This document shows positions 1-64,000 of a stretch of 64,000 bases of DNA, piece after piece. A model generated the notes under the pieces. The model saw only the letters and a list, made by a program, of their open reading frames with translations, made no database searches and was not told where the DNA came from. The position numbers and the translations under genes are program-made. Origin of the DNA: Desulfoferula mesophila (GTDB taxonomy: Bacteria > Desulfobacterota > Desulfarculia > Desulfarculales > Desulfarculaceae); contig NZ_AP028679.1 of the NCBI RefSeq assembly GCF_037076455.1, positions 1,503,501-1,567,500 of the forward strand, given 5' to 3'. Positions within the stretch are counted from its first letter, which is position 1, and each line of letters starts with the position of its first letter.

Positions 1-1
1 A

Positions 2-954
<953 letters not shown>

Positions 955-958
<4 letters not shown>

Positions 959-1755
959 ATCCCGACATCCGCGAAAAATTCGCCAACGCGGCCGAGCAGG
1001 GCCGGGCCGCCTTCGTGCCCTACGTCACCGGCGGCTATCCCAACGCCGACACCTGCCTGGAGTTGATCAGCGCCCTGGACGAGCTGGGCTCCGAGGTGAT
1101 CGAGGTGGGCCTGCCTTTCTCCGATCCCCTGGCCGACGGCCCCACCATCCAGCTCTCCAGCCAGCGGGCCCTGGAGGCGGGCGCCACTCCGGTAAACGTT
1201 TTGCAAACCATGGAGCGGGCCGCGGCCAAGACCAGCGCCGCCCTGGTGGCCATGACCTACGTGAACCCCGTGCTGTCCATGGGTTACGAGGAGTTCGCCA
1301 AGCGGGCGGTGGGTTCCGGGGTCAGCGGGGTGATCATCCCCGACCTGCCCCCGGAGGAGGCGGGAGAGTGGCTGGAGGCCTGCGCGGTCCACGGCCTGGA
1401 CCCGGTGTTCATGGCCGCGCCGGGCACCCCCATGGAGCGCCTGGATAAAATCCTGGCGAAAGCCGGGGGCTTTTTGTACTACGTGTCCATGGATGGGGTG
1501 ACCGGCACCGAGCTGGAACTGCCCCCCGAGCGGCTGGCGGCCATGGCCAAGGTGCGGGCCCGTTCCTCCCTGCCGGTGGCGGTGGGCTTTGGGGTGGCCA
1601 CCCCGGCCCAGGCCGCGGCCCTGGCCCCGGTGGCCGACGGGGTGGTGGTGGGCAGCGCCCTGGTGCGCCAGGTGCACGAGGCGGCCACGCCCACGGCGGC
1701 CGTCAAGGCGGTGCGCGCCCTGGCCGGTGAGCTTCGCGCCGCCCTGGCGCGCTGA
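955..1755 (+). CDS. trpA: Tryptophan synthase alpha chain
   Basis: Cleaves indole-3-glycerol phosphate to indole and glyceraldehyde-3-phosphate; indole is channelled to TrpB. The protein is 266 residues, the normal length for this TIM barrel. Visible landmarks are the catalytic Glu region ([12 protein letters not shown]), the catalytic Asp in [10 protein letters not shown], and the phosphate-binding GFGV and GSALV motifs near the C terminus. The ATG is shared with the trpB stop. No obvious rho-independent terminator follows; the next gene starts about 170 bases downstream and is unrelated, so trpA is probably the last trp gene. Confidence 0.97.
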
Positions 1756-1928
1756 AAATGGGCTGGGTGGAAGGTTGAGGTAATCTCTGATATTAAATAC
1801 CATTAACTTTTTCGAGGGTGGATCGCCGATTAGCGCGGCCGCCGTGTCCCAGCTAGGCTAGGGCGCCCCCGGCCCTCCGCAGCGTAGGCCGTGTAAAACA
1901 TCATCGCTTGCCCGACACAGGGGGGGGC

Positions 1929-3314
1929 TTGAACTACGAACTGATCATCTTGATGATAGAGGCGCTGGCGGTTTACCTGCTGGTTTTGGGCACCCATTCC
2001 CTGCGTCATCGCTTCGGCCTGGCCCACTACTATGCCCTTATCGGCGGGGTAACCGCGGTGACGTCCTGGGTGACCGACGCGGGCATCACGGCGCAAGTGG
2101 GGGGCGTCTCCTTTGTGGTGGGCTCCACGGTGTTCTACACCTCGCTGCTGTTGGGCGTGTTCGTGGTCTACGTGTTCGACGGGCTCAGGGCCACACGCAT
2201 CATCATCTCCACGGTTATCGGGGTTTCCATAATGGTCCCCCTCATCGCCGTGACGCTCAACTTCCAGATGAACCTCAGCGGCGTGTCCTCCCTGGCCTAC
2301 GTGCCCACCCCCAGCCTGCGGCTCAACGCCGCCTCGGTGTTCGCCACCTTCATGGACCTGGTATTTCTGGCCGTTGCCTGGGAATTCATGAACAACCGTT
2401 TTCAGTGGATCCCCATGGGCATCCGGGCCTTTTTTGCCCTGTTGGGCGTCATGTGGCTGGACGTGCTGCTGTTCGCCACCGCCGCCTTCGCGGGCTCCGG
2501 CGAGTGGCTGGCCATCGTCAAGGGCACCGCCATCAGCCGCTTTATCGTGTCGTGCTTTGCCGCACCCCTGCTGTGGGCTTACTTGTCTTGGCAAAACCGA
2601 CGCTGGGGCACCCAGATCACGCGCAGGCCGGTGCTGGCCATCCTCAAACAGTTCGCCCAGATAAAAGAGGAACTCACCCAGGCCCAGCAGGAGATCGAGC
2701 GCCGCAAGCAGGCCGAAAGGGCCTTGCGCGAAAGCGAGGAGCGTCTACGCGCCCTGGCTTCCACCGATGCCCTCACCGGAGTGGCCAACCGCAGGTTTTT
2801 CTGGGAGGCGGCCCAGAAGGAAATCCACCGCTCCCGCCGGCATCTCTCGCCTCTGTCCATGATAATGATCGATTTGGACAACTTCAAAACCGTCAACGAC
2901 ACCTACGGCCACGGCGTGGGGGATCAGGCCTTGTGCGAGGTGGCCCATATCGCGCAGGCCAATATTCGTCCCTACGACCTCTTGGCCAGGATGGGCGGCG
3001 ACGAGTTCGCCGTGCTGCTGCCCCAATCCGGCACGGAAGACGCCTTGCTGGCGGCCGAGCGGTTGCGCAACAAGGTCAAGGCCGAGCCCCTGAAGGCGGG
3101 CGGATGTCAAGTGGCCATCACCATAAGCCTGGGGGTGGCGACGCTGGACACGAGCATGGCCAACGTGGACGGTCTTTACCAGGTGGCCGACCGCGCCTTG
3201 TATCAGGCCAAGCGGGACGGCTGCGACAAGGTGCGGGCGTACCAGGGAAATGACAAGCGAGAGTGCAACACACCGCTGGCCAATGCCACCAATCCCCAAC
3301 TCGTCGGCGGCTAA
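1929..3314 (+). CDS. Membrane-anchored diguanylate cyclase (GGDEF)
   Basis: Makes cyclic di-GMP from two GTP. The first roughly 230 residues are hydrophobic with about six or seven predicted membrane segments of a sensor type I do not recognise. A charged helical linker (about 245-275) then leads to a GGDEF domain. The active site is the canonical GGDEF (codons 2994-3008). The inhibitory I-site RPYD sits exactly five residues upstream, so product feedback inhibition is expected. No EAL domain is present. The start is uncertain: TTG at 1929 follows a G-rich run, but TTG at 1908 or ATG at 1953 are possible. It is a single gene between trpA and a convergent regulator. Confidence 0.88.
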   Translation: MNYELIILMIEALAVYLLVLGTHSLRHRFGLAHYYALIGGVTAVTSWVTDAGITAQVGGVSFVVGSTVFYTSLLLGVFVVYVFDGLRATRIIISTVIGVSIMVPLIAVTLNFQMNLSGVSSLAYVPTPSLRLNAASVFATFMDLVFLAVAWEFMNNRFQWIPMGIRAFFALLGVMWLDVLLFATAAFAGSGEWLAIVKGTAISRFIVSCFAAPLLWAYLSWQNRRWGTQITRRPVLAILKQFAQIKEELTQAQQEIERRKQAERALRESEERLRALASTDALTGVANRRFFWEAAQKEIHRSRRHLSPLSMIMIDLDNFKTVNDTYGHGVGDQALCEVAHIAQANIRPYDLLARMGGDEFAVLLPQSGTEDALLAAERLRNKVKAEPLKAGGCQVAITISLGVATLDTSMANVDGLYQVADRALYQAKRDGCDKVRAYQGNDKRECNTPLANATNPQLVGG

Positions 3315-3389
3315 GGCGACCCGCCGCCGGGTGCGGCGCCGGACGGCCAGGCCGCCGCGCCAACCATCACGCGTGATGAGTTAATCGCG

Positions 3390-5150
3390 TCACATCTGAT
3401 TTTTCCGGCGGCTTTTTTCTTCGGCCAGCTTGCGCCAGAAGGTGGCCGGGTGCACCCCCAGGGCCTGGGCCGCTTCGGCCACCGTGCCGTAGCGGCTCAC
3501 CGCGTTCTGGATCAGGTTCAGCTCGAACTCCCGCACCGCCTGCTTGAAGCCGGTTTGGGCGTACAGGTGCTCGCCTCCGGGGTGGGTGCCTTGGCGCAAT
3601 TCGCCGGGCGCGTCGGCCAGGCTTATGGATTCGCCTTCGCTCATCACCATCATTGATTCCAACAGATTTTTTAGTTCGCGGATGTTGCCGGGGTAGGAGT
3701 ACTTGGCCAGGGCGTCCATCACCTCGGGGCTGATCTTCTTGTTCAAATTGTGTTGCTCGCAATGGTGCTGCACGATCTGGCGGGCCAAGGCGGGGATATC
3801 CTCCCGGCGGGAACGCAGGGGAGGGATGTCGATGGCGATCACGTTGAGGCGATAGTAGAGGTCCTCGCGGAAGCGGCCCTGCTCAATCATGGCCTTGAGG
3901 TCGCGGTTGGTGGCGGCGATGACCCGCACGTCCACCGTCTTGGCCTGGGTGGCCCCTATGCGGGTGAAGCGGTTCTCGTCCATCACCTCCAGCAGCTTCA
4001 CCTGCATGGCCGGGGTCAGCTCGGCCACCTCGTCCAGGAAGATGGTCCCCTGATCGGCGGTCTCGAACAGCCCGGCCTTGCCCTGGGGCAGGGCCCCGGT
4101 GAAGGCCCCGGCCTCGTAACCGAACAGCTCGCTTTCCATGAGCGATTCGGGGATGGCCCCGCAATTGATCTTCACGAAGGGTTTGATGCGGCGGCGGCTC
4201 ATCTCGTGGATGATGCGGGCCAGCACGCTCTTGCCCACCCCGGACTCGCCGCACAGCAGCATCGAGTTGTCCACGTTGGCCGCTTTCACCGCCTTGAGCA
4301 GCACGTTTTTCATGGCCTCGCTGCGAATCACCATGCGCTCCAGGGCGTGGTCCAGGTTTATCTGCTCGGTCAGGGACTGTTGGTACAGGCTCTCCAGCTT
4401 GCGGGCCTCCTCCAGGCTGGCCTTGAGCTGGTTGAGCACCGTGAGGTCGCGCACGTTGATGACCACCAGGGTGATTTCGCCGTCCTCGTCGAAAACCGGG
4501 GTGCCGGTGACCATCATGTTCCGGTCGCCCTGGATCTTTTGCATGATGGTCACCGGAGCGCGGCGCTGACGCACCTGCAGGGTCACCGAGCGGTCGATGA
4601 TCTTGTCGCGCACCAGTTCGGAAACGTGGCGGCCGACGATCTTGTCCCGGCTCAGGCCGCTGATGCGCTCGTAGGCGCTGTTGAGGCGCACGGTGTTGCC
4701 CGCGCCGTTGACCACGAACAGGCCGTCAAAGGAGGACTCGAACACCGCCTCCAGCTCGCGGTACAGCTCCTGGTAGCCGCGCAGTTGGGAGATGATGGCC
4801 TCGTAGTCGGAGATGTCCTGGAAGACGCTGATCACCCCGATTATCTTGCCGTCTTTCACGATGGGATTGCGGTTGGCGATGATGGTGGCCTGGGGCAGTT
4901 CGATGCGCACCCCCACCTGGGGCCGGCCGGTGCGCAAAATCTCCTGGATGTCGCTCCAGGCCTCGGGGCGCACCCGGCTGAGGTGCTGGCCCACCGGATG
5001 AGGGATCTCGTTGCGGAAAATGCGGTGCGCGGCCTGGTTGTACAAGAGCACCGTCCCCCGGGTGTCCACGATGAGGATGCCGTTGTGGGTGGAGTTCAGG
5101 GACACCAGCCAATTGAATTGCTCGCCGTGGGTTTTTATTTCTGCGGCCAC
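3390..5150 (-). CDS. Sigma-54-dependent transcriptional activator with two PAS domains
   Basis: Bacterial enhancer-binding protein of 586 residues. Two PAS sensor domains (about 13-120 and 125-240) precede a coiled-coil linker, an AAA+ domain and a Fis-type helix-turn-helix at the C terminus (HPATFWRK recognition helix). The AAA+ domain has Walker A GESGVGKS at 301-308, the sigma-54 contact loop GAFTGA at 348-353, and an arginine-finger region. There is no response-regulator receiver domain, so a small molecule or redox signal is probably read by the PAS domains. Start is GTG at 5150 with GGAG about nine bases upstream. It is divergent from a hydrolase/transporter operon that carries a sigma-54 promoter and is its likely target. 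Confidence 0.93.
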   Translation of the reverse strand: MAAEIKTHGEQFNWLVSLNSTHNGILIVDTRGTVLLYNQAAHRIFRNEIPHPVGQHLSRVRPEAWSDIQEILRTGRPQVGVRIELPQATIIANRNPIVKDGKIIGVISVFQDISDYEAIISQLRGYQELYRELEAVFESSFDGLFVVNGAGNTVRLNSAYERISGLSRDKIVGRHVSELVRDKIIDRSVTLQVRQRRAPVTIMQKIQGDRNMMVTGTPVFDEDGEITLVVINVRDLTVLNQLKASLEEARKLESLYQQSLTEQINLDHALERMVIRSEAMKNVLLKAVKAANVDNSMLLCGESGVGKSVLARIIHEMSRRRIKPFVKINCGAIPESLMESELFGYEAGAFTGALPQGKAGLFETADQGTIFLDEVAELTPAMQVKLLEVMDENRFTRIGATQAKTVDVRVIAATNRDLKAMIEQGRFREDLYYRLNVIAIDIPPLRSRREDIPALARQIVQHHCEQHNLNKKISPEVMDALAKYSYPGNIRELKNLLESMMVMSEGESISLADAPGELRQGTHPGGEHLYAQTGFKQAVREFELNLIQNAVSRYGTVAEAAQALGVHPATFWRKLAEEKSRRKNQM

Positions 5151-5199
5151 AAAGCGGACTCCAAGTCATGGGTTTGGGAACGGCGGCCTCTCAGACGCA

Positions 5200-5234
5200 C
5201 TCGCAAAAATGCGGCTCAGTCGCAAAAACGCGAG
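5200..5234. repeat. Two imperfect operator-like copies (CTCGCAAA...TGCGAG type)
   Basis: Positions 5200-5215 and 5219-5234 each match the perfect palindrome at 5314-5329 at 12 of 16 bases, with the TCGCAAA half best conserved. Their centres are 19 bases apart and they lie 50-85 bases upstream of the regulator start. They are candidate binding sites for the divergent PAS/sigma-54 activator, possibly for autoregulation. This is inference from sequence similarity only. Confidence 0.5.
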
Positions 5235-5311
5235 AACGGCCTATTAAAGTCTAAAAGACCAGTTCATGGCAATAGATAAGGTTCAAAAAGCACCGGAAGG
5301 AACGAGAGTTT

Positions 5312-5331
5312 TACTCGCAAATTTGCGAGTA
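5312..5331. promoter_or_regulatory. Perfect 20-bp palindrome, candidate upstream activator site
   Basis: An uninterrupted inverted repeat with core ACTCGCAAA/TTTGCGAGT. Its centre lies about 113 bases upstream of the predicted transcription start at about 5434, the usual distance for a sigma-54 activator site. Two weaker copies lie at 5200-5234. Confidence 0.65.
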
Positions 5332-5408
5332 GGATTTGCCGCGGTTTGGGCTGCAATTAAAATAGCTGTTAAAACAACTAGTTGCTACCACAAAAAATAG
5401 CCGGTTTT

Positions 5409-5423
5409 TGGCATGCCCCTTGC
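5409..5423 (+). promoter_or_regulatory. Sigma-54 (-24/-12) promoter of the hydrolase/Liv transporter operon
   Basis: The sequence TGGCATG-CCCC-TTGC fits the sigma-54 consensus. The invariant GG (5410-5411) and GC (5422-5423) are separated by exactly ten bases. The predicted start of transcription is about 5434. It lies between a divergent sigma-54 activator gene and the operon beginning at 5503, with palindromic activator-site candidates upstream. Confidence 0.85.
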
Positions 5424-5502
5424 TGTGAAATGACCCGACCTCTGGGTGCGCTCATTTTCGAGCGCTGGCCAGAGGCTGGAGCAACCCAAGCCGGTAGGGC
5501 CC

Positions 5503-6309
5503 ATGCCTTTTGTGCGGCTGCATGACATCAAGCTGTATTACGAGACCCTGGGCCAGGGGCCTCCGTTGCTGATGCTCATGGGGCAGCGGCGCGATCACAC
5601 CTGGTTCCATCGCCAGATCCCGGAGCTGGCCCAGCATTTCAGCCTGATTCTTTTGGACAACCGCGGCGCCGGCAAAAGCGACAAGCCCGACCAGCCCTAT
5701 TCCATAGAAGGCATGGCCGAAGACGCCGTGGATCTTATGGACGCTTTGGGCCTGGCCTCGGCCCACGTGTTGGGCATATCCATGGGCGGCTGCATCGCCC
5801 AGGAACTGGCCCTGGGTTTTCCCCAGCGGGTGCGCGGCCTGGTCTTGGGCTGCACCACCTGCGGGGGCGCCGAAGCCCTGGGCACCCCCGAGCACGTCAT
5901 GCGCTGGTACGCCGAGCCCGACGGCCTGAGCCCGGAAGAAGTGCTGCGGCGCAATCTGCGCATCTATTTTTCCGACCGCTACCTGCGGGAAGAACCCGAG
6001 GCGGTGGAGAGCTTCATCCAGATGGCCCTCCGGGACCAGCAGCCGCTGTTCGCCTTCAAGCGGCAGATGCAGGCCATGCGGGGCTTTGCCTCGGCCGCGC
6101 GCCTGCCGGGCCTGACGCCGCCTACCCTGGTGGCCACCGGTTCCGACGACGGCTTCATCCCCCCGGAGAACTCACTGATCCTGGCCGGGTTGATCCCGGA
6201 TTCTTCCCTGATCATGTACCCCCAGGGGAGGCATTGTTTCTTTATCGAAATGGCAAGCCGCTTCAACAGAGAAATCATCTCGTTCCTGCACCAAGTTGAT
6301 AGGGCCTGA
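5503..6309 (+). CDS. Alpha/beta-fold hydrolase
   Basis: A 268-residue esterase/lipase-fold protein. The nucleophile elbow is GISMGG, the acid is the Asp in GSDDGF and the histidine is in PQGRHCFF, giving a complete Ser-Asp-His triad. An oxyanion-type DNRGAGKSDKP motif lies between strands, as in the 3-oxoadipate enol-lactonase/haloperoxidase-like group, but the substrate cannot be read from sequence. ATG at 5503 is preferred to GTG at 5446 because family similarity (FVRLHDIKLYY) begins there. It is the first gene of the sigma-54-controlled operon with a Liv-type importer and an alcohol dehydrogenase, suggesting it opens an imported ester, lactone or amide. Confidence 0.88.
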   Translation: MPFVRLHDIKLYYETLGQGPPLLMLMGQRRDHTWFHRQIPELAQHFSLILLDNRGAGKSDKPDQPYSIEGMAEDAVDLMDALGLASAHVLGISMGGCIAQELALGFPQRVRGLVLGCTTCGGAEALGTPEHVMRWYAEPDGLSPEEVLRRNLRIYFSDRYLREEPEAVESFIQMALRDQQPLFAFKRQMQAMRGFASAARLPGLTPPTLVATGSDDGFIPPENSLILAGLIPDSSLIMYPQGRHCFFIEMASRFNREIISFLHQVDRA

Positions 6310-6416
6310 GCTTTACAAGGAGTGCGGTGGAAGGCTTTTCCCTGGGGAAATTAGGAAAAGTCCACAAATTCCACCAAGCACCGAATGGTCCCAATACCAA
6401 GGAGGAGGACTGGTAG

Positions 6417-7721
6417 ATGAAAAAGTTAGTTGCGTTGTTGGCGATACTGGCCGTGGCGGTGGTGGGGATGGCCGCTCCGGCGGCGGCGGCGGACAAGGAC
6501 TTCAAACTCGGGGTGCTCTTTTCCTTGACCGGCCCCTTTGCCCCGGCCGGAGCCCTGGCGGGCTATCGGGGCACCATGGTGGCCGTGGACATGATCAACG
6601 CCCGGGGCGGCATCGCCGGTAAGTACAAGGTGGTGCCCGTGGTGGCCGACGCCCAGAGCAACCCGGACGTGGCCATCCGTGAGGGCCAGCGCCTGATGAC
6701 CGTGGAGAAGGTCCCGGTGGTGCTGGGCGTGTTCAGTAGCGGCATCGCGGTGCCCCTGGCCCCCATGGCCGAAAAGAACAAGAAGATCTTCTGGGTCATC
6801 ATCGCCATCTCCGACAAGGTGGTGCAGGACCGCAACCTGAAGTACGTCTTCCGGGTGCAGCCCATGGGCTCCCAGTGGGGCCAGAGCACCGTGAAGATGC
6901 TCAACGACAACCTGGGCAAGTTCGGGGTCAAGAGCGCCAAGGACCTCAAGGTGGCCATCATCCACGAGGACGGCCCCTACGGCTCCTCGGTGTCCAAGGC
7001 CAACCAGGCCATGGCCGACAAGTTCGGCATGAAGGTGGTCCTGAACGAGGCCTACTCCCACAAGACCAAGGACATGTCCTCGCTGATCCTCAAGCTCAAG
7101 AGGGTCAAACCCGACGCCATCCTGCACACCGGCTACTTCCCGGACGTGGTGCTGTTCTTCCGCCAGGCGCGGGAGCTGGGCCTCAAGACCAAGGCCATCG
7201 AGGGCCACGGCGCGGGCCACGCCAACATGCCCAAGCTGGCCGAGGCGGCGGGCGGCGATCTGATGAACTACTGCTTCAACGTGGACCCGGCCCCGGCCCA
7301 GATGCTCGACCGCAAGAAGCTGGTCAAGGGCACCGGCGAGCTGATCGGCGAGTTCCTCAAGCGCTACGAGGAGAAGTTCAAGGTCAGCGATCCCCCCACC
7401 CACGCCACCCAGGGCTTTGGCCATACCTGGATTCTGCTCAACGACGTGGCTCCCCTGGCGCTCAAGAAGTACGGCGATCTTAGCCCCGAGTCCATCCGCA
7501 AGGCTTCCCTGGAGATCGACATCCCCGAGGGCGGCACTCCCTGCGGCTATGGCGTGAAGTTCGCCCAGCCGGGCACCCCCCTGTCCGGCCAGAACCTACG
7601 CTCCTACCCGGTGGTGGTGCAGTCCATCAACGGCAAGCTGGGCATCGCCTGGCCGGCCGCCCTGCAGACCGTAACCCCGGTGATTCCGCTGCCCGCCGGC
7701 AGCCCCTTCGCCGAGAAGTAG
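6417..7721 (+). CDS. Branched-chain amino acid-type ABC transporter, periplasmic substrate-binding protein
   Basis: Type I periplasmic binding protein (LivJ/LivK family), 434 residues. It has a clear Sec signal peptide: basic MKK, a hydrophobic stretch, then cleavage after the alanine run near residue 25. The mature start KLGVLFSLTGPFAP is typical of the family. An excellent ribosome site (AAGGAGGAGG) lies just upstream. The ligand is unknown; family members bind amino acids, amides, urea or aromatic acids. It is followed by a very stable hairpin (7729-7756) before the ATPase genes, which may favour accumulation of this most abundant component. Confidence 0.94.
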   Translation: MKKLVALLAILAVAVVGMAAPAAAADKDFKLGVLFSLTGPFAPAGALAGYRGTMVAVDMINARGGIAGKYKVVPVVADAQSNPDVAIREGQRLMTVEKVPVVLGVFSSGIAVPLAPMAEKNKKIFWVIIAISDKVVQDRNLKYVFRVQPMGSQWGQSTVKMLNDNLGKFGVKSAKDLKVAIIHEDGPYGSSVSKANQAMADKFGMKVVLNEAYSHKTKDMSSLILKLKRVKPDAILHTGYFPDVVLFFRQARELGLKTKAIEGHGAGHANMPKLAEAAGGDLMNYCFNVDPAPAQMLDRKKLVKGTGELIGEFLKRYEEKFKVSDPPTHATQGFGHTWILLNDVAPLALKKYGDLSPESIRKASLEIDIPEGGTPCGYGVKFAQPGTPLSGQNLRSYPVVVQSINGKLGIAWPAALQTVTPVIPLPAGSPFAEK

Positions 7722-7728
7722 GCCATGC

Positions 7729-7756
7729 GGAGCCGGGGGGGCGTCCCCCCGGCTCC
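7729..7756 (+). terminator. Intercistronic hairpin after the binding-protein gene (no T-tract)
   Basis: Twelve-base-pair perfect stem (GGAGCCGGGGGG paired with CCCCCCGGCTCC) with a GCGT loop, starting eight bases after the stop codon. It lacks a U-run, so it is more likely a 3' mRNA-stabilising or partial-attenuation element than a full terminator. The second Liv operon has a hairpin at the same place (26928-26958). Confidence 0.6.
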
Positions 7757-7821
7757 CCAACTCGCGCCCCCCACGCCCCGCCCGGGGCCGGGGGCCCTTT
7801 GGGAGCGGCTCGAGGAGAGTC

Positions 7822-8547
7822 ATGCTTGAGATCCAAAATATAAGTAAAAGCTTCGGCGGGGTCATGGCCTTGCACGATGTTTCCTTCCGGGTCGAGGAAG
7901 GCAGCTTCGTGGGGCTCATCGGCCCCAACGGGTCGGGCAAGACCACCATGTTCAACGTGATATCAGGCGCTTTAAAGCCCACCCGCGGGGCGGTCAACTA
8001 TGAGGGGCAGACCATCAGCGGCCTGAACCCCAACGTGATCTGTCACGCCGGGATTGCCCGCACCTTTCAGATACCGCAGCCCATCAAAAGCCTCACCGTG
8101 GCCGAGAACGTGATGCTGGGAGTTTTGTTCGGCCGGGGCGGCAAGCACAAATTTCATCAGGAACGCATTAAAAAAGACGCGATCAAGATGCTGGACTTCG
8201 TGGGGCTGGGCCTGGACCCGGACTCCTACCCCGAGAAGATGACCGCCGGCGACCTGCGCAAGCTGGAGATGGCCCGAGCCCTGGCCACCCAGCCCAAGGT
8301 GCTGTTGGCCGACGAGGTGTTGAGCGGCCTGAACAAGGACGAGCTCAAGGACGCCTCGGCCATCCTCACCAAGGCCCGGGCCGAGCTGGGGGTGACCATC
8401 ATCTGGGTGGAGCACATCATGCACGTGCTCATGAAGCTGGTGGAAAGAGTGATCGTTTTAAACCACGGCCTTTTGATAGCCGACGGCGACCCGGACACCG
8501 TGTCCAGCGACAAGCAGGTGGTCGAGGCCTATCTGGGGGCGGAGTGA
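7822..8547 (+). CDS. Liv-type ABC transporter ATP-binding protein (LivG-like)
   Basis: Cytoplasmic ATPase subunit of the importer, 241 residues. Walker A is GPNGSGKTT. The usual LSGGQ signature is degenerate (MTAGDLRKLEMARAL) and Walker B reads VLLADEVLSGL, keeping the catalytic DE but lacking the usual Pro after it. LivG proteins normally show a relaxed signature, but this one is further from consensus than the copy at 26122. It pairs with LivF at 8564 to form the nucleotide-binding dimer. Confidence 0.92.
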   Translation: MLEIQNISKSFGGVMALHDVSFRVEEGSFVGLIGPNGSGKTTMFNVISGALKPTRGAVNYEGQTISGLNPNVICHAGIARTFQIPQPIKSLTVAENVMLGVLFGRGGKHKFHQERIKKDAIKMLDFVGLGLDPDSYPEKMTAGDLRKLEMARALATQPKVLLADEVLSGLNKDELKDASAILTKARAELGVTIIWVEHIMHVLMKLVERVIVLNHGLLIADGDPDTVSSDKQVVEAYLGAE

Positions 8548-8563
8548 CACGGAAGTTAAGCGC

Positions 8564-9268
8564 ATGCTTACAGTAGAGTCGATAGACACCTTTTACGGCG
8601 AGTTCCAGGCCATGGAGGGGGTTTCCCTCAAGGTGGAAAAGGGGCAAACCGTCATCGTGGTGGGGCCCAACGGGGCGGGCAAGAGCACCCTGCTCAAGAC
8701 CATCCTGGGCCTGCAAAAGCCGCGCAAGGGCAGCGTCAAGTTCCTGGGCGAAGAAGTGAGCGGGCTGCCTGCCCACAAGGTGGTGGAGCGGGGCATCTCC
8801 ATGGTGCCCGAGGGCGGCCGGGTGTTCCCGGACCTGTCGGTGCAGGACAACCTCAGGGTCGGTTCCTACAACCCCGTGGCCCGCCCCAACGCCCAGCGCC
8901 AGATGGAGCAGATATTCTCCCTTTTCCCCATTCTCTCCGACCGCAAGAAGCAGGCCGCCGGGTCCTTGAGCGGCGGGGAGCGCCAGATGCTGGCCATCGC
9001 CCGCAGCCTGATGTCCTGCCCCAAGCTGATCATGCTCGACGAGCCTTCCCTGGGCCTGGCCCCCCTGGTGGTGAACATGGTCTTCGACTTCATCCAGCAG
9101 ATGAAGGCCGAGGGCTACGCCATACTCCTGGTGGAGCAGAACGCCAACAAGGCCCTGAAGGTGGCCGACTACGCCTATCTGGTGGAGTCGGGCAAGCTGG
9201 TCTTCGAGGGCGACCGGGACAGCTTCGATAAAAACCCCTACATCAAAACCGCTTACCTGGGGTTGTAG
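8564..9268 (+). CDS. Liv-type ABC transporter ATP-binding protein (LivF-like)
   Basis: Second ATPase subunit, 234 residues. Walker A is GPNGAGKST, the signature LSGGERQ and Walker B LIMLDEPSLGL, all canonical. The C-terminal VVEQNANKALKVADYAYLVESG stretch (H-loop region altered to Q, typical of LivF) is intact. The gene starts 16 bases after the LivG-like gene and is followed by the permease gene after a two-base gap, so the subunits are tightly co-translated. Confidence 0.94.
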   Translation: MLTVESIDTFYGEFQAMEGVSLKVEKGQTVIVVGPNGAGKSTLLKTILGLQKPRKGSVKFLGEEVSGLPAHKVVERGISMVPEGGRVFPDLSVQDNLRVGSYNPVARPNAQRQMEQIFSLFPILSDRKKQAAGSLSGGERQMLAIARSLMSCPKLIMLDEPSLGLAPLVVNMVFDFIQQMKAEGYAILLVEQNANKALKVADYAYLVESGKLVFEGDRDSFDKNPYIKTAYLGL

Positions 9269-9270
9269 TC

Positions 9271-10131
9271 ATGCTTGAAGAATTGCTGATGGCCTTTATC
9301 AACGGCATCCTGCTGGGCGGGGTGCTGGCCCTGTTGGCCTTTGGCCTGAACCTCATATTCGGGGTGGTCAAGATCATCCACATGGCCTACGGCCAGTTCG
9401 TGATGCTGGGCTTTTATTTCATCTACTATTTCCACACCGCCTGGCATATGCCCCTGCTGGCGGCCATGGCCGCGGGCATCGTGGTCATGGGCCTGCTGGG
9501 CATGCTGGTGCAGCTGCTCATCATCAACCCGCTGTTGGACGCCCCGCGTCTCAACCAGCTTTTGGCCCTGGCCAGCCTCATAATCGTCCTAGAGAACCTG
9601 GCCCAGGTGGTCTGGGGGGCCGATTACCGGGGCATCCCCATCTCCATGCCCATCATCCAGTTTGGCGACATCTTCATCCGCAGCTCCTATCTGTTGGCCT
9701 TCCTGGGGGCCATCGCCACCCTGGGCATCCTCTACCTGTTTTTGCACAAGACCTACTTCGGCCTGGCCATCCGCTCGGTGGCCCAGGACGTGGAGATCGC
9801 CAAGGGAATGGGCATCAACCCGCGCGTCATCTACTACATCACCCTGGCCGCGGGCGGCGCGCTCACCGGGGTGGTGGCCGCCTTCTTCATACCCATCTAC
9901 ACCGTGCACCCCCACTTCGGGGCCAGCTTCACTCTCATGGCCTTCGTGATCGTGGTGTTCGGCGGCATGGGCAATCTCATGGGCGGCTTTATCAGCGCCT
10001 TCATCATCGGGGTGGTCACCTCCATCACCGCGGTGCTCACCTCCACCGAGGTGGCCGACATCCTGGCCCTGGTGCTGTTCATCCTGATGATGATGGTCCG
10101 GCCCCAGGGCATCTTGGGAGCAAAGGCATGA
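9271..10131 (+). CDS. Liv-type ABC transporter permease (LivH-like)
   Basis: Inner-membrane permease, 286 residues, with about eight hydrophobic segments. The conserved cytoplasmic coupling loop (GLAIRSVAQDVEIAKGMGIN) and the C-terminal GGMGNLMGGFISAFIIG motif are typical of LivH. It overlaps the LivM-like gene by four bases (ATGA). Confidence 0.94.
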   Translation: MLEELLMAFINGILLGGVLALLAFGLNLIFGVVKIIHMAYGQFVMLGFYFIYYFHTAWHMPLLAAMAAGIVVMGLLGMLVQLLIINPLLDAPRLNQLLALASLIIVLENLAQVVWGADYRGIPISMPIIQFGDIFIRSSYLLAFLGAIATLGILYLFLHKTYFGLAIRSVAQDVEIAKGMGINPRVIYYITLAAGGALTGVVAAFFIPIYTVHPHFGASFTLMAFVIVVFGGMGNLMGGFISAFIIGVVTSITAVLTSTEVADILALVLFILMMMVRPQGILGAKA

Positions 10132-11114
10132 GCGCTAAACGCAAAAGCACTATCTACAAGGTCGTGACCGCCGCAGTGCTGGCCATCATCGCGGTGGCGC
10201 CCTGGCTGGTCACCTCGGAATACATGGTGCACATCGGCACCCTGATCCTGCTGTGGGCCTTTGTCTCCACCGCCTGGGCCTACATGGCCCGCTTCGGGCT
10301 GGTGTCTTTGGGCCACGGCGTGTTCCTGGGCATCGGGGCCTACATCCCGGTGCTCTTGTTCAACTACTACGGCATCTCGCCCTGGCTGGGCATGCTGGCC
10401 GGGGTGGCCGCGGCGGTGTTGGTGGCCGCCATCCTGGGCTACTCCTGCTTCCGCTTCGGGCTCATCGGCGATTACTTCGCCCTGGTAACCCTGGCCATGG
10501 CCGAGGTGGTCAGCTTGGCCATCGTGGCCTGCCGGGAGGTGACCGGCGGCTCCCTGGGCTGCACCCTCAAGACCTCGGTGGGCTGGGCCAGCCTGCAGTT
10601 CGACGACAAGCGATACTTCTATTACATCATCTTCGCCTTTTTGCTCTTGGCCCTGTACATCTGGCGGCTAATCGACAAAAGCCGCATGCGCATCGCGCTT
10701 ACGGCCATCGAGGAGTCGGAGCTGGCCGCCTCTTCCATGGGGGTGAGCATCATCCGCTACAAGATGGGCATCACCCTGCTCAGCGCCGGGCTCACCGCCA
10801 TGGGCGGGGTGCTCTACGCCCAATACGTCACCTACATCAACCCCGGCACCATCAGCGGGGTGGGGGTGTCGCTATCCACTTGTTTCAAGGCCATTCTGGG
10901 AGGTATGTTTAATATCTTTGGTCCGCTGGCAGGAAGCGCCATAATGGTTTCATTGGAGGAGTACTTCCGCATCAGCTTTGACACTGGCTTCTTGGGGGTG
11001 TCGGAGATCATCTTCGGCGGGGTTCTGTTGGTGATGATCATTTTCCTGCCCAAGGGTATCGTAGGAAGCGTCTCCGAATGGCTCACTAAGAGATTTGGCG
11101 TAGCAAGGAGTTGA
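10128..11114 (+). CDS. Liv-type ABC transporter permease (LivM-like)
   Basis: Second inner-membrane permease, 328 residues, with about nine hydrophobic segments. The family motif around GLVSLGHGVFLGIGAY and the coupling segment (ALTAIEESELAASSMGV) are visible. With LivH it forms the transmembrane channel. The gene order binding protein-LivG-LivF-LivH-LivM differs from the E. coli order, and from the second operon in this window, where the permease order is M then H. Confidence 0.94.
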   Translation: MSAKRKSTIYKVVTAAVLAIIAVAPWLVTSEYMVHIGTLILLWAFVSTAWAYMARFGLVSLGHGVFLGIGAYIPVLLFNYYGISPWLGMLAGVAAAVLVAAILGYSCFRFGLIGDYFALVTLAMAEVVSLAIVACREVTGGSLGCTLKTSVGWASLQFDDKRYFYYIIFAFLLLALYIWRLIDKSRMRIALTAIEESELAASSMGVSIIRYKMGITLLSAGLTAMGGVLYAQYVTYINPGTISGVGVSLSTCFKAILGGMFNIFGPLAGSAIMVSLEEYFRISFDTGFLGVSEIIFGGVLLVMIIFLPKGIVGSVSEWLTKRFGVARS

Positions 11115-11116
11115 GC

Positions 11117-12295
11117 GTGAAAACCACTTTTTATGAGACAGACAAGTTGAGCACGTTTTTGGCCAGCAAAAAGACCCTGCTGGCCAAGGGGGTAATCTCC
11201 CAGGCGGGGGTGGAGGCCAAGAAGCTGGGGGCCAGGAAGGTTCTGGTGGTCACCGACGCAGGGTTGGTCAAGGCAGGCCTGGTCGACAAGGTGCGCGACG
11301 CGCTGAGCGCCGAGGGCCTGGAGGTAGGAGTGTTCGACGGCATCCTGCCCGAGCCCCCGGCCCGGGTCATCGACCAGTGCGCCGACGAGTTCCGGGCGGG
11401 CGGCTACGACCTGTGCCTGGGCCTGGGGGGCGGCAGTTCCCTGGACTCGGCCAAGATCGTGTCCAACCTGGCGGTGAACCCCGGTTCGGTGCTGGACTAC
11501 GTGGGCATCGATCTTTTGCCCAAGAAGGGCACCCCCCTGATGTTGGTGCCCACCACGGCGGGCACCGGCAGCGAGGCCACCCGGGTCATGGTCTTGACCG
11601 ACGAGGCGGTTAACACCAAGAAGGTGGTGTTCAGCGACTTCCTGCTGCCCGACGTGGCCATCCTGGACCCCGAGCTGACCTTGTCCGTGCCGCCCTCGGT
11701 CACCGCCGACACCGGCATGGACGCCCTGGTGCACGCCATAGAGACCTACGTCGCGGTGAGCAGCACCCCCTACGCGGAGATTCTGGCCCTGCAGGCCATC
11801 GCCATGATCGCCAAGCATCTGCCCCAGGCCTACGCCAAGGGCAGCAGCCTGTTGCCCCGCTACAACATGCTCCTGGCGGCCAACCTCTCGGGCTCGGCCT
11901 TTGCCAGCGGCGGGCTGGGCGCGGTGCACGGCCTGGCCTACGTCTTGGGAACCGAGTATCACATGGCCCACGGCCGCTCCAACGCCATCCTGCTGCCCCA
12001 TGTGATGAACTACAACCTAAGCGGCAACTTGGAAAAGTTCGCCAACATCGCCGAGGCCATGGGCGAAGATATCACCGGCCTGTCGCCCTATGAGGCCGCC
12101 TCCCTTTCGGTGGAGGCGGTGTACTCGCTCATGGAGGCGGTGAGCCTCTCGCCCCAGCTCACCGATTACGGGGTCAGCCGGGACGACTTGCCCAAGCTGG
12201 TGCAGGGGGGCATGGCCCAGGCCCGCCTGTTCATTCCCAACCCCCGGGACCTCACCGAGGCCGACGTGGAGCAGATCTACGCCTCGGCCTTCTAG
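11117..12295 (+). CDS. Iron-containing alcohol dehydrogenase
   Basis: Group III NAD(P)-dependent alcohol dehydrogenase, 392 residues from GTG at 11117. The NAD-binding GGGSSLDSAK motif and the metal-binding Asp and three His (in TGMDALVHAIE, AVHGLAY and HMAHGRSN) are all present. TTG at 11111 overlaps the LivM stop but would directly abut the AAGGAG ribosome site, whereas GTG at 11117 has six-base spacing, so the latter is chosen. It is the last gene of the sigma-54 operon, so it probably oxidises an alcohol released from the imported substrate or reduces an aldehyde. The substrate is not evident. Confidence 0.92.
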   Translation: MKTTFYETDKLSTFLASKKTLLAKGVISQAGVEAKKLGARKVLVVTDAGLVKAGLVDKVRDALSAEGLEVGVFDGILPEPPARVIDQCADEFRAGGYDLCLGLGGGSSLDSAKIVSNLAVNPGSVLDYVGIDLLPKKGTPLMLVPTTAGTGSEATRVMVLTDEAVNTKKVVFSDFLLPDVAILDPELTLSVPPSVTADTGMDALVHAIETYVAVSSTPYAEILALQAIAMIAKHLPQAYAKGSSLLPRYNMLLAANLSGSAFASGGLGAVHGLAYVLGTEYHMAHGRSNAILLPHVMNYNLSGNLEKFANIAEAMGEDITGLSPYEAASLSVEAVYSLMEAVSLSPQLTDYGVSRDDLPKLVQGGMAQARLFIPNPRDLTEADVEQIYASAF

Positions 12296-12315
12296 GGCCA
12301 ACCTAAAAACCAAAA

Positions 12316-12348
12316 GCGCGCCGTCCGAATCGGGCGGCGCGCCTGTTT
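12316..12348. terminator. Bidirectional rho-independent terminator
   Basis: An 11-bp GC-rich inverted repeat (12316-12326 and 12332-12342, one G-T pair) is followed by CTGTTTT and preceded by an A-rich stretch. It sits between the convergent alcohol dehydrogenase and LarA-like genes and could stop transcription in both directions. Confidence 0.8.
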
Positions 12349-12362
12349 TGGGAGGAGGGCGC

Positions 12363-13640
12363 TTAGAAGGGGCTGACCAGCAGGCCCTGGTCGAACTCCA
12401 GGGACCAGGGCCGGGCCGCGATCTCCACACGTGGATTGCGCGCCAGGGAATCCCGGTAGGCCTCCGAGGCGTAGATGGTTTCCAGCTCCATGGTGTTTTT
12501 GATGTACACGATGCCCAGGTCGCGCGCGGTGTAGGGGCGGATGGTCATCAGGGCCGCGGCCACCGCGTCCAGGTCGGTGTCATAGGTGAGGGGGATCATG
12601 CCCGCCTCGGGGGTGCAGGCGGTCAGGCAGTTGATGATGGTCGCCGGCTGGTCGATGGCCTCCACCAGCGAGCGCAGGGTGGAGTCGGCCTGGCCGATGC
12701 CCACTGCGCTGCCCGCGGTGTGCTCGCTCAGGCGGCGCACGTGGATGCGGGCGATCTTGGGGCTCTCGCGCTTGGCCCCATAGGCGGCCACGTCGCGCCC
12801 CACCACGTTGGGGTCTATGCCCATGCCCGAGATCTCCTTGCCCATCTCCTCCACGATGAGCAAATCCACCCGCTCCATGGGCAGACGGGGCAGCAGGGAG
12901 CGGGCCAGGGTCAAAAGCTCGGTCTCCACCGCCTCCAGGTTCTCGGGCCCGGCCAGGCGCAGCCGGCAGAGCTGGTGGTGCTGGTTTTCCACCAGGGCCA
13001 CCCCGAACAAAAAGCGGCTGCGCGCCATGGCCTCGCGCCCGGCGGTGGAGAGTATTTCATACTGGGGCCTCACCAGGCTCAGGCGGTGGTAATATTCGGC
13101 CCCCGCCTGGTTGCCCAGGCCGATGCTCATCATCTTGAGCAGGCCCGACTCGGTGGGGCCGATGAAGTTGGTGTGGGGCTTTACCCGGTTGATGAGCACC
13201 AGGCCGTCGGCCTCATGGGCCAGGCGGCTGATGTACAAGGGGATGCCGCAGTCGGTCTCGCCCAGGGAGACCACCTCCATGGTGGCCTCGATGGGCGCGC
13301 CGCAGCTTTCCTCGGTGATCCCCCGGTGGCCCAGCACCTCGATCTGCCCCTGGGCGGTGGCCCCGCCGTGGGAGCCCATGGCCGGGATGATGAAGGGCTC
13401 GGCCCCCAGCGAGCGCAGGCCCTGGACCACCTGCCGGACCACCTGGGCCAGACCGCTGATGCCCCGGCTGCCCACCCCCACCGCCACCCTGGCCCCCGGC
13501 GCCAGGCGCAGGCCGCCCTTAAGGGCCGCGAACTCCCGCTCAAGGGCCTCCGCCGGATCGATGGCCGGGGGCACCTCGAAGAGCTGGCGGATTTTGAGCA
13601 TGGGGGGCAGGCGCAGATCGGCTGGGTTGTCGCAGAGCAT
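12363..13640 (-). CDS. LarA-like (nickel-pincer isomerase family) protein
   Basis: A 425-residue protein of the lactate racemase (LarA/DUF2088) superfamily. The N-terminal domain has the GVGSRGI and PAMGSHGGAT motifs. The central part has NRVKPHTNF and GLLKMMSIGLGN, whose His and Lys residues are candidates for holding the nickel-pincer nucleotide. The racemised or epimerised substrate is unknown, since LarA homologues act on various 2-hydroxyacids. No larB, larC or larE cofactor genes are next to it, so the cofactor would have to be made elsewhere. It is convergent with the alcohol dehydrogenase gene. Confidence 0.75.
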   Translation of the reverse strand: MLCDNPADLRLPPMLKIRQLFEVPPAIDPAEALEREFAALKGGLRLAPGARVAVGVGSRGISGLAQVVRQVVQGLRSLGAEPFIIPAMGSHGGATAQGQIEVLGHRGITEESCGAPIEATMEVVSLGETDCGIPLYISRLAHEADGLVLINRVKPHTNFIGPTESGLLKMMSIGLGNQAGAEYYHRLSLVRPQYEILSTAGREAMARSRFLFGVALVENQHHQLCRLRLAGPENLEAVETELLTLARSLLPRLPMERVDLLIVEEMGKEISGMGIDPNVVGRDVAAYGAKRESPKIARIHVRRLSEHTAGSAVGIGQADSTLRSLVEAIDQPATIINCLTACTPEAGMIPLTYDTDLDAVAAALMTIRPYTARDLGIVYIKNTMELETIYASEAYRDSLARNPRVEIAARPWSLEFDQGLLVSPF

Positions 13641-13772
13641 GGGGCCATCCTTTGCTAGGGACCGGGTGTTGGGGCGGGCCCTAGTATACCTTTGCCGGAG
13701 GTCAAAAATCAGCCCGTAGACGGCTCGGTAAACCGCCGGATCGACTGGAGTCGAGGTTGGGGTGGCGCGTGC

Positions 13773-14198
13773 CTAGGAGTGTTCGGCTAGGAAGCCTTGC
13801 ACGTCTTTTTTGATCTGGTCCCTGATGTGGCGCGCGGCGGCCTTTTGTTCCTCCGGGCTGCCCGGCAGGTCCGCCGGGTCGCCGACCGGCCAGTGGAGGC
13901 GGTGGGTGATGCCCGGAAACATGGGGCAGCGCTTCTCGGATTCGGTGCAAAGGGTAATGACGTAGGCGTAGAGGTGGCCCTGACGGTACAGGTCAAAGAC
14001 GTTGTGGGTCTGTTCTCGCCTGATGTCCAAGCCGATCTCATCCATCACCGCCGCAGCCAAGGGATCGATAGCGGCCGGCTCCAGGCCGGCGCTCTGAGCC
14101 TCGAAACGATCCCCGGCCATCTCATTTAAAAAGGCCTCGGCCATGGGGCCCCGGGCGTTGCCGTGGGCGCATAAGAACAGGACTTTGTCTTTGGACAT
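13773..14198 (-). CDS. arsC: Arsenate reductase, thioredoxin-coupled (ArsC, LMW-phosphatase fold)
   Basis: Reduces arsenate to arsenite in the cytoplasm. The 141-residue protein has the CX5R phosphate-type loop with Cys10 and Arg16, plus the resolving pair Cys84 and Cys91. This three-cysteine relay matches the thioredoxin-coupled staphylococcal type (Cys10, Cys82, Cys89). The residue after the loop arginine is Gly instead of the usual Ser or Thr, which may change activity. A strong ribosome site (AGGAGGT) precedes the ATG. No ArsR, ArsB or Acr3 gene is nearby, so it stands alone here. Confidence 0.88.
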   Translation of the reverse strand: MSKDKVLFLCAHGNARGPMAEAFLNEMAGDRFEAQSAGLEPAAIDPLAAAVMDEIGLDIRREQTHNVFDLYRQGHLYAYVITLCTESEKRCPMFPGITHRLHWPVGDPADLPGSPEEQKAAARHIRDQIKKDVQGFLAEHS

Positions 14199-14242
14199 GC
14201 TTGTGAACTACCTCCTGGATGCCACCTAGATTTACCATGATA

Positions 14243-14271
14243 AAGTCATTATAACTGAACAATTAAGTCAT
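14243..14271 (-). promoter_or_regulatory. arsC: Candidate arsC promoter with AAGTCAT direct repeats
   Basis: A perfect -10 box (TATAAT on the minus strand, at 14248-14253) lies about 50 bases before the arsC start; no good -35 box is visible. Two AAGTCAT repeats, 22 bases apart (14243-14249 and 14265-14271), overlap and flank the -10, as an operator would. Regulator unknown. Confidence 0.4.
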
Positions 14272-14356
14272 ATTCTTTACATTTTGGTTGCAATTTATCA
14301 CTGCGTAGAATCAGGGGGCGGGGCCGTGGCTGAGCGCCGCTGATCGCTGGCCCGAG

Positions 14357-15022
14357 TCAGGAGATGCATCCGCTGTAGAAAAACCAGCCCAGGCCCAGGG
14401 TATAGAGCAGGTTGCCCCACAGGCCGTGCTCCATGCCCACCGCCACCAGGGACTTGGAGCGCAGGTAGCGGTAGCCGAAAAGCAGCCCCCCCAGCCCCGC
14501 GATGACCGGGGCCACCCAGTTGCCGTAGAACACGTGGGCCAGGCCGAAGCTGACCCCGCTGGCCAAGACCATTATCCTGGGGTCTGGGAACAGGGGGCGG
14601 TAGCGCTGGAAGAAAAATCCCCGGAACACCACCTCTTGGGGATAGGCGGCCAGCACGGGGTAAAGCAATAGCAGGCTCAGCCAGCCCGCCAGATGGCTGG
14701 TGGGCATGGCCAAAAACTTGTCGTGCAGGAAGAAATAGCTGACCAGGGCCAGGGGCACCAGGGGCAGGGCCAGGCCCAGCAGCATTTCCTTGAGGTGGCG
14801 CCCCAGACCCCGCACCCGCCAGATGGCCGCCCGGTCGAAGTCGCGCTCCTTGAGCAGATACCAGGCGCAGAACCCGGCGGCCACGATAATCAGGGGGATC
14901 ACCCGGTGGGCCAGTTGGTGCCGCAGGAAATACAGCCCCACCGGCGCCGCGAAAAACAGGCCCAGGCATTCGGCCCATAGACGGGCGCGGCCCGGTTGGC
15001 GGGTGGCGGTTGGGCTGGACAT
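14357..15022 (-). CDS. CPBP-family intramembrane metalloprotease
   Basis: Multi-pass membrane protein, 221 residues from ATG at 15022, with the three CPBP (Abi/Rce1-like) motifs: a Glu and Arg in PQEVVFRG (the first Glu of the usual EE pair is Gln), FGLAH, and a final His/Asn helix (EHGLWGNLLY). These residues form the glutamate/histidine active site buried in the membrane. The substrate is unknown. A longer form starting at TTG 15070 is possible, but the added residues look like non-coding sequence. It lies downstream of, and on the same strand as, the sigma-54 activator at 15143. Confidence 0.8.
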   Translation of the reverse strand: MSSPTATRQPGRARLWAECLGLFFAAPVGLYFLRHQLAHRVIPLIIVAAGFCAWYLLKERDFDRAAIWRVRGLGRHLKEMLLGLALPLVPLALVSYFFLHDKFLAMPTSHLAGWLSLLLLYPVLAAYPQEVVFRGFFFQRYRPLFPDPRIMVLASGVSFGLAHVFYGNWVAPVIAGLGGLLFGYRYLRSKSLVAVGMEHGLWGNLLYTLGLGWFFYSGCIS

Positions 15023-15142
15023 GACGGCACCATTTCTTAACGCGTTTGTAACTTTCCATAAGTTTATCAAAAATCAGGCGGGTAAAAAGGCTTTGGCGCC
15101 CCGGGGGCGCAAACGTAACATTGGGGCGGCGCGGGCGGGCCG

Positions 15143-16543
15143 TTATTTGATCTGGTTTTCGATCTGAATGCCGTAGGCCTTGATTTTTTTCCACAAGGTT
15201 ACCCGGCTGATGCCCAGCAGGCCGGCCGCTTCCTCGCGGCGGCCCCCCGCCTGTTGCAGGGCCGAAATGATGCGCTCCCGCTCGTCCGGCTGGGAAACTC
15301 CCCTGGAAGGGGCCGGGCTCTGGGCCGGAGCGGTTTGGCTTGGTTCTTGGCGCAGGCTCTCGGGCAAATGGTCGGGCTGGATGTTGCCGCCGGGGCAGAG
15401 CACCACCGCGTACTCCAGGGCGTTGATCAGCTCGCGCACATTGCCCGGCCAGTCGTAGGCCAGCAACAGATCCATGGCCGCCTTGTCTACCCCGGAGATG
15501 TCCTTGCCGCTGCGCTGCAGGATGCGCTTCAAGAAGGCCTCCACCAGCAGGGGCACGTCCTCGCGCCGCTCGCGCAGGGCGGGGGTGCGAATGGGCACCA
15601 CGGCCACCCGGTAGTAGAGGTCTTCCCGGAAGCGGCCCTGGGCCACCAGTTCCTTGAGGTCCCGGTGGGTGGCCGCGATGATGCGCACGTCCACCGGAAT
15701 GGGCTTGATGTCGCCCACCCGCTCGATGACCTTTTCCTGCAGCACCCGCAAGAGCTTCACCTGGGTGGCCGGAGGCAGGTCGCCCACCTCGTCCAGCAAA
15801 AAGTCGCCCCCCTTGGCCGCCTCGAAGCGGCCCATGCGGTTGGCGTCGGCCCCGGTGAAGGCCCCCTTGACGTGGCCGAACAGCTCGCTCTCCAGGATGT
15901 TCTCGTTGAGCGAGGCGCAGTTCACCTTGATGAGCGGGCCCTTGGCGCGCCGCCCCAGGCGGTGCAGGGCCTCGGCCACCATCTCCTTGCCCGTGCCGCT
16001 CTCGCCGGTGATGAGCACCGGGGCGTCGGAATCGGCCGCGCTCTCGATTAGGCTGAACAGGCGCAGCATGGCCGGCGAGCGCCCCACCATGCCCTGGAAC
16101 ACCTCGTCCATGCCCATCTGGCGGCGCAGGCTCACCAGCTCCCTTTCGCGGGCCACCGCCTCGCTGAGGTCGGTGAGGGTCTCCACCCCGCCCATGGTCT
16201 CGCCCTCCGGACCCTGGATCACCGCCGCGTTCTTGAGCACGTACAGGGGTGAGCCGTCCTTTTTGCGCAGAGTGCAGCGGCAGCGCTGGATGGCCCCCTT
16301 TTTGAACAAATCGCACTGCAACACCCCGCGCGGGTTCTTGGGGTAGTCGCAGGAATCGCATTCCAAAAGGGTGCAGGGGCTGCCCACCAGCTCGGAGGCG
16401 CTGTAGCCGGTGAGCTCCTCAAAGGCCGGGTTCACGCTGACGATAAGGCCACCTGGGTCCACCACCATCAGGCCGTCCTGCATGGTGTTGATCACCGTGC
16501 GCCAATACTGGTTGTACTCGTCCTGACCGGCTTGCTGGGCCAC
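15143..16543 (-). CDS. Sigma-54-dependent activator with cysteine-rich PAS domain
   Basis: Enhancer-binding protein of 466 residues: PAS domain (about 12-130), AAA+ domain (Walker A GESGTGKE at 180-187, GAFTGA loop) and a Fis-type helix-turn-helix (RREEAAGLLGISRVTLWKK). The PAS domain carries six cysteines within 34 residues (57, 62, 65, 77, 88, 90), suggesting an iron-sulfur cluster, zinc or reactive thiols that sense redox state or sulfur species. Start is GTG with an AGGTGA ribosome site. It is divergent from the sulfur-carrier/Hdr operon, which has a matching sigma-54 promoter, so that operon is its probable target. Confidence 0.93.
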   Translation of the reverse strand: MAQQAGQDEYNQYWRTVINTMQDGLMVVDPGGLIVSVNPAFEELTGYSASELVGSPCTLLECDSCDYPKNPRGVLQCDLFKKGAIQRCRCTLRKKDGSPLYVLKNAAVIQGPEGETMGGVETLTDLSEAVARERELVSLRRQMGMDEVFQGMVGRSPAMLRLFSLIESAADSDAPVLITGESGTGKEMVAEALHRLGRRAKGPLIKVNCASLNENILESELFGHVKGAFTGADANRMGRFEAAKGGDFLLDEVGDLPPATQVKLLRVLQEKVIERVGDIKPIPVDVRIIAATHRDLKELVAQGRFREDLYYRVAVVPIRTPALRERREDVPLLVEAFLKRILQRSGKDISGVDKAAMDLLLAYDWPGNVRELINALEYAVVLCPGGNIQPDHLPESLRQEPSQTAPAQSPAPSRGVSQPDERERIISALQQAGGRREEAAGLLGISRVTLWKKIKAYGIQIENQIK

Positions 16544-16556
16544 GCTTCACCTCGCG

Positions 16557-16662
16557 CTTAACGGAAACGTTCGTTAAGAAATTATTAACATACGTTTCGG
16601 TTAAGGTAAACCGAGATAAACGTCCCTTAACGTCAAATTTTATAACTATCAGTAATTTAACG
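16557..16662. repeat. Cluster of TTAACG/CGTTAA hexamers, candidate activator sites
   Basis: Four exact copies of TTAACG or its complement occur at 16558-16563, 16572-16577 (an inverted pair inside CTTAACG...CGTTAAG, 16557-16578), 16627-16632 and 16657-16662, with a GGTTAA variant at 16599. They lie 25-130 bases upstream of a sigma-54 promoter in the divergent interval between the activator and its probable target operon. Confidence 0.6.
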
Positions 16663-16684
16663 ATAATTTTTGGATTGCCGGTCT

Positions 16685-16699
16685 TGGCATCCCTCTTGC
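16685..16699 (+). promoter_or_regulatory. Sigma-54 (-24/-12) promoter of the sulfur-carrier/Hdr operon
   Basis: TGGCATC-CCTC-TTGC has the invariant GG (16686-16687) and GC (16698-16699) exactly ten bases apart. Transcription would start near 16710, giving a leader of about 22 bases before the first gene. It closely resembles the promoter at 5409. Confidence 0.87.
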
Positions 16700-16732
16700 T
16701 TTATTCAGAAGCAACCCGAGGAGGTTTGGCTC

Positions 16733-16999
16733 ATGACCCCAGCGCAAGACATCCCGCCCGTAACCGCCCGCCTGGACACCAGGGGCCAAAGCGCCGCCTG
16801 GTCCATCCTCTGCGCCGAGCGGGCGATGCAGGATCTGGGGCAGGGCCAGGTGCTGGAGGTATGCATCAGCGATCCCCAGTTGGCCATCGACCTCCCGCGC
16901 ATCCTGCACCAACGGGGCGACGTGCTCACCGCCACCCGTCACGGCGGCCAGGGCATCCTGCTTTACGTGCAGCGCGGCCCCCAAGAAGAAAACAGCTAA
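16733..16999 (+). CDS. TusA-family protein lacking the catalytic cysteine
   Basis: An 88-residue protein with the TusA/SirA fold signature: LDTRG at 14-18, then a helix, then the VCISDPQLAIDLPRIL strand-helix segment. TusA normally continues with CPxP carrying the sulfur-accepting Cys. Here the segment reads SAAW, with Ala21 at the Cys position and both prolines lost; Cys27 is six residues further on. It therefore probably does not carry persulfide in the standard way and may be a structural or regulatory partner. It is the first gene of the operon, with a GAGGAGG ribosome site, and is followed by a canonical TusA. Confidence 0.78.
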   Translation: MTPAQDIPPVTARLDTRGQSAAWSILCAERAMQDLGQGQVLEVCISDPQLAIDLPRILHQRGDVLTATRHGGQGILLYVQRGPQEENS

Positions 17000-17027
17000 T
17001 CCATACCTAAGCTTTTGGAGGAAGACC

Positions 17028-17282
17028 ATGTCCGAGTTGCTCAGCCAAATACCCGACGCCGCCACCAGTGTTGACGCCCGCGGCAGCGCCTGCCCCGGTC
17101 CCTTGCTCGAGGCCAAAAAAGCCATCGGCAGCGTGATGGTGGGCGAGGTGCTGGAGGTTCTCTCCAACGATCCCGGCACCAAGGACGACATCCCCATCTG
17201 GGCCAAGAAGGTGGGTCACGAGTACCTGGGCCATGCCGAGGCTGACGGATACGAGCGCATCTTCGTTCGCCGCCAGAAGTAG
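17028..17282 (+). CDS. tusA: TusA-family sulfur carrier (CPxP intact)
   Basis: An 84-residue sulfurtransferase-type carrier with ARGSACPGP: Cys22 is the expected persulfide-bearing residue. Family members shuttle sulfane sulfur between enzymes in tRNA thiolation, molybdenum cofactor synthesis or dissimilatory sulfur metabolism. Its position beside DsrE- and Hdr-type proteins favours the dissimilatory role. Ribosome site GGAGG lies eight bases before the ATG. Confidence 0.92.
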   Translation: MSELLSQIPDAATSVDARGSACPGPLLEAKKAIGSVMVGEVLEVLSNDPGTKDDIPIWAKKVGHEYLGHAEADGYERIFVRRQK

Positions 17283-17289
17283 TGATGCC

Positions 17290-17712
17290 ATGGATGCTTG
17301 CGCCAGCAAATATCCCATTCTGATCCTGGCCACCGAGGATTGCTCCTATCCGGGAGCCAACTCGGTGGGCCAGGCCCATCAGAACTACCCGGACAACACC
17401 TACATCATCCGCACCCCCACCCCGGCGTTGTTCCCCGAGAAGTTCTATTTGGACTGCTTCGCCAAGGGCATCGGCGGCATCATCATCATGTCCTGCGGGG
17501 TGGAGTGCCCCTACGAGGGGGCCTACCCGGCCCTGGCCAAGCGGGTGGACAAGATCTACGTCCTGATGAAGGAGCAAGGCCTGGACATCAGACGCCTGCG
17601 CCTGACCGCCATCTGCACGGTGTGCAACCGCGCCTTTATCAAAGAGGTGAACCAGATGAACCAGGTGGTGTCCGAGTTGGGCGCGCCGGGCAGCGAGGCG
17701 CGGGCGGCCTGA
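17290..17712 (+). CDS. MvhD/FlpD-like iron-sulfur electron-transfer protein
   Basis: A 140-residue protein resembling the hydrogenase iron-sulfur (delta) subunit that passes electrons to HdrA. Conserved cysteines appear in EDCSYPGAN, SCGVECPYEGAY and AICTVCNRAF, spaced as in the [2Fe-2S] MvhD family though the local sequence is divergent. ATG at 17290 is chosen because similarity begins there. In methanogens and sulfate reducers the equivalent links hydrogenase or formate dehydrogenase to HdrA. No hydrogenase is encoded nearby, so the electron partner is unknown. Confidence 0.8.
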   Translation: MDACASKYPILILATEDCSYPGANSVGQAHQNYPDNTYIIRTPTPALFPEKFYLDCFAKGIGGIIIMSCGVECPYEGAYPALAKRVDKIYVLMKEQGLDIRRLRLTAICTVCNRAFIKEVNQMNQVVSELGAPGSEARAA

Positions 17713-17734
17713 TCCGCCGGAAAGGTTATGTGAA

Positions 17735-19042
17735 ATGCCAAACGGCGAGACCCAAAAATTCGACAGCCTGGTGTTGGGCGGGGGCATAGCCGGCCTGGCC
17801 GCGGCCCTGGACCTGGCCGACGCCGGCTACAAGGTGGCCGTGGTGGAGCGCGACGCCACCATCGGCGGCAAGATGATCCGCCTGTCCAAGGTGTTTCCCA
17901 CCCTGGACTGCGCCAGCTGCATCACCACCCCCAAGATGGCCGCGGCGGCCCACCACCCCAACATCACCCTGTTCACCCTGTGCCGCCTGGAAGGGGCCGA
18001 GCGCGCGGACGGCCAGGTGCGGGCCCGCATCACCCAACTGCCCCGCTACGTGGACCCGGCCAAGTGCATCGGCTGCCGCCAGTGCGAGTACGAGTGCCCG
18101 GTGATGGTGCCCGACCAGGAGCAGGGCGGCTTCACCGCCCGCAAGGCCATCTACATTCCCTTTTCCAACGCCATACCCCAGTTGGCCCTCATCGACCGCG
18201 AAAGCTGCATGATGTGCGGCAAGTGCTCCTCCATCTGCCCCACCGGCGCGGTGGACCAGCTCATGACCGAGCGGGAGTTCTTCATCGAGGCCGACACCAT
18301 GGTGCTCTCCACCGGTTTCGAGCTGATGGAAGACTTCCCGGCCCGGGCCTACGGTGCGCCGGGCCTGGGGGATAACGTGATCTCCAGCCTGCAGATGGAG
18401 CGCCTGCTGGCCCCCCACGGCCCCTACATGCGCGTGCTCCGGCCCGGCGACGGCAAGGAGCCCGAGTCGGTGGCCTTTATCCAGTGCGCGGGCAGCCGCG
18501 ATTTGCAGTTGGGCAAGTCTTACTGCTCGCGGGTGTGCTGCATGTACGCCATCAAGCAGGCCATGCTGCTCTCGGGATCCCTGCCCCTGGCCGACCTGAC
18601 CATCTACTACATGGACATCCGGGCCTTCGGCAAAAACTACGAGCAGTTTTACAACAACGCCAAGGCCATGGGCGTGGAGTTCGTCAAGGCCAAGCCCATC
18701 ATCGCGGGCAACAACCCCGACGGTTCGGTGGTGCTGCGCTACGAGGACCAGGAAGGCGGTACCGGCGCGGTGAGCCGGGAGCACGATCTGGTGGTGCTCT
18801 CCCTGGCCATGCTGCCCGCCTTCGCGCCGGAGCGGATCGTGCCGGTCAGCGCGGCCTCTGACGGCTTCATCGACGTGCCCCAGCCCAAGCTGGCCCCCAC
18901 CCTCACCGAGGCGGCGGGGGTGTTCACCTGCGGCGCGGCGGCCGGGCCCAAGGACATCGTGGACTCTATCGCCGAAGCGGGCGCGGCGGCGCTGGGCGCG
19001 GCCAAGTACCTGGCCGCCAAGCGCGGCGGCCAAGCGGCCTGA
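17735..19042 (+). CDS. HdrA-like flavoprotein with two [4Fe-4S] ferredoxin clusters
   Basis: A 435-residue FAD protein of the HdrA/QmoA group. The dinucleotide-binding GGGIAGL motif is at the N terminus. A CASC pair (Cys59, Cys62) matches the HdrA cluster region. Two complete ferredoxin motifs follow (Cys111/114/117/121 and Cys158/161/164/168). A later CSRVCCMYAIKQA motif is typical of HdrA. Such proteins split or merge electron pairs at FAD. It is shorter than the second copy (631 residues), lacking that protein's N-terminal CxC domain. Confidence 0.9.
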   Translation: MPNGETQKFDSLVLGGGIAGLAAALDLADAGYKVAVVERDATIGGKMIRLSKVFPTLDCASCITTPKMAAAAHHPNITLFTLCRLEGAERADGQVRARITQLPRYVDPAKCIGCRQCEYECPVMVPDQEQGGFTARKAIYIPFSNAIPQLALIDRESCMMCGKCSSICPTGAVDQLMTEREFFIEADTMVLSTGFELMEDFPARAYGAPGLGDNVISSLQMERLLAPHGPYMRVLRPGDGKEPESVAFIQCAGSRDLQLGKSYCSRVCCMYAIKQAMLLSGSLPLADLTIYYMDIRAFGKNYEQFYNNAKAMGVEFVKAKPIIAGNNPDGSVVLRYEDQEGGTGAVSREHDLVVLSLAMLPAFAPERIVPVSAASDGFIDVPQPKLAPTLTEAAGVFTCGAAAGPKDIVDSIAEAGAAALGAAKYLAAKRGGQAA

Positions 19043-19059
19043 GCCAAGGAGACGAGATT

Positions 19060-20955
19060 ATGAGCAAGCTTATCGACGGCCAGGAACCGCCCAAGATCGG
19101 GGTCTATGTCTGTCACTGCGGCGGCAACATCTCCGACCACGTGGAAGTGGCCAAGGTGGTGGAGCAGGCCGGCGGCCTGGCCAACGTCACCGTGGCCCGG
19201 GACAACAGCTTCATGTGCTCCGATCCGGGGCAGGAGCTGATCATCGAGGACATCAAGTCGGGCAAGGTCAACCGCATCGTGGTGGCCTCCTGCGCCCCGT
19301 CCCTGCACGAGACCACCTTCCGGGGGGCCATCGCCCGGGCCGGGCTCAACCCCTACCTCTATGAGCACGCCAACATCCGCGAGCAGGTCTCCTGGGTGCA
19401 CCACGGCGAGGGGGCCACGGCCAAGGCCGCCGCCCTGGTGGCCGCGGCGGTGGGCAAGGCCGGCGAGCTGGAGGCCCTGGAGCCCATCCGGGTGGAGGCC
19501 GAGGCCCACGCCACGGTGCTGGGCGGCGGCGTGGCCGGCATGAGCGCGGCCCGCGACCTGGCCGCCCAGGGCCTCAAGGTGGCCCTGGTGGAAAAGAGCC
19601 CCTTCCTGGGCGGGCAGGTGGCCCAGTTGGACAAGACCTTCCCCAGCGGCGAGGCGGCCGGAGAGGTGCTGAGCGCCCTGGCCGCCCAGGTGTTGGGCGA
19701 CGAGCGCATCACCGTCTACACCTGCGCCGAGCTGAGCGAGTACTCCGGCTACGTGGGGAGCTTCAAGCTCAAGATCCGGCGCACCCCGCCCATGGGCGAA
19801 GACCTGGAGCGCCTGGGCTTGGCGGGCGACGCCGCCAGCGGCCAGTTCGTGCCCTTCGTGGGGGTGGTCGCCGGGCCCGCGCCCCAGGCCGCCGAGGAGG
19901 TGGAGCTGGTCAGCGGGGCCATGGTCCTGGCCACCGGGTTCGAGCACTACACCCCGGCGATGGGCGAGTACGGCTACGCCGAGATGCCCGAGGTCATTAC
20001 CCTGCCCGAGCTCATCCGCATCATGGCCGACGAGTCGCTCGGCGGCGAGCAACTGGTGGTCAACGGCAAGGCCATTAACAGCCTGGCCCTGATCCACTGC
20101 GTGGGCAGCCGCCAGATTCCGGGGGTGCACCAGCCCGGCCCCAGCGGCCAGCTGAACCAGCACTGCTCCCGGGTGTGCTGCACCGCCACCCTGCAGGCGG
20201 CCTGCGAGTTGCGCGAGAGGTTCCCCGAGACCAACGTGTTCGAGCTCTACCGCGACATCCGCACCTATGGCCGGGGACACGAGGAGTATTACCTGAACGC
20301 CGGCCGCTCCGGGGTGATCTTCGCCCGCTTCGAGCCCGAGGCCCCGCCGGTGATAACCGCGGGCGGCGAGGACAGCGCCCTCACCGTGACCGTGCCGGAC
20401 AAGCTTTTGGCCGGGGAGGAGCTGGCCATCGGGGTGGACCTGGTGGTGCTGGCCGTGGGCATGGAGCCCCGGGACAACCAGTCCCTGGTGGAGAAGATGA
20501 AGCTGCCGGTGGGCGCGGACCGTTTCCTCCTGGAGGTGCATCCCAAGCTGCGCCCGGTGGAGCTGCCCTCGGCGGGCATCTACCTGGCCGGGGCCTGCCA
20601 GGCCCCCATGGACACCTCCGAGGCGGCCAACGCGGCGGGCGCGGCGGCGGCCAAGGCCGGGGCCATCCTGAGCGCCGGTTTCGTGGAGCTGGATCCCTTC
20701 GTGGCCGAGGTGGACCAGAGCAAGTGCGTGGGCAGCGGAGCCTGCCTGGCCGCCTGCCTGGCCGACGACGCCATCGAGATGATCGACACCCCGGAGGGCA
20801 AGAGGGCCCAGGTAAACCCGGCCCTGTGCATGGGCTGCGGGGTGTGCGTGGCCGCCTGCGAGCAGGGGGCCATCGAGCTGGCCGGTTGGACCCTGGGCCA
20901 ATACGAGTCCATGGTGGACGCCATCGTGGCCCAAGCCCTGCCGCAAGGAGCGTAA
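19060..20955 (+). CDS. HdrA-like flavoprotein, long form with altered C-terminal ferredoxin
   Basis: A 631-residue HdrA. An N-terminal iron-sulfur domain (VCHCGGN, Cys18 and Cys20, with further Cys in MCSDPG and SCAPSLHE) is followed by a FAD domain (GGGVAGM) and the CSRVCCTATLQA motif. Two ferredoxin motifs lie at the C terminus. In the first (Cys556, Cys562, Cys566) the expected second Cys is Ser559 and the usual Pro is Leu, so a standard [4Fe-4S] cluster is doubtful. The second (590, 593, 596, 600) is complete. Two different HdrA proteins side by side suggest a heterodimer, as in Qmo. Confidence 0.92.
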   Translation: MSKLIDGQEPPKIGVYVCHCGGNISDHVEVAKVVEQAGGLANVTVARDNSFMCSDPGQELIIEDIKSGKVNRIVVASCAPSLHETTFRGAIARAGLNPYLYEHANIREQVSWVHHGEGATAKAAALVAAAVGKAGELEALEPIRVEAEAHATVLGGGVAGMSAARDLAAQGLKVALVEKSPFLGGQVAQLDKTFPSGEAAGEVLSALAAQVLGDERITVYTCAELSEYSGYVGSFKLKIRRTPPMGEDLERLGLAGDAASGQFVPFVGVVAGPAPQAAEEVELVSGAMVLATGFEHYTPAMGEYGYAEMPEVITLPELIRIMADESLGGEQLVVNGKAINSLALIHCVGSRQIPGVHQPGPSGQLNQHCSRVCCTATLQAACELRERFPETNVFELYRDIRTYGRGHEEYYLNAGRSGVIFARFEPEAPPVITAGGEDSALTVTVPDKLLAGEELAIGVDLVVLAVGMEPRDNQSLVEKMKLPVGADRFLLEVHPKLRPVELPSAGIYLAGACQAPMDTSEAANAAGAAAAKAGAILSAGFVELDPFVAEVDQSKCVGSGACLAACLADDAIEMIDTPEGKRAQVNPALCMGCGVCVAACEQGAIELAGWTLGQYESMVDAIVAQALPQGA

Positions 20956-21254
20956 TGATGCAAGACAACGAGCGCAAGCAGGCCCTGAAGCATATCAAGG
21001 AAAAGCGGGCCCCCTACATCAAGGCGGCGGCCGCCCGGTCCATACAGCAGAAAAAGGACTTGAAGCTAATCAAGGAACGCCTGGCCCAGGGCCCGGCCAC
21101 TCCCCTGGAGCTGGCCCAGGACATCGGGATGCCGCCCAAACAGGCCATGTGGTACCTGGCGGCCATGCGCAAGTACGGCATGGTCGGCGAGGCCGCCAAG
21201 AGCGGCGATTACTTCACCTATGAGTTGATTACCCCCGACCCCGCCGCCTGCTGA
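20955..21254 (+). CDS. Small winged-helix-like protein in the Hdr operon
   Basis: A 99-residue protein with a basic N-terminal half (many Lys/Arg helices) and a helix-turn-helix/winged-helix pattern in TPLELAQDIGMPPKQAMWYL, followed by a YGMVGEAAKSGDYFTYEL wing. I do not recognise a named family. It could be a local transcription factor or an assembly/adaptor protein. Its start overlaps the HdrA stop by one base (ATG at 20955; the next ATG at 20958 is better spaced from GGAG). Its conserved position inside an enzyme operon is notable. Confidence 0.75.
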   Translation: MMQDNERKQALKHIKEKRAPYIKAAAARSIQQKKDLKLIKERLAQGPATPLELAQDIGMPPKQAMWYLAAMRKYGMVGEAAKSGDYFTYELITPDPAAC

Positions 21255-21300
21255 TCGGGCGAGGCCGAACCAAAACAAAAGTCTGGAAAGGATTCATACC

Positions 21301-21672
21301 ATGTCCGAGAAAACCGAAAAGATCGTCTACATCTCCACCAACGGCGGCGAAAACCCGGAGAAAGCCACCTTGCCCTTTGTGCTGGCCAACGCGGCGTTGG
21401 CCATGGACGTGGAAGCTGTGGTGGCCCTGCAGGGCCCGGCGGTCACCCTGGCCAAGGGGGACTGCCTCAAGCACGTGTTCGCCGCCGGTCTGCCGCCCTT
21501 GCACGAGTTGGTGGAGAGCTTCCTGGAGCAGGGCGGCGTCTTGATGGTCTGCGTGCCCTGCATCAAAGAGCGCCAGATCGACCAGGCTGACCTCATCGAG
21601 GGCGCGGTGCCCATGGCCGCGGCCAAGTTGACCGCGGAGATTCTCTCGGCCAACGCCACCCTGGTTTACTAG
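21301..21672 (+). CDS. DsrE-family sulfur-transfer protein
   Basis: A 123-residue protein of the DsrE/DsrF/TusD superfamily, whose members bind sulfane sulfur and exchange it with TusA. It starts with the typical IVYISTNGGENPEKATLPFVLANAAL helix-strand pattern. Cys84 and Cys87 lie in MVCVPCIKERQI, at the position of the DsrE active-site cysteine; Cys57 is another candidate. The cysteine spacing (CxxC) is unusual and may allow disulfide formation. It lies between the winged-helix protein and the HdrCB-like subunit. Confidence 0.85.
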   Translation: MSEKTEKIVYISTNGGENPEKATLPFVLANAALAMDVEAVVALQGPAVTLAKGDCLKHVFAAGLPPLHELVESFLEQGGVLMVCVPCIKERQIDQADLIEGAVPMAAAKLTAEILSANATLVY

Positions 21673-21700
21673 AGCCAAGCAAGCGCGTGGAGGAGCCCCC

Positions 21701-22846
21701 ATGGCGGAATTCCCCTTTCTGGAAGTAAACGAGGCCATCCGGCTATACGGCGGCGAGGACCTCAACGCCTGCATGCAGTGCGGCTTGTGCGCCTCGGTCT
21801 GCCCTTGGCGGGAGGTGGAGAGCCCATTTTTCGCCCGCCAGATGATCCGTATGGGCCAGCTGGGGCTGGAAGGCTACGAGTCAGACGAGGTGCTTTTCGG
21901 CTGCACCACCTGCGACAAGTGCGTGATCAACTGCCCGCGGGAGGTGGACATCATCGGCATCATGCGGGCCATGCGCTCCATGGTGAGCGAGGCCGGCATT
22001 CGGCCCGAGACTCTCAAGGCGGCCAGCGGTTCCTGTCACGCCAACGGCAACCCCTGGTCCGGCAAGCGCGAAGACCGCTTGGCCTGGACCAAGGGGATCG
22101 AGGTGCCCAAGTACGGCCCGGACACCGAGTATCTGCTGTTCGTGTGCTGCACCTCCTGCTACGACCAGCGCAGCCAGAACATCGCCCGCAGCCTGGTCAA
22201 GCTTCTGGACGCGGCCGGGGTCTCCTACGGCATCATCGGCCAGGAGGAGAGCTGCTGCGGCGAGAGCATCCGCAAAAGCGGCGACGAGGAGCTGTTTAAT
22301 AAGCTGGCGACCTCCAACATCGAGCTGTTCGCCCGCGAGGGGGTCAAGAAGATCATCACCACCAGCCCCCACTGCCTCAAGACCTTTACCAGCGAATACC
22401 CCGAACTGGGCGGCGACTACGAGGTGGTGCACTCCAGCCAGCTGTTGGCCCACCTGGTGAGCGAGGGTAAGCTCAAGCTCAAGGGCAAGGACGGCCGCAA
22501 GGTGGCTTTCCACGATCCCTGCTACCTGGGCCGCCACAGCAACGTGTTCAGCGAGCCCCGCGAGCTGTTGGACGCGGCCGGAGCCGAGGTGGTGCCCATG
22601 GCCCGCGAGGAGAAGTTCTCCCTGTGCTGCGGCGGCGGAGGCGGCCGGGTGTGGATGGAGACCCCCCAGGAGCAGCGTTTCAGCGTGCTTCGGGTGCAGG
22701 AAGCCGCCCAGGCCGGGGCCGAGGTGTTGGCCACCTCCTGCCCCTATTGCATCTCTTTGTTGGAGGACAGCCGCAAGACCGAGGGTCTGGAAGATTCCCT
22801 GGAGGTCCTGGAGGTCAGCGAGCTTCTGGCCCGCGACCTGGCCTGA
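21701..22846 (+). CDS. Fused HdrC-HdrB (HdrD-like) subunit
   Basis: A 381-residue protein joining an HdrC-type domain (two ferredoxin motifs, CMQCGLCASVC and CTTCDKCVINC, residues about 24-85) to an HdrB-type domain with two CCG repeats. The second repeat (DPC, LCCGGGGG, CPYC) has the full set of cysteines that in methanogen HdrB holds a non-cubane [4Fe-4S] cluster. The first (CCTSC, SCCGES, SPHC) is also largely intact, ending in a single Cys rather than CxxC. In this operon it is the probable catalytic site for a disulfide, persulfide or thiol substrate, with electrons from HdrA. Confidence 0.9.
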   Translation: MAEFPFLEVNEAIRLYGGEDLNACMQCGLCASVCPWREVESPFFARQMIRMGQLGLEGYESDEVLFGCTTCDKCVINCPREVDIIGIMRAMRSMVSEAGIRPETLKAASGSCHANGNPWSGKREDRLAWTKGIEVPKYGPDTEYLLFVCCTSCYDQRSQNIARSLVKLLDAAGVSYGIIGQEESCCGESIRKSGDEELFNKLATSNIELFAREGVKKIITTSPHCLKTFTSEYPELGGDYEVVHSSQLLAHLVSEGKLKLKGKDGRKVAFHDPCYLGRHSNVFSEPRELLDAAGAEVVPMAREEKFSLCCGGGGGRVWMETPQEQRFSVLRVQEAAQAGAEVLATSCPYCISLLEDSRKTEGLEDSLEVLEVSELLARDLA

Positions 22847-22884
22847 GAGGCCGTCCCCCGGAGCCGACACGATTGGAGAAGAGC

Positions 22885-23517
22885 ATGGCTAACCCTGATT
22901 TCAGCAACACGGCCATCGTGGCCTGCGGCACCCTGAGCCCGGAGCTCAAGCATCTCCAGGCCGAGGGATTTTTGAACGCGGGCAAGATCGTCTACACCAC
23001 CCCCGGCCTGCACCAGAACTGCCCCGAGCTGGAGCGCCAGCTCACCGAGGCGGTGAAGCGGGTCGAGGATGACTACGACAAGGTCATCGTGATCTACGGC
23101 GGCAAGTACTGCTACGTCAACGCCGCCGACCCTACCCGCACCATGGCCAAGATCATCGACGAGCTGGGCCCCAAGGTGGTGCGGGTGCAGGCCACCCACT
23201 GCATGGACATGGTGGCCTCCGAGGCCGAGCGCGACGAGTTGGCCGGAGGCGAGAAGGTGTGGTGGATGACCCCCGGCTGGGTCAAGTATCGCCACAAGGT
23301 CTTCGAGGGCTGGGACAAGGGCATCGCCAACGAGAACTTCCCCCGCCACACCGGCGGGGCCCGGGTCCTGGACGGGGTGGGGCTGTGCGAGCAGTACCTC
23401 AACGAGCAGCCCGAGGAGATCCTGGACTACTCCGACTGGATGGGTATCCCCCTGATGGGGGTGCCGGTGACCCTGGATCGCTTCAAGAAGCTCTTGACCG
23501 ACGCCCTGGAACAATAA
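22885..23517 (+). CDS. DUF1638 family protein
   Basis: A 210-residue cytoplasmic protein. Features that suggest DUF1638 are an N-terminal AIVACGTLSPELK, then GLHQNCPELERQL, a central VIVIYGGKYCYVN with a conserved Cys, and ATHCMDM. The family is uncharacterised and in other genomes often lies beside corrinoid methyltransferase or Hdr genes. Being the last gene of this sigma-54 operon suggests a role with the sulfur/Hdr machinery, perhaps cofactor handling, but this is inference. A strong terminator follows. Confidence 0.75.
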   Translation: MANPDFSNTAIVACGTLSPELKHLQAEGFLNAGKIVYTTPGLHQNCPELERQLTEAVKRVEDDYDKVIVIYGGKYCYVNAADPTRTMAKIIDELGPKVVRVQATHCMDMVASEAERDELAGGEKVWWMTPGWVKYRHKVFEGWDKGIANENFPRHTGGARVLDGVGLCEQYLNEQPEEILDYSDWMGIPLMGVPVTLDRFKKLLTDALEQ

Positions 23518-23550
23518 GCCGCCGACTCCGGCTCGCCATTTTAAGCGCCA

Positions 23551-23593
23551 AAAAAAGCCCCATCCCCGGACGGAAACTCCGCCGGGGATGGGG
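23551..23593. terminator. Rho-independent terminator between convergent operons
   Basis: A perfect 12-bp stem (CCCCATCCCCGG at 23558-23569 with its complement at 23582-23593). Seven A residues on the left provide a T-tract for the minus-strand Liv operon. On the right only short T runs occur, so it works best for the minus strand but may stop both. Confidence 0.85.
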
Positions 23594-23619
23594 TTCGCTG
23601 TTGGAGGGAGGGGTAGGGG

Positions 23620-24453
23620 CTAGACTTCCACCGGTTTGAACACCAGCACGATGGCCATCACGAAGAAGACCATGGCCTCCGAGGCCGGGCCCCAGATGCG
23701 GCCGGTGACCGACATGACCATTCCCAAGGCAAAGGCTGAGATCAAGGTGCCGCGGATGCTGCCCAGGCCACCCACCAGAACGACCGCGAAGCTAAGCAAC
23801 AGCACCTGGAATCCCATGTAGGGGTGCACCGTGGTGATGGGCGCGTAGAGCACCCCGCCCAGAGCGGCCAGGCAGGAACCAAGCACGAACACGATGGAGA
23901 AGTACTTGGCCACGTTGATGCCCAGGCTCAGGGTGGCCTCCTTGTCCTCCAGGCCCGCCACCACGATTTTGCCGATTATGGTCTTGTTGAAGAACAGCTC
24001 CATTCCCAGAGCCACCAACAGCGACAGGCCGATGATCAAAAGGCGATACACCGGAAGATCGACGCCAAAAAAGCCCACCGAGGCGTTGATGGGGTCGGAC
24101 AAGGGGATGGGGGTGGCGCCCCAGATCCACTTGATGGCGTCCACGCCGATGAGCAGCACCGCGTAGGTGGCGATGATGGCGTAGTCGATGGACTCGCCGT
24201 AGAGGCTGCGCACCACGAAGCGCTCGATGACCCAGGCCAGGGGAATGACCCCCAGCACCGCGAAGATGGCCGCAGGGGCGAACCAGCCGCCCAGCATGGG
24301 CATTACCGCCACCAGCACGTAGGCTCCCACGGTGTAGACCAGGGCGTGGGCGAAGTTGACGATGCGCATGGTCCCGAAGGTGAGCGACAGCCCTATGGAG
24401 ATGATGTAGAGGATGCCGCCCAGGGTAAGGCCGTAGGCAATGGTGCTGATCAT
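23620..24453 (-). CDS. Liv-type ABC transporter permease (LivH-like), second system
   Basis: Inner-membrane permease of 277 residues from ATG at 24453, with about eight membrane segments. It shows the IGLSLTFGTMRIVNFAHA N-terminal motif and GGLGSIRGTLISAFALG near the end, both typical of LivH. The start overlaps the LivM-like stop by four bases. It is the last gene of the second Liv operon. Confidence 0.94.
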   Translation of the reverse strand: MISTIAYGLTLGGILYIISIGLSLTFGTMRIVNFAHALVYTVGAYVLVAVMPMLGGWFAPAAIFAVLGVIPLAWVIERFVVRSLYGESIDYAIIATYAVLLIGVDAIKWIWGATPIPLSDPINASVGFFGVDLPVYRLLIIGLSLLVALGMELFFNKTIIGKIVVAGLEDKEATLSLGINVAKYFSIVFVLGSCLAALGGVLYAPITTVHPYMGFQVLLLSFAVVLVGGLGSIRGTLISAFALGMVMSVTGRIWGPASEAMVFFVMAIVLVFKPVEV

Positions 24454-25430
24454 TGGGCCACCTCCACGCCGCGCTTGCGGATGTAGCGGGTCAAGTAACC
24501 CCACACGCCCTCGCGGAACCTGAACACCAGGATGAGCAGGGCGATGCCCAGGAACATTTCCCAGCGTTGGATGTAGTTGGGTAGATAGTTACTGATGAGC
24601 ATGTAGCCGACCCCGCCCACCAGGGCCCCGTAGATGCTGCCCGCCCCGCCGATGAGCACCGCGAAGATCACCTCCACGCTGCGGGTGGGGTCGATGAAGC
24701 TGGGGGTGACGAAGGTGTAGTTGAGAATGCTCAGGCTCCCGGCCAGGGCCGAAAGGGTGGTTGAAAGAACGAAGGCCACCCTCTTGTAACGGGCGGTGTT
24801 GTAGCCCAAAAAGCGGCTGCGGGTTTCGTCTTCCTTGATGGAGCGCAGCAGGATGCCGAAGGGGCTGCCGGTGAGGCGCTTGACCAAAAGGACCGACCCC
24901 AGCAGGCACAGCAAACAGAAGCCGAACACCACCGCCGGGTTGGCGAAGTCCACGCCCAGCACCGGGCTGAAGAAGGCGGCCATGCCGTCTTCGCCGCCGG
25001 TCCAGTGGGACAGGGCGATGAGCGCCAGGAAAAAACCCAGCTGGTTGAAGGCCAGGTTGATCAGCGCGAAGCAGGCCCCGGTGGTGCGCATGATGATGGG
25101 GGCCAGCAGGACCCCCACCAGGGCGCCCGCGGCCAGGGCCACGGCGATGGCCACCAGGGGATTGCCCGTGAGGTGCTCGGCGGTCAGGGCCGCCGCGTAG
25201 GCCCCAACGCCCAGGTAGAGCATGTGGCCGAAGGACAGGCGGCCCAAATAGCCGTAGAGCAGGTCGAAGGCCAGGACGAATATGCAGAAGATGATGAAGT
25301 CGGTGGTGCGCTGAATGTTGATCATCCAGGCCAGCAGCACGAAGGCCGCCGCGATAAGGGCAAGGTCGAACCTGGCCAGCTTGGGCCAGAAGCCGGTCCG
25401 CCTCGCCGCGGATTGCTTGTTCGCGCTCAT
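24450..25430 (-). CDS. Liv-type ABC transporter permease (LivM-like), second system
   Basis: Inner-membrane permease of 326 residues starting at ATG 25430. It has a basic cytoplasmic N terminus, then about nine membrane segments. The LSFGHMLYLGVGAYAAAL motif, the coupling loop (LLRSIKEDETRSRFLGYNTARYK) and GGAGSIYGALVGG are typical of LivM. The start overlaps the LivF stop (ATGA-type), indicating coupled translation. Confidence 0.94.
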   Translation of the reverse strand: MSANKQSAARRTGFWPKLARFDLALIAAAFVLLAWMINIQRTTDFIIFCIFVLAFDLLYGYLGRLSFGHMLYLGVGAYAAALTAEHLTGNPLVAIAVALAAGALVGVLLAPIIMRTTGACFALINLAFNQLGFFLALIALSHWTGGEDGMAAFFSPVLGVDFANPAVVFGFCLLCLLGSVLLVKRLTGSPFGILLRSIKEDETRSRFLGYNTARYKRVAFVLSTTLSALAGSLSILNYTFVTPSFIDPTRSVEVIFAVLIGGAGSIYGALVGGVGYMLISNYLPNYIQRWEMFLGIALLILVFRFREGVWGYLTRYIRKRGVEVAQ

Positions 25431-26119
25431 AGGTATTGCTCCAACAGGGCCTGGTCCTGAATCTCGGCCGCGGTGGTGAGGTGGGCGGGGATGCCGCCTT
25501 CCTTCATGGCGTAGACCCGGTCGGCCAGGCGGCACACCACCGGCAGGTTCTGCTCCACGATGACCATGGACACGGTGCCTTTGATGCGATCGAGCACCTT
25601 GAACACCTCCTCGATGATGCCCGCGGCCAAGCCCTCGGTGGGCTCGTCGATGAGCAGCAGGCGGGGAGAGCCCACCAGGGCCCGGCCCAGCAGGAGCAGC
25701 TGCCGCTGTCCGCCGGAAAGGCCGCCCGCCGGCTTGTCCATGAAGCGGGTGATCTTGGGATAGATGCCCACCACCTTGTCGATGGCCTCGGACAGGGGTT
25801 CGCCGGTGGGGTAGGCGGCGAGCTGGATGTTTTCGCGCACCGTCAGCTTGGCGAACACCCGCTTGTCCTGAAACACATAGCGCACCCCCTTCTGGGCCAT
25901 CTTCTCCGGCGGGGTGCCGTTGACCGGCTCGCTGTCCAGGGTGATGGCTCCCTGGGTGGGGGTCATGAAACCGGCGATGGTGCGCATCAGGGTGGTCTTG
26001 CCGGCCCCGTTGCGCCCCACCACGAAAACCATCTCGCCCCGGTCTATCTCCAGGGACACTCCGTGCAGCACTTGGGCGTGCCCATAGGCCACGTTGATGT
26101 TTTCCACTTTTAGGAGCAT
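25427..26119 (-). CDS. Liv-type ABC transporter ATP-binding protein (LivF-like), second system
   Basis: A 230-residue ATPase with canonical Walker A (GRNGAGKTT), signature (LSGGQRQ) and Walker B (LLLIDEPTEGL). The VIVEQNLPVVCRLADR segment is typical of LivF. It is two bases downstream of the LivG-like gene. The best described use of this family is amino acid or amide import; substrate choice lies with the binding protein at 26969. Confidence 0.94.
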   Translation of the reverse strand: MLLKVENINVAYGHAQVLHGVSLEIDRGEMVFVVGRNGAGKTTLMRTIAGFMTPTQGAITLDSEPVNGTPPEKMAQKGVRYVFQDKRVFAKLTVRENIQLAAYPTGEPLSEAIDKVVGIYPKITRFMDKPAGGLSGGQRQLLLLGRALVGSPRLLLIDEPTEGLAAGIIEEVFKVLDRIKGTVSMVIVEQNLPVVCRLADRVYAMKEGGIPAHLTTAAEIQDQALLEQYL

Positions 26120-26121
26120 GG

Positions 26122-26907
26122 CTATTCTCCCGAAGGCCGCACGGTGCAGGCCGCGTCGCCCCAGTAGACCTCGCGCACCAGGGGGTCATCCAGGACCTTG
26201 TCCGGATCGCCCTCGGCGATGAGGCGTCCCTCGTGCATCACGCTGAGACGGTTGACCAGGGTAAGCAGGCGGGAAATCTTGTGCTCGATGATCACCAGGG
26301 TGAACTGGTGCTTCACCGCTTGGATAAGTTCCTGCACGTCGGTGATCTCCACGTCTGACAGGCCGGCCAGGGGCTCGTCCAGCAGGAGCACCTGCGGTTT
26401 CAAGGCCATGGCCATGCCGATCTCCAGCTTGCGCTTGTCGCCGTAGGACAGCTCGTCGGTGATCACCCGCTCCAGGCCGCTGAGGCCCACCAGCTCCAAC
26501 TGCTCCAGGCAGGCGTCGGTGATGCGCTTCTTGTGGGCCGAGCCCATCATGAAAGAGGGCGTGGAGTCGAAATTCGGGCTGAAACGGGTGACGGCCAGCA
26601 CCATGTTGTCCAAGACGGGCAGGGAATTGAAAACCGAGACCAATTGAAAGGTGCGCACCAGGCCCAGGGCCACTCTGCCCTCCGCGCCCAGGGCGGTCAC
26701 GTCGCGGCCGCCGAAAAATATCTGGCCTTCGCTGGGGGGGAAAAGCCCCGTAAGCAAGTTGAAGAAGGTGGACTTGCCGGCCCCGTTGGGACCGATGATG
26801 CCCGCGGACTCACCCTCCGCCACCTTGTAGGTGACCCCCTCCACGGCGGTGAAATCGCCGAATCGCTTGGTAGCCCCCCGGCATTCCAGTATCGCCTCGC
26901 CGCTCAT
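26122..26907 (-). CDS. Liv-type ABC transporter ATP-binding protein (LivG-like), second system
   Basis: A 261-residue ATPase with Walker A GPNGAGKST, a LivG-type relaxed signature (LSYGDKRKLEIGMAM) and canonical Walker B (VLLLDEPLAGL). The conserved H-loop (VIIEHKISRLL) is intact. It is closer to the family consensus than the LivG-like protein of the first operon. Confidence 0.94.
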   Translation of the reverse strand: MSGEAILECRGATKRFGDFTAVEGVTYKVAEGESAGIIGPNGAGKSTFFNLLTGLFPPSEGQIFFGGRDVTALGAEGRVALGLVRTFQLVSVFNSLPVLDNMVLAVTRFSPNFDSTPSFMMGSAHKKRITDACLEQLELVGLSGLERVITDELSYGDKRKLEIGMAMALKPQVLLLDEPLAGLSDVEITDVQELIQAVKHQFTLVIIEHKISRLLTLVNRLSVMHEGRLIAEGDPDKVLDDPLVREVYWGDAACTVRPSGE

Positions 26908-26927
26908 GTGCTTCCTTCCGCTGGGGA

Positions 26928-26958
26928 CGCGGAGAGGGGCGCCGGGCCCCTCTCCGCG
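26928..26958 (-). terminator. Intercistronic hairpin after the second binding-protein gene (no T-tract)
   Basis: A perfect 13-bp stem (CGCGGAGAGGGGC with its complement) and a five-base loop, eleven bases beyond the binding-protein stop codon. With no U-run it is more likely an mRNA-stabilising or partial-termination element, mirroring the hairpin at 7729-7756 in the first Liv operon. Confidence 0.6.
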
Positions 26959-26968
26959 GTTGGGGGAT

Positions 26969-28225
26969 CTACTTGTAGCCGAGCATCTTCAGGGAAGGCA
27001 GGTAGTCCGGGCCGGTGTAGGCGCCGATAACCTGGACCAGGTCCCACTTGTCCTTGCGCTCCTTGGCGCTCTTGCCCTTAACCACGAAGGCGTTGTACTT
27101 GAAGATGGGCTGGTGATCGATGCGCCAGGTGCCCTTGCCCTTCATGGACTCGAAGGAGGGATTGGCCATCACCGCGGCGGCCACCTTCATGGGGTCGTTG
27201 GTCTGGGCCAGGGACAGGCCGCGCAGGGCCTCCTTGGTGCCGATGTAGGCCATGGCCGAGTAGGGATCGGGCGGATAGCCGTATTCCTTGCGGAACTTGT
27301 CGGCAAAGGCCTTGCTCTGGGCGGCGATGGCGGCGTCTTCGAAGCCGGTCATGTCGTAGTACCAGCTCATCAGGCTGTAGACGCCTTCCAGGGCCTCGGC
27401 GGGCACGCCCGCGCCAAACACGTTGGTCATCCAGTTGAACCACACGGTGGTCTTGTTCTTCAGGCCAGTCTCATAGCACTGCTTGAGCACGTTGATGGCG
27501 TCGGTGCCCCAGTGGGCCAGCATCACCGCGTCGGGCTTCATTTCGATGATCTTGGTGAGGTAGGAGGTGAAGTCGCTGGTGCCCACCGGCGACTCCAGGT
27601 ACTCGGCCTTCACGCCCAAGGTTTTGAAGGCGGCCTGGGCGCCCTTCCACTGGTCCTGGCCAAAGGCGTAGGCCGGGCCGAAGAAGACGATTTTTTTCTT
27701 CTTGAGGTTCTTCACCAGGTAGGCCGCGCTGCCGTAGCCCGCCGAGTAGGCGCAACCATGCACCGCGAAGGTGGTGGGGGCCATCTCGTCCTTGGCGAAC
27801 ATGCCCAGGGCCACCACGTTGACCGGGAAGTAGGCCATGGGGCTGCGCTTGACCTGCTTGTTGAGCGCGCCGGTGATGGAAGCGAAGGTCTGACCGACTA
27901 TAACGTCGACCTTGTCCACGTTCTTGAGCTCGCGGAAACGGCGGATGGCCACGTCGGGCTTGGTCTCGTCGTCCTTGACCACGAATTCCACCGGCACCTT
28001 GGCCTTGCCCCATTGCAGGCCGCCGGCCTCGTTGATTTCCTTGATGGCCAGCTTGGAGCCGTCCAACTGCACGGGGCCAATGGGGCTGGCCGCGCCGGTA
28101 AGGCCGTACATCAGGCCGACTTTTACCTTGGCGGGCGGATCGGCCGCCATGGCCCCCAGAGGCAGGACCATCAGGGCCGCGGCCGCCACAACGGCCGCCA
28201 CCAATTTTTTTCCTCCGAACGTCAT
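26969..28225 (-). CDS. Branched-chain amino acid/amide-type ABC transporter, substrate-binding protein
   Basis: Periplasmic binding protein of 418 residues with a Sec signal peptide (GGKK, hydrophobic stretch, AMAADPP cleavage region near residue 28). The mature start VKVGLMYGLTGAASPIGP is typical of the LivJ/AmiC-like family. The neighbouring isochorismatase-fold hydrolase hints that the ligand could be an amide or carbamoyl compound, but sequence alone does not fix it. Confidence 0.94.
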   Translation of the reverse strand: MTFGGKKLVAAVVAAAALMVLPLGAMAADPPAKVKVGLMYGLTGAASPIGPVQLDGSKLAIKEINEAGGLQWGKAKVPVEFVVKDDETKPDVAIRRFRELKNVDKVDVIVGQTFASITGALNKQVKRSPMAYFPVNVVALGMFAKDEMAPTTFAVHGCAYSAGYGSAAYLVKNLKKKKIVFFGPAYAFGQDQWKGAQAAFKTLGVKAEYLESPVGTSDFTSYLTKIIEMKPDAVMLAHWGTDAINVLKQCYETGLKNKTTVWFNWMTNVFGAGVPAEALEGVYSLMSWYYDMTGFEDAAIAAQSKAFADKFRKEYGYPPDPYSAMAYIGTKEALRGLSLAQTNDPMKVAAAVMANPSFESMKGKGTWRIDHQPIFKYNAFVVKGKSAKERKDKWDLVQVIGAYTGPDYLPSLKMLGYK

Positions 28226-28277
28226 TGTCTCACTCCTCCTTCATTTAAGTGACCGTGCTCCTGTCCGGGGCCTCGGA

Positions 28278-28910
28278 TCACACCAGGGAAGACAGGAACT
28301 CTTCGTGATTCATCACCTTGCCGATGCGCGGGAAGATCACCTCTTCGGCGTATTTCTGCTCGCGCTCGGTGTCCGTGGCGGTGCAATCGCCGATGACGAT
28401 TACCCTAAAGCCGTTGTCATAGGCCGAGCGGGCGGTGGACTCCACGCACCAGTTGGTGTGGAAGCCGACCACGGCCACGTATTCGATCTCGTTGGCCCGA
28501 AGCAGGTAGTTGATGGCCGTGGAGTGGAAGGCGTCCAGGGTCAGCTTGCCCCGGATGATGACGTCGCCGTCCTTGGGGGTCAGGGGATCGATGATCTCCG
28601 GACCGGGGGTGCCGTCCAACCAGGCGCCGGTGCCCCAGTCGGCCTTCATTTCCATCTCGATGCCGCGCAGGCCGTCGGTGCCGGGGCCGCCGGGCTTGAG
28701 CTCGGGAAAGCCGGGCTTGAAAGCCTGGAAGGGGCAGTAGAAGATCTTGCACTTGCCCCGGGCGCCGTCCAGCAGGTTCACCAGGTTCTGGATGACGTTA
28801 CGTTCCTTGAGCTGGTCGGCGATGTACTGGTACATGGTGCCGCCAGGGGTAAGGAAGTCGTTTTGGGGCTCGATGAGCACGATTGCCGTTTTTTCCGCCG
28901 GAATTTTCAT
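28278..28910 (-). CDS. Isochorismatase-family cysteine hydrolase
   Basis: A 210-residue protein with the catalytic triad of nicotinamidase, N-carbamoylsarcosine amidase and isochorismatase relatives: Asp in LIEPQNDFL, Lys in RGKLTLDAF and Cys in GFHTNWCVEST. The presence of all three, including the nucleophilic Cys, favours amidase/ureidase-type chemistry rather than isochorismate cleavage. It is the first gene after the regulator and directly upstream of the binding protein, so it probably hydrolyses the imported compound, for example releasing ammonia. The AGGAGG ribosome site is well placed. Confidence 0.88.
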   Translation of the reverse strand: MKIPAEKTAIVLIEPQNDFLTPGGTMYQYIADQLKERNVIQNLVNLLDGARGKCKIFYCPFQAFKPGFPELKPGGPGTDGLRGIEMEMKADWGTGAWLDGTPGPEIIDPLTPKDGDVIIRGKLTLDAFHSTAINYLLRANEIEYVAVVGFHTNWCVESTARSAYDNGFRVIVIGDCTATDTEREQKYAEEVIFPRIGKVMNHEEFLSSLV

Positions 28911-28986
28911 TGTCGTAAACCTCCTAGAGGATTTTGAGTTGGCCCGGCCGCCGGATTTGCCCTAGGGCGGCGTACGGGCAGCGTTT

Positions 28987-29661
28987 CTATCGGCTGGCCT
29001 CCTTCAGTGGAAGCCATTCGCCGGATTTGGATTCCTCGATGATGTGACCGCGCATGAGCTGGTTGTGACTGCGGAAGGCGGTTTCGGCGGTTTGGGGGTC
29101 GCCGGCCTTGATCGCCGCCAGGAGCTTGGCGTGGTCATCGTAAAGATCGGGCAGAATGGGGGCCAGGTGGGTGGTGAGGGGACGCATCTTGTTCTTGATG
29201 GTCTCCAAAAGCTCCTGCAGGTAGGGGTTGCCGCAGGCTTCGTAGACAATGGCATGGAACTCGAAGTCCAATTGCGAGTAGCCCACCAGGTCCCCTTCGG
29301 CCACCACCCGCTCCTGGCTCTCCAGGTTGTGCTCCATGCGTTTCATGCCTGCGGGGGTGATGTTGTTGGCGGCCAGGCGGGCGGCCATGCCTTCGAGCAT
29401 TTCCCGCACCTCGTAGAGCTGCAGGGCCTGCTGGGGAGTTAGCTCGTCCATGAACACTCCCCGGTTGGGGATGTTCTTGACCAGCCCCTCTTGCTCCAAG
29501 CGGCCCACCGCCTCCCAAACCGGGGTCCGGCTGACCCCCATCTCCTTGGCCAGGCTCTCCACGTTCAAGCGGGTGCCCGGCTGGAAGCGATGGTTGGAGA
29601 TCATCTCCTTGAGCGCTTGATAGGCCAGATTGCTCAGTTTCTCTCTGGGCAGCTTAGGCAT
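28987..29661 (-). CDS. GntR-family transcriptional regulator (FadR subfamily)
   Basis: A 224-residue regulator: an N-terminal winged helix-turn-helix (LNVESLAKEMGVSRTPVWEAV, residues about 32-52) and an all-helical C-terminal FCD ligand domain. In that domain the metal-binding Asp/His residues are visible (LDFEFHAIVYEACGN and SHNQLM). It is the first gene of the cluster, 76 bases upstream of the hydrolase on the same strand. It probably represses the hydrolase/Liv operon until an acid-type ligand or substrate binds. Confidence 0.92.
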   Translation of the reverse strand: MPKLPREKLSNLAYQALKEMISNHRFQPGTRLNVESLAKEMGVSRTPVWEAVGRLEQEGLVKNIPNRGVFMDELTPQQALQLYEVREMLEGMAARLAANNITPAGMKRMEHNLESQERVVAEGDLVGYSQLDFEFHAIVYEACGNPYLQELLETIKNKMRPLTTHLAPILPDLYDDHAKLLAAIKAGDPQTAETAFRSHNQLMRGHIIEESKSGEWLPLKEASR

Positions 29662-29992
29662 GTTCCCCCTTCTTGTCTTTCTGTTAAATCCAGGTTACGG
29701 GCAGGCCGGGCTCAAGTCAAGAAATTTCATGAAATATGAAAAATAAAATATGAATAATTTGGTGGGAAAACGGGCGCCGTGGCGGATATATGGAAAATTA
29801 TGTGTTGTTTGAATGGGTTGTGAGTATTTCCCGCGCGGCGGGTTATCGTACTGGAAAAATGAAATCAGCTTGAAAAGGCGATAAAAGTAACTGGCAGAAG
29901 GTAGTGGGGCGGGGCGCGCCTTTGCTGAAGGGGGCTTGGGGAGCAAAGAAAAGGGTAGCCAGGCTATTCGCCTAACTACCCTTTAGATCGCT
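29662..29992. other. 331-base AT-rich gene-free region upstream of the GntR regulator
   Basis: This stretch is much richer in A/T than its surroundings. It holds a possible promoter for the regulator on the minus strand (-35 TTGACT at 29715-29720, 18-base spacer, weak -10 TAACCT at 29691-29696). Immediately upstream of it is a perfect 12-bp palindrome ATTTCATGAAAT (29724-29735), a candidate autoregulatory site. The tRNA terminator occupies its far end. The one short minus-strand open frame (29695-29946) has no ribosome site or family features and is not called. Confidence 0.45.
29951..29984 (-). terminator. Rho-independent terminator after tRNA-Val
   Basis: Read on the minus strand, an eight-base perfect outer stem (AAGGGTAG paired with CTACCCTT) with an inner GGC/GCC pairing is followed by TTCTTT. 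It lies nine bases beyond the tRNA CCA end and closes the minus-strand operon. Confidence 0.85.
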
Positions 29993-30067
29993 TGGTAGGC
30001 CAGAGGGGATTTGAACCCCTGACTTCCACCGTGTGAGGATGGCACTCTCCCACTGAGTTACTGGCCT
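29993..30067 (-). tRNA. tRNA-Val (anticodon CAC)
   Basis: A 75-base cloverleaf with CCA encoded. The acceptor stem AGGCCAG/CTGGCCT is fully paired. The D-arm contains the GG pair, the anticodon loop CTCACAC gives anticodon CAC (decoding GUG), and the T-loop is TTCAAAT. Its first base directly follows the stop codon of the upstream pseudouridine synthase gene with no spacer, so the 5' end must be cut from the mRNA by RNase P. Confidence 0.96.
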
Positions 30068-30895
30068 TCAGTCTCTTTGGCGCCGGGGGCTTGGCTTACG
30101 CTTGCGGGCCCCGGCATTGCGTTGCGGGGTTTTTTGTACACCATCGCCGCCTGGTTTGCAAGCATCCTTGAGGCCCGCGGCGGCCCGAAGGGGAAAAATT
30201 TCTCCCCGGCTCAGGGGCCGGGCCGCGCCCAAGGGAAGATCGCCCAGGCGCAGGGGGCCGATGCCCACCCGGACCAGGCGCTGCACCCGGTGGCCCACCT
30301 CGGCGCACATGCGCCGGATCTCGCGCTTTTTGCCCTCGGTGAGCAAAAAGCTCAGCTTGCTGCCTTGCTGGCTCGAGGCCTTGATGCCCACCTTGGCCGG
30401 GGCGGTGCGCCCGCCTTCTATTTCCACCCCGGTGCGCAGGCGCTCCAGGGCCACCGTGCCGGGCCTACCTTCCACCCACACCAGGTAGCGCTTGGGCACC
30501 TGGCGGCTGGGGTGGGTCAACCCCTGGGCCAGCTCGCCGTCGTTGGTCATCAGCAATAGGCCCTCGCTGTCATAGTCCAGGCGCCCCACCGGGTAGAGGC
30601 GGCCCGCCGTTTCCGGGGGCAGCAGGCTGAGCACCGTGCGGCGCCCCTGGGGATCGCTCACCGTGCTCACCACGCCGGTCGGTTTGTTGACCATCCAATA
30701 TTCCCGGCGCTCGGTCGGGGGTAGGGGCTTGCCGTCCACGGTGATCTTCTGCGCGGCCGGATCGGCGGTAGCCCCGGGCTGGTCCACCACCTGGCCGTCC
30801 ACGGCCACCCGGCCGGTCACGATCATCTCGTCGGCCCCGCGGCGGCTGGCCACCCCGGCCTGGGCCAGGATTTTATTCAGGCGTAATTGGGCCAT
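30068..30895 (-). CDS. Pseudouridine synthase, RsuA/RluB family
   Basis: A 275-residue rRNA-modifying enzyme: an N-terminal S4 RNA-binding domain (LNKILAQAGVASRRGADEMI) followed by a catalytic domain with the conserved Asp in GRLDYDSEGLLLM, plus KKREIRRM. The basic C-terminal tail resembles RluB (23S rRNA position 2605 in E. coli), though RsuA-type specificity cannot be excluded. It lies seven bases after scpB, a common pairing (scpA-scpB-rluB). Its TGA stop touches the tRNA-Val gene. Confidence 0.92.
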   Translation of the reverse strand: MAQLRLNKILAQAGVASRRGADEMIVTGRVAVDGQVVDQPGATADPAAQKITVDGKPLPPTERREYWMVNKPTGVVSTVSDPQGRRTVLSLLPPETAGRLYPVGRLDYDSEGLLLMTNDGELAQGLTHPSRQVPKRYLVWVEGRPGTVALERLRTGVEIEGGRTAPAKVGIKASSQQGSKLSFLLTEGKKREIRRMCAEVGHRVQRLVRVGIGPLRLGDLPLGAARPLSRGEIFPLRAAAGLKDACKPGGDGVQKTPQRNAGARKRKPSPRRQRD

Positions 30896-30901
30896 GGTTA
30901 C

Positions 30902-31816
30902 CTAAGCGGCTTCCGGGTCGGTTTTGGGAGGCTCTTCGCCCGACCCTTCAGGCTCTTGGTCCGCCTCTGGCTCCGGCTCCGGTTCGGGGTCGGGGACGCC
31001 GGGCTCGCCTTGCGCATCGTCCGGCACCGCGGCGGGCTCCTGGGGGGAGCCTGTCTCCGGCTCGGCCTCGGCAGCCTCCGGGGGTTGGTCTTCCGGGGTG
31101 TTCGCGTCGCCCTGGTCGGTTTCGTCCTCTGGCTCCGGCGGGGCGTCCCATTCGTCGGGCTCGCCGTCGTCGGTCTCGGCCTCCTTCAGGGGGGGCAGGC
31201 CGCCCTCCACGGGGATGAGGTCGTCCAGGGTGGGCGACGGGGGGTGTCCCAGGGGCAGCTCCCCGTCAATATCCGTCGGGGTGTCCTGGGCGATGCCCGC
31301 CAGTTTTTCCAACTCTTCCAGGGTGGGCAGGTCGTTCAGGTCCTTAAGGTCGAACACCTCCAGGAAACGGCGGGTGGTGCAATAGATCAGCGGTTTGCCC
31401 GGCAGGTCCTCGCGCCCGGCCACCCGCACCAGGTTTTTTTCCATGAGAGTGCGCAGGATGCCGCCCACCTCCACCCCGCGGATGCGCTCGATCTCGGCCT
31501 TGAGCACCGGCTGCTTGTAGGCCACCACCGACAGGGTTTCCAGGGCGGCCTTGGACAGGCGGGTGACCTGCTGCTTTTTGAGCTTGCGCAGCCAGAAGGC
31601 CATTTCCTTGCGGGTGCGCAACACCCAGCCTCCGGCCACCTGGGCGATCTCCACGGCCCGCTCGGCCTGGGCGTATTCCTGCACCAGGTCTTCCAGGGCC
31701 TGTTTGACCGCGTCCCGCTGCTTGTCCTCCAGGACCTGGCAAAGCTGGGCCAGGGTCAGGGGAGTTTCCGAGACAAACAACAGGGCCTCGATGATGGTTT
31801 TCAAATCGCGGCTCAA
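30902..31816 (-). CDS. scpB: Segregation and condensation protein B with acidic C-terminal tail
   Basis: Kleisin-associated subunit of the SMC-ScpAB complex that compacts and segregates chromosomes. Residues about 1-165 hold the two winged-helix domains (TIIEALLFVSETPLTLAQL, RLSKAALETLSVVAYKQPV, and GKPLIYCTTRRFLEVF). The protein is 304 residues, whereas ScpB is usually near 200. The extra roughly 120 residues are rich in Glu, Asp and Pro and are probably disordered. TTG at 31816 overlaps the scpA stop (TTGA) and has a GGGAGGAGG ribosome site. Confidence 0.92.
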   Translation of the reverse strand: MSRDLKTIIEALLFVSETPLTLAQLCQVLEDKQRDAVKQALEDLVQEYAQAERAVEIAQVAGGWVLRTRKEMAFWLRKLKKQQVTRLSKAALETLSVVAYKQPVLKAEIERIRGVEVGGILRTLMEKNLVRVAGREDLPGKPLIYCTTRRFLEVFDLKDLNDLPTLEELEKLAGIAQDTPTDIDGELPLGHPPSPTLDDLIPVEGGLPPLKEAETDDGEPDEWDAPPEPEDETDQGDANTPEDQPPEAAEAEPETGSPQEPAAVPDDAQGEPGVPDPEPEPEPEADQEPEGSGEEPPKTDPEAA

Positions 31817-32583
31817 GCCTCGTCCTCCTCCCGCCTGCCGGAAGCCTGGAAGTAAATGCGCATGACCCCCCATCGCTCCGGCTGGTTTTGCTCCGCGGCC
31901 ACCCTCTCCTGATAGACCCTTATCAGACCCACCCGGGTGATTTCCAACAGGGCCAGGAAGGTTACCACCAGTTGGGGCCTGGTGCGCTGCCCGGAGAAAA
32001 ATTCCTCAAAGGTCATGGTGCGCCGCACGCGCAAAGCCTCCAACACCTCGCCGATGCGGTCCTCCAGGGACACCCGGTCCTTGGGGATCTCCAGCACCAT
32101 CTGCTCGTGGCGGTGGGTCATCAGGCGGTGGAAGGCGTCGATGAGGTCGAATACCCCGGCCTCGATGACCTCCTCTTCCCCGGCGCGGGCCTTGTCCAGC
32201 TCGCGGCGGCCGCCGCCCCTGGTGAACACGTCGCGGTCCAAGAGGTCGCGGTCGCCCAGCTTGTCCGCCGCCGCCTTGATGCGCATGTGCTCCTTGAGCC
32301 GCTCCACCAGGTCTTGGCGGGGGTCATCTTCCTCCTGATCCTCCGAGGAATCGTAGGAGGGCAGCAGCTGGCGGCTCTTGATGTGCAGCAGGGTGGAGGC
32401 CATCACCAAAAACTCGCCCGCCACGCCGATGGACATCTCCTGCAACAGGTCCAGATAGCCCAGGTACTGCTTGGTGATAAGGGCCACTGGAATGTCGTAG
32501 ATGTCCACCTCGTTCTTGCGGATGAGGTGCAACAACAGATCCAGGGGCCCCTCGAATATCTCCAGCTTTACCGCGACGTCCAT
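31813..32583 (-). CDS. scpA: Segregation and condensation protein A
   Basis: Kleisin subunit that bridges the heads of SMC. It has 256 residues and begins with the diagnostic FEGPLDLLLHLIRKNEVDIYDIPVALITKQYL motif (residues about 9-40) and ends with a C-terminal winged helix (EITRVGLIRVYQE). It is translationally coupled to scpB and lies 12 bases after the M50 protease gene in a housekeeping operon. Confidence 0.96.
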   Translation of the reverse strand: MDVAVKLEIFEGPLDLLLHLIRKNEVDIYDIPVALITKQYLGYLDLLQEMSIGVAGEFLVMASTLLHIKSRQLLPSYDSSEDQEEDDPRQDLVERLKEHMRIKAAADKLGDRDLLDRDVFTRGGGRRELDKARAGEEEVIEAGVFDLIDAFHRLMTHRHEQMVLEIPKDRVSLEDRIGEVLEALRVRRTMTFEEFFSGQRTRPQLVVTFLALLEITRVGLIRVYQERVAAEQNQPERWGVMRIYFQASGRREEDEA

Positions 32584-32595
32584 GCGCTCACCTTA

Positions 32596-33267
32596 TCAAT
32601 AGGGCAACAGTAGGTTTAGCACGGATCGGGCCGGATACAGAACCAGGGCGCTGATGAGGTCGGGCATGCCCGGCAGCCAGCGGGGCAAAAAGATCAGGGC
32701 CAGGAGGATCATGAACCCGTAGCGGTTGAGTTGTTGATAGCGCCAGGCGGCCCTGGGCGGCAGCAGACCGGCCAGGATGCCCGAGCCGTCCAGGGGGGGC
32801 AGGGGGATCAGGTTGAAAAAGGCCAGGATCACGTTGACCGTGACCCCCACCATCAGCATCTGCCCGAAAAACCACTTCCACTGGGCGAAATCGTTGAACA
32901 CCCCGGCACGCACCAGCAGGTAGAGCACCCCGGCGATGACGAGGGCGAACAGCAGGTTGCTCACCGGCCCGGCGGCGCTGATCCACACCGTGTCCCGGCG
33001 TGGGTCGCTGAGGCGCCGCGCGTCGATGGGCACCGGCTTGGCCCAGCCGAAGCCGGAGCCGAACCAGGCGGTGACGAAAAACACCAGGGTGCCGGCCAGG
33101 TCCAGATGGTTGATCGGGTTGAGGCTCAGACGACCCCGCTCCTTGGCCGTGGGGTCGCCTCTCAGCCAGGCCACCAGGGCGTGGGAGGCCTCGTGCACGG
33201 TCAGCGCCATGAGGATGGGCGGAGCCAGGATCAGCAGCTTGAGCAAAAAGTTGGTGATCGTTTCCAT
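32596..33267 (-). CDS. Site-2-protease-type (M50) membrane metalloprotease
   Basis: A 223-residue membrane protein with zinc motif HEASH near residue 25 and the third ligand in NLIPLPPLDGSGI (about residue 150), characteristic of the short M50B group often found next to scpA. It has about six hydrophobic segments and no PDZ domain. The substrate is unknown. The start overlaps the stop of the upstream fusion gene by four bases. Confidence 0.9.
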   Translation of the reverse strand: METITNFLLKLLILAPPILMALTVHEASHALVAWLRGDPTAKERGRLSLNPINHLDLAGTLVFFVTAWFGSGFGWAKPVPIDARRLSDPRRDTVWISAAGPVSNLLFALVIAGVLYLLVRAGVFNDFAQWKWFFGQMLMVGVTVNVILAFFNLIPLPPLDGSGILAGLLPPRAAWRYQQLNRYGFMILLALIFLPRWLPGMPDLISALVLYPARSVLNLLLPY

Positions 33268-35948
33268 CAGGCGCCGTCAGCGGTTTTGGGGAATTCTTTC
33301 ATCACCAAGCGCTCCTCCTGGTCCCTGGTAAGCACCTCCCCGTCCAGGCGGGCGGCGGTCAGCCGGTCCAGGATGCGTTTGAACAAGGGCCCTGGAGTAT
33401 AGCCCAGGGCCTTCAGATCGTCACCGTCCATCTCCGGCCGCACCCGGGCCAGGGACAGCATGTACTGGCTCACCGCCTTCTTGGCCCACTGACGGTTGGC
33501 CTTGGCCATGATGTAGAGCTGGAACTCGGGACGCTGGGCGTGCAGCAGGAAGTATATCTCCGAGGCGGCCGGTTTCTTGCGCTGCAACAGGTTCATGGCC
33601 TTGAGGGCCCGTTCCCGCTCGTTCTCCATCTCGTCGCGCTGCTTGCGCGACATGCCCAGTCGGCGGCCCAGGGCCTGGCGCCCCTCGGGCTCCAGGGGGT
33701 CGCTGAGGCCCAGGTAGTATACCAGCCATTGCTCCACCGTCTGGTCCAGAAAGGAGAGCCGGTGCCAGGCCAGGGCCTCTTCCAGGTCTTCCAGCAGTTC
33801 CTCTTCCCGGGTCTCCAGCTTGAGGTCGGGGTTGAAGACGTAGAGCAGCTTGAGGTCCCGGAGACGCTGCAAGCAGGCCACGGCCCGCTCCTCCTCCAGC
33901 ATCTGGCGGAACTCGCCGAACAGCCGCCGGGGCGACAGGCGCTTGAAGGCGTCGATCTTGACCGCGTTCTTGACCAGGCCCTCGGTGAGCTTGCCGATGC
34001 GGAAGCCGAAGCGCTGTTCGAAGCGTACCGCCCGAAAGACCCGGGTGGGGTCCTCCACAAAGGAGAGGTTGTGCATAACCCGCACGGCCTTTTCCTTGAT
34101 GTCTCTGAGGCCGTCGAAAAAGTCCAGCAGCTGGCCGAAGCCGGGCGGGTTGAGCTGCACCGCCAGGGTGTTGATGGTGAAGTCGCGGCGGTACAGGTCC
34201 AGCTTGAGGCTGGAAAGCTCCACCACCGGCAGGGCGGCCGGGGAGTCGTAGTATTCCAGGCGGGCGGTGGCCACGTCCAGGCTGAGCCCGCTTTTGGCGA
34301 AGGTGAGGTTGGCGGTGTTGAACTTCTTGTGGCTGCGCACCTTGACCTCGGGGTGCAGCTCTCCGTAGCGCCGGGCAAAGGCGATGCCGTCGCCCTCCAC
34401 CACCACGTCCAGGTCCAGGTTTTCCCGCCGGAGGAACAGGTCGCGCACCGAGCCGCCCACCAGGTAGGCCTTGAAGCCCAGCTCGCCGGCCACCTGGCCC
34501 ATCTCCTTGAGGGTGCTCATCACCCGCCGGGGCAGGCGCTCGCCCATCAGGCTCTTGATGTTCTTGTTGCGCACCGTGCGGGGGCCTTCTTCGCGGTCCA
34601 CCAGGCGCTCGGTGATCAGGGGGTTCTCTATGAGAGTATTAAGCAGGTCGGTACGGGTGATGACCCCCAGCAGCTTGCCGTCCTGCATCACCGGCACCAG
34701 GCGCTGGCGGCGCTCCACCACCGCCTGCTCCACCTCCAGCAGGGTGGCCTGGGGCGAGAGCGCCTCCACGTGGGGGGTCATGTACTCCACCACGCTGAGC
34801 TCGCCCAGGCCGTGGTACACGGCCTTTTCCACGGTCTGGCGGGTGATGATGCCCTTGACCTCGCCCTCCCGGCTGACCGGCAACACATTGACGTTGTAGC
34901 GGGTGAGAACCTGCTCCGCCTCCTTGAGCGTGGTCTCGGCGGGCACGGTTATGGGCGGGGCGGTCATCAGGTCGCCGGCCAGGATGGTGGGGTTGATGGC
35001 CGAGCGCAGCACGTTGGTCAGACGCTCGGCGGCCTCCACCAAGGTCATGTCCTTCAAGGTGGCGCTGGCCGCGGTGGGGTGGCCCCCGCCGCCCATGGCC
35101 TGGGCGATGGCCCCCACGTCCACCTCGGGCAGGCGGGAGCGGGCCACCAGATAGATGCGCCCCTCCATGCGCGCCAGGGCGAACAGGGCGTCCAGGTTTT
35201 CCATGTCCATGAACTTATGCACCAGGACCGCGAACTCGGGCACGTAGAAATCGCGGCTCACCTGGCTGACCACCAGCGAGGCCCCGCCCACGTTGAGGGT
35301 CTCGGCCGAGCTGATGAGGTCATTGAGCAGGCCCACCTCCTCGGCCGTCAGCTCCCGGGTGATGAGGTTGCTGACCACGCTGAGGTTGGCCCCCTGGCTC
35401 AGCAGCCAGGCGGCGGCCTCGTAGTCGGCCGGGGTGGTGGAACTGAAGGTGAAGCTGCCGGTGTCTTCGTAGATGCCCAGGGCCAACAGGGTGGCCTCGC
35501 CCTCGCTCAGGGCCACTCCCTGGCCGCGCAGCAGTTGGCTGAGCACCGTTACCGTGGAGCCCACCGGCTCCACGATCTGGTAGGAGGCCTTGACGTCGTT
35601 GCCGCTGTCCGGGTGGTGGTCAAAGGCGTGGATCTCCACCTCGGGGTCGTCGGCCAGGGGGCCCAGAGGACCGATGCGTTCCTTTTGGCGGGTGTCCACC
35701 ACGATCAAACGGCGCACCCGGTCAAAGGGCACCTGCTTGACCTTGACGAAGTTGTAGAGGAAGCAAACCGAGTCCACGAAGAAGTTGCGCAGGTTGCGTT
35801 CCTGGGAGCCGGGCAGCACCAGCATGGCCTCGGGGTAGAGCTTGGCCGCGGCCAGCATGGAGGCCAGGGCGTCGTAGTCGGCGTTGATGTGGGTGGTGAT
35901 CACCTCCACGTCGCGTTGGGAGCGCTTCTTGCCGGACTTTTGTGCCAT
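33267..35948 (-). CDS. DHH phosphoesterase-CBS-tRNA nucleotidyltransferase fusion
   Basis: An 893-residue three-part protein. Residues about 1-310 form a DHH/DHHA1 phosphoesterase (THINADYDALAS, the DHH triad in FDHHPDSG, and GGGGHPTAAS). About 315-435 are two CBS domains, likely nucleotide-sensing. About 460-893 form a class II tRNA nucleotidyltransferase/poly(A) polymerase head (LVGGSVRD, then the LDLDVVVEG catalytic aspartates, and RDFTINTLA). It probably adds CCA or only the terminal A to tRNAs, with the DHH part processing small RNA or cyclic dinucleotides. Similar fusions occur in Aquifex and related delta-group bacteria; whether it adds CC, A or CCA is not visible. Confidence 0.92.
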   Translation of the reverse strand: MAQKSGKKRSQRDVEVITTHINADYDALASMLAAAKLYPEAMLVLPGSQERNLRNFFVDSVCFLYNFVKVKQVPFDRVRRLIVVDTRQKERIGPLGPLADDPEVEIHAFDHHPDSGNDVKASYQIVEPVGSTVTVLSQLLRGQGVALSEGEATLLALGIYEDTGSFTFSSTTPADYEAAAWLLSQGANLSVVSNLITRELTAEEVGLLNDLISSAETLNVGGASLVVSQVSRDFYVPEFAVLVHKFMDMENLDALFALARMEGRIYLVARSRLPEVDVGAIAQAMGGGGHPTAASATLKDMTLVEAAERLTNVLRSAINPTILAGDLMTAPPITVPAETTLKEAEQVLTRYNVNVLPVSREGEVKGIITRQTVEKAVYHGLGELSVVEYMTPHVEALSPQATLLEVEQAVVERRQRLVPVMQDGKLLGVITRTDLLNTLIENPLITERLVDREEGPRTVRNKNIKSLMGERLPRRVMSTLKEMGQVAGELGFKAYLVGGSVRDLFLRRENLDLDVVVEGDGIAFARRYGELHPEVKVRSHKKFNTANLTFAKSGLSLDVATARLEYYDSPAALPVVELSSLKLDLYRRDFTINTLAVQLNPPGFGQLLDFFDGLRDIKEKAVRVMHNLSFVEDPTRVFRAVRFEQRFGFRIGKLTEGLVKNAVKIDAFKRLSPRRLFGEFRQMLEEERAVACLQRLRDLKLLYVFNPDLKLETREEELLEDLEEALAWHRLSFLDQTVEQWLVYYLGLSDPLEPEGRQALGRRLGMSRKQRDEMENERERALKAMNLLQRKKPAASEIYFLLHAQRPEFQLYIMAKANRQWAKKAVSQYMLSLARVRPEMDGDDLKALGYTPGPLFKRILDRLTAARLDGEVLTRDQEERLVMKEFPKTADGA

Positions 35949-35955
35949 GTCCCCT

Positions 35956-36873
35956 CTAGCCCCGCGGATGAAAGCGGTGGTGGATCTCCACCAGCCGCTG
36001 GCGGGTTACGTGGGTGTAAACCTGGGTGGTGCCGATGTCGCTGTGCCCCAGCATGAGCTGCACGCTCCTGAGGTCGGCGCCGCCTTCCAGAAGATGGGTG
36101 GCAAAGGTGTGGCGCAGGGTGTGGGGGGTCACCGGCCCGCTGATGTTCGCCTTCAGCAGATACTTGCGGATGATCTTCCACAGGCCCATGCGGCTCAGCC
36201 CATCGCCCCGGTTGTTAAGGAACACCTCCTCGCGCCGCTTGCCCTTGAGCAGGCGGCCGCGCGGGCCCTCCAGGTAGTCTTTGAGCACCTTGAGCGCCGT
36301 CTCGTGCACCGGCACCAGGCGCTCCTTGTCGCCCTTGCCGCGCACCAGCAAGCAGCCCACCTGGAACTGCACGCTGCCCACCCCCAGGGTGATGACCTCG
36401 CTTACCCTGAGGCCCGCGGCGTACATCAGCTCCAGGATGGCCCGGTCCCGGCGGCCCAGATCGCTCAGGGGGGCCGGGGCGGCCAGCAAACGGGACATCT
36501 CCTCGCGGCTGAGGAAATAGGGCAGGCCGCCAGGCAGGCGGGGCCCCACCAGCCCGGTGAGGGGGTCGTGGCTCATTTCGCCGTGCTTGATGAGCCAGGC
36601 CACCAGGCCGCGCAGGGCGCTGAGCCGCCGGGCCCGGGTGCGCGGGGCCAGACCCTGCTTGGCCGCCCGGGACAGATAGCCGATGACGTGCACCGAGTCC
36701 ACCTGGTCCCAGGCGGTGAGGCCCTCTTCCAGGAGATAGCCGGTGAGGTCGGCCAGGTCCTCGGCGTAGGAGCTCACCGAATTGGCGGCCAGGCCCCGCT
36801 CGGCGGCCAGGTGGGTCAGATAGCGGTCCACCGCGCCGTGCAGGGCCGGAGCCTGGGGATCAGGGGAGGTCAT
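35956..36873 (-). CDS. xerD: Tyrosine recombinase XerD-like
   Basis: A 305-residue site-specific recombinase that resolves chromosome dimers at dif. An N-terminal core-binding domain precedes the catalytic domain, with Arg in GLRVSEV, the HTLRHTFATHL box, GHSDIGTTQVY and the tyrosine nucleophile. Length and sequence match XerD/XerC of the chromosome type, and it lies in a housekeeping operon, so it is not evidence for a mobile element. The start overlaps the upstream peptidase gene by 14 bases. Confidence 0.92.
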   Translation of the reverse strand: MTSPDPQAPALHGAVDRYLTHLAAERGLAANSVSSYAEDLADLTGYLLEEGLTAWDQVDSVHVIGYLSRAAKQGLAPRTRARRLSALRGLVAWLIKHGEMSHDPLTGLVGPRLPGGLPYFLSREEMSRLLAAPAPLSDLGRRDRAILELMYAAGLRVSEVITLGVGSVQFQVGCLLVRGKGDKERLVPVHETALKVLKDYLEGPRGRLLKGKRREEVFLNNRGDGLSRMGLWKIIRKYLLKANISGPVTPHTLRHTFATHLLEGGADLRSVQLMLGHSDIGTTQVYTHVTRQRLVEIHHRFHPRG

Positions 36874-37960
36874 AAAAGCGGTCCAGCTTTCCCAGGCGCA
36901 TACAGCCCTCCTCGGTGAGCAGCACCATGTCTTCCAGGCGCACCCCGCCCCAGCCGGGCAGGTAGATGCCCGGCTCGATGGTGAAGACCATGCCCGGCTC
37001 TAGCACCTCCTCGGAGCGCGGGCCCACGTGGGGCTCTTCGTGGGTTTGCAGGCCGACACCGTGGCCCAGCGAATGGCCGAAGCGCGCGCCGAATCCGGCC
37101 TGGTCGATCACCTGCCGGGCGATGCCGTCGGCTTCCCCGCCGGTCATGTGGGGCATGATCTCCTGGTAGGCCCGGTTTTTGGCGGCCAGGGTGGTGCCGT
37201 AAACCTTGGCGAAGCGCTCGTCCGCCGCCTCCAGGCCCCCGGCCACCACGGTGCGCGATATGTCCGAGCAGTAACCGTTCAGCTTGGCCCCCACGTCGAA
37301 GACGATGACGTCGCCCCGCTCGATGACCCGCTCCCCGCTTTCGGCGTGGGGCTCGGCCCCGTTGGGCCCGCTGGCCACCGTCGGGGGAAAGGACACCCCC
37401 TCGGCCCCGGCGTCTTCCACCGCCCGGGCGATGGACAGGGCCACCTCGCGTTCGCGCCGGCCGATCAGCTCCCCGGCCAGGGTCTGGTCCAGCACCTTTT
37501 CCATCAGGGCCAGGCTGGCGGCCAGGGCCCTGATCTCGGCCGAGTTTTTCTTGACCCGCAGCTTGGAGACCAGGCCCAGGGTGGGCTTCAGCTCCACGCC
37601 GGGCAGGCTTTTTTCAAGGCGCAAGCGCCAGTTGTCCAGCATGGCCTCGGATTCGTAGGCCAGATTCTTGAGGCCCAGCTCCGGGGCGATGACCCTGAGC
37701 AGAGGGGCCAGGCCCTGGGTGTAGACGATGGTCTCCAGATAGGGGGCCTGGGCCCGGGCCGTAAGTTCGTAACGAAAGTCAGTGAGCAATAAGGCCGCGG
37801 TTTGACAGATCAAAAGCGCGCCGGAGCTTTCTCCCCACTGGCCGTCGTCCGGGGTGAATCCGCTGAGGTAGCGCCGGTTGGCGGGCAGGGTCACCAACAG
37901 GGCGTCCAGGCCCTGTTTCTTGAGCAGTCGGCGCAGCGCGGCGAGCCGGGATTTTATCAT
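36860..37960 (-). CDS. Xaa-Pro peptidase (M24 family)
   Basis: Metallopeptidase of 366 residues (PepP/PepQ-like) that removes an N-terminal residue before proline. The pita-bread domain has all five metal ligands: two Asp in DVGAKLNGYCSDISRTV, His in GHSLGHGVG, Glu in TIEPGIY and Glu in VRLEDMVL. ATG at 37960 is chosen for its AGGAG ribosome site; an upstream extension to 38122 lacks family similarity. It is the first gene of the minus-strand operon ending at tRNA-Val. Confidence 0.93.
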   Translation of the reverse strand: MIKSRLAALRRLLKKQGLDALLVTLPANRRYLSGFTPDDGQWGESSGALLICQTAALLLTDFRYELTARAQAPYLETIVYTQGLAPLLRVIAPELGLKNLAYESEAMLDNWRLRLEKSLPGVELKPTLGLVSKLRVKKNSAEIRALAASLALMEKVLDQTLAGELIGRREREVALSIARAVEDAGAEGVSFPPTVASGPNGAEPHAESGERVIERGDVIVFDVGAKLNGYCSDISRTVVAGGLEAADERFAKVYGTTLAAKNRAYQEIMPHMTGGEADGIARQVIDQAGFGARFGHSLGHGVGLQTHEEPHVGPRSEEVLEPGMVFTIEPGIYLPGWGGVRLEDMVLLTEEGCMRLGKLDRFYDLP

Positions 37961-38008
37961 GGTGCTCTCCTGGTGGCGGCTGGCGAATTTCTCCAGCCTG
38001 CATAAGAT

Positions 38009-38037
38009 TTTATAGCATCGGGCCCCCTGGGAGGCAA
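38009..38037 (-). promoter_or_regulatory. Sigma-70-type promoter of the peptidase-xerD-scpAB operon
   Basis: On the minus strand, TTGCCT (38032-38037) and TATAAA (38009-38014) are separated by 17 bases. Transcription would start about 45 bases before the ATG at 37960. Confidence 0.6.
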
Positions 38038-38109
38038 GGCCGGGGCCGCCAGGTTGCGCCGGGACCGAGGCCTGGGGTATGTAGTAAGTACTCTTAGGGG
38101 GAGACAGCT

Positions 38110-39510
38110 TTGCAAGCAGCACAACGCGTAAGTTGGGCCATGGCCGGGGAACTGGCCGGGCTCCTGAGCGGGGAGGCGGGTTCGGCCCTCCCCCAGGTGC
38201 GGGAAAGGGCCCATACCACCCAGGCGCCGCGAGGTCTGGACCCCGCCGGCCGCCGGGCGGTGGAGGAACTGGCCCGCCACCTGGTGGAAACGGCGCTGGC
38301 CCTGAGCGGCCGGAGCGTGGAGGCGGTCCAGGTGGGCGAAACCCTGCGCCGCGAGGTGCACAAGCGCCTCATGGCCCGGCCCGAGCTGGAGCGCGCGGTG
38401 GCGGCCCGTTTGGAGGCGGCCCTGCCCCGCCTGCTCAATCTGGAGCATCTGGTGGAGCTGGCCGGGCGGGGGATCAGCGCCTCCCCGGCGGCGACCGCTC
38501 TGGACCGGGAAGAGCTGGTGGCCGGGCCCTCGCCCGCCTTTCGCCGGGTGCTCAAGGAGCTGAGCCTGGTGGCGGAGAGCGACTTTCCGGTGCTCTTGGT
38601 GGGCGAGAGCGGCACGGGCAAGGAGCTTCTGGCCCGCCGCCTACACCGGCTCTCCCCCCGGTGCGATGGCCCCATGGTTACGGTGAACTGCGCGGCCATG
38701 CCCCCCAACCTGCTGGAGAGCGAGCTTTTCGGCCACGAAAAGGGGGCCTTCACCGGGGCCGAGGCGGCCCGGCCGGGGTATTTCCGCCAGGCCAAGGGCG
38801 GCACCCTGTTCCTGGACGAGATCGGCGAGGCTCCGCCGGAGTTGCAAGTGCGCCTGCTCCGGGTCTTGGAGAGCCGCCGGGTCTCCCCGGTGGGCGGCGG
38901 CGGCGAGGTGCCGGTGGATTTTCGCTTGGTAACGGCCACCCACCGCGATTTGGCCCAGGCCGCGGCCCAGGGCGAGTTCAACCAGGCCCTACTATATCGT
39001 TTGCAGGTGGTGCCCTTGTACTTGCCGCCGCTCAGGGAGCGGCCCGAGGACTTGGACCTGCTCTTGGACCACTTTTTGGCCCAGGCCGGCATGCTGGCCA
39101 AGAAGACCCGCCGCCTGGCCCCCAATACCCGCGAGCGGCTCAAGCTCTACTCCTGGCCGGGCAACGTGCGCGAGCTGCGCCATATGTTGCAGCGTCTGGT
39201 GGTGCTCTCGCCGGAGTTCGAGATAGGCCCGGAGCTGCTGCCCCCGGAAATAACCGGCGGGGGAGACGAAAGCGCCTGGCACCGGGCCCTGGCCGAGGTG
39301 GAAGGGGTGCCCGCCGTCCGGCTGGATGATCTGGCCGGATTTCTGGCCGCCCACCAGGGCCGAGAGGTGGCCAACCAGGATTTGCGCTCCGAGTTGGAGT
39401 GTTCCGACTCGACGGCCAAGAACCTGCTGGCCGCCCTGACCCGCCACGGCCTGGTGACCGCCAGCGGCAGTCGGGGAGGTAGGCGCTACCGGGTGGGGAG
39501 CCCCGGCTAA
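38110..39510 (+). CDS. Sigma-54-dependent activator with winged-helix C terminus
   Basis: A 466-residue enhancer-binding protein. The N-terminal 135 residues are helical and lack PAS, GAF or receiver domains. The AAA+ domain has Walker A GESGTGKE (165-172), GAFTGA and DEIGE. Instead of a Fis-type helix-turn-helix, the C terminus (about 405-466) looks like a winged helix ([21 protein letters not shown], then [17 protein letters not shown]). The start is TTG at 38110 with GGGGGAG six bases upstream. The targets are unknown and no sigma-54 promoter is obvious next to it. Confidence 0.9.
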
Positions 39511-39590
39511 ACCCGCGCTGGAGCCAGGAGCTGCTAGCATATATATTAGGGTATCAATACCGGCCCCGAGGGGCTGACTAGGAGATGGTC

Positions 39591-40403
39591 ATGGCGCTAA
39601 AGGGACGCATAGGCTTCGCCGGTTGCGGCAACATGGGCGGAGCCCTGCTCAAGGGCATGCTGAGCGCCGGGGTGGCCCAGGCCCCCCAGGTGGTGGTGGC
39701 CGAAGTGGACGCCGAGCGGGCCAAGCAGCTCAGCACCGACCTGGACGTGGCCACGGTGGCCGCGCCCGCCGAACTGAGCGACCTGGACCTGCTCATCCTG
39801 GCGGTGAAGCCCGGCCTGGTGGCCCGGGCGGCCCAGGAGGCGGCCCAGGCCATGCGGCCCGGCAGCCTGGTGATCACCCTGGCGGCAGGGCTCAAGCTGG
39901 CCACGGTGGCCTTGGCCCTGCCCGCGGGCCAGGCCCTGGTCAGGGCCATGCCCAACACCCCGGCCCTGGTGGGCAAGGGGGTGACCGCAGTCTGCGCCGA
40001 TCCGGTGCAAGACTCAGCGTACCTGGACATCGCCCGCGAGGTGTTCGGCGCGGTGGGCCCGGTGGTCACGGTGGAGGAAAAGCTCATGGACGCGGTCACC
40101 GCCCTGTCGGGGTCGGGTCCCGCTTACGTCTACGTGATGATCGAGGCCCTGGCCGACGCCGGGGTGTGCCAAGGCCTGGATAGGGCCACCGCCCTGACCC
40201 TGGCCACCCACACCGTGGCCGGAGCGGCCCACATGGTCATCAAGACCGGGGAGCACCCCGGAGTGCTCAAGGACTGGGTGACCTCGCCGGGAGGCACCAC
40301 CGCCGCCGGGATGGCCGAGCTGGAGCGCGGCGGGGTGCGCGGGGTGATCTACCAGGTCATCGAGGCGGCCACCCGCCGGGGCAAGGAACTGGACAAGAAA
40401 TAA
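39591..40403 (+). CDS. proC: Pyrroline-5-carboxylate reductase
   Basis: Last enzyme of proline synthesis, reducing pyrroline-5-carboxylate with NAD(P)H. It has 270 residues: an N-terminal Rossmann motif GFAGCGNMGGAL, MPNTPALVGKG, and the substrate-binding ALSGSGPAYVY and SPGGTTAAGMAELE motifs. ATG at 39591 is preferred over 39585 because the AGGAG ribosome site ends directly against the latter. It heads a plus-strand run with the AICAR formyltransferase and MscS genes. Confidence 0.96.
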   Translation: MALKGRIGFAGCGNMGGALLKGMLSAGVAQAPQVVVAEVDAERAKQLSTDLDVATVAAPAELSDLDLLILAVKPGLVARAAQEAAQAMRPGSLVITLAAGLKLATVALALPAGQALVRAMPNTPALVGKGVTAVCADPVQDSAYLDIAREVFGAVGPVVTVEEKLMDAVTALSGSGPAYVYVMIEALADAGVCQGLDRATALTLATHTVAGAAHMVIKTGEHPGVLKDWVTSPGGTTAAGMAELERGGVRGVIYQVIEAATRRGKELDKK

Positions 40404-40439
40404 CCCGGGCGCGGGCGCGTCCAGGCAAGGAGACAAGAG

Positions 40440-41726
40440 TTGGCGGATATCAAGGCGCAATATCGCACGGTCATGGCCGATCACTTCCCCTCGGAGGTGA
40501 AAATCAACGTGGGCGGCCAGGAGCTGGTCTACAAGAAACGCACCTGGAAGCTCATGGACGGCGGCGAGATGATCGAAAAGGGCTTGCGCTACGGGGAGAA
40601 CCCCGGCCAGGAGGCGGCCCTGTACGAGCTGGTGGGCGGCGGGCTCACGGTGGGCGACCTCCAGCTGGTGGCGCCGGGCATGGGCCTGGTCAGCGCCATC
40701 GACGAGGCCCAGATGCTCCAGGCGGGCAAGCACCCCGGCAAGACCAACCTCACCGACGTGGACGGCGCCCTGCACATCCTGCGCTACCTCACCGACCGCC
40801 CGGCCTGCGCCATCATGAAGCACAACAACCCCTCCGGGGCCGCCGTGGCCGACGACATCTCCACCGCCTATGAGAAGGCCTTCCTGGCCGACCTCATCGC
40901 CGCCTTCGGTGGGGCGGCGGTGCTCAACCGTCCGGTGGACAAGACCACCGCCGAGATGATGCACGAGCTGTACCTGGAGGTGGTGGCCGCGCCCGCCTAT
41001 GAGGAAGGGGCCCTGGAGATACTCAAAAAGGCCAAGAACCTGCGCATCCTGGCCATGCCCCGCATCGCCGAGCTGGCCCAGTGGCGCGACCAGCGCTTCT
41101 TGGACATAAAGTGCCTCATGGACGGGGGCATGGTTTTGCAGACCTCCTCGTTCAACCCCATCAAGACCCCGGCCGACCTGTTGCCCGCCCGCTGTGAGCA
41201 CAACGGCGAGATGGTGGAACCCCTGCGCCAGCCCACTCCGGCGGAGCTGGACGACGTGGTGTTCGGCTGGGCGGTGGAGCAGGGGGTGAGCAGCAACAGC
41301 GTGATCTACGTGAAAGACGGCTGCACCGTGGGCATCGGCACCGGGGAGCAGGACCGGGTGGGGGTGGCCCGCATCGCCGCCCAAAAGGCCTACGTAAAAT
41401 ACGCCAACAAGCTGTGCTGGCTGGCCCACGGCCTCAAGTACGACGAACTGGCCCTGGCCGTGGCCGAGGGCCGCGAGGACCCGGCCAAGATCAAGGCCAT
41501 CGACGAGGCGACCCAGGCCGACAAGGGCGGCCTGCCCGGCTCCATCATGATCTCCGACGCCTTCTTCCCCTTCCGCGACGGCGTGGACGTGGGCCTGGCC
41601 GAGGGGGTGAGCTGCATCGCCCATCCCGGCGGCAGCCTGCGCGACTGGGAGTCCATCGAAGCCTGCAACCAGGCCGACCCGCCGGTGGCCATGGTCTTCA
41701 CGGGGCAACGGGCCTTCAAGCACTAG
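40440..41726 (+). CDS. Stand-alone AICAR formyltransferase (PurH C-terminal domain only)
   Basis: Transfers a formyl group from 10-formyl-tetrahydrofolate to AICAR in purine synthesis. The 428-residue protein has the family motifs LRYGENPGQEA, MKHNNPSGAA (catalytic Lys-His), SSNSVIYVKDG and SDAFFPFRDGVD. It lacks the N-terminal IMP cyclohydrolase domain of normal bifunctional PurH (about 520 residues), so cyclisation must be done by another protein. The start is TTG with an AAGGAGAC ribosome site. I found no second purine gene in the window. Confidence 0.92.
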   Translation: MADIKAQYRTVMADHFPSEVKINVGGQELVYKKRTWKLMDGGEMIEKGLRYGENPGQEAALYELVGGGLTVGDLQLVAPGMGLVSAIDEAQMLQAGKHPGKTNLTDVDGALHILRYLTDRPACAIMKHNNPSGAAVADDISTAYEKAFLADLIAAFGGAAVLNRPVDKTTAEMMHELYLEVVAAPAYEEGALEILKKAKNLRILAMPRIAELAQWRDQRFLDIKCLMDGGMVLQTSSFNPIKTPADLLPARCEHNGEMVEPLRQPTPAELDDVVFGWAVEQGVSSNSVIYVKDGCTVGIGTGEQDRVGVARIAAQKAYVKYANKLCWLAHGLKYDELALAVAEGREDPAKIKAIDEATQADKGGLPGSIMISDAFFPFRDGVDVGLAEGVSCIAHPGGSLRDWESIEACNQADPPVAMVFTGQRAFKH

Positions 41727-41744
41727 GAGTCAGGGGAGGCGCCT

Positions 41745-42650
41745 TTGGACTGGAGCTGGCTGGAGATAAAGAACCTTCTCGATCCTTCCCATTGGCTGGG
41801 CATGATCGTCCTGGCGGTGGTGCTGTGGTTCGCCGCCTGGGTCGTCTCCCGGCTGTTGGGCAAGCTCCTTGGCCGCTCCAATTGGGTCATGGGCCACCTG
41901 GGCCGCCGGGTGGACCCCACCATCATCGCCTATACCCGCCGCCTCAAGACGGTGATCGTCTACCTGGGGGCCTTGCTGCTCTACGCCAGCCTGGTGCCCC
42001 AGCTCCGGGGCCTTTTGAGCACCCTGGTGGCCGGCGCGGGCATCACCGCCCTGGTGGTGGGCTTCGCGGCCAAGGGCACCCTGGCCAACCTGATGGCCGG
42101 TTTTTCCCTGGCCATTTACCGCCCCATCCGCATCGGCGACAAGGTGACGCTGCAAGATGAATACGGCACCATCGAGGACATCACCCTGCGCCACACCATC
42201 GTGCGCACCTGGGAAAACAAGCGCCTGATCATCCCCAACGAAAAAATCGACTCCATGAGCCTGGTGAACCACACCATCATCGACCCCAAGGTGCTGTTCC
42301 GCTTGGAGCTGGGGGTCAGCTACGACACCAGCATCGACTTGGCCCGCCGCCTCATCCTGGAGGAGGCCGACAAATGTCCCCACCGCATGCCCGACGACAA
42401 AGCCCCGGAAGAGCCCTGGGTGCGGGTCATCAGCCATGGCGACTTTTCCATCGGCCTCAGACTCTACATGTGGTGTCCCAACGTGGACGAGTTCTGGTCG
42501 GCCCGCTGGTGGATTCTGGAGATGGTCAAGAAACGCTTCGACGCCGAGGGCGTGGAAATTCCCTTCCCCTACCGCACCCTGGTCTACAAAAAAGACTTGC
42601 CCCCGCCCCGGCCGGGCGACGGGGGCGAGGGCGGCGAAAAGGCCGGTTAG
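41745..42650 (+). CDS. Small-conductance mechanosensitive channel (MscS family)
   Basis: A 301-residue inner-membrane channel that opens on hypo-osmotic shock. It has about three membrane segments, the last being the Gly/Ala-rich pore helix (LVAGAGITALVVGFAAKGTLANLMAG, about residues 89-114). The MscS beta domain (PIRIGDKV, EDITLRHTIVRT, IIPNEK) and a cytoplasmic alpha/beta domain follow. The start is TTG with a GGGGAGG ribosome site. It follows the formyltransferase gene by 18 bases. Confidence 0.92.
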   Translation: MDWSWLEIKNLLDPSHWLGMIVLAVVLWFAAWVVSRLLGKLLGRSNWVMGHLGRRVDPTIIAYTRRLKTVIVYLGALLLYASLVPQLRGLLSTLVAGAGITALVVGFAAKGTLANLMAGFSLAIYRPIRIGDKVTLQDEYGTIEDITLRHTIVRTWENKRLIIPNEKIDSMSLVNHTIIDPKVLFRLELGVSYDTSIDLARRLILEEADKCPHRMPDDKAPEEPWVRVISHGDFSIGLRLYMWCPNVDEFWSARWWILEMVKKRFDAEGVEIPFPYRTLVYKKDLPPPRPGDGGEGGEKAG

Positions 42651-42656
42651 CGGACC

Positions 42657-44000
42657 CTACGCGCCGCCGTTGGAATTGATCAGCGACGGCTGGCCGGTGG
42701 CTTCGCGCACCGCGCGCCACAGGCCGCCCTGGGGGTCCACCCGGCGGCGGTGCCCCACGGCCAGGGTAATGGGCACGTGCACGAAGTGGTTGCCCCAGGT
42801 GGACACCAGCATGCCGGTGCGCCCGCTCATGCCCGCGTGCACCGCGTGGTGCCCCAGGAAGCCGGTGAACACCCGGTCGTCGCTGCTGGCGGGCACCGAG
42901 CGGATGAGGTAGCTGGGGTCGATGTACTTCAAGGTCAGGGCCTTTTGCTTTTCCTTGAAATACTCGGTGATCCTCATCTTCAGATAGACCCCGATGTCGG
43001 CCAATACCGGGTTGCCGCTGGGGTCGGTGCCCAGGTCCTTGCCCTCGAAAAGCTTTTGCCCCGCGCCCTCGGCCACCAGCACCACCCCGTGGCCCCGGTC
43101 GTCCAGGCGCTTTTCTATTTGGGTCAACAGGCCGTGCTCGCCCTCCAGGTCGAACTCCACCTCCGGAATCAGGCAGAAGTTGACGTCGGCCAGGGCCAGG
43201 GTGGCCTGGGCGGCCACGAAGCCGCTGAGGCGGCCCATGAGCTTGACCAGGCCCAACCCGTTGGGTGCGCCGGTGGCCTCGTTGTGGGCCCCCCGGATGG
43301 CCCCGGTGGAGGCCTCCACGGCGGTCTCGAAGCCGAAGGAGCGCTCCACGAAGCTGATGTCGTTGTCGATGGTCTTGGGGATGCAGATCACCCCGATCTT
43401 GATTTTGCGTTTGCTTATTTCTTCGTATATCGCCTGGCCGGCCCGTAGGGTGCCGTCGCCGCCGATCATGAACAACAGGCCTATGTTTTGGCGCTCCAGG
43501 GAGTCCACGATGTCCTCCATGGGCTGGGGCCCCCGGCTCATGCCCAGGAAGGAGCCGCCCCGGCCGTGGATGCCCTCCACCACCGTGGGAGTCAGATCCA
43601 TCATCTGGAAGCCGTACTTGGGGATGAAGCCCTGCAGGCCGAAACGCACCCCCACGATGTTGCGCACCCCGTAGATATAGTGGAGTTGCAGCACGATGGA
43701 CCGGACCAGGGAGTTGATGCCCGGACACATGCCCCCGCAGGTGACAATGGCGGCCTTCAGTTTGGGGGGGTCGAAGTAGATCTTGCTGCGCGGTCCGGCC
43801 AACTCAAAGGAGGGCGGCGTCTTCTTGCCCCTGATGTCCTGGGGGTAGGGGTATACCAAAACCCGGTCGTTTTCCCCGATGAACCTGCAGGCGGTGCCGT
43901 CCGGCCCGCACATCGCCGCCGCCGGGTTGCCGATCTTGGAGGGGCCCAGGGAGGGGATCTCGGTCTGGTTGGCCGTAATGTTATGCCTGTCCTCGTGCAC
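42657..44000 (-). CDS. 6-phosphofructokinase (group II long type)
   Basis: Phosphorylates fructose-6-phosphate. The protein is 447 residues, the long type also found in spirochaetes, plants and some delta-group bacteria. The phosphoryl-donor signature is mixed: GGDGT has the Gly (E. coli position 104) associated with ATP use, while PKTIDND has the Lys (position 124) typical of pyrophosphate-dependent enzymes. The Gly is the stronger determinant, so ATP use is favoured. GTG at 44000 has a strong AGGAGAG ribosome site; a TTG at 44024 would add eight residues. Confidence 0.9.
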   Translation of the reverse strand: MHEDRHNITANQTEIPSLGPSKIGNPAAAMCGPDGTACRFIGENDRVLVYPYPQDIRGKKTPPSFELAGPRSKIYFDPPKLKAAIVTCGGMCPGINSLVRSIVLQLHYIYGVRNIVGVRFGLQGFIPKYGFQMMDLTPTVVEGIHGRGGSFLGMSRGPQPMEDIVDSLERQNIGLLFMIGGDGTLRAGQAIYEEISKRKIKIGVICIPKTIDNDISFVERSFGFETAVEASTGAIRGAHNEATGAPNGLGLVKLMGRLSGFVAAQATLALADVNFCLIPEVEFDLEGEHGLLTQIEKRLDDRGHGVVLVAEGAGQKLFEGKDLGTDPSGNPVLADIGVYLKMRITEYFKEKQKALTLKYIDPSYLIRSVPASSDDRVFTGFLGHHAVHAGMSGRTGMLVSTWGNHFVHVPITLAVGHRRRVDPQGGLWRAVREATGQPSLINSNGGA

Positions 44001-44082
44001 TTGCTCTCTCCTGCTTGAAGGCAACCGTTAAGCAGCACGCTAGCACCGGGAAATAGGCGGGTCAAGTTGCGCTTTGGCGACC

Positions 44083-44110
44083 TTTACAACCGGTGGGGTT
44101 GTGCTACCAT
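44083..44110 (+). promoter_or_regulatory. Possible sigma-70 promoter for the Kdo8N-type operon
   Basis: TTTACA (44083-44088) and TACCAT (44105-44110) are 16 bases apart, about 80 bases before the ATG of the first gene. Moderate match only. Confidence 0.4.
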
Positions 44111-44190
44111 CGTAGTGCCCCGCCTCGGCGGGCCGGTTGGGTTAAACCGAAATTTCCCGCCCCTGGCGGTTGCAAGTAAAGGATGGATAC

Positions 44191-45351
44191 ATGTCCACGA
44201 TTTTTACCAATGAAGGCATCCGCCGCCTGGTGTTCGGCCAGGGCGCGGCGGCGCGTTTGGGCGAGGAACTGACCCTTTTGGGGGCCAAGCAGGCCCTGGT
44301 GGTCATAGACCCTGCGCTGGCCGGGGCCGAAGCGGTGGGGCCCGCCCTGGAGAGCCTGAAAACGGCCGGGGTGGCTTATGAGGTCTTCAGCGACCTGACC
44401 CGCGAGCCCGAGCCGGCCGAGGCCGACGCCGCCGCCGCCCTGGGCAAAAAGTTGGGCGCCCAGGCCGTGGTGGGCATCGGCGGGGGCAGCGCCCTGGACC
44501 TGGCCAAGGCCGCGGGGGTGCTCATCACCAACCCCGGCCAGGCCACCGACTACGTGGGCCTGGATCTGGTCAAAGAGCCCGGCGTGCCGGTTATCTGCCT
44601 GCCCACCACCGCGGGTACCGGCAGCGAGGTGACCTTCACCGCCGTGTTCACCCGGCGCTCCGACAAGTTCAAGGGCGGCATCAACGGCAGCCTGCTCTAT
44701 CCCCACGCGGCCATCCTGGACCCGTTGCTCACCGTGAGCTGCCCGCCTTACGTCACCGCCATCACCGGCATGGACGCCCTGACCCACGCCATGGAGGCCT
44801 ACACCAGCCTCGCGGCCACCCCCCTGAGCGATCTGAACGCCCTGGCGGCCATCGAGCTGATCGGTCGGCACCTGGCCCCGGCCGTGGCCCACGGCGGCAA
44901 TCTGGAGGCCCGCGAGGGCATGCTGCTGGCCTCCCACCTGGCCGGTCTGGCCCTGGCCCAGGCCGGGGTCGGCGCGGTGCACGCCATGGCCTATCCCCTG
45001 GGCGCCTTCTACGACATACCCCACGGCGAGGCCAACGCCCTGCTGCTACCTTACGTGCTGCGCTACAACCTCATGGCCTGCCCGGAGCGCTTCGCCGCCA
45101 TGGCCTACACCCTGGCCGAGCTGCCCGAGGACCTGAGCACCATGGAGGCGGCGGCCGCCTGCGTGGAGGAGGTCGCCGACCTGAGCGCCATGGTGGGCAT
45201 CCCCACCAGCCTGCGCCAGCTCAAGGTGCCCGAGGACTCGGTGCCCGCCATGGCCGAAAAAGCCATGACCGTGGCCCGGCCCATCGCCAACAACCCCCGC
45301 CGGGTCAGCGCCGAGGACCTGGAGATCATCTACCGCGAAGCCTTTGTGTAG
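44191..45351 (+). CDS. kdnB: Iron-containing alcohol dehydrogenase, KdnB candidate (Kdo 8-dehydrogenase)
   Basis: Group III metal-dependent dehydrogenase, 386 residues, with GGGSALDLAK for NAD binding and all metal ligands (Asp and His in TGMDALTHAME; His in AVHAMAY and IPHGEAN). Followed immediately by a DegT-type aminotransferase and KdsB, it matches the Shewanella kdnB-kdnA-kdsB cluster. There KdnB oxidises the C8 hydroxyl of Kdo to an aldehyde that KdnA aminates. The family alone would only say alcohol dehydrogenase; the specific role rests on gene order. It is clearly different from the paralogue at 11117. Confidence 0.75.
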   Translation: MSTIFTNEGIRRLVFGQGAAARLGEELTLLGAKQALVVIDPALAGAEAVGPALESLKTAGVAYEVFSDLTREPEPAEADAAAALGKKLGAQAVVGIGGGSALDLAKAAGVLITNPGQATDYVGLDLVKEPGVPVICLPTTAGTGSEVTFTAVFTRRSDKFKGGINGSLLYPHAAILDPLLTVSCPPYVTAITGMDALTHAMEAYTSLAATPLSDLNALAAIELIGRHLAPAVAHGGNLEAREGMLLASHLAGLALAQAGVGAVHAMAYPLGAFYDIPHGEANALLLPYVLRYNLMACPERFAAMAYTLAELPEDLSTMEAAAACVEEVADLSAMVGIPTSLRQLKVPEDSVPAMAEKAMTVARPIANNPRRVSAEDLEIIYREAFV

Positions 45352-45364
45352 GGAGTGAGAGAAC

Positions 45365-46558
45365 ATGCCGGGATTCGAGTGGCTGGGTAAGGAAGAGACC
45401 AAGGCCGTAAACGAAGTGATGCAGCGGGGGGTGCTGTTCCGTTACGAGTTCGCCGACCAGCGCCAAGGGGTGTACATGGTGCGGCGCTTCGAGGAAGAGT
45501 TCGCCGCCTACACCGGCGCGTCCCACGCCCTGGCCGTCACCAGCGGCAGCGCGGCCCTCAAGGTGGCCCTGGCCGCTATGGGCGTCGGCTACGGCGACGA
45601 GGTCATCACCCAGGGCTTCACCTTCGTGGCCACCTGGGAGGCCATCTTGGACTGCGGGGCCAAGCCGGTGTTCTGCGAGGTGGACGAGAGCCTGTGCCTG
45701 GACCCCGAGGACCTCAAGAAGAAGATCACCGACAAGACCCGTTGCATCGTACCGGTGCACATGATGGGAGCCCAGGCCCGCATCAACGAGATCATGGACA
45801 TCGCCAAACAGGCGGGCATCCCGGTGCTGGAAGACACCGCCCAGGCGGCGGGCTGCACCCTTAAGGGCAAGCACGTGGGCACCTTCGGGGCCATGGGCAC
45901 CTTCAGCTTCGACTCGGTGAAGACCCTCACCTGCGGCGAGGGGGGCATGGTCATCAGCAACGACCCCGAGCTGTACCAGAACGCCAGCGAGTACCACGAC
46001 CACGGCCACGACCACAAGCCGGTGGGCCGGGGCAACGAGGGCCGGCGTTTCATGGGCATGAACTTCCGCATGATGGAGCTGCAGGGGGCCCTGGGCGTGA
46101 CCCAGTTGGCCAAGCTGGACAAGATGGTGGCCACCCAGCGGGCCAACAAGGCCGCCCTCAAGGAGGCCCTGGCCCGGGTTCCCGGGGTGAGCTTCCGTTA
46201 TCTGCCCGACGAGGCCGGCGACTCGGCCACCTTCCTGGCCTGGTTCCACGAGACTCCCGAGGCCGCCACGCGCTTCGCCGGCCTCTTGGCCGAGGAGGGC
46301 GTGCCGGCCATCCCCTGGGGCAAGAACACCTGGCACGCCTATCCCCATTGGGAGCACCTGCACGCGGGCGCATCCCTGGCCAAGAGCGGCTGGCCCTTCG
46401 ACCGGCCCGAGGGCCGGGCCGAGTATGACGCCGACGCGCTGCCCCAGACCGACGCCATCCTTTCCCGCTGCCTGAGCTGGCAGATCATGCTGGGCTGGGA
46501 CGAGGCGCGCCTGAAGCACATGACCGAGGTAATCAACCGCGTCGCGGCGGCGATGTAG
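45365..46558 (+). CDS. kdnA: DegT/DnrJ/EryC1-family aminotransferase, KdnA candidate
   Basis: PLP-dependent sugar aminotransferase, 397 residues. The PLP lysine lies in FSFDSVKTLTCGEGG; other motifs are TSGSAALKVAL, EDTAQAAG and FRMMELQGALG. In the kdnB-kdnA-kdsB arrangement it would convert 8-oxo-Kdo to 8-amino-3,8-dideoxy-Kdo (Kdo8N), a component of lipopolysaccharide core. It begins 13 bases after the dehydrogenase and ends 5 bases before kdsB. An O-antigen amino sugar role is the alternative, but no other O-antigen genes are nearby. Confidence 0.8.
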   Translation: MPGFEWLGKEETKAVNEVMQRGVLFRYEFADQRQGVYMVRRFEEEFAAYTGASHALAVTSGSAALKVALAAMGVGYGDEVITQGFTFVATWEAILDCGAKPVFCEVDESLCLDPEDLKKKITDKTRCIVPVHMMGAQARINEIMDIAKQAGIPVLEDTAQAAGCTLKGKHVGTFGAMGTFSFDSVKTLTCGEGGMVISNDPELYQNASEYHDHGHDHKPVGRGNEGRRFMGMNFRMMELQGALGVTQLAKLDKMVATQRANKAALKEALARVPGVSFRYLPDEAGDSATFLAWFHETPEAATRFAGLLAEEGVPAIPWGKNTWHAYPHWEHLHAGASLAKSGWPFDRPEGRAEYDADALPQTDAILSRCLSWQIMLGWDEARLKHMTEVINRVAAAM

Positions 46559-46563
46559 AAACC

Positions 46564-47310
46564 ATGGCCCTGCACGTAATCATCCCGGCCCGCTACGGCT
46601 CCAGCCGCTTTCCGGGCAAGCCCCTGGTGAAGATCGCGGGCCGGCCCATGATCCAGCACGTCATGGAGCGGGCCTCCCGGGCCCAGGGGGTGGCCACCGT
46701 GGCCGTGGCCACCGACGACGAGCGGGTGGCCCGGGCGGTGGAGGCCTTTGGCGGCAAGGCGATCATGACCCCGGAGGCCTGCCGCAGCGGCAGCGACCGG
46801 GTGGCCCTGGCCGCCCAGTCTCTGGGCCTGGGCGACGACGAGCTGGTGGCCAACGTGCAGGGCGACCAGCCCCTGCTGCCGCCGGAGGTGCTGGAGGAGT
46901 GCGCCGCGCCCCTATTGGCCGAGCCTGAGCTGGGCCTGGCCACCCCGGTGGTGGCCATCACCAACCCCGGCGAGGTGCCCGACCCCAACCACGTCAAGAC
47001 GGTGATGGACGTGCGCGGCAACGCCCTGTATTTCTCGCGCCTGCCGGTGCCCTTTCCCCGCGATGGCGAGGAGACCACCTATTACAAGCACCTGGGGGTC
47101 TACGTCTTTCGCAACAGCTTCCTCGGCCTCTTCGCTTCCCTGCCCACCGGCACCCTGGAGCAGGTGGAAAAGCTGGAGCAGCTGAGGGCCCTGGAGCACG
47201 GCCACCCGGTGCGCTGCGTGATCACCCGCCACGACTCGCCGGAAGTGGACCGCCCCGGCGACGCCCTCAGGGTGGAGGGAATCCTCCTGGGCGGCGGCCA
47301 GGGCGACTGA
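46564..47310 (+). CDS. kdsB: 3-deoxy-manno-octulosonate cytidylyltransferase (CMP-Kdo or CMP-Kdo8N synthetase)
   Basis: Activates Kdo, or Kdo8N, with CTP for lipid A glycosylation. The protein is 248 residues with N-terminal PARYGSSRFPGKPL, the metal-site VQGDQPLLPPE and KHLGVYVFRNSFL. Its position directly after KdnA suggests it activates the amino form, as reported for Shewanella KdsB. No second kdsB is seen here. Confidence 0.93.
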   Translation: MALHVIIPARYGSSRFPGKPLVKIAGRPMIQHVMERASRAQGVATVAVATDDERVARAVEAFGGKAIMTPEACRSGSDRVALAAQSLGLGDDELVANVQGDQPLLPPEVLEECAAPLLAEPELGLATPVVAITNPGEVPDPNHVKTVMDVRGNALYFSRLPVPFPRDGEETTYYKHLGVYVFRNSFLGLFASLPTGTLEQVEKLEQLRALEHGHPVRCVITRHDSPEVDRPGDALRVEGILLGGGQGD

Positions 47311-47315
47311 GAGTC

Positions 47316-47993
47316 ATGAACCTGGAGCCGGGCCGGAGCGCCTTTTTCGGGGCGGGCCCGGCCTGGCTTTTCTATGGGGCCGGGGCCTTGTCCCTGGCCC
47401 TGTTGTTTTGGGGCCTGGCCCGGCGCAGTGGCCGCGAGCCCGTGGGCTGGGATCCCCGGCGCTGGCTCCTTTTGGGGCCGTTGTGGCCCGTGGCCCCGGT
47501 GCGGGCCGTTCTATTGGCCCTGGCCTGGTGGCCCTTGTGGCTCATGGCCTTGGGCAGCGCCCTGTGGCAGGCCCATCTTTGGCTTTTCCCCTTCCTGCGC
47601 GGTCCGCTCTATCCCGGCTTTTCCTGGGCCATGGATTGGCTGGGGGCCGTCTTCACCATAGCCTGCGGCGCGTTGTTTCTGCTGCGTTTCATCGTGTGGT
47701 TCAAGGGGCCGGCCCCGGTGAGCCTGTGGGCCCTGCTGTTGGGCTCTCTCACCGGATTCAGCGGCTTTGTGGCCGAGGCGGCGCGTCTGAGTGCCACCCG
47801 GCCCGATTGGGCCTGGTCCTCCTCGGTGGGCATGCGGCTGGCCGAGCTTTGGATAGGCGGGGCCACGGACACGGCCTTGCTGGTCACCTGGTGGGCGCAC
47901 GCCGGGCTGGGGCTTTTGGCCCTGGCCCTGTTGCCCTGGGTGCGGGTTGCCTGGCCGGGCCCTTGCGCTCCCGAGCCGCCGGTGGCATCTTAG
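47316..47993 (+). CDS. Multi-pass membrane protein, possible NarI/DsrM-like cytochrome b domain
   Basis: A 225-residue protein with about five or six hydrophobic segments. I do not recognise it firmly. The helix arrangement and histidines in WQAHLWLF and WWAHAGLGLL recall the haem-binding membrane subunits of nitrate reductase gamma and HdrE/DsrM, but only two candidate haem ligands are obvious. It starts five bases after kdsB and ends six bases before recN, so it is probably co-transcribed with them; the function may be unrelated to either. Confidence 0.65.
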   Translation: MNLEPGRSAFFGAGPAWLFYGAGALSLALLFWGLARRSGREPVGWDPRRWLLLGPLWPVAPVRAVLLALAWWPLWLMALGSALWQAHLWLFPFLRGPLYPGFSWAMDWLGAVFTIACGALFLLRFIVWFKGPAPVSLWALLLGSLTGFSGFVAEAARLSATRPDWAWSSSVGMRLAELWIGGATDTALLVTWWAHAGLGLLALALLPWVRVAWPGPCAPEPPVAS

Positions 47994-47998
47994 TCGTC

Positions 47999-49708
47999 AT
48001 GCTTACCTACCTGGGCATAAAGAACTTCGCGCTCATCAAGTCCCTGGGGCTGGAGCCGGGGCCGGGGCTGACCGTGCTCACCGGCGAGACCGGGGCGGGC
48101 AAGTCCATCATCCTGGCGGCGGTGAGCATGCTCATCGGCCAGCGGGCCGCCTCGGACCTGATACGCGCCGGTTCGGAGCAGGCGGTGCTGGAGGCCCAGT
48201 TCGTGCTGGACCCGGCCAGCGATCCGGCCCTGCGCCTGGCCGGCGAGGGGATGGAGGGGGCGGAGGGCGAACTGGTGGTGCGCCGCCTGGTGAACCGCGA
48301 GGGCCGCAACCGGGTGCAGGTGAACGGCAACCTGGCCACCCTGGGGCTTTTGGCCGACCTGGGGCCCGAGCTGGTCAGCGTGGTGGGCCAGCACGCCTCC
48401 CAGGCCCTGCTAAAAAGCGAGGAGCAGCTCTGGCTGCTGGACGCCTTCGGCGGCCTGGAGGAGCGGGCCCAACAGGTGGGGCGGGCGGTGGCCGCGGTGC
48501 GCGAGCTGGACCGGGAGCTGGAGGATCGGCGCAGAGCCCAGGCCCAGCGCGAGCAGCGCCGCCGGGAGCTGGAAGAGCTGGTCAAGGAGTTGGAGGCGGC
48601 GAACCTGGACCCGGAGGAAGAGGCGGCCCTCAAGGCCGAGCGCAACCTCATGGTCAACTCCCAGGAGATCGCCGATCTGGCCCGCCAGGCCCACCAGGGG
48701 CTCTACGCGGCCGACGGCTCGGCCCTGGAAATGCTGGATCGCAACCGCGCGGGGTTGGCCCAGCTGGCCGAGCTGGACCCCGGCATGAAGGAGGCCGCCG
48801 CTCGTCTGGAAGAGGCTTTCTACCTCTTGGAAGACGTGGCCCACCAGGTGCGCGACTACGAGGCGGGCCTCAACTTCGATCCCTATCGCCTGGAGTGGCT
48901 GGAGGAGCGCTTGCACGGCATCCGCCGCCTTACCCGGCGCTACGGCGGGGACGTGAGCGGGGCCTTGGAGACCCTGGCCCAGGCCAAGGAGGATCTGGCC
49001 GGCCTGGACAGCGGCGAGCAGCGTTTGGAAGAGCTGGCGGCCCGGCGGGAGCAGGCCCTGGGCGAGGCCCTGGAGTTGGCCCGGGAGCTGAGTGGGGAGC
49101 GCCGCGCGGCCGCCCAGCGCCTGGGCCGGGCCGCCGAGACCGAACTGGCCCAGCTCAGCCTGGCCGCCTGCCGCCTGCGGGTGGATTTCAACCAGCCCGG
49201 AGGCGCGGCCCTGGACACCGAGGCCGGCCCCCTGGGCTCGCGCGGGTTGGAGCAGGCCGAGATACTCATCGCCCCCAACCCCGGCGAGGGCTTTAGGCCC
49301 CTCAGGCGCATCGCCAGCGGCGGGGAGCTGTCGCGCATGCTCCTGGCCCTGCGCACCCTGGTGGCCCGCCGCCACGGCGCGCCCACCCTTATCTTCGACG
49401 AGGTGGACGCGGGCATCGGCGGGGCCACCGGCTCGGCGGTGGGGCAAAAGCTGGCTGCCCTGGCCACGGCGGGGCAGGTGATCTGCATCACCCATCTGCC
49501 CCAGATCGCCGCCTGGGCCGACCGTCACTATGCGGTGGAAAAAACGGTGAGCGACGGGCGGACCGCCACTCGTCTCAGCCTGTTGGACGAGGACGGCCGC
49601 CTGGACGAACTAAGCCGCATGCTGGCCGGGGGCGGGCCCCAGTCCACCGCCCGGCAGCACGCCGGGCAGCTTCTGGAGTCGGCCCGCCAGGCCAAAAAGA
49701 GTCTCTAG
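47999..49708 (+). CDS. recN: DNA repair protein RecN
   Basis: SMC-like ATPase that holds DNA ends during double-strand-break repair; 569 residues. Head motifs are at both ends: Walker A TGETGAGKS (about 33-41), and near the C terminus the signature IASGGELSRMLLALR and Walker B TLIFDEVDAGIGG. A long charged coiled-coil lies between. ATG at 47999 is chosen because MLTYLGIKNFALI is the family N terminus. Its TAG stop shares the palindrome CTAG with the stop of the convergent lipoprotein gene. Confidence 0.95.
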   Translation: MLTYLGIKNFALIKSLGLEPGPGLTVLTGETGAGKSIILAAVSMLIGQRAASDLIRAGSEQAVLEAQFVLDPASDPALRLAGEGMEGAEGELVVRRLVNREGRNRVQVNGNLATLGLLADLGPELVSVVGQHASQALLKSEEQLWLLDAFGGLEERAQQVGRAVAAVRELDRELEDRRRAQAQREQRRRELEELVKELEAANLDPEEEAALKAERNLMVNSQEIADLARQAHQGLYAADGSALEMLDRNRAGLAQLAELDPGMKEAAARLEEAFYLLEDVAHQVRDYEAGLNFDPYRLEWLEERLHGIRRLTRRYGGDVSGALETLAQAKEDLAGLDSGEQRLEELAARREQALGEALELARELSGERRAAAQRLGRAAETELAQLSLAACRLRVDFNQPGGAALDTEAGPLGSRGLEQAEILIAPNPGEGFRPLRRIASGGELSRMLLALRTLVARRHGAPTLIFDEVDAGIGGATGSAVGQKLAALATAGQVICITHLPQIAAWADRHYAVEKTVSDGRTATRLSLLDEDGRLDELSRMLAGGGPQSTARQHAGQLLESARQAKKSL

Positions 49709-50838
49709 CGGGTGCGCAGCACCTGGCCCGGCTCGAAGGTGAGGGGCCGGGAAACGGTCATGACCTTGGGCTTGGGCGGGGGCTCCACCGCCTTGAAGGA
49801 CATGTTGCCGCCGCCCTTGGAGGTGGCTTCCATGTTGGCCGCCTGCAACTCCTGGTCGGTGACCGCCTGTTCTTTGGCCTTTTGCGCCGCTTCCTCTTCT
49901 TCTTGCTTGGCCTTTTCTTCTGCGGCCTTTTCCGCGGCCTTCCTCTCGGCATCCTCGGCGGCCAGCCAGACCACTTCGCCCCAGGAGGTGCGGCTGTCCA
50001 GCTGGGTCAGCTTTATGCGGCCCACCACCGGGCCGGGCAGGTAGAGCAGCCGGCCGCTGCCGGCCTTGATGGCCTCGCCGCGGCCATAGGCCACCAGCTC
50101 GGCACCCACGGGCAAGCCTGTGTCGCGGCCCACGGTCACCTGGATGCGCTTGCCGTCCACGGCCAGGATGAAGCCCACCCAGGCCTGGGCCGCGATGTTC
50201 TGGCCGATCCAACGCAGGGAGGGCTCAACCATTTCGGCCTGCAGCTTGTCCACGCTCTTGGGCGGGAAGGGCTGGCCCATGCGGATGTTGCTGGCATCGA
50301 TGGCGGTCAGCTCGGCGCGGGTGGTCTCGGTGGTCTCGGCCAGGATAACCCCCGTGGCCACATCGATGAGCTTGAGGTCCAACTCCATGACCGCGAAGGG
50401 TTGGTTTTCCCGGAAGCCGTAGATGCCGGTCTTGTCGTATTGCACGGCCAGGTTTACCAGCGCGCCGGAGAGCACCGTGTTGAGGCCCAGGGTGCGGGCC
50501 GCGGCCACGATGCGGTCTTCGCTGTTCTGAATGGCCGGGTTTACCTTGGTGAGGGCCTGGCGCAGCTCCGTGAAGTCGACCAGCACCATGCCGCCTTGCT
50601 TGCCCAGCCGCTGGCTGATGGCCAGGCCCAGCGCCTTGGCCCTGGCTTCCAGGCCGGGAAGGCGGCTTAGGAAGGGTGCCACCACCACTCGCTTGCGCAG
50701 ATTGGTGTCCTGGCTGTCCATGAGGTCGTGCCAGTAGTCGCTCATGCTCTGGGTGAAGCCGCAGCCCAGGGCGGTAAGGGCAATGCCCATGAGCAGCACG
50801 ACCGCCAGAAGCCGGGGGTGGCATTTAATTCGGTGCAT
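49705..50838 (-). CDS. Lipoprotein with CsgG/FlgT-like domain
   Basis: A 377-residue exported lipoprotein. The signal peptide ends in the lipobox LTALGC (Cys near residue 26). The following region (VVVAPFLSRLPGLEARAKALGLAISQRL, then LGLNTVLSGALVNL) resembles periplasmic CsgG/FlgT/TolB-type domains used in outer-membrane secretion or flagellar assembly. A C-terminal SH3-like segment (VGRDTGLPVGAELVAY, GPVVGRIKL) is also reminiscent of FlgT. An Ala/Lys/Glu-rich coiled-coil (about 300-330) follows. The exact function is unknown. The start has an AGGAGAG ribosome site and a good promoter. Confidence 0.75.
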   Translation of the reverse strand: MHRIKCHPRLLAVVLLMGIALTALGCGFTQSMSDYWHDLMDSQDTNLRKRVVVAPFLSRLPGLEARAKALGLAISQRLGKQGGMVLVDFTELRQALTKVNPAIQNSEDRIVAAARTLGLNTVLSGALVNLAVQYDKTGIYGFRENQPFAVMELDLKLIDVATGVILAETTETTRAELTAIDASNIRMGQPFPPKSVDKLQAEMVEPSLRWIGQNIAAQAWVGFILAVDGKRIQVTVGRDTGLPVGAELVAYGRGEAIKAGSGRLLYLPGPVVGRIKLTQLDSRTSWGEVVWLAAEDAERKAAEKAAEEKAKQEEEEAAQKAKEQAVTDQELQAANMEATSKGGGNMSFKAVEPPPKPKVMTVSRPLTFEPGQVLRTR

Positions 50839-50873
50839 GGTTTCTCTCCTGGTTGCGAACCTGGTCCCTGGGC

Positions 50874-50902
50874 ATTATCGCTGCCTTGACGGCAGTTGTA
50901 AA
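50874..50902 (-). promoter_or_regulatory. Sigma-70 promoter of the lipoprotein gene with spacer inverted repeat
   Basis: On the minus strand TTTACA (50897-50902) and GATAAT (50874-50879) are 17 bases apart, each one base from consensus. The spacer holds the inverted repeat CTGCC-TTGAC-GGCAG (50881-50895), which could be an operator. Confidence 0.65.
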
Positions 50903-50937
50903 CACCCGGCCGCGTTCACTGGGTATCAATCTGGGTA

Positions 50938-53345
<2,408 letters not shown>

Positions 53346-53446
53346 TTATCCCGACAAGGGCCCGCCTGGCAAGTGCCTGGCTCCTTGCTCATTGAATCAA
53401 GTGGTTGGCCGGGAGGCCCGGTCTCGGTGACGTGTCCGGGGCGGGC

Positions 53447-54133
53447 CTAGTCGGACTCGCACACCCGGTTTTTGCCTTCTTGCTTGGCCCGGTACATGGC
53501 TCGGTCGGCCCTTTCCAAAAGGTCGGCCGGGGTTTCCTCTCCCTGGTGCTGGGCGGCCCCCACGCTGATGGTGGCGCACACCGGTGGCCCCTTCTTGAGC
53601 TGGAAGTCGTTCTCGTGGACACTTGAGCGTATGCGCTCGGCGGCCCAGCGAGCCTGCTCCAGGTCGGTCTCCGGCATTATCACCACGAACTCGTCACCGC
53701 CGGTACGGATGGCAAAATCGCTTTTGCGCAGTTGCCGGCGCATCACATGGGCCACGGTGATCAAGACCAGGTCTCCCGCGGCGTGGCCCAAGCTGTCGTT
53801 GAACTCTTTGAGGTGGTCCACATCCAAGGCCAGCACCGACAGGGGCTGGGATGAGCGTATGGCATGGTCCACCTCACTTTGCAGGCGGCTGTCCAAAAAG
53901 CGCTTGTTGTACAAATTGGTCAACTCGTCGGTGAGGCTCAGCTGCCTTAAGCGCCTCTCGTTGCGTTTGGCCTCCTCCCGTTGGCGGCGCAGGCTGCGCA
54001 CCCGGTCGGCCAGGGCCAGGGACAACAATACCGATTCGAGGGTGGTGGCCACGGGCAGGGTGCTGGTGGAGGAGATGGCTTGGGGTAAAAGCCCCAGGCC
54101 TTTCAGGGACAAGGTGAACAGGGCGACGGCCAT
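53447..54133 (-). CDS. GGDEF half of the split diguanylate cyclase
   Basis: A 228-residue open frame from the first ATG after the amber codon. It holds the end of the membrane domain, a coiled-coil linker and a complete GGDEF domain (TGGDEF active site) with the inhibitory I-site RKSD five residues upstream. The cyclase itself is therefore intact, but the sensor and most of the membrane domain would be missing if translation restarts here. Confidence 0.75.
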   Translation of the reverse strand: MAVALFTLSLKGLGLLPQAISSTSTLPVATTLESVLLSLALADRVRSLRRQREEAKRNERRLRQLSLTDELTNLYNKRFLDSRLQSEVDHAIRSSQPLSVLALDVDHLKEFNDSLGHAAGDLVLITVAHVMRRQLRKSDFAIRTGGDEFVVIMPETDLEQARWAAERIRSSVHENDFQLKKGPPVCATISVGAAQHQGEETPADLLERADRAMYRAKQEGKNRVCESD

Positions 54134-54145
54134 TACGGACCAGGC

Positions 54146-55222
54146 CTAAAGAAAATAGCGGGCCGAGGATTGGCCTTTGCGCAAGGCCACCACCCCCACG
54201 CCAATGGCCAACACCGGCCCCAGCAGGCCCAGGACATGGGCGGTGATGCTGACCATGTCCAGACTGCCCACCAGAGCCAGGCCTATTTCCAAAATACCGA
54301 GGCCGGCAAAGACCATCAGGGCATTGTCGGCCTTGGGGGCCAGCAACCGGGTGTGCAAAAAGGAACGGGTGAACATGGTGGCCAAGGCGGCCATCATTCC
54401 CGAAGCCACCCAAGCGGCCCTCTGGTTGATGGCCGGCGCCAGCTTGAACCAGACGTCCCATTGGCCGTATAGGGACATCTCGAAAAAGATGACGCTTAGT
54501 ATGTAGGCCACGTAGTAAAGGTAGGCCCGGTCTCTGAGGGTCGTGTAAAAAAACAGGTTGGTGAGCATCATGGCCAACAGGACGCCGAAAATGATGCCGA
54601 AAAAATAGCTGTCGTGGCTCAGGCGGTCTTCCAGGCCAGCTTGGGACCAGATATAGGGCCTGACCACCAGGGCTCCGCTGTTGAACAGGCGGATATAGGA
54701 ATACTCTTGCGGCGGCATGTCCGGCGGCAGCGGCAAAACGAAGGTGCGGAAATCTACGGGGCGGCTGTCAACCGGGCGGGCATTGCCCGTGAAGTATTCG
54801 CGAAAAGACGGTTGCGATTGCGCCGAAGTCCCGGCCTGGGCCAGGTAGGCATCGACGTATTGAATCTGGGAGGAATCCAACTCCAGGAAGTAGGGCGGCT
54901 TTCCGGAGATTTCCTTGAGCCTGAAGCGCAGCCAGACCGGCCCATGGTTGATGCCCAGCCTCAGTGTGGGAGTTTCCAGGGCCGTGTGAAAACGGGTGGA
55001 CCAGGGAGGGTTGCGCACCTGGTCCAGGGTAAGATCCCGTGCGTGTGAGCTCAGTATCTCCACGCTGGGGGCCAGCAGATAGCAGTCCTTGCCTTCCAGA
55101 ACCAGAGGGGGTGCGGCGGCGGCCACGGGCGCGGTAACGGCCTGAACCGCCGCCATACCCGCGACCAACAGCAACAGCGCCGCCAGGCTCACCGATAATT
55201 TGCACCCCTTTACTCGCATCAC
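54146..55222 (-). CDS. Sensor half (7TMR-DISM) of the split diguanylate cyclase
   Basis: A 358-residue open frame: signal peptide (about 1-30), extracytoplasmic 7TMR-DISMED2 domain (about 40-185, with GPVWLRFRL) and six to seven membrane helices, ending abruptly at the amber codon in the final helix. DISM domains are thought to sense carbohydrates or other ligands in the periplasm. Confidence 0.75.
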   Translation of the reverse strand: MMRVKGCKLSVSLAALLLLVAGMAAVQAVTAPVAAAAPPLVLEGKDCYLLAPSVEILSSHARDLTLDQVRNPPWSTRFHTALETPTLRLGINHGPVWLRFRLKEISGKPPYFLELDSSQIQYVDAYLAQAGTSAQSQPSFREYFTGNARPVDSRPVDFRTFVLPLPPDMPPQEYSYIRLFNSGALVVRPYIWSQAGLEDRLSHDSYFFGIIFGVLLAMMLTNLFFYTTLRDRAYLYYVAYILSVIFFEMSLYGQWDVWFKLAPAINQRAAWVASGMMAALATMFTRSFLHTRLLAPKADNALMVFAGLGILEIGLALVGSLDMVSITAHVLGLLGPVLAIGVGVVALRKGQSSARYFL

Positions 55223-55278
55223 CTTGCCTCGCCAACCCCCATGCTTGCGATGGTCTTGAGGCCAATTATTACGTGTAC

Positions 55279-56337
55279 TCAGGCTGTTGGCAAGGTGTCG
55301 ATCTCTCCGGACCGGGAGCGGGCCGCGGCCAGCAGGCCAAAGCAGCCGCTGAGCATCACGTCACCGTGGGGGATGGCGGTCTTCCAGCCCAGGCCTTGGG
55401 CCAGACGGCGTTGCGGCCCGGTGATCACCGGCGCATGGGCCAGCCCCCGGGGGGCCTGGGGCAGGCGGGCCACGCCGTGCCCGTGCCCGGCGAACACCTC
55501 GTCCTCGTCCAGAGTCCCCTGGATGAAGCGCTCCACCTGGTCGGACAGGCTCAGGGTGTCCAGGCAGCGGGTGTGGTGCTCGTAGATGCCCAGCACCCGG
55601 TCGCCTCGCACCAAAAAGGCCACGGTGTGCATGTTGCCCAGGTTGACGATACAGACCCCCTCGCCCTGGGCCAGGGCCGCCACTTTCGGGTCTTCCAAGG
55701 CTCCCCAGGCGGCCGCTGCGGCGGTGTCCATGAGCAGGCAGCCGGGAGCCTGGTCGCTCAGGGCGGCCAGACGGGTCATGGCCGGGGGGGCCTGGTCGAA
55801 TATCAAGCGCCCCAACTCGCCGCCGGCCTGCAAAAAGGCCCGCCATTGGTCAAAGCGGAACTTGCGGTTGGAATAGCCGGGGCTGTAGCCGTGGTCGCAC
55901 ACCGCCAGGGCCAGGCGGGTAGGCAGCTCCACCTCGAAGCCCTGGCAGGCCTGGGCCAGCTCCGCCAGGTTGAGGTCGCCCATGGGCACGGCCCCGGCCT
56001 GGGCGGGAGCCTGCTCGCAGATCTCCACCCCCATGGCCTTTACCCGCTCCGGGTCGTCGGCAAAGGTGGCCGCCGCCGTGGGGGTGGCGTATACCTTGAG
56101 CCCGGCGGCCAGGTGTTCGTCCACGGCGCGGTGCACCGCTCCGCCGCCCATGAGCCGCCCGTGCAAAAACACCGCCAGTCCCTGGCCGGTGATTCGGCGG
56201 ATGCGCGCCGCGGCCACCTGGGTGGGGGCGGGCAAGACCAGCTTGACCGCGTTTTCCAGGTTTTGCTCCCGGCGCCACAGCAGGATGTCCTGGGTGCCGC
56301 CGCCGATATCTATGCATAATAGTTGGTTGATAGGCAT
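55279..56337 (-). CDS. DUF1786 family protein (ASKHA-like fold)
   Basis: A 352-residue protein beginning with CIDIGGGTQDILL, an actin/Hsp70/acetokinase-type phosphate-binding motif, and with a second glycine-rich segment (GVCIVNLGNMHTVAFLV) about two thirds along, suggesting an ATP-binding fold. It resembles DUF1786, described in databases as possibly linked to pyruvate formate-lyase activation but without proof. It is a monocistronic gene upstream of the ffh promoter on the opposite strand. Confidence 0.7.
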   Translation of the reverse strand: MPINQLLCIDIGGGTQDILLWRREQNLENAVKLVLPAPTQVAAARIRRITGQGLAVFLHGRLMGGGAVHRAVDEHLAAGLKVYATPTAAATFADDPERVKAMGVEICEQAPAQAGAVPMGDLNLAELAQACQGFEVELPTRLALAVCDHGYSPGYSNRKFRFDQWRAFLQAGGELGRLIFDQAPPAMTRLAALSDQAPGCLLMDTAAAAAWGALEDPKVAALAQGEGVCIVNLGNMHTVAFLVRGDRVLGIYEHHTRCLDTLSLSDQVERFIQGTLDEDEVFAGHGHGVARLPQAPRGLAHAPVITGPQRRLAQGLGWKTAIPHGDVMLSGCFGLLAAARSRSGEIDTLPTA

Positions 56338-56472
56338 GACTTCTTATATACCCGCCGCACACCTGCGGAGCCAGCATTTTAGAGGTTCACATTATGACAA
56401 TTGAACCCAAGCACTTCAGGGTGGTATTATTGACGGCAGTGACTAACATCCCAAAAAAGCTTGGCAGTTCGG

Positions 56473-56501
56473 TTGACGGATGCCGGTCGCTCCCCTATAA
56501 T
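56473..56501 (+). promoter_or_regulatory. Strong sigma-70 promoter of the ffh-rpsP-trmD operon
   Basis: TTGACG (56473-56478) and TATAAT (56496-56501) are separated by exactly 17 bases. It is the best sigma-70 match seen in the window. The transcript leader would be about 85 bases. Confidence 0.85.
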
Positions 56502-56591
56502 CGCTACTTTGCCCGCCATGGTAGCAAGTGGGGTGGGTTTGGTGCGTACTGTGCACGGTAAAAGAGATTCGTAAGGCGACGGACTAAGGCG

Positions 56592-57932
<1,341 letters not shown>

Positions 57933-57993
57933 ACAGCGAGACCCTCTCGCGTTGATAATAGCTATTATAGACAGATAGGCGGAAAGACAAATT

Positions 57994-58275
57994 ATGGCAG
58001 TGAGAATCAGACTGACCCGCAAGGGCGCCAAGAAAAAACCTTATTACCGCATCGTGGCCGCCGATTCCGAGGCGCCGCGCGATGGTAAGTTCCTCGAGGT
58101 TTTGGGCACCTACGATCCTCTCCAGGAGCCGGCCCAGATCAAGGTGGACGGTGCTCGGCTGCAGATGTGGCTGGAGAGGGGCGCGACCCCCTCGAACACC
58201 GTTTTCAACTTGCTCAAGGCCCAGGGCATGCTGCCCACGGTCGGTGAGGGAGAGGCCGCCGCGGTTCAATCCTGA
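57994..58275 (+). CDS. rpsP: 30S ribosomal protein S16
   Basis: A 93-residue small-subunit protein starting MAVRIRLTRKGAKKKPYYRIV, diagnostic for S16. It lies 61 bases after ffh in the canonical ffh/rpsP-rimM-trmD-rplS order. A short hairpin (57936-57950) and a 14-bp palindrome lie in the gap, of uncertain meaning. Confidence 0.97.
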   Translation: MAVRIRLTRKGAKKKPYYRIVAADSEAPRDGKFLEVLGTYDPLQEPAQIKVDGARLQMWLERGATPSNTVFNLLKAQGMLPTVGEGEAAAVQS

Positions 58276-58338
58276 GCAGGGCCGTGGTCCTGAAGCGGTT
58301 GATGTGATTTTGCTCTCTCGCGACGGTGGAGGTGCTTC

Positions 58339-58569
58339 ATGAAAGAGCTCATTAAATATATTGCCCAAGCTTTGGTGGACAACCCGGATCAAGTGACGGT
58401 CAACGAGATCGAGGGTGAACAAACTTCGGTAATCGAGCTCAAGGTGGCCAAGGAGGACTTGGGCAAGGTGATCGGCAAGCAAGGCCGCACCGCCCGGGCC
58501 ATGCGCACCATTCTGAGCGCCGCTTCCACCAAGATTCGCAAGCGTTCGGTGCTGGAAATCATCGAGTAG
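58339..58569 (+). CDS. khpA: KH-domain RNA-binding protein KhpA
   Basis: A 76-residue single-KH-domain protein ([19 protein letters not shown] with the GxxG loop GKQG). In other bacteria KhpA pairs with KhpB/Jag to bind RNA and affects cell size and sRNA action. It is conserved between rpsP and rimM. Confidence 0.92.
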
Positions 58570-58571
58570 CC

Positions 58572-59114
58572 ATGGCCCTTCCCGACCTGGTTTTGATGGG
58601 TCGGGCGGCGGGGGCCTTCGGGATCAAAGGCGAGGTGAAGCTCACTTCCTTCGCCGAGGACGACGGCATATTTGAGCGGGTAGGTCTAATCTACGCCGGA
58701 CCCGAGCCCGGCGCGGCCAAGCCGTTCAACGTAGTTGGGGCGCGCCGCCACAGCGGCCGCCTCTTGTTGCGCCTGAAGGAGATCGCCACCCGTGAGCAGG
58801 CCGCCGCCCTGGGCGGGGCCTGGGTGTATTTGCGGGGGCGGGATCTGGATCCCCTGGCCGACGACGAGTTCTACTGGTTCCAGCTAACCGGAGCCCAGGT
58901 GCTGACCCCCGAGGGGCGTCTCCTGGGTAGAGTGGAAACCATCACCGACGCCGGGGCCCAGGAGCTCATGGTGGTGAGCGCACCGGGCAAGCCGGAGCTT
59001 TTGGTTCCGTTGGTGGATGAGATGGTTAGGCGGATAGACCCCGATGAGGGCAGGGTGGTCATAGACCTCCCGCCCGGCCTCTTGGAGGCCCAGGGCTGGG
59101 AGGAAGAAGAGTGA
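58572..59114 (+). CDS. rimM: Ribosome maturation factor RimM
   Basis: A 180-residue 30S assembly factor that binds S19. The N-terminal domain ([19 protein letters not shown]) and the C-terminal PRC-barrel ([29 protein letters not shown]) are present. It starts two bases after khpA and overlaps trmD by four bases. Confidence 0.96.
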
Positions 59115-59857
59115 TCTTCGACATCCTCACCCTCCTGCCCGAGGCGTGCACGGCCTATCTCAAGGCCTCCATCCTGGGGCGGGCCCAAAAGGCGGGGCTC
59201 ATCGAGGTGCGCCTGACCAACATCCGCGATTTCGCCTTTGACCGCCACCGCACGGTGGACGACGCTCCCTACGGCGGGGGCAACGGCATGGTCATGAAGG
59301 TGGAGCCGCTGGTGGCCGCCCTGGAGAGCCTGCCGGGCCAGCCCCGGCCCCGCATCGTGCTCATGGCCCCCCAGGGCCAGCCCTTCACCCAGGCCCTGGC
59401 CGCCGAGTTGGCCGGGCTGGATCGCCTGGTGATTATCTGCGGGCGTTACGAGGGCATCGACGAGCGGGTGCGCCAGTTGGCGGTGGACCAGGAGATATCG
59501 CTGGGCGATTTCGTGCTCAGCGGAGGCGAGTTGCCCGCCCTGGCCGTGGTGGACGCGGTCAGCCGCCTGATCCCCGGAGTGTTGGGCGGGGAGTGTTCGG
59601 CCGCGGCCGACAGTTTCAGCGACGGGCTGCTGGAGCATCCTCACTACACCCGGCCCCCGGAGTTTCGGGGACTCACGGTGCCCGAGGTGCTAACCAGCGG
59701 CAACCACGCGGCCATCGAGCGCTGGCGCCGCAAGGAATCGCTGCGACGCACCCTGCGCAAGCGGCCCGAGCTCTTGCAGCAGGCCTGCCTGGACCCCGAG
59801 GACGAGAAACTGCTGTTCGAGATACGCGGCGAGATAGCTGAAATCGAGCCAGGATAA
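59111..59857 (+). CDS. trmD: tRNA (guanine-N1)-methyltransferase TrmD
   Basis: Methylates G37 of tRNAs using SAM, preventing frameshifting. It has 248 residues with the SPOUT trefoil-knot motifs ([29 protein letters not shown]) and the GMVMK segment. It starts with GTG overlapping the rimM stop. Confidence 0.96.
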
Positions 59858-59859
59858 CA

Positions 59860-59888
59860 CTGGCAAAGACGGGAATTTAGGGTAAAAT
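59860..59888 (+). promoter_or_regulatory. Probable internal sigma-70 promoter before rplS
   Basis: CTGGCA (59860-59865) and TAAAAT (59883-59888) are 17 bases apart. A GGCCG/CGGCC hairpin lies between the predicted start and the rplS ribosome site (AGGAGG). Confidence 0.55.
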
Positions 59889-59941
59889 ACGCACCCGGCC
59901 GGATTCTGCGGCCGGCGAGGCTTCCCAGGAGGATTTAACAG

Positions 59942-60289
59942 ATGGACCCCATAGAGCTTATCGCGCGGGAACAAGTCAGGGTAGACATACCCCAGTTCCG
60001 CGCCGGTGATACCGTGAAGGTGCACGTGCGCATCAAAGAGGGCGAAAAAGAGCGCCTCCAGGTGTTCGAGGGCGTGGTGCTGCGCCGCCGGGGCAACGGA
60101 ACCGGAGCCACCTTCACCGTGCGCAAAATCTCCTACGGCGTGGGCGTGGAGCGCATCTTCCCGCTCAACGCGCCGGTGGTGGACCGGGTGGAAGTGGTCA
60201 CTCGGGGCAAGGTGCGCCAGGGGCGCATCTACTACCTGCGCGGCCTCAGAGGCAAAGCCGCCCGTATCAAGGAGGCCTCGCGGAGGTAG
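59942..60289 (+). CDS. rplS: 50S ribosomal protein L19
   Basis: A 115-residue large-subunit protein located at the 30S-50S interface. Typical motifs are [24 protein letters not shown] and the C-terminal [15 protein letters not shown]. It carries its own probable promoter and a very good ribosome site. Confidence 0.97.
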
Positions 60290-60292
60290 ACC

Positions 60293-60931
60293 ATGTCCGC
60301 CTCTCCCGCCGGCCCCAGCCGAGCCCGGGAGCGCCAGTTGTCGCGCTCGGGATATAGCTTGGTGGCCGGGGTGGACGAGGTGGGGCGCGGTCCCCTGGCG
60401 GGGCCGGTGGTGGCCGCGGCGGTGATATTGCCGCCGCGGTGGAGCGTCCAGGGCGTGAACGACTCCAAACGCCTGGATCACCAACGGCGCCGCACCCTGG
60501 CCCAGGCCATCAAGCAAGAGGCCGTGGCCTGGGCGGTGGCGGGAGTCGCGCCCCAGGAGATAGACCGCATCAACATCCACCAGGCCAGCCTTTTGGCCAT
60601 GCGGCGGGCGGTGGACGCCCTAGCGCCCTCACCGGATTATTTGCTGGTGGATGGGCGCTTTGTTTTGGATATGGACCTGCCTCAGGAAGCGGTGGTGGGC
60701 GGCGACGCCTCCTGCACCGCGGTGGCCGCGGCCTCCATTTTGGCCAAGGAGGAGCGCGACGCCCTGATGCGGGCCATGCACCAGATCTGGCCGCAGTACA
60801 ACTTCGCGGCCAACAAGGGCTACGGCACCGCCGAGCACCGCCGGGCCCTGACCGAGTGCGGCCCCTGTCCCCTGCACCGGCGCTCCTACGCCCCGGTGGC
60901 CCAGCTGCAACTGGATTTGGGGCTTGGCTAG
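60293..60931 (+). CDS. rnhB: Ribonuclease HII
   Basis: Cleaves RNA in RNA-DNA hybrids, including single ribonucleotides in DNA. It has 212 residues with the metal-binding GVDEVGRGPLAGPVVAA (Asp-Glu) motif, a third Asp in VDGRFVLDMDL, GDASCTAVAAASILAKEERD and NKGYGTAEHR. It begins three bases after rplS. Confidence 0.96.
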   Translation: MSASPAGPSRARERQLSRSGYSLVAGVDEVGRGPLAGPVVAAAVILPPRWSVQGVNDSKRLDHQRRRTLAQAIKQEAVAWAVAGVAPQEIDRINIHQASLLAMRRAVDALAPSPDYLLVDGRFVLDMDLPQEAVVGGDASCTAVAAASILAKEERDALMRAMHQIWPQYNFAANKGYGTAEHRRALTECGPCPLHRRSYAPVAQLQLDLGLG

Positions 60932-61292
60932 GCTGGGCGAGGCCAGGGGGCGCGAGGCCGAATCCCTGGCCCGGGCCCATCTGGAGCGGTCGGGCTATAG
61001 GGTGGTGGCCACGCGCCGGCGCACCCCGGGGGGCGAGTTGGACCTGGTGGCCTGGGACGGGCCTGTCCTGGTGTTCGTGGAGGTCAAGGCCCGCGGCGGC
61101 CAGGGCTTTGGCCGGGCCGAGGAGATGGTTGACCGGCGCAAGCGCGAGCGTCTGGCCCTGGCGGCGGAAGCCTTTTTGGCCGAGTTGGGGCCGCCGGTCC
61201 CGGTTTGCCGCTTCGACGTGGTGGCCGTGGACATGGGCTCCGGGGCGCCCCGCTTGCGACACCTGCCCGACGCCTTTCGGCCGGGGGAGTGA
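60924..61292 (+). CDS. UPF0102 (YraN) putative endonuclease-like protein
   Basis: A 122-residue protein with a PD-(D/E)XK-like core: RTPGGELDLVAWDG and VFVEVKARGG contain the Glu/Asp-Glu-x-Lys arrangement. The function is unproven; it is conserved next to rnhB in many bacteria. TTG at 60924 overlaps rnhB by eight bases. Confidence 0.9.
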   Translation: MARLGEARGREAESLARAHLERSGYRVVATRRRTPGGELDLVAWDGPVLVFVEVKARGGQGFGRAEEMVDRRKRERLALAAEAFLAELGPPVPVCRFDVVAVDMGSGAPRLRHLPDAFRPGE

Positions 61293-61294
61293 TG

Positions 61295-62446
61295 ATGGCC
61301 ACGCTGTTCGTGGTGGCGACGCCCATCGGCAACCTGGAGGATATGAGCCCCCGGGCGGCCAGGGTATTGGCCGAATCGCCGGTGGTGGCCGCCGAGAGTC
61401 TGGCCCGGGCCAAAAAGCTTTTGGCCCATCTGGGCCTGGGCGGCAAGTGGCTCATCTCCTGCCGGGAGGCCAACCGCCGCCAGGCCGCGGGCAAGGTCCT
61501 GGAGGCCCTGGGTGAGGGCAAGGACGTGGCCCTGATCAGCGACGCCGGCACGCCGGGGCTCAGCGATCCCGGCCAGGCGGTGGTGGAAGAAGTCGCTAAA
61601 CTGGGATACCGTATAAGCCCGGTGGCCGGTCCCAGCGCCCTGGCCACGGCTCTGTCCGTGGCCGGGATCAAGCAGGCGCCCTTCGTGTTCCTGGGGTTCC
61701 TGCCGGCCAAGCCGGGGGCGCGCCGGAAGCTTCTGGAACAGGCCGGGACCCTGGGCTGGAGCCTGGTGGCCTACGAGGCTCCTCACCGGCTGGCCCAGGC
61801 GGCTGAGGATTTGGGCGAGGTCTTGGGCGAACGCCCGGTGGTGGTTTGCCGGGAGCTGACCAAGCTGCACGAAGAGATTTTGCGCTCCAGCTGCGCCGAG
61901 TTGGCCGGGCGCCTGGATCCCGACAAGCTGCGGGGCGAGGTGACCCTGGTGATCGGACCGGGCCCGGCCCAAGGTCCGGACCTGGACGAAGTGCAACGCC
62001 TGGTGGACGAGGGCCTGGAAGCCGGGGAGCTCAAGCCCAGCGCCCTGGCCAGGCAGGTGGCCGGGACCACGGGCCTGGGGCGCGAAGAGGTTTATCAGAT
62101 CATCCTGGAAAGCCGGGAGCAGGCGAAGCAATACGGGGACGAGGCAGTGATCCAAGGAGACAGCAGCGCAGAAGAACCCCAGGAACGTCGGCTCCTGGTG
62201 GCCAACAGCCTGGGACTGCACGCCCGTGCGGCGGCCAAGATCACCGAGGCGGTCAGCCGCTTCGCTTGCCAAGTGACTTTGCACAAAGGGGAGGTGGAGG
62301 CCGACGCCTCCAGCGTGCTCTCCATCCTGGGGCTGGACGCCCCCAGGGGAAGCCAGGTAGTGGCCAGGGCGGAAGGTCCCCAGGCCCGGGAGGCCCTGGA
62401 CGCTCTGGATAAGCTTTTCGCCGGGTTGTTTGGAGAGGGTCGTTGA
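61295..62446 (+). CDS. rsmI: RsmI 16S rRNA methyltransferase fused to a C-terminal HPr domain
   Basis: A 383-residue two-part protein. Residues about 1-285 are RsmI, which 2'-O-methylates C1402 of 16S r[37 protein letters not shown], then [10 protein letters not shown]. Residues about 296-383 are an HPr phosphocarrier domain: [10 protein letters not shown] with His309 as the phosphorylation site, a Ser in the Ser46 region ([11 protein letters not shown]), and a C-terminal helix. No stop codon or frameshift separates the parts. ATG at 61295 is better spaced from GGGGGAG than ATG 61292. It overlaps ptsI by the TTGA junction, so HPr and EI are coupled. Confidence 0.9.
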
Positions 62447-64000
62447 GTTTCAGCGCCGAAAAAATCATGCACGGCGTGGGGGCCAGCCCCGGCATCGCCA
62501 TAGGGCGGGCCCTGGTGGTCAGCCGCAGCCCCGTGCAGGTGCCCTACCGCCCCCTGGCCGAGGACCAGGTGGAGGGCGAGGTGGAGCGCTTCCGCCGGGC
62601 GGTGGAGGCGGCTCGTAGCGAGCTCAACGCGGCCAAGGAAGAGTTGGGCCCGGATCTGGCCGACTACGCCTACATCATAGAGGCCCATTTGGGCATCCTG
62701 GGCGACAAGATGATCTCCCACCGCTCGGAAGAGTTGATCCGCTCCCAGCTCATCAACGCCGAGTGGGCCCTGGGACTGGCCGAGGCCGAAGCCAAGGCCA
62801 TCTTCGACAAGGTCAAGGACAATTACATCCGCTCTCGGGCCTCGGACGTGGAATACGTGGCCGGGCAGGTGCTCCGGCACCTAGCGGGTCACAACGGCAT
62901 CGAGCTGTCGACCATCCGCGAAAAGGTGGTGGTGGTGGCCCACGACCTGAGCCCGGCCGAGACCACCCAGATGGACCTGGGCTGGATCATGGGCTTTGTC
63001 ACCGACATGGGCGGCCCCACCAGCCACACGGCCATCATGGCCCAGGCCAAGGCCATACCGGCCGTGGTCGGTCTGGAGCGGGTCAGCGCCGAGGTGGCCA
63101 GCGGCGACTTCGTCATCGTCGACGGCTCCAACGGCACCATAATCGTGCATCCCGACGAGGAAACCCTGCACGATTACCGGGACAAGCAGGAAGCCTACGA
63201 GATCTACGCCCAGGAGATCCTGGCCCAGGCCCACCTGCCGGCGGCCACCATGGACGGCCGCCGCCTGGAGGTGGGGGCTAACATCGAGCTGGCCGAGGAG
63301 GTGAGCACCGCGCTCACCTATGGGGCCGAGGCGGTGGGCCTGTTCCGCACCGAGTTCCTCTACGTGAGCCAAAAGGCCCTGCCCACCGAGGAGGAGCTGC
63401 TGGCCAGCTTCGTGACCGTGGCCCAGCGTCTGGAAGGGCGGCCGGTGAACATCCGCACCCTGGACATCGGGGGCGACAAGTTCGCCAGCTCCCTGGAGTT
63501 GGCCCCGGAGATCAACCCGGCCCTGGGCCTTAGGGCCATCCGCTACTGCCTCAAGGAGCCTTCGCTGTTCCGCACCCAGCTCCGGGCCATTCTGCGGGCC
63601 TCGGTGTACGGCCAGGTGCGGGTGATGTTCCCGCTCATCTCCGGGGTGGGCGAGCTGTTGCAGGCCCGCCAGATGCTGGAGGAGGTCAAAGCGGAGCTGG
63701 CCGCCGAGGGGACGCCCTTTGACCCGGATCTCAAGGTGGGCATCATGATCGAGGTGCCCTCGGCGGTGGCCGTGGCCGACCTTTTGGCCCAGCACGCCGA
63801 CTTTTTCTCCATCGGCACCAACGACCTGATCCAATACGCCCTGGCCATCGACCGGGTCAACGAATACGTGGCCCATCTGTACCAGCCCCTGCACCCGGCG
63901 GTGCTCCGGATGGTGCGCCAGGTGGTGGACGCGGCCCACGGCGCGGGCATACCCGTGGGCATGTGCGGCGAGATGGCCGGCGACGCCAACGAGGCGCCCC
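62443..64000 (+). CDS. ptsI: PTS enzyme I, 3' truncated by window edge
   Basis: Phosphoenolpyruvate-protein phosphotransferase that phosphorylates HPr. The first about 519 residues are present: N-terminal HPr-binding/phospho-His domain with [12 protein letters not shown] (the phosphorylated His), linker, and PEP-binding TIM barrel ([43 protein letters not shown]). The start is TTG at 62443, overlapping the HPr domain stop, with a GGAGAGGG ribosome site; ATG at 62467 is an alternative. The window ends within the C-terminal domain. Confidence 0.94.

Follow-up and report, generated by a model that had tools for sequence, protein, structure and literature searches.

A predicted 8-amino-Kdo module with a non-KdnB dehydrogenase in Desulfoferula mesophila and other Desulfobacterota

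Gene content of the locus

The window analyzed here (64,000 nucleotides from the single 4.48-Mb contig of the Desulfoferula mesophila genome) contains three consecutive genes, encoding an iron-dependent alcohol dehydrogenase (Fe-ADH), a DegT-family aminotransferase and KdsB (Table 1). Their products matched, respectively, PF00465 and PF25137 (E-values of 8e-44 and 8e-59), PF01041 (3e-91) and PF02348 (3e-54). The close packing described in the initial annotation was confirmed, the intergenic gaps being 13 and 5 nt. The start of the Fe-ADH was placed at the ATG at 44191; the mechanically delimited ORF begins earlier, at a TTG at 44170. A divergent PFK gene is located 166 nt upstream of the Fe-ADH. 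The order dehydrogenase-kdnA-kdsB is kept by relatives in the genus, the family and the order and also in Desulfobacterota families farther away, and at other loci of the phylum the alternative order kdnA-kdnB was observed, with kdsB next in several of them.

Table 1. Coordinates of the three genes and of selected codons and motifs in the window
Feature	Position	Strand	Basis or remark
Fe-ADH of type A (386 aa), predicted to oxidize Kdo at C8 with NAD+ in place of KdnB	44191..45351	+	PF00465/PF25137
Thr150 codon (FucO Asn151 position)	44638..44640	+	Thr common to type A and KdnB
Asn165 codon (FucO Val166 position)	44683..44685	+	Asn common to type A and KdnB
KdnA, predicted PLP-dependent 8-amino-Kdo aminotransferase, 397 aa	45365..46558	+	5k8b match
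Lys186 codon, predicted PLP Schiff-base lysine	45920..45922	+	invariant in 17/17 KdnA
KdnA signature DHGHDH, residues 212-217	45998..46015	+	invariant in 17/17 KdnA
KdsB, predicted CMP-Kdo/CMP-Kdo8N synthetase, 248 aa, sole genome copy	46564..47310	+	TIGR00466, PF02348

Two further ORFs in the window were recorded. A 225-aa membrane ORF (47316-47993), with recN beyond it, begins 5 nt past kdsB; it shows ∼35-80% conservation within the family and has no Pfam, NCBIfam or PHROG match. A PurH-like ORF of 428 aa (40440-41726) matched AICARFT_IMPCHas (PF01808), scored under the NCBIfam purH cut-offs and possibly encodes a separate AICAR formyltransferase.

Among solved structures, the best match of the aminotransferase was KdnA of Shewanella oneidensis (5k8b; E-value of 4.4e-103 over residues 1-393), and the runner-up DegT enzyme reached only 4.4e-48. 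The window protein is 44% identical to the Shewanella enzyme. In an alignment of 17 sequences (the window protein, 15 Desulfobacterota homologues and S. oneidensis KdnA), the residues invariant with the Shewanella protein were K186, which, as in the DegT family, is predicted to form the Schiff base with PLP, together with D157, the DHGHDH motif, R33, R235, R278, N321, H324 and W329. No DHGHDH motif was seen in the part of 2c7t, a related DegT protein, that was covered by the alignment. In view of its full-length closeness to 5k8b and the agreement of catalytic and signature residues, the aminotransferase is, as first annotated, KdnA (EC 2.6.1.109), with transamination of 8-oxo-Kdo as its predicted activity.

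The KdsB protein scored above the cut-offs of four curated NCBIfam models (TIGR00466, NF003950, NF003952 and NF009905). Across the genome, the kdsB model TIGR00466 matched this gene only, and a second, weak PF02348 match belonged to a MocA-like ORF rather than to a KdsB. The question of a second kdsB, raised in the initial annotation, was thus answered in the negative for the source genome by both profile searches. KdsA was likewise detected in one copy over the cut-off. The window KdsB carries the motif QGDQP, in place of the QGDEP of Escherichia coli KdsB. This change was considered as a marker of 8-amino-Kdo (Kdo8N) and rejected: the glutamine is present in all KdsBs encoded beside a window-like KdnA, yet it is shared by 33 KdsBs from genomes lacking KdnA. 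The substitution follows kinship and is widespread in the phylum whether or not KdnA is present. Some relatives (G001, G002, G006 and G010) possess a second KdsB with QGDEP (L218-L221), which the source genome lacks. This second copy in members of the same genus was also rejected as part of the module, since its neighbours (at L218/L219, immediately adjoining) are 2-hydroxyacid dehydrogenase, Gfo/Idh/MocA, SIS-isomerase or nucleotide-sugar genes.

The dehydrogenase and its distribution in the phylum

The dehydrogenase had been taken for KdnB, an assignment that failed on both the ranking of PDB matches and phylogeny. Its best PDB matches were 1,3-propanediol and methanol dehydrogenases, headed by the 1,3-propanediol oxidoreductase 3bfj (E-value of 3e-80), with KdnB (5k8c) distant at 9e-25. 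In a tree of 71 Fe-ADH proteins, the kdnA-linked sequences of this kind, here termed type A, grouped with the propanediol and methanol dehydrogenases, separated by a very long branch from the KdnB types; the boundary between type A and the other Fe-ADHs had moderate support (88). No KdnB-type match was detected in the source genome at 1e-60. By sequence, then, the protein is a member of an Fe-ADH subfamily other than that of KdnB, which is FeADH3/cd08184, with KdnB as its characterised representative (PMC5125639).

When aligned with FucO, both the metal ligands (D195, H199, H264 and H278) and the NAD-binding residues (D40, at the position of FucO Asp39, G97-S100 and D103) are intact, so that a nicotinamide-linked reaction, which would suit an anaerobe, is expected of the type-A enzyme. 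In FucO, Asn151 and Val166 line the substrate pocket (PMC10324492). The first position is occupied by Thr in all 32 type-A and all 24 KdnB-type proteins but in none of 40 other Fe-ADHs, and the second by Asn in 32/32, 23/24 and 1/40, respectively; the Thr/Asn pair thus occurs in 55 of the 56 type-A and KdnB-type proteins versus 0/40. The pair was also found in three KdnB-like paralogues (G235:C4, G209:C11 and G013:C40; L252-L254), two of them in genomes without KdnA and WaaA matches and the third in a genome that already has type A. Because of these paralogues, the pair is not taken as exclusive to Kdo; it counts as support, short of proof, for a Kdo dehydrogenase role. Another candidate trait, a Tyr where FucO has the relay residue His267, was discarded, as it is present in all type-A and KdnB-type proteins but in 20 of the 40 other Fe-ADHs as well. 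A further Fe-ADH inside the window (11153-12292) has Val/Phe at the two pocket positions and falls outside the Kdn set.

The occurrence of these proteins was surveyed in 218 Desulfobacterota genomes, using gaps in the score distributions: at least 475 bits for KdnA (next score 311), at least 537 for type A (next 493) and at least 589 for the KdnB type, to which one fragment at a contig end was added. KdnA was detected in 54 of the genomes, from 22 families, type A in 37 and the KdnB type in 15. One or the other dehydrogenase was present in 51 of the 54 genomes with KdnA versus 1 of the 164 without it, and the two never occurred together (Fisher p = 6e-45 for the co-occurrence, uncorrected for kinship among genomes that are not independent, and with a count partly shaped by the derivation of the profiles, that of type A in particular, from kdnA-linked sequences). 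The lone KdnA-negative genome with a dehydrogenase (G185) is 76% complete. Among the KdnA-positive exceptions, kdnA lies at a contig end in two (G180 and G258), the sequence breaking off in the direction in which type A is expected, and the third (G012) encodes a divergent KdnB relative (E-value of 5e-42 to 5k8c) adjoining waaA. Where kdnA has no linked dehydrogenase, type A or KdnB was found elsewhere in the genome in all cases examined except G110, in which neither was found.

On the KdnA tree, the type of dehydrogenase switches at least three times, and members of the Desulfobulbaceae/Desulfocapsaceae with a window-like KdnA pair it with KdnB. In the Desulfobulbaceae, an ORF separating kdnA from kdsB was suspected of encoding a third dehydrogenase. 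This was rejected from the loci read (L101 and L118), where the ORF is on the opposite strand and not an Fe-ADH; in genomes such as that of L101, the Fe-ADH is unlinked to kdnA. From its conserved place in the gene order, its co-occurrence with KdnA, its mutual exclusion with KdnB, the switches on the KdnA tree and the pocket residues common to both dehydrogenases, type A looks like a working replacement for KdnB.

Proposed pathway and composition of the inner core

The three genes are interpreted here as a Kdo8N-CMP module, consisting of the type-A Fe-ADH, KdnA and KdsB and feeding WaaA, a reading to which we assign a probability of roughly 0.8 on the basis of sequence and genome comparison. 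The Kdo8N-type function proposed in the initial annotation is thereby retained, together with KdnA, the single KdsB and the packing, but with a dehydrogenase other than KdnB. The type-A enzyme, dependent on NAD+ and a divalent metal, would oxidize free Kdo to an aldehyde at C8, which KdnA would convert by transamination to 8-amino-3,8-dideoxy-manno-octulosonate, a step suggested by its clear membership of the KdnA family. The single KdsB would then activate Kdo8N to CMP-Kdo8N, from which WaaA would transfer the sugar to lipid A. KdsA, KdsB and WaaA are all encoded in the source genome, and we infer that Kdo8N is incorporated into the lipopolysaccharide.

The source genome encodes two WaaA paralogues (G000 C1:2486622-2487155 and C1:910531-911064; L296 and L297), so that, instead of the full replacement of Kdo envisaged in the initial annotation, a mixed Kdo/Kdo8N core is possible. 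In such a core, one KdsB would make both CMP-Kdo and CMP-Kdo8N, WaaA of type I would add Kdo and WaaA of type II would add Kdo8N. This alternative, which we regard as a serious though minority possibility, opposes only the full replacement of Kdo and not the enzymology of the module. In its favour, at least two WaaA copies were found in 35 of the 54 genomes with KdnA versus 23 of the 164 without (p = 3e-12, uncorrected). The comparison was made by copy number and tree, as a type-II profile, tried as a one-step classifier, gave scores overlapping those of type I. The WaaA tree comprises two old clades, types I and II, and of the 15 two-copy genomes with KdnA that were placed on it, 14 have one copy in each; in the exception (G231) the second copy was too divergent to be placed. 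All four single-copy KdnA genomes tested carry type II only, and seven of the eight waaA genes beside kdn genes are of type II. At L121, waaA of type II, the type-A Fe-ADH, kdnA and kdsB are consecutive. On the other side, type II was also present in four of eight KdnA-negative genomes tested, and G231 and G063 deviate from the pattern; a dedicated Kdo8N transferase role for type II is therefore a lead only. Extending the mixed core to the phylum, as a two-branch inner core in which a dehydrogenase-swapped Kdo8N pathway supplies type II with Kdo8N while type I adds Kdo, is slightly less probable.

The loci noted for WaaA of the second clade beside kdn genes, in several genomes, were L121:405-1637, L256, L257, L270, L272, L273 and L267. 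One genome of 1.8 Mb, 97% complete (G274), encodes KdnA and a type-A dehydrogenase, yet has no WaaA match.

The enzymology itself could be challenged in two ways. The linked Fe-ADH might be an ordinary alcohol dehydrogenase, with the true Kdo dehydrogenase encoded elsewhere, as its closest PDB matches and the further Fe-ADHs of the source genome would allow; we consider this improbable, in view of the complementary distributions of type A and KdnB, the retention of type A in KdnA-positive genomes even when unlinked, the Thr/Asn pocket residues and the lack of a KdnB in the source genome. It is just as improbable that the pair acts on another sugar acid (e.g., another ulosonate) with KdsB a mere neighbour. 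In favour of this reading, DegT and Fe-ADH enzymes are versatile and no characterised type-A member was found in this analysis, but the aminotransferase matches 5k8b at the level of KdnA, the adjoining KdsB is the single copy and type A interchanges with true KdnB within one KdnA clade.

Comparison with known systems

The Kdo8N pathway of S. oneidensis comprises KdnB, KdnA and KdsB (Gattis 2013, as cited in PMC5125639; structures 5k8c and 5k8b), and Kdo8N has been termed a hallmark of Shewanella species (PMC6357163). The literature searched on Kdo8N, which did not extend to the primary enzyme papers, concerned Shewanella or contained passing mentions, with none from the Desulfobacterota. The dehydrogenase-swapped variant would be new relative to the literature searched, though the primary papers may already mention these homologues. 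Should the proposed reading hold, amino-sugar inner cores would be common among sulfate reducers and related bacteria, considering that KdnA occurs in about a quarter of the Desulfobacterota genomes sampled, along with dehydrogenases of two interchangeable kinds and a paralogous Kdo transferase linked to it. The type-A dehydrogenase, type-II WaaA and the two-residue pocket signature constitute a testable set, and annotation of the type-A gene as a propanediol or lactaldehyde dehydrogenase would be corrected.

The window KdnA shares fold and PLP chemistry with the DegT sugar aminotransferases of the ArnB, PseC and LegC family, but these score far below KdnA, of which the DHGHDH signature is a feature. 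The nearest characterised relatives of the type-A dehydrogenase are FucO, 1,3-propanediol dehydrogenase and NAD methanol dehydrogenase, whose metal ligands and NAD residues are identical to its own. At the two pocket positions, however, FucO has Asn/Val and the other two enzymes have other residues, in contrast to the Thr/Asn of type A, and genomic linkage to kdnA distinguishes type A from all three. Compared with the Shewanella pathway, the module shares an orthologous KdnA, a KdsB within the operon and an Fe-ADH partner. It differs in that the dehydrogenase derives from another Fe-ADH subfamily and that its host belongs to the Desulfobacterota, whose KdnA-containing genomes often carry two WaaA proteins.
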